From Candidatus Merdivicinus faecavium (GTDB lineage Bacteria > Bacillota > Clostridia > Oscillospirales > Ruminococcaceae), in NCBI GenBank assembly GCA_018716285.1, contig DVKD01000040.1, forward strand, positions 1 to 33,868: a stretch of DNA of 33,868 nt, read 5' to 3'. Under the pieces are notes generated by a model. It was given only the letters and a program-made list of their open reading frames with translations, was not told the DNA's origin and did no database searches. A program made the translations under genes and the position numbers. Shown piece after piece: positions 1 to 33,868 of this stretch; the stretch's first letter is position 1, and the number at the start of each line of letters is the position of its first letter.

Positions 1-69
1 CTGAGATGGAGCAATAACCAAAGAACGACACCAATCAAACGAAAAATACAAGCTGATCCCGATACCAGG

Positions 70-609
70 ATGCTTTCCCGGTATTGGGATTTTTTATATA
101 ACTGCTGCCTGAAAATGCAGCGCGGTTCTTTAGTCGTGCAGTTTACCCGCATGGTGAAGGATAAAGAATTTCCTCTGAATCCGGACGATTTTCAAACGAG
201 CAGCAAAGGACAGGTTGCGGGGCTTGGCGGTCCGAATTTGAAGAAGATCCTAAAAGAACACGGCATTACTCAGCAGCTTTCCTCAGAAGGAGGAAGAACC
301 AGCCGCGGCAGCATGGGGCTGATGATTAAGTATGTGGATTTCCTGAATGCATGGAACGCGGAAGAGCCTGTTGATTTTTCCGTTGTCGAGGATTTTTGGG
401 CCGAACAGGTACGCGAATACTTCAGAAACCAGCCGTTTATTTTAACTGCCGACACTTCCAAAACAATCGGCGCGAATCTGGACGAACTGTTCGAGCAGGC
501 GAAGAAGCGTCAAAAACAGAATCCCGGCACCCAATATCTGGGCACGGTGCTGCAGCACCTTGTTGCGGCGAAGCTTTGCTTAAGTCAGCATCCCTCAGCA
601 TTTCTATGA
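70..609 (+). CDS. DUF4928-like restriction-associated protein, 3'-truncated
   Basis: The protein resembles the N-terminal half of DUF4928 proteins, which are commonly found beside cytosine methyltransferases in restriction-modification loci; this assignment is from memory of the family. Recognisable parts are the GQVAGLGGPN segment (about residues 48-57), the EGGRTSRGSMGLM block (about 73-85), and a C-terminal LGTVLQHLVAAKL segment (about 157-169). In full-length relatives I recall a further domain of roughly 100 residues after this last segment; here the frame ends within about 10 residues, so the gene is probably a fragment. The frame is open upstream to the window edge and the ATG at 70 has no good ribosome site, so the true start may lie outside the window. 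No methyltransferase is visible. The function is probably lost. Confidence 0.55.
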   Translation: MLSRYWDFLYNCCLKMQRGSLVVQFTRMVKDKEFPLNPDDFQTSSKGQVAGLGGPNLKKILKEHGITQQLSSEGGRTSRGSMGLMIKYVDFLNAWNAEEPVDFSVVEDFWAEQVREYFRNQPFILTADTSKTIGANLDELFEQAKKRQKQNPGTQYLGTVLQHLVAAKLCLSQHPSAFL

Positions 610-862
610 TTCATTCCGTTTTTTCTTCCTTTTTCGTGTCTGTTTTTTCGGGAAGGGCACAATCTAAGAGGCATCCAACAGTTTTGCCGGCAGGACCTCT
701 GACAGGTCAAGGAAAGCGGCGTGCGGCAAATCCTGCGATGAAGGAAACTCCGAGCGGCGGTACGGCGCAGCATGGCGATTCTGCTGCTCAAATGCAGGAC
801 GGTTTGAACCTGGCCCCGCTATGAACTGCGGGCAAACACCAAATTCAGGGCCTAAACTATAT

Positions 863-891
863 GGTCTGTGCAGGTTTGCACAGGCCTTTTT
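863..891 (+). terminator. intrinsic terminator
   Basis: A 9-bp stem (863-871 with 878-886, one G-U pair) closes a 6-nt loop and is followed by five T residues (887-891). It would stop transcription from the DUF4928-like fragment before the cas operon. Confidence 0.65.
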
Positions 892-1054
892 CTGCTCCCC
901 CAGATTGGAGCGCAGTATTGTAAAGAAAAGCTGAAAGATTCTGCGCATATTAAGCCTGAATCCAATCCGCAGCAGGCGGTGCGCCAAATTTCAAGGCCCG
1001 CTCCATCGACAGTTCGAAACATTTATGACATTACCAAAGAATGCATTTTGCTGC

Positions 1055-1083
1055 TTGAAGCAATAAGGCGACCGTGATATAAT
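1055..1083 (+). promoter_or_regulatory. sigma-A promoter of the cas operon
   Basis: TTGAAG (1055-1060), a 17-bp spacer and a perfect TATAAT (1078-1083). The predicted start near 1090 gives cas3 an untranslated leader of about 145 nt. No other promoter of this quality is seen before cas3, so it probably drives the whole operon and the mini-array. Confidence 0.7.
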
Positions 1084-1234
1084 AAAATCGACAAAAATCT
1101 CATCATTCATTGCCATATTCAATGCTGTATGTATCATTTTTTTCTTTCGGCAGTTCACAGCGCATGAAGCGCTTGATAAAAACAAATGGAGCTTTCATTT
1201 CATCACGATGGCTCAGCCGTATAGGAGAACTATC

Positions 1235-3628
1235 ATGACTTACCCTGCGCATATCCGGGCCGCCGATAACGGATCCTTTGAAGTTCAGCCCGTACAGGAA
1301 CACTGCCGCAGTACCGCAGAAATCGCAAAAGGATGTTTGCAGGGAATCCATCTCGGCGAGGCCGGATACCTTGCGGGGCTGCTCCACGATATGGGAAAAT
1401 TTACGGTTTCTTTCAAAACACATCTGGAAAATTCTGCGGCGGGAAAAGCGGTCCGGCCGGGCTCTGTCATTCACACCCACGGGGCGGCCCGTTTTTTTCT
1501 GGAAGAGTTCCACAATGCCGATGCGTTTTCCTCATTTGAGGACATGACCGCCGAACTGCTGGCCTATGCGTCCAGCGCCCACCACGGGTTGTACGACTGT
1601 GTGGACCAGCAGCACCATTCCGGCTTTTTGCATCGCTTACAGTGGGATGAAAAGCTGTATCGGGAAGCCAGCAAAGAATTTCTGGAACAGTGTGCGGATA
1701 AAAAGGAACTGCGCGCACGTTTTGCGCAGGCCCAGCAGGAGCTCCGCCCCGTTTATGAATGGGCAAACCGTCAGGTCAACCAAGACAACACCGAGCTTTA
1801 TTTCCATTTGGGCCTGCTGGCACGATTGCTCCTTTCTTCGGTGATCCAGGGTGACCGCCAGGATACGGCGCAGTTTATGAATCACATCAGCCCGCCTGTT
1901 TTGCCGGAACCCGGGCCGGTTATCTGGGAACGGCTGCTCCAGCGGGTGGAAAAGAAACTGGACGCTTTGCCGGCCCAAACCCCTGTTCAGCGCGCCCGAA
2001 GGGAAATTTCCTGCCGGTGCCGGAAGGCCGGTGAACTGAATGGCGGTATCTGCCAGCTCCATGTCCCAACCGGCGGAGGGAAAACCCTCAGTTCTCTCCG
2101 CTATGCCCTGGCCCATGCCGCCCGGCACCAGAAATCCCGAATCGTTTTTACTTCCCCCCTTTTAACGATCCTGGAGCAAAACGCCGCGGTGCTGCGGGAA
2201 TTTCTCCAGGAGAATGACCTGGTTTTAGAACACCATTCCAATGTGGTGCAGGAAAAGCGCGGGCCGGATAAACTGGACCCGCATGAGCTCATGGCGGAAA
2301 GCTGGGACGCGCCCATCATTGTCACCACCCTTGTTCAGCTTCTCGACGCCCTATTTTCCGGGAAGACCAGCTGCATCCGCCGCTTCCAGGCCCTCTGCAA
2401 CTGCGTATTGGTTATAGATGAGGTGCAGACTGTCCCGCCCCGAATGATGACCCTTTTTAACCTGGCTCTCAACTTTCTTGCCAATGTCTGCGGCGCCACC
2501 ATCATCCTCTGCTCCGCCACCCAGCCTTGCTTTGACCGGGCGGAGCATCCCCTCCCGGGAACGCCGGAATTGGTCCCTTACACGCCTGAACTGTGGGCGC
2601 CTTTTAAGCGGACCCGCCTGATTGACGCCGGGAGCCGGCGTCTGGAGGAGATCCCGGACTTTATCCGGGAAAAGCTGCGGGAAACGGACAGCCTGCTGAC
2701 AGTCTGCAACACCAAACAGCAGGCCCGTTTCCTCTGCCAGCAGATGAAAGATTCCGGCGGCCTGTCCTGTTTCCACCTTTCCGCCGCCATGTGCCCGGGG
2801 CACCGGAGAGATACTCTGGCGCATATAGAACAGGCGCTGAACAACAGCCGCAAGGACGGCAAAAAGGTCCTCTGTATCGCCACCCAGCTCATTGAATCGG
2901 GGGTCGACATCTCCTTCGGCTGCGTCATCCGGCTGGCGGCGGGGATGGACAACGCGGTCCAGGCTGCGGGCCGCCGCAACCGGAACGGGGAATCTCCCGT
3001 CCCTTCCCCTGTTTTTCTGCTGAATTGCAGCGATGAGAACCTGGGCATGCTGCCGGAAATCCAGGCTGCCAAAACGGCTTCCCTGCAGCTGCTCTCGGCG
3101 TTTCATGAACATCCGGAAGAGTTCGGCAGTGATTTGTCCTCCCCCCAGTGCATTTCCCGCTATTACCAGAATTTATACGGGGGGATGCTGCCCGGGGCCC
3201 AGGACGATCCGACTGGCGAGGGAATGACCCTTTTCGACCTTCTGTCGGTCAACGACAAATATGCCGCCGGCCAGCCGGGCTTTGAACGCTTCGGGCTGCA
3301 TCAGGCCTTTGCCCTGGCGGGCCGCCAATTCCAGGTGTTCAGCCAGGAAACCACGGATATCCTGGTCCCCTACGGAGAAGGCGAGGCCCTGATTGCGGAG
3401 CTTTGCGCCTCCCGGACGCGGTATGAGCCGGGGCTGCAAAAGGAGCTTTTGGACCGGGCAAAGCCGTTTGCGATTTCCGTTTACCGGTTCCAGAGGGAGC
3501 AGTTGGAGCGGCAGGGCGGCCTTATGTCCTTGCTTGACGGAACGATCCTGGCCTTGGACCCTGCTTTTTACGACGCGGAGACCGGGCTGACTCCCGAACC
3601 GGGCAGCGACCGCTATTTGGAGGTGTGA
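1235..3628 (+). CDS. cas3: CRISPR-associated helicase-nuclease Cas3 (type I-C)
   Basis: Cas3 is the effector recruited by Cascade to nick, unwind and degrade target DNA. An N-terminal HD nuclease domain shows the HD pair at residues 51-52 (GLLHDMGK) and downstream histidines in THGAARFF and SSAHHGLYD. The superfamily 2 helicase core follows with Walker A PTGGGKT, Walker B VIDEVQ, motif III CSATQP, the ATQLIESGVDISF motif and the arginine motif QAAGRRNRNGE. At 797 residues it is full length for I-C. The ATG at 1235 is chosen over the in-frame ATG at 1208 because AGGAGA at 1223-1228 is correctly spaced only for 1235. The stop is two bases before the cas5c start, indicating one operon. No inactivating change was seen in the motifs. 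Confidence 0.95.
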   Translation: MTYPAHIRAADNGSFEVQPVQEHCRSTAEIAKGCLQGIHLGEAGYLAGLLHDMGKFTVSFKTHLENSAAGKAVRPGSVIHTHGAARFFLEEFHNADAFSSFEDMTAELLAYASSAHHGLYDCVDQQHHSGFLHRLQWDEKLYREASKEFLEQCADKKELRARFAQAQQELRPVYEWANRQVNQDNTELYFHLGLLARLLLSSVIQGDRQDTAQFMNHISPPVLPEPGPVIWERLLQRVEKKLDALPAQTPVQRARREISCRCRKAGELNGGICQLHVPTGGGKTLSSLRYALAHAARHQKSRIVFTSPLLTILEQNAAVLREFLQENDLVLEHHSNVVQEKRGPDKLDPHELMAESWDAPIIVTTLVQLLDALFSGKTSCIRRFQALCNCVLVIDEVQTVPPRMMTLFNLALNFLANVCGATIILCSATQPCFDRAEHPLPGTPELVPYTPELWAPFKRTRLIDAGSRRLEEIPDFIREKLRETDSLLTVCNTKQQARFLCQQMKDSGGLSCFHLSAAMCPGHRRDTLAHIEQALNNSRKDGKKVLCIATQLIESGVDISFGCVIRLAAGMDNAVQAAGRRNRNGESPVPSPVFLLNCSDENLGMLPEIQAAKTASLQLLSAFHEHPEEFGSDLSSPQCISRYYQNLYGGMLPGAQDDPTGEGMTLFDLLSVNDKYAAGQPGFERFGLHQAFALAGRQFQVFSQETTDILVPYGEGEALIAELCASRTRYEPGLQKELLDRAKPFAISVYRFQREQLERQGGLMSLLDGTILALDPAFYDAETGLTPEPGSDRYLEV

Positions 3629-3630
3629 AC

Positions 3631-4365
3631 ATGTCAAAACCAATCCACCCGAACATCGTGGAATTTCAGGTGAGCGGGGATTACGCCCTGTTCAGCGACC
3701 CCATCACCCGGGTAGGCGGCGAAAAATGCAGCTATCAGGTCCCCACCTATGAGGCGCTGAAAGGGATCCTGGCTTCCATTTACTGGAAACCCACCCTGAT
3801 TTGGTACGTTGACGCCGTGCGGGTCATGGAACCAATCCAGACGGAGGCCAAGGGCATCCGCCCCATTCAATACAGCGGGAAAAACGATCTGGCCTATTAT
3901 ACGTACCTAAAACACGTCCGCTACCGGGTCCGGGCTCACTTCGAGTGGAACGACAACAGACCGGAACTGGCCGCCGACCGGAACGAACACAAACATCACA
4001 ACATCGCCTGCCGGATGATCCAAAAAGGCGGGCGGCGGGATATTTTCCTGGGCACCCGGGAGTGCCAGGGGTATGTGGAGCCTTGCGCATTCGACAGCGA
4101 ACCCGGCGCGTACGCTTCCACCCCGCAGCTGAGCTTCGGGCTCATGTACCACGGCCTCACCTACCCCGATGAAGCCTACTCGGCGGAAACCAAAGGGAAA
4201 ATGACCGCCAATTTCTGGTACCCGGTGATGAAAAACGGCGTCATCTCCTTTCTGCGGCCGGAGGAATGCCCCCTGCATAAGCCTTTGCGGGAGATGGAGA
4301 TGAAACCGTTTGGTTCTGACCGGAATAATTTCTCCGGTTTATCCGAATTTGAAGGGGGCGAGTAA
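3631..4365 (+). CDS. cas5c: Cas5c (Cas5d), crRNA-processing endonuclease of type I-C Cascade
   Basis: In type I-C systems Cas5 replaces Cas6: it cuts the repeat RNA and stays on the 5' handle as a Cascade subunit. Tyr51 (SIYWKP) and the pair Lys121-His122 (NEHKHHN) have the same 70-residue separation as the catalytic Tyr46 and Lys116-His117 of the characterised Bacillus halodurans protein, so the active site looks intact. The protein is 244 residues, normal for the family. The ATG at 3631 is preferred over GTG 3625 because the site TTTGGAGG (3616-3623) sits 7 bases upstream. Two bases separate it from cas3, and its stop abuts the cas8c ATG. Confidence 0.94.
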   Translation: MSKPIHPNIVEFQVSGDYALFSDPITRVGGEKCSYQVPTYEALKGILASIYWKPTLIWYVDAVRVMEPIQTEAKGIRPIQYSGKNDLAYYTYLKHVRYRVRAHFEWNDNRPELAADRNEHKHHNIACRMIQKGGRRDIFLGTRECQGYVEPCAFDSEPGAYASTPQLSFGLMYHGLTYPDEAYSAETKGKMTANFWYPVMKNGVISFLRPEECPLHKPLREMEMKPFGSDRNNFSGLSEFEGGE

Positions 4366-6189
4366 ATGGGGCTGCTGCAAAAAGCGGTGGAAACCTACGA
4401 CGCCCACAGTCAGCTCATCGGAAAGGAAATCGAAGGACACCAGATGCTTGTCCCGGTTTCCCACATCCTGACGGGTGCGGATTTGGAGATCACGCTGGAA
4501 CGGGACGGCCGCTTTTCCTCCGCCAGATTGGTGGACAAAAAGGAGCCGAAAATCCCGATTCCCGCCACGGAGGAGTCCGCCGGAAGAACCAGCGGAGACT
4601 GCGCCCACCCCTTGTGCGACAAACTCTGCTACCTGGCCCCCTATAACCAGAAGAAGCACCGCCTCTATGTGGAACAGCTCACGCGCTGGGCGGAATCGGC
4701 CTGCTCCCACCCCATGCTGCTCCCGATTCTGACGTACATCGAGGGCGGGACGATCCTCGCTGATTTATCGGATTGCGGGCTGATTACCCTGAATAACAAG
4801 GGGATTCCCACCCAGGACGGATTGCTGGTGCGCTGGCGGGTTCACGGGATCGTCACGCCGAAGGATGGCTGCTGGCAGCAGCAGTCCCTGTTTGAAGCCT
4901 TTCAAAACTGGTATGCAAGCTGCCAAAGCGGGCGGGAGAAGAATCTTTGCATGGTAACCGGGGAGGATACGGTCCCCGCAAAACAGCATCCCAAGGGGAT
5001 CATTCCCATTAATGGCAGCGCCAAGCTCATCTCCGCCAATGACCAATCCGGCTTTACCTTCCGCGGGCGCTTTACCGAGGAATCCCAGGCCGCCACCGTC
5101 GGCTATCTGGCCTCGCAGAAGGCCCACAGCGCCCTGCGCTGGCTGGCGGCGGAGCAGGGGGCTTCCGCCTCTTTCGGCGGGCGGGTATTCCTGTGCTGGA
5201 ACCCCCAGGGAAGGCGCGTCTGCCATGCCGCCGGCCCTTTCGGGGACCCCAGCAAGGTTATCGCAAAACCCAGCGATTACCGCCAGGAATTGCGCAGCAT
5301 GCTGATGGGGTACCGCAGCGAGCTCCCGGAACAGGACAGCGGCGTCGTCATCGCCGCCTTTGACGCGGCCACCACCGGCCGGCTGTCCCTCACCTATTAT
5401 AACGAGCTCATGGGCAGCGATTATCTGAAACGCCTTCACCATTGGGACAACCATTGCTGCTGGTTTTTTGGGCGGGACCATAAAATCCAGTCGCCGCCTT
5501 TGTGGAAAATCATCAGCTGCGCTTACGGGACGCAGATCGGACAGGGAAGAGACGCCAAATTCAAGACAGACGGAAAGGTTATGGCGCAGCAGATGCAGGC
5601 TCTGATTTCCTGCCGGGTGGACGGCGCTCCCCTCCCCTTCAGCCTGATCAAAGCCCTGGTAAACCGCGCTTCTTCCCCCCAGGCCTATGAGGTATCTGTC
5701 TGGGAGTCGATTCTTTCCACCGCTTGCGCCGTAATTCAAAAATACCGGTACGACCGTTATCAGGAGGAATGTGATATGGATCTGAACCCGGAAAAGGCGG
5801 ACCGCAGCTATCAGTACGGCCGCTTGCTGGCTGTATTGGAGAAAGCGGAGCGCGATACCTATTCCAATGGCGAAACCAGGGAGCCCAATGCAATTCGGAT
5901 GCAGTCTGTATTCAGCCGCCGGCCCCTGTACGCCGCAAAGATCATGGAAGACCAGCTGGAGCGGGCCTATTTTCCCCGCCTGTCCCCCGGTTCCAGGAGC
6001 TATTATAAAAAGCTCATCGGGGAAATCATGGAACAGATTTACGCCTACCCCAAATCCCAGTGGAACGCCCCTTTAGGCGAAACCTATCTCATGGGCTATT
6101 ATCTCCAGCGCAATGAATTGTACAAATCCAAAAAGAATCCCAAAAGTGAGGAGGAACCTTCTGATGAGCGCTTTGCAGAACAAAATTGA
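4366..6189 (+). CDS. cas8c: Cas8c (Csd1), large subunit of type I-C Cascade
   Basis: Cas8c recognises the PAM and holds the DNA target in type I-C Cascade. The 607-residue product matches the Csd1 family in length and layout: an N-terminal half with AKLISANDQSGFTF and YLASQKAHSALRWL segments, a central SYRxEL / AAFDAATTGRLS region, and an alpha-helical C-terminus that includes ALVNRASSPQAYE. The ATG directly follows the cas5c stop, with a G-rich ribosome site inside the end of cas5c. The last 26 bases overlap cas7c. The C-terminal helical part is probably also made separately as Cas11c from the internal start at 5776. No frameshift was seen. Confidence 0.93.
   Translation: MGLLQKAVETYDAHSQLIGKEIEGHQMLVPVSHILTGADLEITLERDGRFSSARLVDKKEPKIPIPATEESAGRTSGDCAHPLCDKLCYLAPYNQKKHRLYVEQLTRWAESACSHPMLLPILTYIEGGTILADLSDCGLITLNNKGIPTQDGLLVRWRVHGIVTPKDGCWQQQSLFEAFQNWYASCQSGREKNLCMVTGEDTVPAKQHPKGIIPINGSAKLISANDQSGFTFRGRFTEESQAATVGYLASQKAHSALRWLAAEQGASASFGGRVFLCWNPQGRRVCHAAGPFGDPSKVIAKPSDYRQELRSMLMGYRSELPEQDSGVVIAAFDAATTGRLSLTYYNELMGSDYLKRLHHWDNHCCWFFGRDHKIQSPPLWKIISCAYGTQIGQGRDAKFKTDGKVMAQQMQALISCRVDGAPLPFSLIKALVNRASSPQAYEVSVWESILSTACAVIQKYRYDRYQEECDMDLNPEKADRSYQYGRLLAVLEKAERDTYSNGETREPNAIRMQSVFSRRPLYAAKIMEDQLERAYFPRLSPGSRSYYKKLIGEIMEQIYAYPKSQWNAPLGETYLMGYYLQRNELYKSKKNPKSEEEPSDERFAEQN
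5776..6189 (+). CDS. cas11c: Cas11c small subunit, internal in-frame product of cas8c
   Basis: Characterised type I-C systems make the Cascade small subunit Cas11 from an internal start near the 3' end of cas8c. Here an ATG at 5776 (Met471 of Cas8c) is preceded by a perfect AGGAGG (5762-5767) with 8-bp spacing, in the middle of a coding region where such a site has no other reason to exist. The product would be 137 residues beginning MDLNPEKADRSYQYGRLL, about 15-16 kDa and mostly helical, as expected for Cas11. It shares frame and stop with cas8c. That the internal site is used is inferred from the ribosome site and from established biology of the subtype. Confidence 0.75.
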   Translation: MDLNPEKADRSYQYGRLLAVLEKAERDTYSNGETREPNAIRMQSVFSRRPLYAAKIMEDQLERAYFPRLSPGSRSYYKKLIGEIMEQIYAYPKSQWNAPLGETYLMGYYLQRNELYKSKKNPKSEEEPSDERFAEQN

Positions 6190-7012
6190 CTTTGTGGCCC
6201 TGGTTTCTGTCACAATGGCCAACGCCAACGGCGACCCGCTGAACGGGAACCGTCCCCGCACCGACTACAACGGGTTCGGCGAAATCTCCGACATGTGCAT
6301 CAAGCGCAAAATCCGCAACCGGATGCAGGATATGGGCCACCGGATTTTCGTGCAGTCGAATGACCGATGCGACGACGGCTTTCAGAGTTTGATCGAGCGG
6401 GCCTCCACCGTCATGAAGAATGTCAGGGACCGGGATGAATACGCACTGGCGGCCTGTGAAACCTGGCTGGACGTCCGCACCTTTGGCCAGCTTTTTGCCT
6501 TTAAGGACGCAAAAGGGGTGTCCTGCGGCGTAAGGGGGCCTGTTTCCATTCATCAGGCTGTCAGCCTTTCCCCGGTGGAGATCGAGTCCATGCAGATCAC
6601 CAGAAGCGTCAATGGGGAAAAGAAAGAAAAAAGCGGCGACCGCGCCTCCGATACGATGGGCATGAAGCATTTCGTCCGCTTTGGCCTGTATGAAATCAAG
6701 GGCTCCATCAACGTCCAGCTGGCGGAAAAAACCGGTTTTTCTTATGAAGACGCGATGGTCATAAAAGAATGCCTGCGCACCCTCTTTGTCAACGACGCTT
6801 CGTCCGCGCGGCCGGACGGTTCGATGGAGGTGGTCAAGCTCTTCTGGTGGGAGCACAGCTACAAGGACGGCCAGTATTCCTCCGCCAAGGTCCACCGCTC
6901 CGTGAAGGCCGCCCTCAAACCGGGTGTCGAGATTCCTTCCCGGATGGAGGACTACATCATTTCAGCGGAGCCTTTGGAGGGACTGGAACCGGAAATTTTG
7001 GAGGGAGATTAG
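6164..7012 (+). CDS. cas7c: Cas7c (Csd2), backbone subunit of type I-C Cascade
   Basis: Cas7 polymerises along the crRNA spacer to form the Cascade backbone. The 282-residue protein has the family signature NGDPLNGNRPRTD near residues 22-34, a GxFGxLF-like segment (DVRTFGQLFAF), GPVSIHQAVSLSPVE, and the C-terminal KLFWWEHSYKDGQYSSAKVHRSV block. The ATG at 6164 has the ribosome site GAGGAGGAA (6148-6156). An upstream ATG in the same frame (6113) lies well inside cas8c and lacks a site. The gene overlaps the cas8c end by 26 bases. In complete I-C operons cas4 would follow immediately; here the repeat relic starts 22 bases after the stop. Confidence 0.94.
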   Translation: MSALQNKIDFVALVSVTMANANGDPLNGNRPRTDYNGFGEISDMCIKRKIRNRMQDMGHRIFVQSNDRCDDGFQSLIERASTVMKNVRDRDEYALAACETWLDVRTFGQLFAFKDAKGVSCGVRGPVSIHQAVSLSPVEIESMQITRSVNGEKKEKSGDRASDTMGMKHFVRFGLYEIKGSINVQLAEKTGFSYEDAMVIKECLRTLFVNDASSARPDGSMEVVKLFWWEHSYKDGQYSSAKVHRSVKAALKPGVEIPSRMEDYIISAEPLEGLEPEILEGD

Positions 7013-7034
7013 GTCTCATATAAATATTTCTGCT

Positions 7035-7119
7035 GTCGCTCCCCACATGGGGCGTGGATTGAAATTCATACCAGATGCGCGGGTCGATGAGCTGACTGTG
7101 TCGTTCCTCAAACGGGGCG
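7035..7119 (+). CRISPR. collapsed type I-C CRISPR array: one repeat, one spacer, degenerate terminal repeat
   Basis: The 31-nt element at 7035-7065 begins GTCGCTCCCC and ends GTGGATTGAAAT, the type I-C repeat form, oriented with the cas genes. After a 34-nt unique segment (7066-7099, normal I-C spacer length), positions 7100-7119 match the first 20 repeat bases at 16 of 20 positions, then similarity stops, as is typical of a last repeat. The intact repeat keeps the last 11 bases that would form the crRNA 5' handle. Its hairpin is short: four C-G pairs around ACAT, with the distal arm apparently two bases shorter than the usual 32-33-nt I-C repeats. No leader and no cas4, cas1 or cas2 are present. 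An automated array finder would probably miss it. Confidence 0.8.
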
Positions 7120-7129
7120 CCTGCCGCCG

Positions 7130-7335
7130 CTCTTCACAATATCCGAGCATGAGGAAACCGGCGATGGCGTCCTCCGCAAGATTGCAAAAGGGTAGCCGGT
7201 GTCCCGGCAGGCATAAGCCTGCGCCAGCGCGTGTGCGGTGGAAGAGACAAAGCCGCTTTGCGATGGGAAAACCTTGCGCTGCAAAACCTCTTCCAGATTG
7301 TCTTTTGCAATTTCTTTCAGTTTTACCGGCATCAT
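7130..7335 (-). pseudogene. GNAT-family N-acetyltransferase remnant, frameshifted and truncated
   Basis: Reading leftwards from the ATG at 7335, with an AAAGGA site about 9 bases upstream, the frame gives MMPVKLKEIAKDNLEEVLQ and then AHALAQAYACRDTGYPFAI, like the start of BltD/spermidine-acetyltransferase-type GNAT proteins. After YPFAI (about 7180) the sense shifts to another frame, giving LAEDAIAGFLMLGYCEE, the expected next beta strands. This is a one-base indel. Similarity ends near 7130, right at the degenerate repeat, so the acetyl-CoA-binding part is gone. It lies downstream of the MFS gene on the same strand. The boundary at 7130 is approximate. Confidence 0.65.
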
Positions 7336-7375
7336 CGCGCGCCATCCTTTGCCGTTTGGGGCAAATCCGCATTTC

Positions 7376-8671
7376 CTATCCGGCGTTTTCCGGCGTTTCA
7401 GCGCTCGCTTCCTCTACCTGCGGCTCCTGGATGCGGCCGATGATCAGCATGGCCGTGACAAACAGCAAAAGCGCGAGGACGAAGGGCAGGCGGCGGTCCA
7501 GACTGGAGAGCAAGCCGGCAAAATACCCGAAGGGGGAGGAGAGGGCGATTGTAGAGGCCATGATCAGGGCGTTCAGGCGGGCCCGCTCCTGGGGAGCGAT
7601 GTTCAGCTGGAGAAGCGCGTCTTTCCGCGGATTCACCAGCGCGGCAGCCAGGGCGGCAAAAAATACATAGAGCAGCACAAAACCCAGGCTGTTTACAGGC
7701 GCGAAGATCAGCACCAGGGCAGCAGCGCTGTACAGCCCCAACCCTATCCACAGCGGGACGCGGAATCTCGTGGCGTTCATGCGGTGCTGAACCCCCACCA
7801 TAAAGACCAGCATGACGGCGGCGTTCAAAATGGGAAAGAGGGCCAGGAAATTTTCCGAAAGCCCCAGCCGCTGCGTCACATACAGCCCGAAAAAGTTCGT
7901 GCTCACCATATTGGTGACATACAGGATTACCGAGACGGCCACCGCCTTGAGGACGCTCCTGTCCTTCAGCAGGCTGGGGATCAGCTGGCGGTATTCCCCC
8001 AGCATATGGGGAATCGATACCCCCTTTGTCTCTGCCCGTCGGATTTTGCCCTGCTTTGTTTCCCGGCAGAACTTGAAGGTGATGAGCGTTTTCGCAAGCA
8101 TCGTCAGCGCAAAGAGGAAATACAGCACCCGCACCACCGGCACAATTGAATACGAGCTGACAAATAACCCGGAGAGCGGCGCAAAAAATATCGCCACCAG
8201 CCCGCCGATGCTCACCCAGGTGTAGATCCCGACCAGATCCTTTGGGTGGGCATCCTCAATGAGCAGACAGTACCATGCCGTCTGGTTGATCTGCTCAAAG
8301 CAGTTGAGCAGCGCGGCGGCCAAAAACAGCCAGAAATTGCTGGAAACAGCCCACACCAGGCAAGCCATCGACCAGCCGAAGAAATCCCCCATCATGGTGG
8401 TGAATTTTCGCCCCAGCTTATCCGATAGAATGCCCCCAAAAAAGGAAAACAGCACCTGGAAGACCATTGCGATGGAGAGGATCAGGCCGATCTGCACGTC
8501 TGTGATGCCCTGTGTGTACATATAAAGGGTGGCAAACGGCGAGATCAGGTTGTAGGGGATCCCCCACAGCGGTTCGATGAGCACCAGGGTGCGCGGATTT
8601 CCCCCGTTGTTCGCCAGCACCTGAAGGAGGGGGTGTGCTTTCAGATTGCGTACTTTTTCTTTCAGACTCAT
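7376..8671 (-). CDS. MFS transporter, 12 transmembrane segments
   Basis: A 431-residue membrane protein with the alternating hydrophobic pattern of a 12-helix major facilitator. The loop between helices 2 and 3 has the MFS signature GGILSDKLGRKFTT (about residues 79-92), and a longer charged central loop (RETKQGKIRRAETKG) separates the two halves. The substrate cannot be read from sequence. Close relatives in Clostridia are usually annotated only as MFS transporters. The start at 8671 (MSLKEKVRNLKAH) has only a weak GGGATA-like site. It was probably followed in one transcript by the GNAT gene that is now a pseudogene. Confidence 0.85.
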   Translation of the reverse strand: MSLKEKVRNLKAHPLLQVLANNGGNPRTLVLIEPLWGIPYNLISPFATLYMYTQGITDVQIGLILSIAMVFQVLFSFFGGILSDKLGRKFTTMMGDFFGWSMACLVWAVSSNFWLFLAAALLNCFEQINQTAWYCLLIEDAHPKDLVGIYTWVSIGGLVAIFFAPLSGLFVSSYSIVPVVRVLYFLFALTMLAKTLITFKFCRETKQGKIRRAETKGVSIPHMLGEYRQLIPSLLKDRSVLKAVAVSVILYVTNMVSTNFFGLYVTQRLGLSENFLALFPILNAAVMLVFMVGVQHRMNATRFRVPLWIGLGLYSAAALVLIFAPVNSLGFVLLYVFFAALAAALVNPRKDALLQLNIAPQERARLNALIMASTIALSSPFGYFAGLLSSLDRRLPFVLALLLFVTAMLIIGRIQEPQVEEASAETPENAG

Positions 8672-8849
8672 ATGCCATATCCCGACTTTCTCTAATATCC
8701 CACTTATTCTAACATACTTCGCAATAAATGGGAAGGGGGTTTCTGAGAATATTTCCCTGCCGGGGAGGGGAAGCTTGCGCCGCCTTCACCGGCAGGGAAG
8801 CGCCGCATTCAGCCGCACACCCAAAAATGCAGCTGCCCCGTATGATTTG

Positions 8850-8878
8850 TTGTGAATGCCGGCAATTTGTGCTATACT
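8850..8878 (+). promoter_or_regulatory. candidate promoter of the RNA methyltransferase gene
   Basis: TTGTGA (8850-8855), 17 bp, TATACT (8873-8878). It lies in the roughly 330-bp divergent gap between the MFS gene and the methyltransferase, giving a leader of about 115-170 nt depending on the start used. Apart from this promoter, nothing recognisable is seen between 8672 and 9001. Confidence 0.55.
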
Positions 8879-9001
8879 GGAAACGGTACGGGAATGCCGG
8901 ATGACCCGCATTTCCAGGCAGCAGAGCCGGACACGGAAAGCTGCGTTGTCAATGACGCCGCCGCTGAAAAAGTGCATCTTGCTGCTTCTCCATAGAACTT
9001 T

Positions 9002-9883
9002 ATGAAGAAAGGGAACCGTCTGCGTGCGGATGCAGGCGGTTGGTACGGTAATACAGCATTGAATATCATAGAAATCCACGATCTGACGCAGCCCGAGCTG
9101 GATGTTTTCGCCCGCCTTACGGAAGCGCAGCTGCGAAATCGGCTGGAACCTGAAAAAGGAGTTTTTATCGCGGAAAGCCCCAAGGTGATTGCATGCGCCC
9201 TGGACAGCGGGTATCAGCCGGTGTCCTTCCTGATGGAGCGCAGACAGATCGAAGGCCAGGCACAAAGCATTCTTTCCCGGTGCGGGGATACCCCCATCTA
9301 TACGGCGGACAGATCCGTGCTTGAAAAACTGACAGGCTACGTCCTGACCCGGGGCGTGCTGTGCGCCATGCGGCGGCCTCAATTAGCCAGCGTGGAAACG
9401 GTGTGCGCAAACGCGCACCGGGTCGCTGTATTGGAAAACATCGCCGACGCGACGAATGTAGGGGCGATCATCCGCTCCGCCGCGGCGTTGAACATGGATG
9501 CGGTATTGGTCACTCCAACCTGCTGCGATCCCCTCAACCGCAGAGCCGTGCGCGTCAGTATGGGAACCGTGTTCCAGGTCCCGTGGACTCAGATCGGCTC
9601 TTCTCCCCAAGATTGGCCGCATCCGGGAATGGAGCAGCTTCATCGTCTTGGCTTTCGGACAGCAGCTATGGCTTTGCGGGAAAATTCGACCTGTATTGAC
9701 GATCCGAGGCTTTTAGCGGAGGAAAAAATTGCGGTCGTCCTCGGCACGGAGGGAGACGGCCTTTCCCCTCACACCATTGCGGCGTGCGATTACACTGTCC
9801 GCATTCCGATGGCGCATGGGGTAGATTCTCTCAACGTTGCGGCAGCAAGCGCCGTCGCTTTCTGGCAGCTCAGGGTAAAATGA
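9002..9883 (+). CDS. SpoU/TrmH-family RNA 2'-O-methyltransferase
   Basis: Transfers a methyl group from S-adenosylmethionine to a ribose 2'-OH of rRNA or tRNA. An N-terminal substrate-binding segment (LRNRLEPEKGVFIAESPKVI, about residues 46-65) is followed by the SPOUT catalytic domain with motif 1 NIADATNVGAIIRSAAA, motif 2 VLGTEGDGLS and motif 3 IPMAHGVDSLNVAAASAVAF, which together build the trefoil knot. The size of 293 residues is slightly long: relatives usually begin at the MNIIEIHDL-like segment, which here would need the TTG at 9059. Neither start has a clear ribosome site; 9002 is given as the first ATG. The exact target nucleotide is unknown. Confidence 0.88.
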   Translation: MKKGNRLRADAGGWYGNTALNIIEIHDLTQPELDVFARLTEAQLRNRLEPEKGVFIAESPKVIACALDSGYQPVSFLMERRQIEGQAQSILSRCGDTPIYTADRSVLEKLTGYVLTRGVLCAMRRPQLASVETVCANAHRVAVLENIADATNVGAIIRSAAALNMDAVLVTPTCCDPLNRRAVRVSMGTVFQVPWTQIGSSPQDWPHPGMEQLHRLGFRTAAMALRENSTCIDDPRLLAEEKIAVVLGTEGDGLSPHTIAACDYTVRIPMAHGVDSLNVAAASAVAFWQLRVK

Positions 9884-10002
9884 GTTTTGAGATAACCCCC
9901 AAATGTGTAATTAACCGCCGATGTTCTCCATACAAGACGGGAGGCCCCCAGCCGCCGGTTTGACGGTTTTCAAACACCTTCTCAACTGACTTGAAAATTC
10001 AG

Positions 10003-10030
10003 AAAAGGGCCGGCGGCAAACCGGCCCTTT
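10003..10030. terminator. bidirectional terminator between convergent genes
   Basis: A perfect 10-bp stem (AAAGGGCCGG with CCGGCCCTTT) around a 7-nt loop. T-rich flanks on both strands let it serve the methyltransferase gene on the plus strand and the uracil-DNA glycosylase gene on the minus strand. Confidence 0.75.
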
Positions 10031-10040
10031 CGCTGTTTGG

Positions 10041-10625
10041 CTATGTGTCTTCCCGGTGAGGCGCAGGGGGGATCCCCAGCTCCTCCAGCTTGCTTTTCAG
10101 CTTCTTCAGGTCCTCGTAGGCGTCCCGCTTTTTAGACGGGTCGCGGAGCAGCGCCGAGGGGTGGTAGGTCGCGGTGAGCCAATAGCCCTTGCGCTCGACC
10201 CACTGCCCGTGCTCCCTCGTGATGCGGAAATCCGGGCGGATGACGGCCTGCGCCGCGATCCGCCCCAGGCAGACGATGACCTGCGGCCGGATGAGCCGCA
10301 CCTGCGCCCGCAGATAGGGCAGGCAGGCCGCCTGCTCCTCCGGCAGCGGGTCGCGGTTGCGGGGCGGCCGGCATTTGACGACATTCGCGATATAGACCTG
10401 CCCCCGGTCCAGGCCGATGCAGGCGAGCATCCGGTCGAGGAGCTGCCCCGCCGGCCCGACAAAGGCCCTCCCCTGCAGGTCCTCCTGCTCCCCCGGACCC
10501 TCGCCGATGAACAGGATCCGGCTCTCCCGCGCGCCGTCCCCTATGACGACATTCCGGCGGGTCTCGCAGAGCCCGCAGCGCCGGCAGGCGGCGCAGGCCC
10601 CCTCCAGCTGCTCCCAGCTTACCAT
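10041..10625 (-). CDS. family 4 uracil-DNA glycosylase (4Fe-4S type)
   Basis: Removes uracil arising from cytosine deamination, starting base-excision repair. The 194-residue protein has motif A GEGPGEQED (residues 41-49) and motif B HPSALLR (155-161). Four cysteines at 14, 17, 85 and 101 match the iron-sulfur ligands of thermophilic family 4 enzymes almost exactly in spacing. The start at 10625 has a GGGGAG-like site. The gene lies just downstream of a lipoprotein gene on the same strand, but a strong hairpin at 10658-10683 separates them. The family is typical of Clostridia and thermophiles. Confidence 0.9.
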   Translation of the reverse strand: MVSWEQLEGACAACRRCGLCETRRNVVIGDGARESRILFIGEGPGEQEDLQGRAFVGPAGQLLDRMLACIGLDRGQVYIANVVKCRPPRNRDPLPEEQAACLPYLRAQVRLIRPQVIVCLGRIAAQAVIRPDFRITREHGQWVERKGYWLTATYHPSALLRDPSKKRDAYEDLKKLKSKLEELGIPPAPHREDT

Positions 10626-10648
10626 CCGCTCCCCTTCTTTCCGTACAC

Positions 10649-10683
10649 AAAAATGCAGCGGCCGGGGAATGCGCCCCGGCCGC
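10649..10683 (-). terminator. terminator after the lipoprotein gene
   Basis: A perfect 10-bp GC-rich stem (10658-10667 with 10674-10683), loop of 6, followed on the minus strand by TGCATTTTTG. It lies in the 67-bp gap before the glycosylase gene, so it could attenuate read-through into that gene. Confidence 0.65.
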
Positions 10684-10692
10684 CTTTCGCGT

Positions 10693-11271
10693 CTATCTCG
10701 CGGCCATAATGCTCAGGCTGATGTTCCTTCTGCCCTCCTCGATGTTTTGCGCGAAGGACATCTGCGCCCAGTTCTGCGCGCCGTCCTGCCAGCTCGTATC
10801 GTTCCCCTCTGCAATCCCGATTTCCACTGAGCGCAGGAGCTCCGCGGGCATCGCCTCCTCCGCCTGTTCGGCGAGCTTCCGGCAGGCGGCGTCAAACTCC
10901 TCCACAGGGATCCAGACGGTATATCGAAGGCTGACCAGCTTTCCGTCATAGAAGGAGTAAATCTCGGTCACCTCGTCGGACAGGCCCGGTATGCTGACCG
11001 TGTTCAAAAGGCGGTTGTAATTTTCCCCGACAGGTTCGAGGTCCTCCTCCGAAAGCCCCAGCTCCTCGAGCACCGCGCTGTCCTCCGTCCCGAAGGCGGC
11101 CCTGCGCGGGGCGATGCGGGAATCCGACGTGTCGATTGCGTAGCGGAAGAGGTTTTCCTCCCCCTCCTCCGCCGAGCAGGACGGCAGAAGGAAGCAGAGA
11201 CAGCAGAGGCAGAGGAGAAGCCTCCCGGCGAAACGCCTGGCAAATGGGACAGCATTCATCCGTGTCTTCAT
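10693..11271 (-). CDS. predicted lipoprotein of unknown function
   Basis: A 192-residue protein that I do not recognise. It starts with a positively charged, then hydrophobic signal (RRFAGRLLLCLCCLCFLL) ending in the lipobox LPSC near residues 29-32, so it should be lipid-anchored outside the membrane. The mature part has an acidic patch (SAEEGEENL), a predicted mixed alpha/beta fold with YSFYDGKLVSLRYTVWIP, and ends RRNISLSIMAAR. It has its own promoter at 11366-11394 and is followed by a terminator, so it seems to be a single-gene unit. Confidence 0.75.
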   Translation of the reverse strand: MKTRMNAVPFARRFAGRLLLCLCCLCFLLPSCSAEEGEENLFRYAIDTSDSRIAPRRAAFGTEDSAVLEELGLSEEDLEPVGENYNRLLNTVSIPGLSDEVTEIYSFYDGKLVSLRYTVWIPVEEFDAACRKLAEQAEEAMPAELLRSVEIGIAEGNDTSWQDGAQNWAQMSFAQNIEEGRRNISLSIMAAR

Positions 11272-11365
11272 TCCGATCGCTCCTTTCCGGTCTGTAAAGG
11301 GCTGCTGGGAATCTCCCGGCGATGTGCCGGGGATACATTCCAGCCTGTCAAATCTCTCTATTTAT

Positions 11366-11394
11366 AGCATACCATATTTTTGAATATTTGTCAA
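11366..11394 (-). promoter_or_regulatory. promoter of the lipoprotein gene
   Basis: On the minus strand a perfect TTGACA (11394-11389), a 17-bp spacer and TATGCT (11371-11366). The spacer and flanks are AT-rich compared with the surrounding DNA. Confidence 0.75.
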
Positions 11395-11412
11395 TAAAAT
11401 GCGCATATTTCA

Positions 11413-11447
11413 CAAAAAAACAAGATCAATGTTTTTTCACACATTGA
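11413..11447 (-). terminator. proS terminator overlapping its stop codon
   Basis: A 7-bp stem (TCAATGT with ACATTGA, 11426-11432 and 11441-11447) is followed on the minus strand by a run of seven T (11419-11413). The proS stop codon at 11437-11439 lies inside the loop, so the hairpin's first arm is made of the last proS codons. Confidence 0.7.
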
Positions 11448-13170
11448 CATCGTTCCGCGCCGCAGCTAGCGCCTGCTCGATGACGGCGGCGGCGCGGGCG
11501 GCGGCTTCCCCGACCGGGAGCTGCTCGGTAAAGGACTTGTCCCGCGCGGCAAATTCGCAGGTCCCGTTTTTGAGCCCCCGCGGGCTGACGACGATCCGGT
11601 AGGGGACCCCCAGCAGGTCGGCGTCCGAGAACATCACCCCGGCGCTGACCGTCCGGTCGTCGCAGATGACCTCGACGCCGGCCTTCTGCAGCTCCCCGTA
11701 GAGCCGGTCGGCGCAGGCGCGGGTCTCCGGGTTATCCGCCCGCATACAGCAGAGGTGGAGCTGCCAGGGCGCGATGGAGATGGGCCAGATGGGGCCGTAA
11801 TCGTCGTGCCGCGCCTCGCAGACCGAGGCGGCGAGCCGCCCGATGCCGATGCCGTAGCAGCCCATCACCGGCGTGCGGCTCTCGCCGTCCCGGTCGAGGT
11901 AGCGCATCCCCATCGGGGCGGTGTATTTGTCCCCGAGCTGGAAGATGTTCCCCACCTCGATGCCGCGGGAGATCTCGATCCCCTTCCTGCCGCAGGCCGG
12001 GCAGGCGTCGCCGGCGGCGATCTTCGCGAGGTCGCGGAAGCAGGCCCCCGGGCAGTCCCGCTCCATGTCCAGCCCGGTGAAGTGGTACTCCCCCCGGTTG
12101 CCGCCGCAGCAGAGGTTACTTTCCCCTTCGAGCGACCGGTCAAAGAGGACGGTCACCCCCTCCGGCAGGCCCACCGGGCCGATGCAGCCTGCGTGCAGGC
12201 CGCTCTCCTCGGTGACAGCCGCCGGGCGGACGCCGCAGCCGAGGAAGGCGGTGAGCTTGGCCTCGTTGACCTCCCGGTCGCCGCGCAGGAAGACGATCAC
12301 GATCCCCCCGTCCTCCCGCTCGTAGACGACCGCCTTGCAGCTCTTTTCTTTGGGCATGTTTAAGAAGTTGCAGACCTCCTCGATGGTGTGGGCGTCCGGG
12401 GTATAAACGGCCTCGAGCGGCGCGGAGACCGGATCGCGCTGCGGCTCCGGACGGCATTCCGCCGCCTCGACGTTGGCGCGGCAGCCGCAGGAGGGGCAGA
12501 TCGCGATGGAATCCTCCCCGACCGGGGTGAGGAGCATGAACTCGTGGGAGAGGCTGCCGCCCATCATCCCGGAGTCGGAGGCGACCGAGACGACCTCCGG
12601 CAGCCCGCAGCGGGCAAAGATCCGCTCGTAGGCTTTGTGGCAGCGGGCGTAGTATTCCTCCAGGTCTGCCTGGGAGGTGTGGAAGGAGTAGGCGTCCTTC
12701 ATCGTAAACTCCCGCACCCGGATGAGTCCGCCGCGGGGGCGCGCCTCGTCCCGGAATTTGGTCTGGATCTGGTAGATCATGAAGGGGTACCGGCCGTAGC
12801 TCTGCCCGTACTCCCGCACGAGCTGGACGGCCGCCTCCTCGTGGGTCATGCCGAGGACGAGGGGCGCGCCGTTTCGGTCGGAAAAGCGCATGAGCTCGGC
12901 GCCGACCGACTGGTAGCGGCCCGACTCCTCCCAGAGGGAGGCGGGCAGCACGACCGGGAACTGCACCTCCTGCCCGTCGATGGCGTCCATCTCCTCCCGG
13001 ATGATCTGCTCGATCTTGCGGGTGATCCGCCGGAGGGGCAGGTAGGACGAGTAGATGCCGTTGGCGACGTTTTTGATGTAGCCGCCCCGGACGAAGAGGG
13101 CGTGGCTGTCGATGACGCAGTCGGAGGGCCGCTCCTTGAAGCGTTCGCCGACCAGTTTTTCCAGTTTCAT
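11437..13170 (-). CDS. proS: prolyl-tRNA synthetase, bacterial type with editing domain
   Basis: Charges tRNA-Pro with proline. The 577-residue length matches the bacterial form with an inserted cis-editing domain. Class II motifs are visible: the motif 2 region QIQTKFRDEARPRGGLIRVREFTMKDAYSF is split here by its arginines, the motif 3 region reads CYGIGIGRL near residues 435-443, and VASDSGMMGGSLSHEFM sits before the editing insert (about residues 230-390). The C-terminal anticodon-binding domain follows. The ATG at 13170 is chosen because AGGAGG precedes it at correct spacing; upstream in-frame codons run into the T-box leader. Expression is under T-box control (13236-13503). Confidence 0.95.
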   Translation of the reverse strand: MKLEKLVGERFKERPSDCVIDSHALFVRGGYIKNVANGIYSSYLPLRRITRKIEQIIREEMDAIDGQEVQFPVVLPASLWEESGRYQSVGAELMRFSDRNGAPLVLGMTHEEAAVQLVREYGQSYGRYPFMIYQIQTKFRDEARPRGGLIRVREFTMKDAYSFHTSQADLEEYYARCHKAYERIFARCGLPEVVSVASDSGMMGGSLSHEFMLLTPVGEDSIAICPSCGCRANVEAAECRPEPQRDPVSAPLEAVYTPDAHTIEEVCNFLNMPKEKSCKAVVYEREDGGIVIVFLRGDREVNEAKLTAFLGCGVRPAAVTEESGLHAGCIGPVGLPEGVTVLFDRSLEGESNLCCGGNRGEYHFTGLDMERDCPGACFRDLAKIAAGDACPACGRKGIEISRGIEVGNIFQLGDKYTAPMGMRYLDRDGESRTPVMGCYGIGIGRLAASVCEARHDDYGPIWPISIAPWQLHLCCMRADNPETRACADRLYGELQKAGVEVICDDRTVSAGVMFSDADLLGVPYRIVVSPRGLKNGTCEFAARDKSFTEQLPVGEAAARAAAVIEQALAAARNDVNV

Positions 13171-13235
13171 CTTGCATACCTCCTGATTTGTCTTCTCGAG
13201 AAAACTCCTGCGGCTTTCCGCGTTTTTCACCGGAC

Positions 13236-13503
13236 AAAAAAACGCCCCAAGCCAGCAGGATACGCTGACTTAGGGCGAACTGTGAGCAGTCCGTGGTACC
13301 ACCTAAATTCGGAATCGCTTCCGCACTTTTGCGCACAGGAAAACCGATGCGCTTCTCTGTCACGGGAGAACCCGGCGCGCCTTCCGCCCGGCGGGGGCTT
13401 GCGGCGGCAGCTCGGGGAGGGGTTCGCGCGTCTTTTCATAAAGGCTTGCACCGGCCGCCTTCTCTCTGGAAATCCCGGACGCCTACTGGTTCCCGTCATG
13501 GCT
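13236..13503 (-). promoter_or_regulatory. T-box leader controlling proS
   Basis: Transcribed leftwards. It shows an AGAGAG segment and a GGTGCAAGCC element in the distal part of stem I, the conserved T-box AGGTGGTACCACGG (13304-13291), and a terminator: arms around 13243-13276 followed by seven T (13242-13236). Uncharged tRNA-Pro would pair with the T-box and favour the antiterminator, turning proS on when proline is scarce. A CCC codon after GAA (13422-13420) is the best specifier candidate, fitting proline, but the specifier loop was not folded. Confidence 0.9.
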
Positions 13504-13510
13504 TTTCCCC

Positions 13511-13539
13511 AGTATAGCAGAAAGCGGGGCAGTTGTCAA
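13511..13539 (-). promoter_or_regulatory. proS promoter
   Basis: On the minus strand a perfect TTGACA (13539-13534), 17 bp, TATACT (13516-13511). It starts transcription just before the T-box leader. Confidence 0.8.
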
Positions 13540-13572
13540 GGGGCCGCTGCCGGGTCCTCAGGCTCCATTTTT

Positions 13573-13602
13573 TTGAAAAAATTTCCGCGTTTGCTGTAGT
13601 AT
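13573..13602 (+). promoter_or_regulatory. candidate promoter of the sigma-factor gene
   Basis: TTGAAA (13573-13578), 18 bp, TAGTAT (13597-13602). It diverges from the proS promoter about 35 bp away. The -10 match is only moderate, so an alternative sigma factor, possibly the gene's own product, may be used instead. Confidence 0.4.
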
Positions 13603-13655
13603 CCGCCGCCAAAATCGTAGGATATAGGTGAAGCAGGAAAGGAGGTGGTTCCACA

Positions 13656-14213
13656 ATGGAGGATGAAAAAATCGTGGACCTGTTTTTCGAGCGTTCCGAA
13701 CAGGCCATACGGGAGCTGGACACAAAATACGGGAAGCTTTGCCGCAGGCTCTCCTGCAACATCGTGAACAACGCGCAGGATGCGGAGGAGTGCGTGAGCG
13801 ACGCCTATCTGGGCGCATGGAATGCGATCCCTCCGGCGCGTCCAAACCCGCTGCCGGGCTATCTCTGCAAAATTGTGCGCAACATTTCGCTCAAAGCCTA
13901 TTACAGCAAAGAAGCGGCCAAACGGAACAGCGCGTATACGGTTGCGATGGAGGAAATCGAAGGCTGCCTGGCTGACCCCAACACGGTGGAAGCCGAGGTG
14001 GAAGCCGGCGAACTGGCCCAAATCATTGCGCGCTTTCTGGACACGCTGACCGCCGAAAACCGCGTGATCTTCATGCGCCGCTACTGGTTTGCGGACAGCT
14101 GCAGGGAGATCGCCGGATTGGTCGGGCTTACGGAGAAAAATGTCACCGTGCGGCTGACCCGGATTCGTCAGAAGCTGAAAGAATATTTGATCAAAAGTGA
14201 GGGATCGGTATGA
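13656..14213 (+). CDS. ECF-like RNA polymerase sigma-70 family factor
   Basis: A 185-residue sigma factor with the two conserved regions of the ECF group. Region 2 is around residues 20-85 (NAQDAEECVSDAYLGAWNAIPP, the core-binding and -10 segment). Region 4 is around residues 120-178, with a helix-turn-helix CREIAGLVGLTEKNVTVRLTRIRQKLKEYL. A strong site, AAAGGAGGTGG, precedes the ATG. The next gene overlaps by four bases (ATGA), so the two are translationally coupled, the usual arrangement of a sigma factor with its membrane-bound anti-sigma partner. The regulon is unknown. Confidence 0.88.
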   Translation: MEDEKIVDLFFERSEQAIRELDTKYGKLCRRLSCNIVNNAQDAEECVSDAYLGAWNAIPPARPNPLPGYLCKIVRNISLKAYYSKEAAKRNSAYTVAMEEIEGCLADPNTVEAEVEAGELAQIIARFLDTLTAENRVIFMRRYWFADSCREIAGLVGLTEKNVTVRLTRIRQKLKEYLIKSEGSV

Positions 14214-14779
14214 ACACTGAGAAATTTTCCGAAGCAATGGGCAAACTTGACAGCAAATATGTGGAGGAGGCGGTTCACTACAAAGCGAAGAAGCCGAATC
14301 GCTGGGCCAGATGGGGCGCTTTGGCGGCCTGCCTGTGCATCATGGCTGCCGGCGGGGCTGTGCTCGCCCAAAACGGCAGCCCTGCCGCCCCCTCCCCTTC
14401 CCTTGTCGAAGTGACCAACCCCATCATCACCGTCCAGTCCGCCGCGGAGATGGAGGAATACCTGGACTTCCCGGTCCCGGTTCTGGACAAGGAGGCCGCG
14501 TCCTATTCTGTCTTCGTCACGGACGGCTATCCCACAATGGGACAGGTGGACTATGCCGACGGTTCGGCATTCCGGGTGCAGTACGGCAGCGGGGATATCA
14601 GCGGCATTTATGGCGGTTCGCTGGTGGAAACCAGAGACCTGGAAGGGGTTGCGGTCCATTTCTATGCATATGCCGACACCTCCTACGCCATCTGGGAGCA
14701 GGACGGTTTCTCGTTCAGCTACGAATATACCGGCGACGGCGCCGCAGAGGTGCAAACGCTGATTCAGCGCTTCCGGTAA
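14210..14779 (+). CDS. membrane-anchored putative anti-sigma factor
   Basis: A 189-residue protein coupled to the sigma factor by an ATGA overlap. It has a short cytoplasmic N-terminus (SKYVEEAVHYKAKK), one transmembrane helix at about residues 33-53 (GALAACLCIMAAGGAVLA), a Pro/Ala/Ser linker, and an extracytoplasmic domain of about 115 residues with repeated aromatic beta-strand patterns (AVHFYAYADTSYAIWEQDGFSFSY is the clearest part). That domain resembles DUF4367-type sensor domains. The anti-sigma role is inferred from gene order and topology; no zinc-binding anti-sigma motif is present. Confidence 0.65.
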   Translation: MNTEKFSEAMGKLDSKYVEEAVHYKAKKPNRWARWGALAACLCIMAAGGAVLAQNGSPAAPSPSLVEVTNPIITVQSAAEMEEYLDFPVPVLDKEAASYSVFVTDGYPTMGQVDYADGSAFRVQYGSGDISGIYGGSLVETRDLEGVAVHFYAYADTSYAIWEQDGFSFSYEYTGDGAAEVQTLIQRFR

Positions 14780-14830
14780 GAGAACCCTGCCGCCGGAAAA
14801 CCAGGAGAGTATTCCGGTACTGCGGATGAT

Positions 14831-14886
14831 AAAACGCTTCCTCCGCCGCCCCTGCTGCCAGGGGATGACGGAGGAAGCGCTTTTTT
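14831..14886. terminator. bidirectional terminator
   Basis: An 11-bp outer stem (14835-14845 with 14869-14879) encloses a second GC-rich stem. It is followed by six T on the plus strand (14881-14886) and by four T on the minus strand, so it can end both the sigma/anti-sigma operon and glnN. Confidence 0.8.
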
Positions 14887-14892
14887 GTGAGA

Positions 14893-16977
14893 TCAGACCC
14901 GGTACAGCAGGTCGGCGTAAGTCGGGATGGGCCACTCGGAAGCGGCGACAAACTTCTCCATCCGGTCGGCGACCTCCCGCAGCTTTTCCATCAGGCGGCG
15001 GATACAGTCGCGGTGATAGCGGGCATTTTCGAGCAGGTCGGCGCTCTCCGCGCAGCGCTCGAGGGCGCGCTCCAGCTCGCCGGTCAGCCTGTCTGCCTCG
15101 GAAATGTCGTCCGAAAGCAGCTGGGCGAGGTCGCGGACGCTCCGGTTCTCGATGCCGGCTGCCTTGAGGGAGGAAAAGCTCTCCGCGAGCCCTCCCGTGA
15201 AGCGGATCGCGGCAGGCAGGATCTGGCGGCGGGACATCTCGCACATGGTCGCGGCCTCGATATTGAGGATCTTGCAGTAATTTTCCAGCATGATCTCATA
15301 GCGGGAATGGCACTCGGCGCTGGACATGACGTGATGCCGCTCCATCACCGCGATATTCTTCGGGGCGATCATGGCGGTGATGGCGTCGACGGTGTTATGA
15401 AGGTTCGGGAGCCCGCGGCGGGCGGCTTCCTCCACCCACTCGTCGGTGTAGTTGTTGCCGTTGAAGATGATGCGGCCGTGGTCGCGGACCGTTTCCTGCA
15501 CGATCTTCTGGATCTCGGCGTCAAAATCCGTGCAGCGTTCGAGCCGGTCGGCGATCTTGCAGAGGGCATCGGCGACGATGGTGTTGAGGACATAGCTCGA
15601 AATGGCGACCGACGCCGAGGATCCGACCATCCGGAACTCGAACTTGTTGCCGGTGAAGGCGAAGGGGGAGGTCCGGTTGCGGTCGGAGCCGTCCCGCGGG
15701 AGCTTGGGCAGGGTCGCGACCCCGGTCTCCAGGATGCCGGACGGGGTCTGGTCGACGACGTCGCCGTGGGCGATGTGCTCCAAAACGTCGGTGAGCTGCT
15801 CGCCCAGATAGATGGAGATGATGCCGGGAGGCGCCTCATGCCCGCCCAGACGGAAGTCGTTGCCGGCGTTTGCCGCGCTCATCCGCAAAAGGTCGGCGTA
15901 GTCGTCGACCGCGCTGATGACAGCCGAGAGGAAGACGAGGAACTGCATGTTCTCATACGGCGTCTTGCCCGGATCGAGGAGGTTCTGGCCGTCGTTTGTT
16001 GAGAGGGACCAGTTGTTGTGCTTGCCCGAGCCGTTGACCCCCTGGAAGGGCTTCTCGTGGAGCAGGCAGGCCAGGCCGTTTTTCTTGGCGACCTCGCGGA
16101 TGACCTCCATCGTGAGCTGGTTGTGGTCGCAGGCGACGTTGACCGCCTCAAAGACGGGGGCCAGCTCATGCTGGGCGGGGGCAGCCTCGTTGTGCTCGGT
16201 CTTGCAGGGGACGCCGAGCTCCCAGAGCGCCTCGTCGAGGTCCCGCATGAACTGCCGCACCCGCAGCCGGATGCGGCCGCAGTAATGGTCCTCCATCTCC
16301 TGCCCTTTTGCGGGACGCGCGCCGAAGAGGGTGCGCCCGCAGAGCTTTAAGTCGAGCCGCTGCTCGTACTTCTCCCTGTCGATGAGGAAATACTCCTGCT
16401 CCGCCCCGACGGTCGGGCTGACGCGGGTGGCCTGGGTGTTGCCGAAGGCGCGCAGCACCCGCAGCGCCTGTTTGTTCACCGCCTCGTTGGAGCGCAGAAG
16501 CGGGGTTTTGGTGTCCAGCGCCTCGCCGGTGTAGGCGTAAAAAGCGGTGGGGATGTAGAGGGTGCCCTCCCGCACAAAGGCCGGAGAGGTGCAGTCCCAG
16601 GAGGTGTAGCCGCGGGCTTCAAAGGTGTTGCGCAGGCCGCCGCTCGGGAAGGAGGAGGCGTCCGGCTCCCCGACGATCAGCTCCTTGCCGGAGAATTCGA
16701 GGATGCCCAGGCCCTCCTTGGTCGGGGCGATGAAGCTGTCGTGCTTGCCTGCGGTGAAGGTGGTCATCGGCTGGAACCAGTGGGTGAAATGGGTGGCGCC
16801 CTGTTCCACCGCCCAGTCCTTCATCGCCGACGCGACGACCTCGGCGACCGCCGGCTCGAGGGGATGCCCCTCGTCGATGGAACGGCGGAGGGAGAGGTAG
16901 GTCCCCTTCGAGAGCTTGTCGCGCATGACCCGGTCGTTGAAGACCCGGCTGCCGAAATGGGAAAAATCGTAGCTCAT
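14893..16977 (-). CDS. glnN: glutamine synthetase type III
   Basis: Makes glutamine from glutamate, ammonia and ATP. At 694 residues it is the size of the GSIII class found in Bacteroides, Clostridia and cyanobacteria, much longer than GSI. Typical blocks are FTHWFQPMT, the N-terminal [20 protein letters not shown] split across the beta-grasp region, [11 protein letters not shown] (metal-binding glutamates), [17 protein letters not shown], the [13 protein letters not shown] loop and [10 protein letters not shown]. The ATG at 16977 has AGGAGG six bases upstream; the longer frame start lies within this site. Its start is 14 bases after the asnA stop, so the two ammonia-using amidotransfer genes form an operon. 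Confidence 0.95.
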
Positions 16978-16991
16978 TTTATCCTCCTTCC

Positions 16992-18005
16992 TCAAAGCAG
17001 GGTGACGCCGTGCTCAGCGCAGAGGCGGATCATCTCTTCGTCCCAGATGGACGCCTGGACCTCGCCGATGTGGGCCTTCTGGAGCAGCAGCATGCAGAGC
17101 CGGGACTGCCCGATGCCGCCGCCGATGGTCAGGGGAAGTTCCCCGTCGAGCAGCATTTTGTGGAAGGGCAGCTCCGCCCGCTCGGGACAGCCGGCGATCT
17201 CAAGCTGCCGCTTGAGGGAAGCCGCGTCCACCCGGATGCCCATCGAGGAGATCTCGACCGCGCGGTTTAAGAGCGGGTACCAGACGAGGATGTCGCCGTT
17301 TAACTCCCAGTCGTCGTAGTCGGGAGCGCGGCCGTCGTGCGGCTTGCCGTCCGAAAGGGCGCCGCCGATCTTCATGATGAAGATGGTGCCGAACTCTTTT
17401 GCCGCCGCATCCTCCCGCTCCTTTGCGGTCATGCCGGGGTAGCGGTCGAGCAGCTCCTGGGTGGTGAGGAAGGTGACTTTCTCCTGGATAAAGGCCTCGA
17501 GCTCGGGGTTGAAGCGGTGGAGGACCTCCTCGGTCTCCCGCAGGGCGCGCATGATGCGGCGGACGGTGTGGCGGAGGGTCTCCTCGCTGCGGGTCTCGGG
17601 GGTGATGATCTTCTCCCAGTCCCACTGATCAACATAGACGGAATGGAGGTTGTCGAGCTCCTCGTCCCGGCGGATGGCGTTCATGTCGGTGTAAAGGCCG
17701 GTGTTCGGGCCGAAGCCGTAGCGCTTTAAGGCGAGACGCTTCCACTTCGCGAGGGAGTGGACGATCTCGACGTCGGCGTGGATATCCCGGATGTCAAAGG
17801 CGACCGGCCGCTCGACGCCGTTTAGATTGTCGTTTAAGCCGCTGCTCCCGCGGACAAAGAGCGGGGCTGAAACGCGGGTCAGGTGGAGCTTGTCGGCGAG
17901 CTCGCGCTCGAAGGTGTCCTTGACCAGTTTGATTGCAATTTCAGTCTGGAGAATATCCAGCGCCGGACGGTACCCCTCCGGCAGGGCAAGACGGGAAACT
18001 GCCAT
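16992..18005 (-). CDS. asnA: aspartate-ammonia ligase (asparagine synthetase A)
   Basis: Forms asparagine from aspartate, ammonia and ATP. The 337 residues correspond to the AsnA family, a class II synthetase-like fold (E. coli protein 330 residues). Recognisable parts are [25 protein letters not shown] near residues 41-65, [12 protein letters not shown] near 120-131, the SSMGIRVD segment and the C-terminal [17 protein letters not shown]-site block. The ATG at 18005 is preferred over the upstream in-frame ATG because family members start at MAV-like sequence and because the promoter lies only about 45 bases upstream. It is the first gene of the asnA-glnN operon. Confidence 0.95.
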
Positions 18006-18049
18006 GTGTGACCATTCCTTTCCGTGTCGTGGATCCAAAATACCCTTTT

Positions 18050-18078
18050 ATCATACCACGATGCAGCCGTTTTTGCAA
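18050..18078 (-). promoter_or_regulatory. promoter of the asnA-glnN operon
   Basis: On the minus strand TTGCAA (18078-18073), 17 bp, TATGAT (18055-18050). The leader to the asnA start is only about 38 nt. No riboswitch or T-box is seen. Confidence 0.65.
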
Positions 18079-18155
18079 TCAAATTGCCGTTTCTCCGCAA
18101 AAAAAGTCAGAAATCACAGATTTTCCGCAGGAAGCGCGGGCGGCTTTTACAAAAT

Positions 18156-19151
18156 TCAGCAAACTGCTTTTTCCGCGTATTCGTGCAGCAGCCGGACGTA
18201 GGCGCGGTAAAGGCCGGCGGAGACGTCGGGCGGGGTCTGGTGGTCGACGCTCGGGACGTAGCGCCCGCTCTTCATGGCGGGGAGCAGCCGCTCGAACTCG
18301 GCGCGCATCGCTTCCTCGCCCAGGTGCATGATCGTCTTGTCATAGCCGCCGATCATGATCCACTCGGGATATTCCCGGCGGATGCGGTTTACATCCACCC
18401 CGGCCTGCCGCTCAAGCGGCAGCACCCCCTCGATGCCGGCCTCCGCAAACCAGGGGATGAGCGGCTCGACGTTGCCGTCGGTGTCGATGAGGACCTTGAC
18501 CCCCGCCTTTTTGAGGGCCGGGATCACCTCTTTGTAATAGGGCAGCATGAATTCGTCGAAAAGTTCCTTTGAGAGCATCGGCCCGTGGTTGTAGGACATA
18601 TCCTCCGCAAAGGTCATGAATTCCGGCTGATAGATCGGGAGCAGCCGCTCGAGGACGCGGAGGTTGAAGTCGGTCAGGTCGCGGTTCATCCGGTGCATCA
18701 GCTCCGGATGGTCGTAAAAGGCATAGAGGTGCGGCTCAATGCCGAACAGCTTGCGCGGGAACCAGAAAAATCCCTCCAGCGTGAGCCAGGCGGCATAGTC
18801 CCCGCGCTCGTGGCCCTCCCGCCAGGCTTCCGCCGTCGCGGCGGCGGCGTCGACGAGGGACTGCTGGTACAGGCAGGGGAGCATCGCCTCGTACTCCTCC
18901 TCGTTTTCCAGGATCCCCGCCCCGTGATAGGCCGGCGCGGGGCAGCCCGGCCCCATCCCGCCGACCCAGATCTGCCGCAGCGGGTCTAAGCCGAAGTAAT
19001 TCTGCAAAGTGTCCGGCCCCTCCTGGCGGGGGGCGCCCTCCCCTGCCCAGCGGTCCATCGTCAGGTTCCACCAGCTCGCCCACTCCACAGCGGGGAGACG
19101 GTCGGGCTTTTCTCCATGTAAAACAGCGGCAAATCGCGCGCGGTTGGTCAT
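18156..19151 (-). CDS. uroporphyrinogen decarboxylase (URO-D) family protein
   Basis: A 331-residue TIM-barrel protein of the URO-D superfamily, which also includes corrinoid methyltransferases such as MtaA. Family-typical segments are MTNRARFAAVLHGEKPDRLPAVEW at the N-terminus (start and PDR motif), FAEDMSYNHGPMLSKELFDEFMLPYY in the middle, VLIDTDGNVEPLIPWFAEAGIEGVLPLE, and the late GGYDKTIMHLG and VDHQTPPDVS. It is unlikely to be the haem enzyme: no other tetrapyrrole genes are near, and it sits divergent from an AraC regulator and a glycoside-hydrolase gene. A methyl-transfer or sugar-related role is possible but not shown. An AAGGAGG site precedes the ATG. Confidence 0.85.
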   Translation of the reverse strand: MTNRARFAAVLHGEKPDRLPAVEWASWWNLTMDRWAGEGAPRQEGPDTLQNYFGLDPLRQIWVGGMGPGCPAPAYHGAGILENEEEYEAMLPCLYQQSLVDAAAATAEAWREGHERGDYAAWLTLEGFFWFPRKLFGIEPHLYAFYDHPELMHRMNRDLTDFNLRVLERLLPIYQPEFMTFAEDMSYNHGPMLSKELFDEFMLPYYKEVIPALKKAGVKVLIDTDGNVEPLIPWFAEAGIEGVLPLERQAGVDVNRIRREYPEWIMIGGYDKTIMHLGEEAMRAEFERLLPAMKSGRYVPSVDHQTPPDVSAGLYRAYVRLLHEYAEKAVC

Positions 19152-19164
19152 TGCAAAAACCTCC

Positions 19165-19193
19165 TTGCAAAGATGCTGACTTTAGTATACAAT
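19165..19193 (+). promoter_or_regulatory. candidate promoter of the AraC regulator gene
   Basis: TTGCAA (19165-19170), 17 bp, TACAAT (19188-19193). It overlaps the first copy of the direct repeat, consistent with autoregulation. A minus-strand TATACT at 19190-19185 could be the -10 of the divergent URO-D gene, but its -35 is poor, as expected for an activator-dependent promoter. Confidence 0.5.
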
Positions 19194-19232
19194 AGAATTG
19201 CCGGAAGAAAAACCGGCAAAATTGCTGACTTT
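19167..19232. repeat. pair of 17-bp direct repeats, candidate AraC operator
   Basis: Copies at 19167-19183 and 19216-19232 match at 15 of 17 positions and share the core TGCTGACTTT. Their starts are 49 bp apart. Direct repeats of about 17 bp are the usual form of AraC-family sites, and these lie between the divergent URO-D and AraC genes. The binding role is inferred. Confidence 0.6.
19198..19219 (+). promoter_or_regulatory. inverted repeat in the AraC leader
   Basis: A perfect 7-bp inverted repeat, TTGCCGG with CCGGCAA, separated by 8 A-rich bases, between the two direct repeats. It could be a regulator site or a small RNA hairpin just upstream of the AraC ribosome site. Confidence 0.35.
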
Positions 19233-19245
19233 TGGGGGGATTTTT

Positions 19246-20091
19246 GTGAGCCGCACCCTTCAGATGCCGGGGGATTTCTCCATCCGCACCCAGCCCGTCC
19301 GCGGGACCGGCGAGCCGCACGCCCACGACTTCCTGGAGCTCGCCTACATCCGCAGCGGCTGGGCCCAGCACACCGTAAACGGCAGGACCCGCCGCCTGGA
19401 AGCTGGCGACTTTGTCCTCATTGATTTCGGGGAGGTCCACAGCTACGACCTCGCGGGGGAGGGGCTGACCGTCGTCAACTGCCTCTTCCAGCCCGCAGCC
19501 GTCGACCCCTCCCTCAGCCGCTGCCGCAGCTTCCGCACCCTCCTCTCAAGCTGCATGATCGGGGTCGGCTACGCCTATGCGGGGATCGGCCCCTTTGAAA
19601 AGATCTTTCACGACGGCGAGGGACGGATCCTCGGCATCCTCGAACGGCTGGAGGAGGAATTCCGCTGCCGGGAGGTGGGCTATTACCCCCTCATCCGGGT
19701 GCTGCTCGTCGACCTCATCGTCCAGACCATGCGGATGATCCGGGAACGCGCCCCCGCCCCGTCGGGGATGGAGGTCTCCTGGATCCTCGACGAGCTGCGC
19801 CGCGACCCGGCCGCGCCCCACTCCCTTTCGGATTACGCGGCGCGCTTCCACATGCGCCCCGAAGCGCTCTCCCGCCTCTTCCGCAAACAGGCCGGGGAAG
19901 GCTTCGCGGCCTGCCTGCGCAAAAGCCGGGTCGAGCTGGCCTGCCGCCTCCTGCTCGAGACGGACGCGCCCGTCCCTGAGATCGCAGAGCGCTGCGGCTA
20001 TCTGGACGGCAAGACCTTCCGCGAGGCCTTCAAGACGGTGACCGGCCTTTGCCCCCGCGCCTACCGCACCCGCGGCCGGACGGGGCGGTGA
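19246..20091 (+). CDS. AraC-family transcriptional regulator with cupin sensor domain
   Basis: A 281-residue regulator. The N-terminal cupin-like domain carries EPHAHDFLELAYI (about residues 23-35) and the LEAGDFVLIDFGEVHSYD segment typical of sugar-sensing AraC proteins. The C-terminal domain has two helix-turn-helices: LSDYAARFHMRPEALSRLFRK, and the signature part VPEIAERCGYLDGKTFREAFKTVTG followed by CPRAYR. The GTG at 19246 is chosen because a GGGGGGA site lies 5 bases upstream. A longer frame from TTG 19198 would translate through the hairpin and repeat and lacks a site. It probably controls the divergent URO-D gene and the downstream hydrolase through the repeats at 19167-19232. Confidence 0.88.
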   Translation: MSRTLQMPGDFSIRTQPVRGTGEPHAHDFLELAYIRSGWAQHTVNGRTRRLEAGDFVLIDFGEVHSYDLAGEGLTVVNCLFQPAAVDPSLSRCRSFRTLLSSCMIGVGYAYAGIGPFEKIFHDGEGRILGILERLEEEFRCREVGYYPLIRVLLVDLIVQTMRMIRERAPAPSGMEVSWILDELRRDPAAPHSLSDYAARFHMRPEALSRLFRKQAGEGFAACLRKSRVELACRLLLETDAPVPEIAERCGYLDGKTFREAFKTVTGLCPRAYRTRGRTGR

Positions 20092-20123
20092 CAAAAATCC
20101 TCCCGCAAATTTGCATATCCCCC

Positions 20124-20169
20124 TGTACAAATCTGGACAAATCCGCTATAATGGAGAGGAAAACGTTTC
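20124..20169 (+). promoter_or_regulatory. promoter and candidate operators of the glycoside-hydrolase gene
   Basis: TGTACA (20124-20129), 17 bp, TATAAT (20147-20152). ACAAATC occurs twice 10 bp apart (20127 and 20137), inside the promoter. AAACGTTT (20161-20168) is a palindrome near the expected start site and resembles LacI/CcpA-type operators. The hydrolase thus seems to have its own regulated promoter, not only read-through from the AraC gene. Confidence 0.5.
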
Positions 20170-20195
20170 ACCCAGAAACAAAAGGAGGCCTTTTT

Positions 20196-22178
20196 ATGCT
20201 GCCGTTCCGTCAAGTTCACCTGGATTTCCACACCTCCGGCGCCATCGCCGGGATCGGCTCCCGCTTTTCCAAGGAGCAGTTCCAGGCCGCCCTCCAAGAG
20301 GGGCATGTCAACTCCATCACCGTCTTTTCGAAATGCCATCACGGCTGGTCCTACCACCCCACCGCGGTGAACCGGATGCACCCCGGCCTCTCCTTCGACC
20401 TGCTGGGCGCGCAGCTTAATGCCTGCGCCGAAATCGGCGTCCGCGCCCCGGTTTACGTCTCGGCGGGCTTTGACGAAAAGGAGGTCGCCGCTCATCCGGA
20501 GTGGCTCCACTGGTCCGGCCCCAAGGGCATTACCGAGGAGTACCTCGGCCGCGCCGGGTACCACCTCTTCTGCTACAACACCCCCTATCTCGACCTGCTC
20601 GCCGCCCAGGTGGAGGAGGTCATGCAGAAGTACAACCCCTGCGAGATCTTCCTTGACATCTCGAGCGTCCGCGTCTGCCACTGCCCCGCCTGCCGCGCCG
20701 AGATTGAGGCGCTGGGAGAGGACCCGGCGGATCCGGCCGCGCTGCTGCGCCAGGGCGAGCGCGTCTATGCCCGCTACTGCAAGCGGATGGAGGAGGTCAT
20801 CCACAGGTATAACCCCGACACCGCCATCTTCCACAACGCCGGCAACATCACCCGCGGCCGCCGCGACCTCGCGGACTTCGACACCCACCTCGAGCTGGAG
20901 AGCCTGCCGACCGGCGGCTGGGGCTACGACCACTTCCCCATGTCCGCGGCCTATGTGCGGACGCTGGGCAAGGAATTTCTCGGCATGACCGGCAAGTTCC
21001 ACACCACCTGGGGGGAATTCGGCGGCTTCAAGCACCCGAACGCCCTGCGGTACGAGGCCGCCCTCTCGATCGCCTGCGGCGCAAAATGTTCGATCGGCGA
21101 CCAGCTCCACCCCGAAGGGGAGATGAACCTCTCGACCTACCGCCTCATCGGCAGGGCTTACGCCGAGGTCGAGGAGAAGGAGCCCTGGTGCCGGGATGCC
21201 CAAAATATCGCCGACATCGCCGTCCTCTCGAGTGAGGCGGTCAACGGTCCGCAGGACCGCGACAAGCAGTTCGCCGACGTCGGAGCCAACCGCATTCTCT
21301 TAGAGGGCAAGTATCTTTACGATATCCTCGACCTGCAGGCGGATTTCTCCCCCTACAAGCTGCTCATCCTCCCCGACGCCATCCGGCTCGACGAAGCGCT
21401 CGCTTCCCGGCTGAACAGCTACCTCGCCGCCGGCGGAAAAATCCTCGCCACCGGCGAATCGGGGCTCTGGGCGGACCGGGACGAATTCGCCCTCCCCTTC
21501 GGGGCGGATTTCCTGGGAAAATGCGAGTTTCAGCCCAACTACTACATCCCCCAGTTTGAGACGGTCAACGGCGAGACAGCCTATGTGATGTACGGGCATG
21601 GCTTCCGCATCCGCCTCCGGGAAGCAGCCTCCTGCCCGGCCCTCGAGCAGGACCCCTACTTCAACCGGACGCCGGAGCACTTCTGCTCCCACCAGCACAC
21701 CCCGAACAACCCCGCAAAAACCGCCCCTGCGGCCGCCGTCACAGCGAATACGGCCTACCTGTGCTGGAACCTCTTCTCCGAATACGCCGAGATGGGTTCC
21801 TTCCATGTCAAAGAGCTGCTCTGCCATGTCATCGACGGGCTGCTCGGGGAGGAGAAAACCCTTTCGGCCGGCCTGCCCGACCGGGGCGTCACCACCCTGA
21901 CCGAGCAGAAGGCGGAAAACCGGCTCATCCACCACCTCCTCTTCGCCTACACCACCAACCGCGGGACCAAGACCGAGGTCATCCAGGACGTCGTGCCGCT
22001 TTACGACATTCCCGTCTCCATCCGGCTGGACGAGTCGCCTGTCTCGGTGACCCTCGCTCCTTCCGGCGAGCCGCTGCCCTTCACCTACGAGGGCGGCGTC
22101 CTCTCCTACACGGTGCCCAAGGTGGAGATCCACCAGATGGTCTCCATCGCCCGTGCGCGTGACCGCGCCGGACAATAA
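20196..22178 (+). CDS. putative glycoside hydrolase with TIM-barrel and GATase-like domain
   Basis: A 660-residue cytoplasmic protein (no signal peptide) of the family often annotated as hypothetical glycosyl hydrolase or alpha-L-fucosidase-like in gut Clostridia. The N-terminal barrel has FRQVHLDFHTSGAIAGIGS, FSKCHHGWSYHPT, GVRAPVYVSAGFDE and IFLDISSVRVCHCPAC (about residues 145-170). The middle has TGKFHTTWGEFGGFKHPNALRYEA (about residues 265-290). A beta-galactosidase-trimerisation/GATase-like part follows (ILPDAIRLDEALASRLNSYLAAGGKILATGESGLW), then a C-terminal beta domain. The start at 20196 has AAAGGAGG; the frame is open upstream but without a site. Substrate and catalytic residues cannot be assigned. 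Confidence 0.75.
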   Translation: MLPFRQVHLDFHTSGAIAGIGSRFSKEQFQAALQEGHVNSITVFSKCHHGWSYHPTAVNRMHPGLSFDLLGAQLNACAEIGVRAPVYVSAGFDEKEVAAHPEWLHWSGPKGITEEYLGRAGYHLFCYNTPYLDLLAAQVEEVMQKYNPCEIFLDISSVRVCHCPACRAEIEALGEDPADPAALLRQGERVYARYCKRMEEVIHRYNPDTAIFHNAGNITRGRRDLADFDTHLELESLPTGGWGYDHFPMSAAYVRTLGKEFLGMTGKFHTTWGEFGGFKHPNALRYEAALSIACGAKCSIGDQLHPEGEMNLSTYRLIGRAYAEVEEKEPWCRDAQNIADIAVLSSEAVNGPQDRDKQFADVGANRILLEGKYLYDILDLQADFSPYKLLILPDAIRLDEALASRLNSYLAAGGKILATGESGLWADRDEFALPFGADFLGKCEFQPNYYIPQFETVNGETAYVMYGHGFRIRLREAASCPALEQDPYFNRTPEHFCSHQHTPNNPAKTAPAAAVTANTAYLCWNLFSEYAEMGSFHVKELLCHVIDGLLGEEKTLSAGLPDRGVTTLTEQKAENRLIHHLLFAYTTNRGTKTEVIQDVVPLYDIPVSIRLDESPVSVTLAPSGEPLPFTYEGGVLSYTVPKVEIHQMVSIARARDRAGQ

Positions 22179-22194
22179 ATGTTATCTCGGTATA

Positions 22195-22250
22195 TGTAGG
22201 GGCATTCATCCGCCTTTGGCGGCTGAATTCATTGGCCGCCCGCTGAATGA
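22195..22250. repeat. palindromic intergenic repeat element
   Basis: Begins TGTAGGGGCATTCATCCGCC. It contains a hairpin with arms ATTCA.CCGCC and GGCGG.TGAAT around TTT (22204-22228), then a second TTCA...TGAA pair. This TAGGGGC-plus-palindrome form resembles REP/MITE-like elements that I recall as dispersed between genes of Oscillospiraceae. Only one copy is in the window, so dispersal is not shown here. Confidence 0.45.
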
Positions 22251-22328
22251 AGGAAAACGCCGCGATAAACGGCAAACCGGACGAACGCCCCATTCCCCAC
22301 AAATTATTTATGAAAGGCAGGTTTTTCC

Positions 22329-23708
22329 ATGCTTTCCCGAGAACTCATCGGCGACGTGCTGCAAAAGGCCGTCTCGACCGGCGCGGACTTCGCCGAAGTC
22401 TTTGCCGAGCACACCAAATCCAACGCCGTCAACATGATCGACGGCAAGGTCGAAACCATCACCGACAACTACCTCTCCGGCGTCGGCGTCCGGGTCTACA
22501 AGGGCCTGCGCAGCGCCTACGCCTCGACCAGCGACACCTCCCGCGCGGGGCTCATGCGCTGCGCGGACAACGCCGCCCAGGCCATCGCGAGCGGCTCGGC
22601 GCAGATGGACATTGTCCTGACCGAGCGCCGCTTCGGCGACATCCACCCCGTCCGCATCGTCCCCGCCTCCGTCCCGGCTTCCCGCAAGGCGGAGCTGCTC
22701 CGTTTGGGCTGCCAGGCTGCGCGGGAGTACCATGAGAGCATCTCCCAGGTGCAGGGCACCCTTTTAGACGTCGACCACAGCGTTCTCATCGCCAACACCG
22801 AGGGACTCCTCACCGAAGACCGCCAGATCCGCACCCGGATGATGGTGAGCGCCGTCGCGAGCCGCGCGGGCGAGAACCAGTCGGGCATCTGCAGCCCCGG
22901 CCGCCGGATGGGTCTCGAGATGTTCGAGGAGATCGACCCCGCCTCGGTCGGCAGGGAAGCCGCGCGGCAGGCCGTCACCATGCTGAGCGCCGGCTACTGC
23001 CCGGCGGGCAAAATGACCGTCGCCATCGAAAACGGCTTCGGCGGCGTCATCTTCCACGAAGCCTGCGGCCACTCCCTCGAAGCGACCAGCGTCGCGATGG
23101 GCAAGAGCCAGTTTGCCGGCAAGCTCGGCCAGCAGATCGCAAACCCCAAAGTCACCGCTATCGACGACGGCACCATCCCCAATGCCTGGGGCTCCATCAA
23201 CATCGACGACGAGGGCAACCCCTCCCAGCGCAATGTGCTGATTGAAAACGGCGTCCTCAAGAGCTACCTCATCGACCGCTTAAACGGCAAGCGGATGGGG
23301 ATGGCCCCCACCGGCTCCGCCCGGCGGCAGAGCTACCTCTACGAGCCGACCTCCCGCATGACCAACACCTATATCGCAAACGGCCCCGACAAGAACGAGG
23401 AGATCATCGCCTCCATCGAAAACGGCCTCTACTGCCGGCACATGGGCGGCGGTTCGGTCAACCCCGTCACCGGGGAATTCAACTTCGCCGTCACCGAGGG
23501 CTACCTCATCCGGGACGGCAAAATCTGCGAGCCGGTCCGGGGCGCCAGCCTCATCGGCAAGGGCAGCGAGATCCTCATGGATATCGACATGGTCGGCCAG
23601 AACCTCGACCACGGCCAGGGCATGTGCGGCTCCCTGAGCGGCTCCATCCCCACCAACGTCGGGCAGCCCCTCATCCGCGTCTCGTCCATCACCGTCGGCG
23701 GGCGCTGA
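22329..23708 (+). CDS. tldD: TldD metalloprotease subunit
   Basis: TldD and TldE form a heterodimeric zinc protease that cleaves unfolded peptides; in E. coli it matures microcin B17 and degrades CcdA. The 459-residue protein carries the active-site motif HEACGH at residues 243-248 (HExxxH), where both histidines bind zinc and the glutamate is catalytic. Other family segments are EVFAEHTKSNAVNMIDGKVE-like N-terminal sequence, GRRMGLEMFEEID and the C-terminal PTNVGQPLIRVSSITVGGR. An AAAGGCAGG site precedes the ATG. The partner gene tldE follows after 19 bases. No peptide-bacteriocin gene is visible nearby. Confidence 0.93.
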   Translation: MLSRELIGDVLQKAVSTGADFAEVFAEHTKSNAVNMIDGKVETITDNYLSGVGVRVYKGLRSAYASTSDTSRAGLMRCADNAAQAIASGSAQMDIVLTERRFGDIHPVRIVPASVPASRKAELLRLGCQAAREYHESISQVQGTLLDVDHSVLIANTEGLLTEDRQIRTRMMVSAVASRAGENQSGICSPGRRMGLEMFEEIDPASVGREAARQAVTMLSAGYCPAGKMTVAIENGFGGVIFHEACGHSLEATSVAMGKSQFAGKLGQQIANPKVTAIDDGTIPNAWGSINIDDEGNPSQRNVLIENGVLKSYLIDRLNGKRMGMAPTGSARRQSYLYEPTSRMTNTYIANGPDKNEEIIASIENGLYCRHMGGGSVNPVTGEFNFAVTEGYLIRDGKICEPVRGASLIGKGSEILMDIDMVGQNLDHGQGMCGSLSGSIPTNVGQPLIRVSSITVGGR

Positions 23709-23727
23709 GGAAAAAGGAGGAATTTTC

Positions 23728-25074
23728 ATGAATTATGATGCATTCAAAGCCGCTGTCGCCGAAGCCGCCGCTAAGATGGGCATCGGCGAGTACGAGCTCT
23801 ACTATATGTCCGAGGAGAGCATCTCGGTCAGCGCCCACCAGCACGAGGTCAACCGCTTTTCGAGCAGCGTAAACGGCGGCGCCTGCTTCCGCTGCATCGC
23901 AGACGGCAAAATGGGCTACGCCTCCACCGAGCTGCTCGACGAAGAGCAGGCATCCGCCATCGTCTCCCGCGCGGTGGACAACGCCCGCACCGTCGAATCG
24001 GAGGACGCGGTCTTTATCCACGGAGCCGGGGACTCTTACCGCGAGACTGCCGCGCAGGATATCCCCCTCCCCGCCGCCGGCGAGATGATTTCCTTCATCC
24101 TCGACTGCCAAGACAAGGCCTACGCCGCCGATCCCCGGGTCTGCGACGGCACCTCGAGCCAGTTTGTCGCAGAGCGGGTGACCACCCGCCTCACCAACTC
24201 CAAGGGGCTCGACCTCAAAAATATCAGCAGCTTCCAGGGCGGCATCGTCGGGGCGGTCCTCGAGCAGGACGGGCAGAAGTACAACTACTACGACTACCGG
24301 GCGGGTTCCGCCGGCGGGATCGACCGGGCGGAGCTGGTGCAGAGCGCCGTCTCGAAGGCCGCCGCCACCATCGGCGCGGAGGTCGCTAAAAGCGGCAAGG
24401 TCCCGGTCGTCTTTGACCCCGAGGTCATGGCCGATTTTCTGGCCATCTTCTGCCCGGTCTTTTCAGCCGACCAGGCGCAGAAGGGGCTTTCCCTCCTGAA
24501 AGGCATGGAGGGCGAGGAGATCGCCGCCCCGGTCCTCACCCTGATGGACGACCCCTTCTACCCCGGCTGCACGGTGCAGGCCGGCTTTGACGCCGAGGGC
24601 GTCGCGACCTCCACCAAGGCGGTCATCGAGGACGGCGTCCTCAAGACCCTCCTTCACAACCTCAAAACCGCCGCCAAGGACGGCCGCAGAAGCACCGGCA
24701 ACGCCTGCAAGGCGAGCTACGCCGCCAGCGTTTCGGTGGCGCCCTACAGCTTTTATGTAAAGCCCGGCGCCCTCTCCCGGGAGGAGCTGTTCGCCAAGGC
24801 GGGCGACGGCATCTACCTGACCGAAGTAAGCGGCGGCCATGCCGGGGCCAACGCCATCACCGGCGACTTCTCCCTCCAGAGCAGCGGCTTCCTCATCGAG
24901 GGGGGCAAGATCACCAAAGCGCTGCGCGGCTTCACCGTCGCGGGCAATTTCTACGAGCTGCTCAAGGCGGTCAGCGCGATCGGCTCCGACCTCAAATTCG
25001 GCCTGCCCTCCGGCTCGACCGTATTCGGCGCGCCCTCGGTGCTGGTCCGGGAGCTTTCCATCGCGGGCAAGTAA
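23728..25074 (+). CDS. tldE: TldE/PmbA, partner subunit of the TldD protease
   Basis: A 448-residue paralogue of TldD without the HExxxH motif, as expected for the non-catalytic subunit. Family segments include ELYYMSEESISVSAHQHEVNRFSSS near the N-terminus, RVTTRLTNSKGLDL, VVFDPEVMADFL, the DDPFYPGCTVQAGFDAEGVATS region and the C-terminal GANAITGDFSLQSSGFLIEGGKI. AAAGGAGG lies upstream of the ATG and only 19 bases separate it from tldD, so the two are co-transcribed and probably made at equal levels. Confidence 0.92.
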   Translation: MNYDAFKAAVAEAAAKMGIGEYELYYMSEESISVSAHQHEVNRFSSSVNGGACFRCIADGKMGYASTELLDEEQASAIVSRAVDNARTVESEDAVFIHGAGDSYRETAAQDIPLPAAGEMISFILDCQDKAYAADPRVCDGTSSQFVAERVTTRLTNSKGLDLKNISSFQGGIVGAVLEQDGQKYNYYDYRAGSAGGIDRAELVQSAVSKAAATIGAEVAKSGKVPVVFDPEVMADFLAIFCPVFSADQAQKGLSLLKGMEGEEIAAPVLTLMDDPFYPGCTVQAGFDAEGVATSTKAVIEDGVLKTLLHNLKTAAKDGRRSTGNACKASYAASVSVAPYSFYVKPGALSREELFAKAGDGIYLTEVSGGHAGANAITGDFSLQSSGFLIEGGKITKALRGFTVAGNFYELLKAVSAIGSDLKFGLPSGSTVFGAPSVLVRELSIAGK

Positions 25075-25106
25075 CGCCTTGCTTTACTCCTGCAGGTGAA
25101 AACAAC

Positions 25107-25143
25107 AAAACTCCGCGTTCCATGATCGGGACGCGGAGTTTTT
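25107..25143. terminator. bidirectional terminator after tldE
   Basis: A 9-bp stem ACTCCGCGT with ACGCGGAGT around a 12-nt loop, five T after it on the plus strand and four T on the minus strand. It separates the convergent tldDE operon and the PadR operon. Confidence 0.8.
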
Positions 25144-25170
25144 CTCTATTCAACACCCAGAATACCGGCG

Positions 25171-25710
25171 CTATCTGCCGGCCAACGGAATCGGCGATAC
25201 AGGACTTGCCACCTTCACCGCATCCGACGTGCCGGCAGACGCTGAAGATACAAGGCCCGCTTTCGGGCCGGAAGCTTTCGACGCGGGGCCTGCCGGCGAT
25301 TTCAACGCCTCCGTTTTCGGGCCGGAAGCTTTCGACGCGGGGCCTGCCGGCGATTTCAACGCCTCCGTTTTCGGGCCGGGAGCTTTCGACGCGGGGCCTG
25401 CCGGCGATTTCAACGCCTCCGCTTTCGGGCCGGGAGCTTTCGACGCGGGGCCTGCCGGCGATTTCAACGCCTCCGTTTTCGGGCCGGTTTCAGGATCTGG
25501 TTTTGCCGCTGCTGCGGGGCCTTCTTCTGAATCAGGCGCATCCGGAGTGCTCTCTGAATTGACAGTACTCACCGAAGCCACAGACTGTAGGGCCGACATG
25601 GTTCCGCTTCCTTCATCCAATGCAAAAACAATCCACAGGCATACGCCAATGGAAGCGGCCAACACAGCTATCCAAAGCAGCGTTTTAGCCAGCAGAGCTT
25701 TCTGATTCAT
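25171..25710 (-). CDS. single-pass envelope protein with tandem 18-residue repeats
   Basis: A 179-residue protein that I do not recognise. A short basic N-terminus and one membrane helix (about residues 8-30, LLWIAVLAASIGVCLWIVFAL) are followed by an acidic Ser/Glu/Pro linker and then four near-identical 18-residue units of the type GPKTEALKSPAGPASKA plus Pro or Ser. The tail is rich in Ser, Val and Ala. Such Pro/Ala/Lys repeats are likely unfolded and could span the cell wall or bind anionic polymers; this is inference. The ATG at 25710 has GAAAGGAG upstream. It overlaps the preceding gene by 26 bases and is the last gene of the PadR operon. Confidence 0.7.
   Translation of the reverse strand: MNQKALLAKTLLWIAVLAASIGVCLWIVFALDEGSGTMSALQSVASVSTVNSESTPDAPDSEEGPAAAAKPDPETGPKTEALKSPAGPASKAPGPKAEALKSPAGPASKAPGPKTEALKSPAGPASKASGPKTEALKSPAGPASKASGPKAGLVSSASAGTSDAVKVASPVSPIPLAGR
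25261..25488 (-). repeat. four 54-bp tandem repeats plus a partial fifth
   Basis: Units start at 25261, 25315, 25369 and 25423, with a partial copy from 25477. They differ by only a few bases (for example Thr/Ala and Pro/Ser codons). The in-frame period of 54 bp encodes 18 residues, so changes in copy number would alter protein length without a frameshift. Confidence 0.95.
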
Positions 25711-25981
25711 GCTTTTTCTCCTTTCGCTTTTTGAAAAATGAAATAATGGCGGCAGCCGCCTCATAGCCTGCCAAAACAATCAAAAGAACGAGCCACAGTA
25801 TCCCTTCAAAACGGGTATTGATTGGCAGAAAAGCGGATACAAATGTGGCTGCAAGCAAAAAAGCGGTCATGACGGTACTCGGGATCAGTTTTTTGTTTTT
25901 TCTGATATGCCCGAAGTGAATAAAGCCGATCAGCAGCAGCGCAGCAACCGCACAAATTGCCGCTTTCCAAAGATTGGCCAA
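25685..25981 (-). CDS. small membrane protein of the PadR operon
   Basis: A 98-residue protein with three hydrophobic segments (about residues 5-22, 36-54 and 60-82) and a strongly basic C-terminus FFKKRKEKKHESES, placing that end in the cytoplasm. No family was recognised. It starts 7 bases after the stop of the gene upstream, has only a weak ribosome site, and so probably depends on coupling. Its end overlaps the repeat protein by 26 bases. Confidence 0.65.
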   Translation of the reverse strand: MANLWKAAICAVAALLLIGFIHFGHIRKNKKLIPSTVMTAFLLAATFVSAFLPINTRFEGILWLVLLIVLAGYEAAAAIISFFKKRKEKKHESESSAG

Positions 25982-25988
25982 TTCCGGC

Positions 25989-26333
25989 TTATAAAATACA
26001 GATCAGCACAGCCATTCCCGCGCTTGCGCCATACGGAAGCATCGAACTGATCTCATCCCACAAATGACCGCTCCCCACAGCCTCATCCGTTCTGCCGGAA
26101 GGGCTGTCCGTTTCTTCCTGCAAACTGTCCAGCACCTCATAAATATCGCCGATACTGCTGATTGCGGCATAGTAGGCATCTTCGGGGGAATCCCCGCTTT
26201 TCAGCCGTTCTTCAAACTGGTCCGCCAGATTTGCGGACAGCTCCTCTTTGGCCTCCCGCACGGCCTGGGTGTCAGGGGCGTTCTCAAATGCCCGCTCAAT
26301 ATATTGGTAGATTCGCTGTTTATATCGTTCCAT
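25989..26333 (-). CDS. DUF1700/permease-prefix-like membrane protein
   Basis: A 114-residue protein. The N-terminal half is helical and charged (MERYKQRIYQYIERAFENAP, then VREAKEELSANLADQFEERLKSGDSPEDAYYAAISSIGDI split over residues 24-62), typical of the permease-prefix or DUF1700 domains that accompany PadR regulators. It ends in a short hydrophobic segment (YGASAGMAVLICIL) that may insert in the membrane but is brief, so the protein may be truncated compared with relatives carrying several helices. GGAGGGGG precedes the ATG at 26333. It follows padR by 20 bases. Confidence 0.65.
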   Translation of the reverse strand: MERYKQRIYQYIERAFENAPDTQAVREAKEELSANLADQFEERLKSGDSPEDAYYAAISSIGDIYEVLDSLQEETDSPSGRTDEAVGSGHLWDEISSMLPYGASAGMAVLICIL

Positions 26334-26353
26334 GTGAACCCCCTCCATTCTTT

Positions 26354-26677
26354 TCATGCAAACAGCAGGTCCAAAAGCTTTTTCATCTGCTCCCATTCCC
26401 GCATCTTTTTATGGAAATATTCCTTTCCTGCGCCAGTAATCGAATAGTAACGGCGGCGCGCGCCCATGCTTTCATCCCCCCAATAGGAGCGGATGTAACC
26501 CTGCTTCTCCAAGCGCCGGAAAGCCGTATAGAGGGTTGCTTCCTTCATTTCATATTCCTGCCTGGTTTTTTCTGAAATATAGCGGCTGATTTCATACCCA
26601 TAGCAGTCCTTATCCATCAGGCAACGGAGAATAATACTCTCAACGTGCCCATACACCATATCGGAAGAGATTACCAT
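26354..26677 (-). CDS. PadR-family transcriptional regulator
   Basis: A 107-residue winged-helix repressor of the small PadR type. The DNA-binding part contains ILRCLMDKDCYGYEISRYI, the recognition-helix segment EMKEATLYTAFRRLEKQGYIRSYWG and the wing ARRRYYSITGAGKEYF, followed by the C-terminal dimerisation helix. The ATG at 26677 fits the GAGGTGG site better than the GTG at 26686. It is the first gene of a four-gene operon of small membrane proteins and probably represses its own promoter (26699-26727). The ligand is unknown. Confidence 0.9.
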   Translation of the reverse strand: MVISSDMVYGHVESIILRCLMDKDCYGYEISRYISEKTRQEYEMKEATLYTAFRRLEKQGYIRSYWGDESMGARRRYYSITGAGKEYFHKKMREWEQMKKLLDLLFA

Positions 26678-26698
26678 TTTCACCACCTCACGCTAAAC

Positions 26699-26727
26699 AT
26701 TATATCATAATGCAAAGTAATATGCAA
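26699..26727 (-). promoter_or_regulatory. PadR operon promoter with possible operator
   Basis: On the minus strand TTGCAT (26727-26722), 17 bp, perfect TATAAT (26704-26699). TTGCAT is repeated inside the spacer (TTGCATATTAC then TTTGCATTATG), giving an AT-rich repeated site like known PadR operators. The transcript leader is very short (about 15 nt). Confidence 0.7.
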
Positions 26728-26787
26728 GGCATTCTTGCTGAAATTCCTGCCGGAAAATCCGCTGCCTCCCTGGAATAAATCAACAAA

Positions 26788-26821
26788 GCGGGACGCCTCC
26801 TCTTATTGGGAAGCGTCCCGC
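26788..26821 (-). terminator. terminator after nfnB
   Basis: A perfect 9-bp stem GCGGGACGC with GCGTCCCGC around a 16-nt loop containing further pairing. The following minus-strand sequence is TTTGTTG, so the T-tract is modest. Confidence 0.6.
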
Positions 26822-26841
26822 TGAATCTGTTCGGCTCAATT

Positions 26842-28242
26842 CTATTTGCTTCTGATGTATTCGTCGATGGCTTTGGCGGCCTGCTTGCCTGCGCCCATTG
26901 CGAGGATGACGGTCGCGGCGCCGGTGACGGCGTCCCCGCCGGCGTAGACGCCCTGTCGGGAGGTCAGGCCGGTCTCCTCCTCGGTGATGATGCAGCCGTG
27001 CTTGTTGGTCTCGAGGCCGGGGGTGGTGGAGCGGATGAGGGGGTTGGGACTGGTGCCGATGGCCATGATCATGGTGTCCACATCCAGCTCAAACTCGCTG
27101 CCCTCCTTGACGATGGGGCGGCGGCGGCCGGAGGCGTCGGGCTCGCCGAGGGTCATTTCGACGCATTTCATGCCGCAGACCATGCCGTCCGCGTCGCCCA
27201 GAACCTCGACGGGGTTGGTGAGGGTCTTAAAGATGATCCCCTCCTCCATCGCGTGCTCGACCTCCTCTTTCCGGGCGGGGAGCTCCTCCATGCCGCGGCG
27301 GTAGACGATGTAGACCGTCTCCGCGCCCAGCCGCTTGGCGCAGCGGGCGGCGTCCATCGCGACGTTGCCGCCGCCGACGACGGCGACCTTTTTGGAATGC
27401 TTGATGGGGGTCTTGGCATCGGGGAGATAGGCCTTCATCAGGTTGATGCGGGTGAGGTACTCGTTGGCCGAGTAAACGCCCTTGAGGCTCTCGCCGGGGA
27501 TGCCCATGAACCGGGGCAGGCCCGCGCCGGAGCCGATGAAGACGGCCTCGTAGCCCATCTCGCCGAGCAGCTCGTCGATGGTGAGGACCTTACCGATGAC
27601 CATATTGGTCTCGATATCGACTCCGAGGGCCTTCAAGCCGTCAATCTCCTGCTGGACGATGGCTTTGGGCAGGCGGAATTCCGGGATGCCGTAGACCAGC
27701 ACGCCGCCGGCGAGGTGGAGCGCCTCGAAGACGGTGACCTTATATCCCAGCTTCGCCAGGTCGCCGGCTGCGGTCAGACCGGCAGGGCCCGCGCCGATGA
27801 TGGCGACCTTGTGGCCGTTCGGCTGCGGCATTTTGGGCGCTTCGGTATTGTGCGCGCGGTGCCAGTCCGCAACGAACCGCTCGAGACGGCCGATGCCAAC
27901 CGGTTCGCCCTTGATGCCGCGGACGCACTTGCCCTCGCACTGGTTTTCCTGCGGGCAGACGCGGCCGCAGACGGCGGGGAGGGAGCTCGAACGGGAGATG
28001 ATTTCGAACGCGCCCTCCATATCCTCGTTCGCGACCCGCTCGATGAAGGCGGGAATGTCGATTGCGACCGGGCAGGCGGAGACGCAGGGCTTGTTTTTGC
28101 AGTTTAAGCAGCGGCGGGCTTCGTTTACCGCCATTTCATAGGTATAGCCGAGGGCGACCTCGTCAAAATTCTTGCTGCGGACCTCCGGGTCCTGGGAGGG
28201 CATGGGGCATTTCTTGGGATCCATATTGCGCTGAACGGCCAT
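26842..28242 (-). CDS. nfnB: NfnB, NADPH-binding subunit of electron-bifurcating transhydrogenase (GltA/GltD-like)
   Basis: With NfnA it couples NADP+, NADH and reduced ferredoxin in anaerobes. The 466-residue protein has an N-terminal double 4Fe-4S domain (CLNCKNKPCVSACP and CGRVCPQENQCEGKC), an FAD site GAGPAGLTAAGDLAKLGYKVTVFE (split around residue 150-175) and an NADP(H) site VVGGGNVAMDAAR, ending in the AGGDAVTGAATVILAMGAGKQAA flavin motif. Alone it would be called glutamate synthase small chain. The adjacent NfnA-type gene, two bases upstream, and the absence of a large glutamate synthase subunit favour NfnB. AGGAGG precedes ATG 28242. Confidence 0.88.
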   Translation of the reverse strand: MAVQRNMDPKKCPMPSQDPEVRSKNFDEVALGYTYEMAVNEARRCLNCKNKPCVSACPVAIDIPAFIERVANEDMEGAFEIISRSSSLPAVCGRVCPQENQCEGKCVRGIKGEPVGIGRLERFVADWHRAHNTEAPKMPQPNGHKVAIIGAGPAGLTAAGDLAKLGYKVTVFEALHLAGGVLVYGIPEFRLPKAIVQQEIDGLKALGVDIETNMVIGKVLTIDELLGEMGYEAVFIGSGAGLPRFMGIPGESLKGVYSANEYLTRINLMKAYLPDAKTPIKHSKKVAVVGGGNVAMDAARCAKRLGAETVYIVYRRGMEELPARKEEVEHAMEEGIIFKTLTNPVEVLGDADGMVCGMKCVEMTLGEPDASGRRRPIVKEGSEFELDVDTMIMAIGTSPNPLIRSTTPGLETNKHGCIITEEETGLTSRQGVYAGGDAVTGAATVILAMGAGKQAAKAIDEYIRSK

Positions 28243-28244
28243 CG

Positions 28245-29087
28245 TTATTTGACCTCCTTCTTGAGAAGATTGCATTCGGCCTCGCGGGCATGCTGCTCAA
28301 AATCGCGGTACATGGTGCCGCGGTGCATCGCCTCGTCAAAATCGACGAGGTGGCCGTCAAAATCGGGGCCGTCGACGCAGGCAAACTTGGTCTCGCCGCC
28401 GACGGTCAGGCGGCAGCCGCCGCACATCCCGGTGCCGTCGATCATGATGGGGTTCATCGAGACGACGGTCTTGATGCCGTACTTTTTGGTGAGTTCACAG
28501 ACAAATTTCATCATGATCAGCGGGCCGATGGCAATGACCTCGTCGTACTGGTTGCCTTCCTTGATGAGGGCCTCCAGGGCGGCGGTGACGACCCCCTTCT
28601 CGCCGTAGCTGCCGTCGTCGGTCATCATAGAGACCCGGTCGGAAACGGCGCGGAACTCATCCTCGAGGATGACGAGGTCCTTGCTGCGGAAGCCGACGAC
28701 CGAGTGGACCTCCGCCCCCAGCGCGTGCAGCTTCTTGGCGACGGGATAGGCGATGGCGCAGCCGACGCCGCCGCCGATGACCGCAACCTTTTTAAGGCCT
28801 TCCACATGGCTCGCGGTGCCGAGGGGGCCGACGAAATCGTGAAGGGACTCCCCTTCCTCGAGGGTGTTGAGCTCCATCGTCGCGCCGCCGACGATCTGGA
28901 AGATGATGGTGACAGTCCCGGCCTCGCGGTCATAGTCCGCGATGGTCAGCGGGACGCGCTCGGAATCCTCCTTGGCGCGGAAGATGATAAACTGGCCGGG
29001 CTCGGCCTTTCTGGCGATCAAAGGGGCCTCGATCACCATCTTGGTGACGGTAGGGTTGAGGGCCTCCTTCTTGAGAATTTTATACAT
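28245..29087 (-). CDS. nfnA: NfnA, FAD/2Fe-2S subunit of electron-bifurcating transhydrogenase
   Basis: A 280-residue ferredoxin-NADP reductase-like protein, the normal NfnA length. It has the FAD-binding barrel (PGQFIIFRAKEDSERVPLTI), the NAD-binding GGGVGCAIAYPVAKKL motif and a C-terminal cysteine cluster GMCGGCRLTVGG with FACVDGPDFDGH for a 2Fe-2S centre. The ATG at 29087 has GGAAAGGAGA; the longer open frame has no site. Two bases separate its stop from nfnB. Related sulfide-dehydrogenase and dihydroorotate-dehydrogenase subunits look similar, but partnership with nfnB makes NfnA most likely. Confidence 0.88.
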   Translation of the reverse strand: MYKILKKEALNPTVTKMVIEAPLIARKAEPGQFIIFRAKEDSERVPLTIADYDREAGTVTIIFQIVGGATMELNTLEEGESLHDFVGPLGTASHVEGLKKVAVIGGGVGCAIAYPVAKKLHALGAEVHSVVGFRSKDLVILEDEFRAVSDRVSMMTDDGSYGEKGVVTAALEALIKEGNQYDEVIAIGPLIMMKFVCELTKKYGIKTVVSMNPIMIDGTGMCGGCRLTVGGETKFACVDGPDFDGHLVDFDEAMHRGTMYRDFEQHAREAECNLLKKEVK

Positions 29088-29135
29088 GGAAGCGGTCTCC
29101 TTTCCGAAAGATTCTTCAGATATACACACTTATTT

Positions 29136-29164
29136 ATTATAATATATCCTGGAAGATTTCACAA
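29136..29164 (-). promoter_or_regulatory. promoter of nfnA-nfnB
   Basis: On the minus strand TTGTGA (29164-29159), 17 bp, perfect TATAAT (29141-29136). The predicted leader is about 40 nt. Confidence 0.7.
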
Positions 29165-29260
29165 GCCGCAGATTTTTGAAAATTTTGCAGTTCTTGCAGA
29201 GAAAAATGTCTGATAACGCCAATTTCGTGCGAACTTTGCACAAATGAGGCCCGCTGCAAT

Positions 29261-29294
29261 AAAATGGGGCGAACCCGTTTGGCCAGGTCCGCCC
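29261..29294 (-). terminator. terminator of the alcohol dehydrogenase gene
   Basis: A 9-bp stem with one mismatch (29267-29275 with 29286-29294), followed on the minus strand by ATTTTATT. It lies 17 bases after the dehydrogenase stop. Confidence 0.6.
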
Positions 29295-29311
29295 AATGTG
29301 GAAAGGGATGA

Positions 29312-30529
29312 TTAGAAAGCGACTTCTTCGTCGTAGTAGCAGGCCTTGAGCAGCTTCTCCATCTCCTCCTGGGTGGGGATGCGGGGATTGGAGCCGGTGC
29401 AGGCGTCGCCGATGGCGTTTTTCGCAATCTCGGGGAGCCGCTCCAAAAAGACCTGCTCGGGGACAAAGCCCTGTTCGGCGGGGAGGCTGTCCGCGCCGTA
29501 ATGGGCGATGCAGTGCGGGATGTTGAGCGCGTCGTTCATCCCGCGCAGGTGGGCGATAAGGAGCGCGACCTTTTCGTCGTCGTTTGCGCCGCCGAGGCCC
29601 ATGTAGTCGGCGATCTCGCCGTAGCGCTTCTTCGCCTCGGGGTTTTTGGCGTTGAAGGCGATGACCTTGGGCAGGTACATGGCGTTGGCCGCGCCGTGGA
29701 TGATGTGCGCGCCGTAATCAGCGAAGGCGGCGCCGGTCTTGTGGGCCATCGAATGGACAATGCCGAGCAGCGCGTTGGAAAAGGCCATGCCGGCCAGGCA
29801 CTGGGCGTCGTGCATCCGGTCGCGCTTTTCCATATCGCCGTTGTAGGAGCCGACCAGGTCGTTCTGGATGGACTTGATGGCGAAGATGGCGAGCGGGTCG
29901 GTATAAGCGCAGTGGGCGGTGGAAACATAAGCCTCGATGGCGTGGGTCATGGCGTCCATGCCGGTGTGGGCGACCAGCTTCTTGGGCATGGTCTCGGCGA
30001 GCTCGGGGTCGACGATCGCCACATCCGGGGTGATCTCAAAGTCGGCGATCGGGTACTTGATGCCCTTCTGATAATCGGTGATGATGGAGAATGCGGTCAC
30101 CTCGGTCGCGGTGCCGGAGGTGGAGGAAATCGCGCAGAAGCGCGCCTTTTTGCGGAGCTTCGGGATGCCGAAGACCTTGCACATGTCCTCGAAGGTGATG
30201 TCCGGGTACTCGTACTTGATCCACATCGCCTTGGCCGCGTCAATGGGCGAGCCGCCGCCCATCGCGACGATCCAGTCCGGCTCAAACTTCAGCATGGCTT
30301 CGGCGCCGCGCATCACGGTTTCGACCGAGGGGTCGGACTCAATGCCCTCAAAGAGCTCCACCTCCATGCCCGCCTCCTTCAGGTAGGAGACCGCGCGGTC
30401 CAGGAAGCCGAACCGCTTCATCGAGCCGCCGCCGACGCAGACGATCGCCCTCTTGCCTTCCAGGGTCTTGAGGGCCTCGAGGGAGCCTTTTCCATGATAC
30501 AAATCTCTGGGTAATGTAAACCGTGCCAT
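29312..30529 (-). CDS. iron-containing alcohol dehydrogenase
   Basis: Group III dehydrogenase that interconverts alcohols and aldehydes with NAD(P)H, as in fermentation. The 405-residue protein shows the nucleotide-binding GGGSMKRFGF and AMGGGSPIDAAKAMW motifs, the SSTSGTATEVTAFSII segment, and metal ligands in GMDAMTHAIEAY (Asp and His), HSMAHKTG and IIHGAANAMYLP. The ATG at 30529 (MARFTLPRD) has GGAAAGG upstream; the longer frame lacks a site. The C-terminal part is slightly longer than the usual 380-390 residues around HYGADSLPAEQGFVPEQ. The substrate cannot be assigned. It stands alone, divergent from a DUF1905 gene. Confidence 0.92.
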   Translation of the reverse strand: MARFTLPRDLYHGKGSLEALKTLEGKRAIVCVGGGSMKRFGFLDRAVSYLKEAGMEVELFEGIESDPSVETVMRGAEAMLKFEPDWIVAMGGGSPIDAAKAMWIKYEYPDITFEDMCKVFGIPKLRKKARFCAISSTSGTATEVTAFSIITDYQKGIKYPIADFEITPDVAIVDPELAETMPKKLVAHTGMDAMTHAIEAYVSTAHCAYTDPLAIFAIKSIQNDLVGSYNGDMEKRDRMHDAQCLAGMAFSNALLGIVHSMAHKTGAAFADYGAHIIHGAANAMYLPKVIAFNAKNPEAKKRYGEIADYMGLGGANDDEKVALLIAHLRGMNDALNIPHCIAHYGADSLPAEQGFVPEQVFLERLPEIAKNAIGDACTGSNPRIPTQEEMEKLLKACYYDEEVAF

Positions 30530-30638
30530 AAAGCCATGCTTCCTTTCCTTTATTTCATCAAAGAACGTCTTTCGGCAATCCCGGGACGAACTTCCCGAAT
30601 CTTTTGCGTCTGTCCGTCCCTTTGATATTATTGTAACA

Positions 30639-30667
30639 TTGATTTTTGTTTTTGGGTAATGTATAAT
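30639..30667 (+). promoter_or_regulatory. promoter of the DUF1905 gene
   Basis: TTGATT (30639-30644), 17 bp, perfect TATAAT (30662-30667), with a leader of about 40 nt. Confidence 0.65.
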
Positions 30668-30714
30668 GAATATGGGGTCCATATGCGCAGGCATATGCCC
30701 GCTGAGGTGCTATT

Positions 30715-30984
30715 ATGAATGAAAAGAACTATGAGTTTGACGCCGTCATCCGCAAGGTGGACGGCATAGACGGCGCGTATGTGGAATTTCCCTTTGACGT
30801 CCGTGCGGAATTCGGCAGGGGCCGGGTCAAGGTCCGCGCCCTTTTCGACGGGGTCCCCTACGACGGGAGCCTTGTGCGGATGGGGACCCCCGGCCACATC
30901 ATCGGGCTGCGCAAGGATATCCGCGCCGCCATCGGCAAGCAGCCGGGAGATACGGTGCGGGTCGTCATCACGGAACGGGATTGA
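30715..30984 (+). CDS. DUF1905 domain protein
   Basis: An 89-residue protein made almost entirely of a DUF1905 domain: [24 protein letters not shown] (residues 6-29), then [22 protein letters not shown] and the end [16 protein letters not shown]. The family forms a small beta-barrel-like fold of unknown biochemical role. GAGGTG lies 8 bases before the ATG. It precedes a LysR gene by about 80 bases and may share its transcript. Confidence 0.88.
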
Positions 30985-31063
30985 GAAAAACTGCGGCTCC
31001 TGCCGCCGCTGACCGACCAAAGACTGCCGGCCGTAAGACTGCGGCCGCGCCAGGAGACGCTTT

Positions 31064-32005
31064 ATGAATCTGACATATCTCAAATACGTCGTCGAGGTGG
31101 CGCGGGTCCGCTCCATCACCAAGGCGGCGCAGAACCTTTATATGGGCCAGCCCAACCTGAGCAAGGCCATCCGGGAGCTGGAGCGGGAGCTCGGCATCAC
31201 CATCTTCCGCCGCACCTCCAAGGGGGTCATCCCCACCCCGCAGGGGGAGGAATTTTTGGGCTACGCGCAGGGCATCCTCTCCCAGCTCGACGAGCTGGAG
31301 TCCCTCTACAAGCCCCGCACCGGCGATTCCCTCTCCCTCCGCGTTGCCGTCCCCCGCGCCGCCTACGCGGCCGAAGCGCTCGCCCGTTTTCTGCAGGCGC
31401 AGAGGACGGCCGGGCGGATCGACATCCAGTTCCAGGAAACCGAGCCCGCCGCGGCGGTCCGGCTGGTTTCCGGCGGGGAGGCCGATTTCGGGGTTGTCCG
31501 CTACCAGCAGAGCCAGCGCGGCTATTTCGAAGGGCTCATCGCGCAGGCGGGCCTCAAAAGCGAGCTGATGGGCGAATTCCGGCTGATGATCCTACTGGCC
31601 GCGGACCACCCTCTCGCCGGGAACGCCTCCATCGACTACCGCGCGCTGGCGGGCTGCCTGGAGATCGTCCACGGCGATTACCAGACCCCTTCCCTCTCCT
31701 TCCATAAGATCCGGCGCGGCGCCGAGCTCGACTCCCACCTCAAACGGATCGCCGTCTACGACCGGGGCAGCCAGTACGACCTGCTGCGCGCCGTCCCGGG
31801 CAGTTATCTCTGGACCGCCCCCGTCCCGGAGGAGGTCCTTGTCCGCAACGGGCTGGTGCAGCGCCCCTGTTCCCTTTCGGACGCCGTCAATGCCGAGGTA
31901 CTCATAATGCCCGGCCAGGGGCAGCTTTCCCCGCAGGCCGAGCAGCTGGCCGATGAGTTCCGCAGGGCGGTACGGAAGTGGGAAGATGAAAAAAACGGCT
32001 CCTGA
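31064..32005 (+). CDS. LysR-family transcriptional regulator
   Basis: A 313-residue regulator. The N-terminal winged helix-turn-helix (MNLTYLKYVVEVARVRSITKAAQ, then LYMGQPNLSKAIRELERELGITIFRRTSKGVIPTPQG, residues 1-66) is followed by a coiled linker and a periplasmic-binding-protein-like effector domain (LRVAVPRAAYAAEALARFL, then GEADFGVVRY and LAADHPLAG). CAGGAG precedes the ATG. It is close behind the DUF1905 gene. No divergent target gene is adjacent, so its regulon is unknown; the alcohol dehydrogenase about 0.5 kb upstream is one possibility only by position. Confidence 0.92.
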   Translation: MNLTYLKYVVEVARVRSITKAAQNLYMGQPNLSKAIRELERELGITIFRRTSKGVIPTPQGEEFLGYAQGILSQLDELESLYKPRTGDSLSLRVAVPRAAYAAEALARFLQAQRTAGRIDIQFQETEPAAAVRLVSGGEADFGVVRYQQSQRGYFEGLIAQAGLKSELMGEFRLMILLAADHPLAGNASIDYRALAGCLEIVHGDYQTPSLSFHKIRRGAELDSHLKRIAVYDRGSQYDLLRAVPGSYLWTAPVPEEVLVRNGLVQRPCSLSDAVNAEVLIMPGQGQLSPQAEQLADEFRRAVRKWEDEKNGS

Positions 32006-32047
32006 CCGCTAGAAAATATCGTTTTCCCGCCATTTTCCAAATAAAAA

Positions 32048-32076
32048 TTGATTTTTTCCGCGAAATATGCTATACT
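32048..32076 (+). promoter_or_regulatory. promoter of the XRE-cupin gene
   Basis: TTGATT (32048-32053), 17 bp, TATACT (32071-32076), leader of about 35 nt. Confidence 0.7.
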
Positions 32077-32118
32077 GGTAAAAAACACTCACCGCATCAA
32101 CAGAAACGAGGGAACAAC

Positions 32119-32682
32119 ATGAACGAAAGCATTAAAGAAATCGGGATGCGCCTGCGCGGCCTGCGGGAGATCCTCGAATTTACCATTGAAGATATGGCGG
32201 AGGCGACCGGTGTCACGCCGGAGCAGTACGCCGCCTACGAGGCCGGAGACGAGGACTTCTCGGTGACCTTCCTCGGCAAATGCGCCGCCAAATTCAAGGT
32301 GGACATTGTCGAGCTCTTAAGCGGCAGCAACCCCAAGCTCAAATCCTACTCGGTCGTCCGCAAGGGCCAGGGCCTCTCGGTCACCCGCCGCGAGAGCTTC
32401 CAGTACCAGCACCTCGCCTACAAATTCAGCGGCAAGCTGGCCGACCCCTACCTGGTCGAGGCCCCGTACATCGAGGCGCAGCAGAACGCCCCCATCGCCC
32501 TCTCCCAGCACGAAGGGCAGGAGTTCGACTACATCCTCTCCGGCACCCTCAAGGTCGTCGTCAACGGCAAGGAAAAGATCCTCTCCGAGGGGGACGCCAT
32601 CTACTACGACTCCTCCAAGCCCCACGGCATGATCGCCACCAATCCGGAAGGCTGCCGGTTTCTCGCATTTCTTGTAAAATAG
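32119..32682 (+). CDS. XRE-family regulator with C-terminal cupin domain
   Basis: A 187-residue two-domain regulator. An N-terminal helix-turn-helix (IGMRLRGLREILEFTIEDMAEATGVTPEQYAAYEAGDEDFS, roughly residues 8-48) is joined to a cupin barrel (YLVEAPYIEAQQNAPIALSQHEGQEFDYILSGTLKVVV, then LSEGDAIYYDSSKPHGM). The metal or ligand residues H, E and H are partly kept. In many Clostridia this type sits next to an AMP-binding acyl-CoA ligase gene; here it is alone between its own promoter and terminator. Confidence 0.9.
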   Translation: MNESIKEIGMRLRGLREILEFTIEDMAEATGVTPEQYAAYEAGDEDFSVTFLGKCAAKFKVDIVELLSGSNPKLKSYSVVRKGQGLSVTRRESFQYQHLAYKFSGKLADPYLVEAPYIEAQQNAPIALSQHEGQEFDYILSGTLKVVVNGKEKILSEGDAIYYDSSKPHGMIATNPEGCRFLAFLVK

Positions 32683-32691
32683 CACGAACAA

Positions 32692-32732
32692 ACCACCCGG
32701 GCGGGCTTACAGATGCCGTCCGGGTGGTTTTT
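32692..32732 (+). terminator. terminator after the XRE-cupin gene
   Basis: Stem ACCACCCGG with CCGGGTGGT, extended imperfectly toward the loop, then five T. It also faces the end of the small lipoprotein gene on the other strand. Confidence 0.75.
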
Positions 32733-32753
32733 CATGTGAGGAGTTTCGCTGCA

Positions 32754-32918
32754 TTATTTGACAAAATAGTGAAGGCCGGCGTCATTTTCGCATGAAATTT
32801 CCGCTTCCGAGCTGCTGGCCGGAGGTAGCGGCTCTTCCCCGGCGCTTTCCGCGGACGCTGCCCGTCCGCAGGAGGAGAGCAGCAGCGCCGCCAGGCAGAC
32901 GGCAAACCATTTTTTCAT
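32754..32918 (-). CDS. 54-residue predicted lipoprotein, coupled to the ArsR-like gene
   Basis: Begins MKKWFAVCLAALLLSSCGRA, a complete lipoprotein signal with lipobox LSSC, so Cys17 would be lipidated. A short Glu/Ser/Pro linker and the end NDAGLHYFVK follow, then a stop. The ATG overlaps the TGA of the upstream regulator gene (ATGA, 32918-32915), and the GGAAAGGAG site lies inside that gene. Either it is a genuine tiny lipoprotein or the 5' remnant of a longer one that lost its main domain; the brief mature part favours a remnant. Confidence 0.55.
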   Translation of the reverse strand: MKKWFAVCLAALLLSSCGRAASAESAGEEPLPPASSSEAEISCENDAGLHYFVK

Positions 32919-33580
32919 ACCGTTTCACTCCTTTCCGCAGGAGGCGTTGGGCTGTCCTTCCCGGGCTCTTCTTCCCAATTTCCCCTGGTATATTCCGGGT
33001 CTACCATATCGCTGATGCCCGCCAGGAGCATCAGGATACCCTGCACACGGTGGTACTGGATGACATAACGGCCCCGCTCCTTTTTATCTTCCGCGACCAG
33101 GTCGGCAGCCAGCAGGGGCTTCAGGTGGTGGTAGACCTGGCCGGTGGAGCTGTATCCGCAGTTTTCCACCAGCTGGGCCACCGTCATGGGCTGCTTCAAA
33201 ATGGTCAGCAGGAGGTTCAGCCGGTCGCTGCTGCCGATGCAGGCCAAAACCTTTTCGGCCGTGTGATTGGAAATCAGCTCCAGGAGCTGATCCGCGCTGA
33301 CCCCGTTCCGGATCCAGTTGGACTGCCGGTTTCCGGAAGAGAACACCCCCAGATAGGTGATGCGCCCGGTGTCGCCGCTTTGGCCGCAGGTGGTTTCCAG
33401 ACGGTCCATGATGGACTGAATCGCAGGGTCGGGGTGCATCTTCCCGACCTTTTCAATGTGCCCCACCATTTGATGCTCTTCTTCCGGCTGCGGCTGTGGG
33501 AGCACCATTTGCAGCATCTCCCTGATTTCCGCCAGCTCCTTCTTCAGTTCGTCGATTTCCACGCCGTAATTGCGTTCCAT
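32915..33580 (-). CDS. ArsR-like winged-helix regulator with N-terminal extension
   Basis: A 221-residue protein. An N-terminal charged coiled-coil-like part (VEIDELKKELAEIREMLQMVL) is followed by a central segment with no recognised family (DTGRITYLGVFSSGNRQSNWI). Then comes an ArsR-type winged helix at about residues 115-185: SSDRLNLLLTILKQPMTVAQLVEN, then YSSTGQVYHHLKPLLAADLVAEDKKERGRYVI. The C-terminal tail is acidic and Pro-rich. No metal-binding cysteine pair of classical ArsR sensors is seen. AGGTGA precedes the ATG. The promoter at 33629-33657 and the palindrome at 33612 suggest autoregulation. Confidence 0.8.
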   Translation of the reverse strand: MERNYGVEIDELKKELAEIREMLQMVLPQPQPEEEHQMVGHIEKVGKMHPDPAIQSIMDRLETTCGQSGDTGRITYLGVFSSGNRQSNWIRNGVSADQLLELISNHTAEKVLACIGSSDRLNLLLTILKQPMTVAQLVENCGYSSTGQVYHHLKPLLAADLVAEDKKERGRYVIQYHRVQGILMLLAGISDMVDPEYTRGNWEEEPGKDSPTPPAERSETV

Positions 33581-33611
33581 ACAATCACCTCATTTAGCAT
33601 TGTTGGAATAT

Positions 33612-33657
33612 CGGAATTCCGTAATTACATGGTATCATATTTTTTACGGGATGTCAA
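33612..33657 (-). promoter_or_regulatory. promoter and palindromic operator of the ArsR-like gene
   Basis: On the minus strand a perfect TTGACA (33657-33652), 17 bp, TACCAT (33634-33629). Just downstream of the -10 is the perfect 10-bp palindrome CGGAATTCCG (33612-33621), extended by AT-rich flanks. Its place at the transcription start fits a repressor site. Confidence 0.65.
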
Positions 33658-33747
33658 TACGTTTTTCCAAAATTCCGGAAAATAAAATTTTCAAAAACGG
33701 ATTCATAAACCGGATGCAGGCGGCAATCTTTTTCCGCAAAATAGCTC

Positions 33748-33776
33748 TTTACAAATACGGCAGGATGTGCTATAAT
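33748..33776 (+). promoter_or_regulatory. promoter of tRNA-Thr
   Basis: TTTACA (33748-33753), 17 bp, perfect TATAAT (33771-33776), about 20 bp before the tRNA gene. Confidence 0.75.
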
Positions 33777-33796
33777 AGAAAAGCTGTAAGAAATAT

Positions 33797-33868
33797 GCTG
33801 AAGTGGCTCAGTCGGTAGAGCAGCTGATTCGTAATCAGCAGGTCGTCGGTTCAAGTCCGATCTTCAGC
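33797..33868 (+). tRNA. tRNA-Thr, anticodon CGT
   Basis: Full cloverleaf of 72 nt: acceptor arms GCTGAAG and CTTCAGC pair perfectly, D-stem GCTC/GAGC, anticodon stem GCTGA/TCAGC with loop TTCGTAA (anticodon CGT reading ACG), and T-arm GTCGG-TTCAAGT-CCGAT with one G-T pair. The encoded gene ends at the last base of the window, so whether CCA is encoded cannot be seen. Confidence 0.93.

Follow-up and report, generated by a model that had tools for sequence, protein, structure and literature searches.

The window, i.e. the whole 33,868-nt stretch that was analysed, is one entire contig (G000:C25) of the 2.66-Mb draft assembly of Candidatus Merdivicinus faecavium, which comprises 61 contigs and is 95% complete. 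It carries the four effector genes of a type I-C CRISPR-Cas system, each an open frame scoring above its NCBIfam cut-off, and right behind them a mini-array composed of one repeat (R1), one spacer (S1) and a degenerate terminal repeat (R2):

1055..1083, + strand: promoter-like site 5′ of cas3 (TTGAAG-17-TATAAT)
1208..3628, + strand: cas3, HD nuclease-helicase (TIGR01587, 106 bits, narrowly above the cut-off of 102; TIGR01596, 56 bits, cut-off 43; PADLOC Cas3c, 4e-175)
3625..4365, + strand: cas5c, pre-crRNA processing endonuclease of type I-C (TIGR01876, 243 bits, above cut-off)
4366..6189, + strand: cas8c, I-C signature gene (TIGR01863, 270 bits, cut-off 219)
6164..7012, + strand: cas7c (TIGR02589, 313 bits, above cut-off)
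7026..7034, + strand: probable leader-end residue, ATTTCTGCT
7035..7065, + strand: R1, I-C repeat of 31 nt, missing two bases of the stem, with an intact 3′ handle
7066..7099, + strand: S1, spacer of 34 nt
7100..7119, + strand: R2, terminal repeat that retains the 5′ half with its hairpin and has lost the 3′ half

The type I-C features present include the Cas8c signature protein as well as Cas5c and Cas7c of the I-C kind, along with Cas3, in which alignment with its counterpart from locus L036 brought out what we take to be the HD and helicase motifs. The start of cas7c presumably lies at 6164, overlapping the end of cas8c, and its open frame extends back to 6113. At columns conserved in at least 95% of sequences, the window proteins show no departures in Cas5 (0 of 88 columns; panel of 82 sequences) or Cas8 (0 of 65; 78 sequences), four in Cas3 (4 of 113; 80 sequences) and three in Cas7 (3 of 114; 90 sequences), the latter being changes of near-invariant residues. 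The window is counted in each panel; broken or partial sequences were removed (4, 11, 4 and none for Cas5, Cas8, Cas3 and Cas7, respectively), and all panels are without five loci (three from genomes duplicated under another number, and both copies of the G004 locus described below) and without further loci that gave no match at E 1e-20. Departures equal to or above those of the window occur in 13 of 80 Cas3 and 18 of 90 Cas7 sequences, the window included. With so few departures at conserved columns, the effector genes look sound, if not pristine. The first-pass annotation had proposed a full interference operon with its own promoter: the operon is indeed full, whereas the promoter-like site is a weak consensus match, as two such sites were found against 0.9 expected from shuffling. 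Upstream of the operon, a partial gene resembling DUF4928/type II restriction enzymes (1-609) is cut by the contig start; at the opposite end of the window, a tRNA gene (33797-33868) is cut by the contig end.

R1 begins at 7035, 22 bp after the cas7c stop at 7012, exactly as first described, and its assignment to the I-C repeats of relatives holds up, since 30 of its 31 positions agree, by eye, with the repeat found in the related loci L054 and L055. It has the stem-loop and the 3′ end ATTGAAAT of I-C repeats, apart from an AG missing from the 3′ stem arm, and is unique in the genome within 3 mismatches. The 34-nt spacer is followed, in agreement with the initial description, by a repeat degenerate at its 3′ end: R2 matches R1 at 16 of its first 20 bases and diverges thereafter (17/31 overall). 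The probability of at least 16/20 by chance is 3.9e-7 per position (4e-6 over 11 offsets), and the rest of the window contains no 20-mer, on either strand, that reaches this score. The possibility that R2 is chance or coding sequence, prompted by the occurrence of TTCCTCAAACG after the G004 terminal repeat as well, was rejected because of this match at the right spacing and a 17/20 match (by eye) between R2 and the G004 terminal repeat. Three of the four R2 mismatches to R1 lie in the loop, and the fourth, C to U, still pairs with G (by eye). Directly 3′ of R2, a broken acetyltransferase-like reading frame can be discerned by eye on the minus strand (about 7113-7340); a Pfam search of one frame behind R2 gave no match.

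The R1 hairpin has a folding energy of -11.5 kcal/mol (z -1.69), which 12 of 200 shuffled sequences equal or surpass. A 6-bp R2 hairpin appears in the fold of the predicted crRNA (7055-7119; z 0.20), and is absent from the folds of the R2 stretch alone (7100-7130; z 0.13) and of 7013-7130 (z 0.78); as it forms in one of three folds, none of them better than shuffles, crRNA processing is regarded here as putative. No terminator-like site was found in 6900-7450.

Missing adaptation genes and the extent of the proposed deletion

The cas4-cas1-cas2 genes, which are usual in type I-C but do not define the subtype, are absent between cas7c and the array. The first-pass picture of a system without genes for learning extends to the rest of the 95%-complete assembly, in which Cas1 and Cas2 families found no match, the same searches being positive in 9 and 7 of 14 control genomes, respectively; a Cas4 query from L036, run without a positive control, found none either. 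Complete I-C loci of Ca. Galloscillospira excrementipullorum (L036/L051) share with the window the arrangement cas3-cas5c-cas8c-cas7c and the repeat family, with Cas7 82% identical, whereas the window is without cas4-cas1-cas2, retains about 9 bases of leader as compared to about 170, and has one spacer as compared to 22 (23 repeats). L037, another I-C locus of the same order that looks complete, has at least 131 repeat units in the stretch fetched, whose end cuts the array.

Among 63 related arrays with a placeable first repeat, that repeat is preceded by TGCT in 38 and by GCT in 41. The sequence preceding R1, ATTTCTGCT, resembles such a leader end, which makes R1 more likely a leader-end repeat than an internal one, and with 22 bp between the cas7c stop and R1 only the end of the leader seems to be left. 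A blastn match to L038 reaches 9 bases upstream of the first array repeat of that locus. R2 looks like a trailer-end repeat that lost its 3′ half, a comparable loss being visible by eye in L120, and the array seems to have collapsed between the two. Of the deletion proposed in the first-pass annotation, the loss of cas4-cas1-cas2 and nearly all of the leader is borne out, whereas survival of the trailer-end spacer alone is less likely, given the leader-end appearance of R1. Relatives provide precedents for deletions reaching the array from cas7 or from the 5′ end of cas4. The deletion ends, which alignment with relatives had been expected to reveal, were not placeable by synteny: the MFS gene beside the locus is present in five of six other genomes of the genus searched, and blastn of five fetched regions from its surroundings against the window gave no match left of 7396 and no empty site.

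The panel of related loci comprises the best 80 of 100 Cas7 relatives, of which 75 are informative; being picked by a readable cas7, it favours kept effectors. A Cas1 match of more than 250 residues is present in 63 of the 75 and absent, with cas7 kept, in 12. In nine of these 12, an ordered array begins within about 750 bp of cas7; L119, the G004 locus, has a decayed array and, being the sister locus, is not independent evidence, and L092 and L129 have no array by the pattern used. An open-frame and length filter found open, near full-length frames for all four effectors in eight cas1-less loci (L058, L064, L082, L104, L106, L115, L120 and L128), which resemble the window in these open effectors and in having the array near cas7. 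Most of these eight differ from it in having more spacers (L082 has only two repeat-like units), and several keep pieces of cas4, cas1 or cas2. In L120, from a Ruminococcus assembly, an array with 8 repeats counted starts 19 bp after the cas7 stop, so that the window is not alone in having a cas7 that leads directly into the array. The cas7 dN/dS is 0.053 between cas1-less L106 and L107, which has cas1, and 0.107 between cas1-less L115 and L116. Adaptation genes were lost in differing ways in L058, L064, L093, L104, L106, L115, L120 and L128; in L064, the 5′ end of cas4 runs straight into the first repeat.

The sister locus and the probable source of the spacer

A diverged sister locus is found in Ca. 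Merdivicinus intestinigallinarum (G004, DVOW01000015.1). Its contig holds the 3′ end of cas8 and a cas7 frameshifted by a 20-base deletion (87% identical DNA in a 1007-column alignment). After a further 70 bp there is a repeat with a copy of S1 behind it, then the 3′ end of the next repeat, another spacer and finally a terminal repeat; cas3, cas5, cas4, cas1 and cas2 were not found on this contig. The S1 copy carries four substitutions plus one inserted base over 22 bases, and the 70 bp contain an RBS-like stretch and an ATG resembling, by eye, the cas4 start of L051. Since G004 is likewise without cas4-cas1-cas2 and has a decayed copy of S1, the loss of these genes most simply predates the split of the two loci, and is thus probably old. 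Outside the cas region, blastn and tblastx found no match between the two contigs at the limits used, indicating that the locus has moved or was transferred. Independent acquisition of S1 in G004 was judged unlikely, because a one-base insertion is unexpected in a coding protospacer and the copy is located behind cas7 just as S1 is. Spacers do arise separately from one site, as a spacer of G077 and one on contig C57 (see below) read the same VP1 codons (by eye). The second G004 spacer gave nothing convincing in phages, with a best E of 0.4 among the matches listed.

Between the window and G004, dN/dS of cas7 is 0.175 (267 codons), above the 0.03-0.12 of nine other cas7 pairs with dS of 0.1-0.6, which overlap and in some cases include cas1-less loci; this points to constraint on cas7 since the split, combined with partly relaxed selection on at least one branch. 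For a 62-codon stretch of cas8, the ratio is 0.43. At the 36 amino acid differences in Cas7, the commoner residue is kept by the window in 16, by G004 in 12 and by neither in 8, so that the window Cas7 is only slightly better kept.

S1 resembles three homologous genes at the same codons (29/34, 27/34 and 25/34): those in its two best phage-record matches, which are unverified faecal scaffolds (E 0.01 each; 29/34 and 25/34), and one on a 247-kb Subdoligranulum plasmid (27/34). All three sites correspond to codons DPRIWYE, on the other strand, of one protein family. The IMG/VR contig L139 carries a gene of this family with 46% identity, and the first 20 bases of S1 are identical in the present-day homologues L132 and L139. 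The gene order SSB - S1-source-family protein - DUF932 is shared by plasmid-like elements of gut bacteria (L134, 19480-21849; L131, 5905-8345, with a weak SSB): it is seen in the first phage record, where SSB scores 22.8 bits, under the Pfam cut-off of 26, and in a plasmid of Vescimonas that carries VirD4-like and PrgI genes and whose copy of the gene is without a close match to S1. MOB-suite classified both the Subdoligranulum and the Vescimonas plasmid as non-mobilizable. S1 appears to be derived from a plasmid-type gene; to call such plasmids “conjugative-type” would be a reading of the VirD4-like gene. Pfam and PHROGs offered no name for the target gene, with no match over the cut-off or below E 0.02, and a related-locus search in IMG/VR found no relative (L139 was found by other means); the family has no match in the genome of the window or in 98 of 99 others searched, the one match being in G095.

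The search for an S1 target with a TTC PAM, suggested at the outset for phage, plasmid and host genomes, brought no exact match. Seven phage records matched, of which two are the homologues above and five were judged chance; 50 plasmid records matched, mostly Rhizobium at E 1-5 among the 20 listed, and were likewise judged chance. Coding-pattern searches of IMG/VR in both readings gave nothing in two cases and 18 stretches in a third, of which only L139 is homologous, and a DNA-pattern search gave no match. A 20-mer search returned two contigs, the confirmed homologue L139 and L138; the latter encodes a different, relaxase-like protein (by eye) and was rejected as a chance match. Among 394 genomes of the order, S1 was found only in the window itself. 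Self-targeting is unsupported, as the S1 gene family has no match in this genome and S1 itself occurs there once within 3 mismatches, in the array. The bases before the S1-homologous sites, all of them in diverged homologues, are TTT, GTT and GTT, where TTC is expected, the type I-C PAM being GAA/TTC according to a passage of PMC6519985. Because the last PAM base falls on a third codon position, a synonymous difference there (plus a T at the first base) would be enough for the real source to have TTC.

The single spacer claimed initially is true of the window locus and not of the genome, where a second, orphan array brings the number of known spacers to three:

G000:C57, about 15090-15255 (L048, about 1091-1256): orphan mini-array with three imperfect repeats, which belong to the R1 repeat family and enclose two spacers

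Its repeats are degenerate and different from R1, and no cas gene matched at E 0.1 in the 20 kb examined around it. A second array elsewhere was to have reduced the window locus to a satellite; such an array is there, but since it is decayed and has no cas genes in those 20 kb, no complete system was seen here of which the window locus would be a satellite. One C57 spacer matches gokushovirus VP1, at 94.6% over 37 bases in the best records (E 5e-8) and up to E 1 in 516 phage records; the other matches a scaffold of a faecal phage (94.1% over 34, E 2e-6). Of five records read, four have TTT before the site and one has TTC. Repeat-like pattern matches on contigs C12, C22 and C56 depart from the 3′ end of the repeat and were judged chance. 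Spacers of two genera, at L036 12003-12036 and G000:C57 from 15121, correspond, by eye, to one stretch of VP1 codons (GYQEAWAEYR) and differ synonymously, the site apparently having been captured separately in each.

Possible function and alternative readings

From sequence comparisons we infer the history of the locus, its transcription, and the cleavage and targeting described here. It is probably an interference-only type I-C relic, which lost its adaptation genes and most of its array, and in which a single crRNA from the cas transcript may still guide interference. A deletion from the end of cas7c to the end of the leader would have removed cas4-cas1-cas2 and almost the entire leader, and the array would have shrunk to one spacer between the leader-end repeat and the degenerate terminal repeat. 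Residing now in the 3′ tail of the predicted cas transcript, the array may do without a promoter in the leader; cuts by Cas5c at the hairpins of R1 and R2 would release one crRNA with S1, and the complex of this crRNA with Cas5, Cas8 and Cas7 would recruit Cas3 to elements with the plasmid-type source gene. Such a mechanism appears plausible: the locus may still make one crRNA, and targeting is possible, while interference taking place at present is somewhat doubtful.

In favour of the interference-only reading we count the effectors scoring above cut-offs with few departures, and the lack of any Cas1, Cas2 or Cas4 match in the assembly; the join of cas7 and array in G004, without cas4-cas1-cas2 and with its copy of S1, and the cas7 dN/dS of 0.175; the coincidence of the two best phage-record matches and the plasmid on one codon stretch of one gene family; and the R2 mismatches lying in the loop or keeping a pair, the lack of a terminator-like site and the 8 of 12 cas1-less loci with open effectors. 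Against it we count the lack of an exact target and the TTT/GTT at homologous sites where TTC is expected; the stem loss in R1, the imperfect repeats in both arrays, the raised cas7 dN/dS and the three changed Cas7 residues; the folds of the R2 stretch, the crRNA and 7013-7130, which are no better than shuffles; and the draft state of the genome.

The same history may instead have led to a dead relic, a possibility falling just short of an even chance, in which no useful crRNA is made, the effectors are open merely for lack of time, and G004, whose contig is without cas3, cas5 and most of cas8 and whose cas7 is frameshifted, represents the next stage. This would agree with the imperfect repeats of both arrays, with cas7 dN/dS being raised relative to similar pairs, and with the lack of an exact S1 target, but less so with four open effectors departing at few conserved columns, and with the first 20 bases of S1 being identical to L132 and L139 while the G004 copy has decayed. 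In a genome of 61 contigs, where the window is one whole contig, the join of cas7 and array or the missing cas4-cas1-cas2 might also be put down to misassembly; this is highly improbable, as a second assembly, that of G004, has the same kind of join, diverged and with its own 70 intervening bases.

Compatible with the interference-only reading, the operon in the window, being the only I-C effector set seen, could serve both mini-arrays, with their three spacers, in trans. The C57 array belongs to the same repeat family, both of its spacers have phage matches (gokushovirus VP1 and the faecal scaffold), no cas genes were found in the 20 kb examined there, and the genome has one Cas7 match; yet with its repeats degenerate and unlike R1, and its transcription hypothetical, such a use of the C57 spacers appears rather unlikely. 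More speculative, and of still lower likelihood, is the idea that this effector set has turned into a fixed, inherited exclusion device with a single guide on one transcript, maintained by selection against one conjugative-type plasmid family, the guide being preserved alongside intact effectors and decaying alongside broken ones. In that case, similar deletions may have made adaptive immunity hard-wired in several lineages of gut Clostridia. The window locus has the appearance of a CRISPR system frozen after losing the ability to learn, with its sister one step further decayed, and the pair constitutes a natural test of the worth of keeping one old spacer; the 12 of 75 related loci suggest that loss of I-C adaptation with effectors kept is a repeated route, which can be counted across genomes.

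Literature searches, which left subscription literature mostly uncovered and are no proof of novelty, found no publication that describes this locus or an interference-only I-C locus with a single spacer. With its effectors and no Cas1-Cas2, it would join the already known interference-only kind, i.e. CRISPR-Cas loci without an adaptation module, as portrayed in parts of PMC8092290 and PMC8616872, where acquisition in trans from another locus is discussed; here, in contrast, neither Cas1 nor Cas2 was found in the assembly. The single-spacer mini-CRISPR arrays of prokaryotic viruses mentioned in PMC8616872 reside, as far as that portion of the text goes, in viral genomes, whereas the one in the window lies directly behind a bacterial cas operon.
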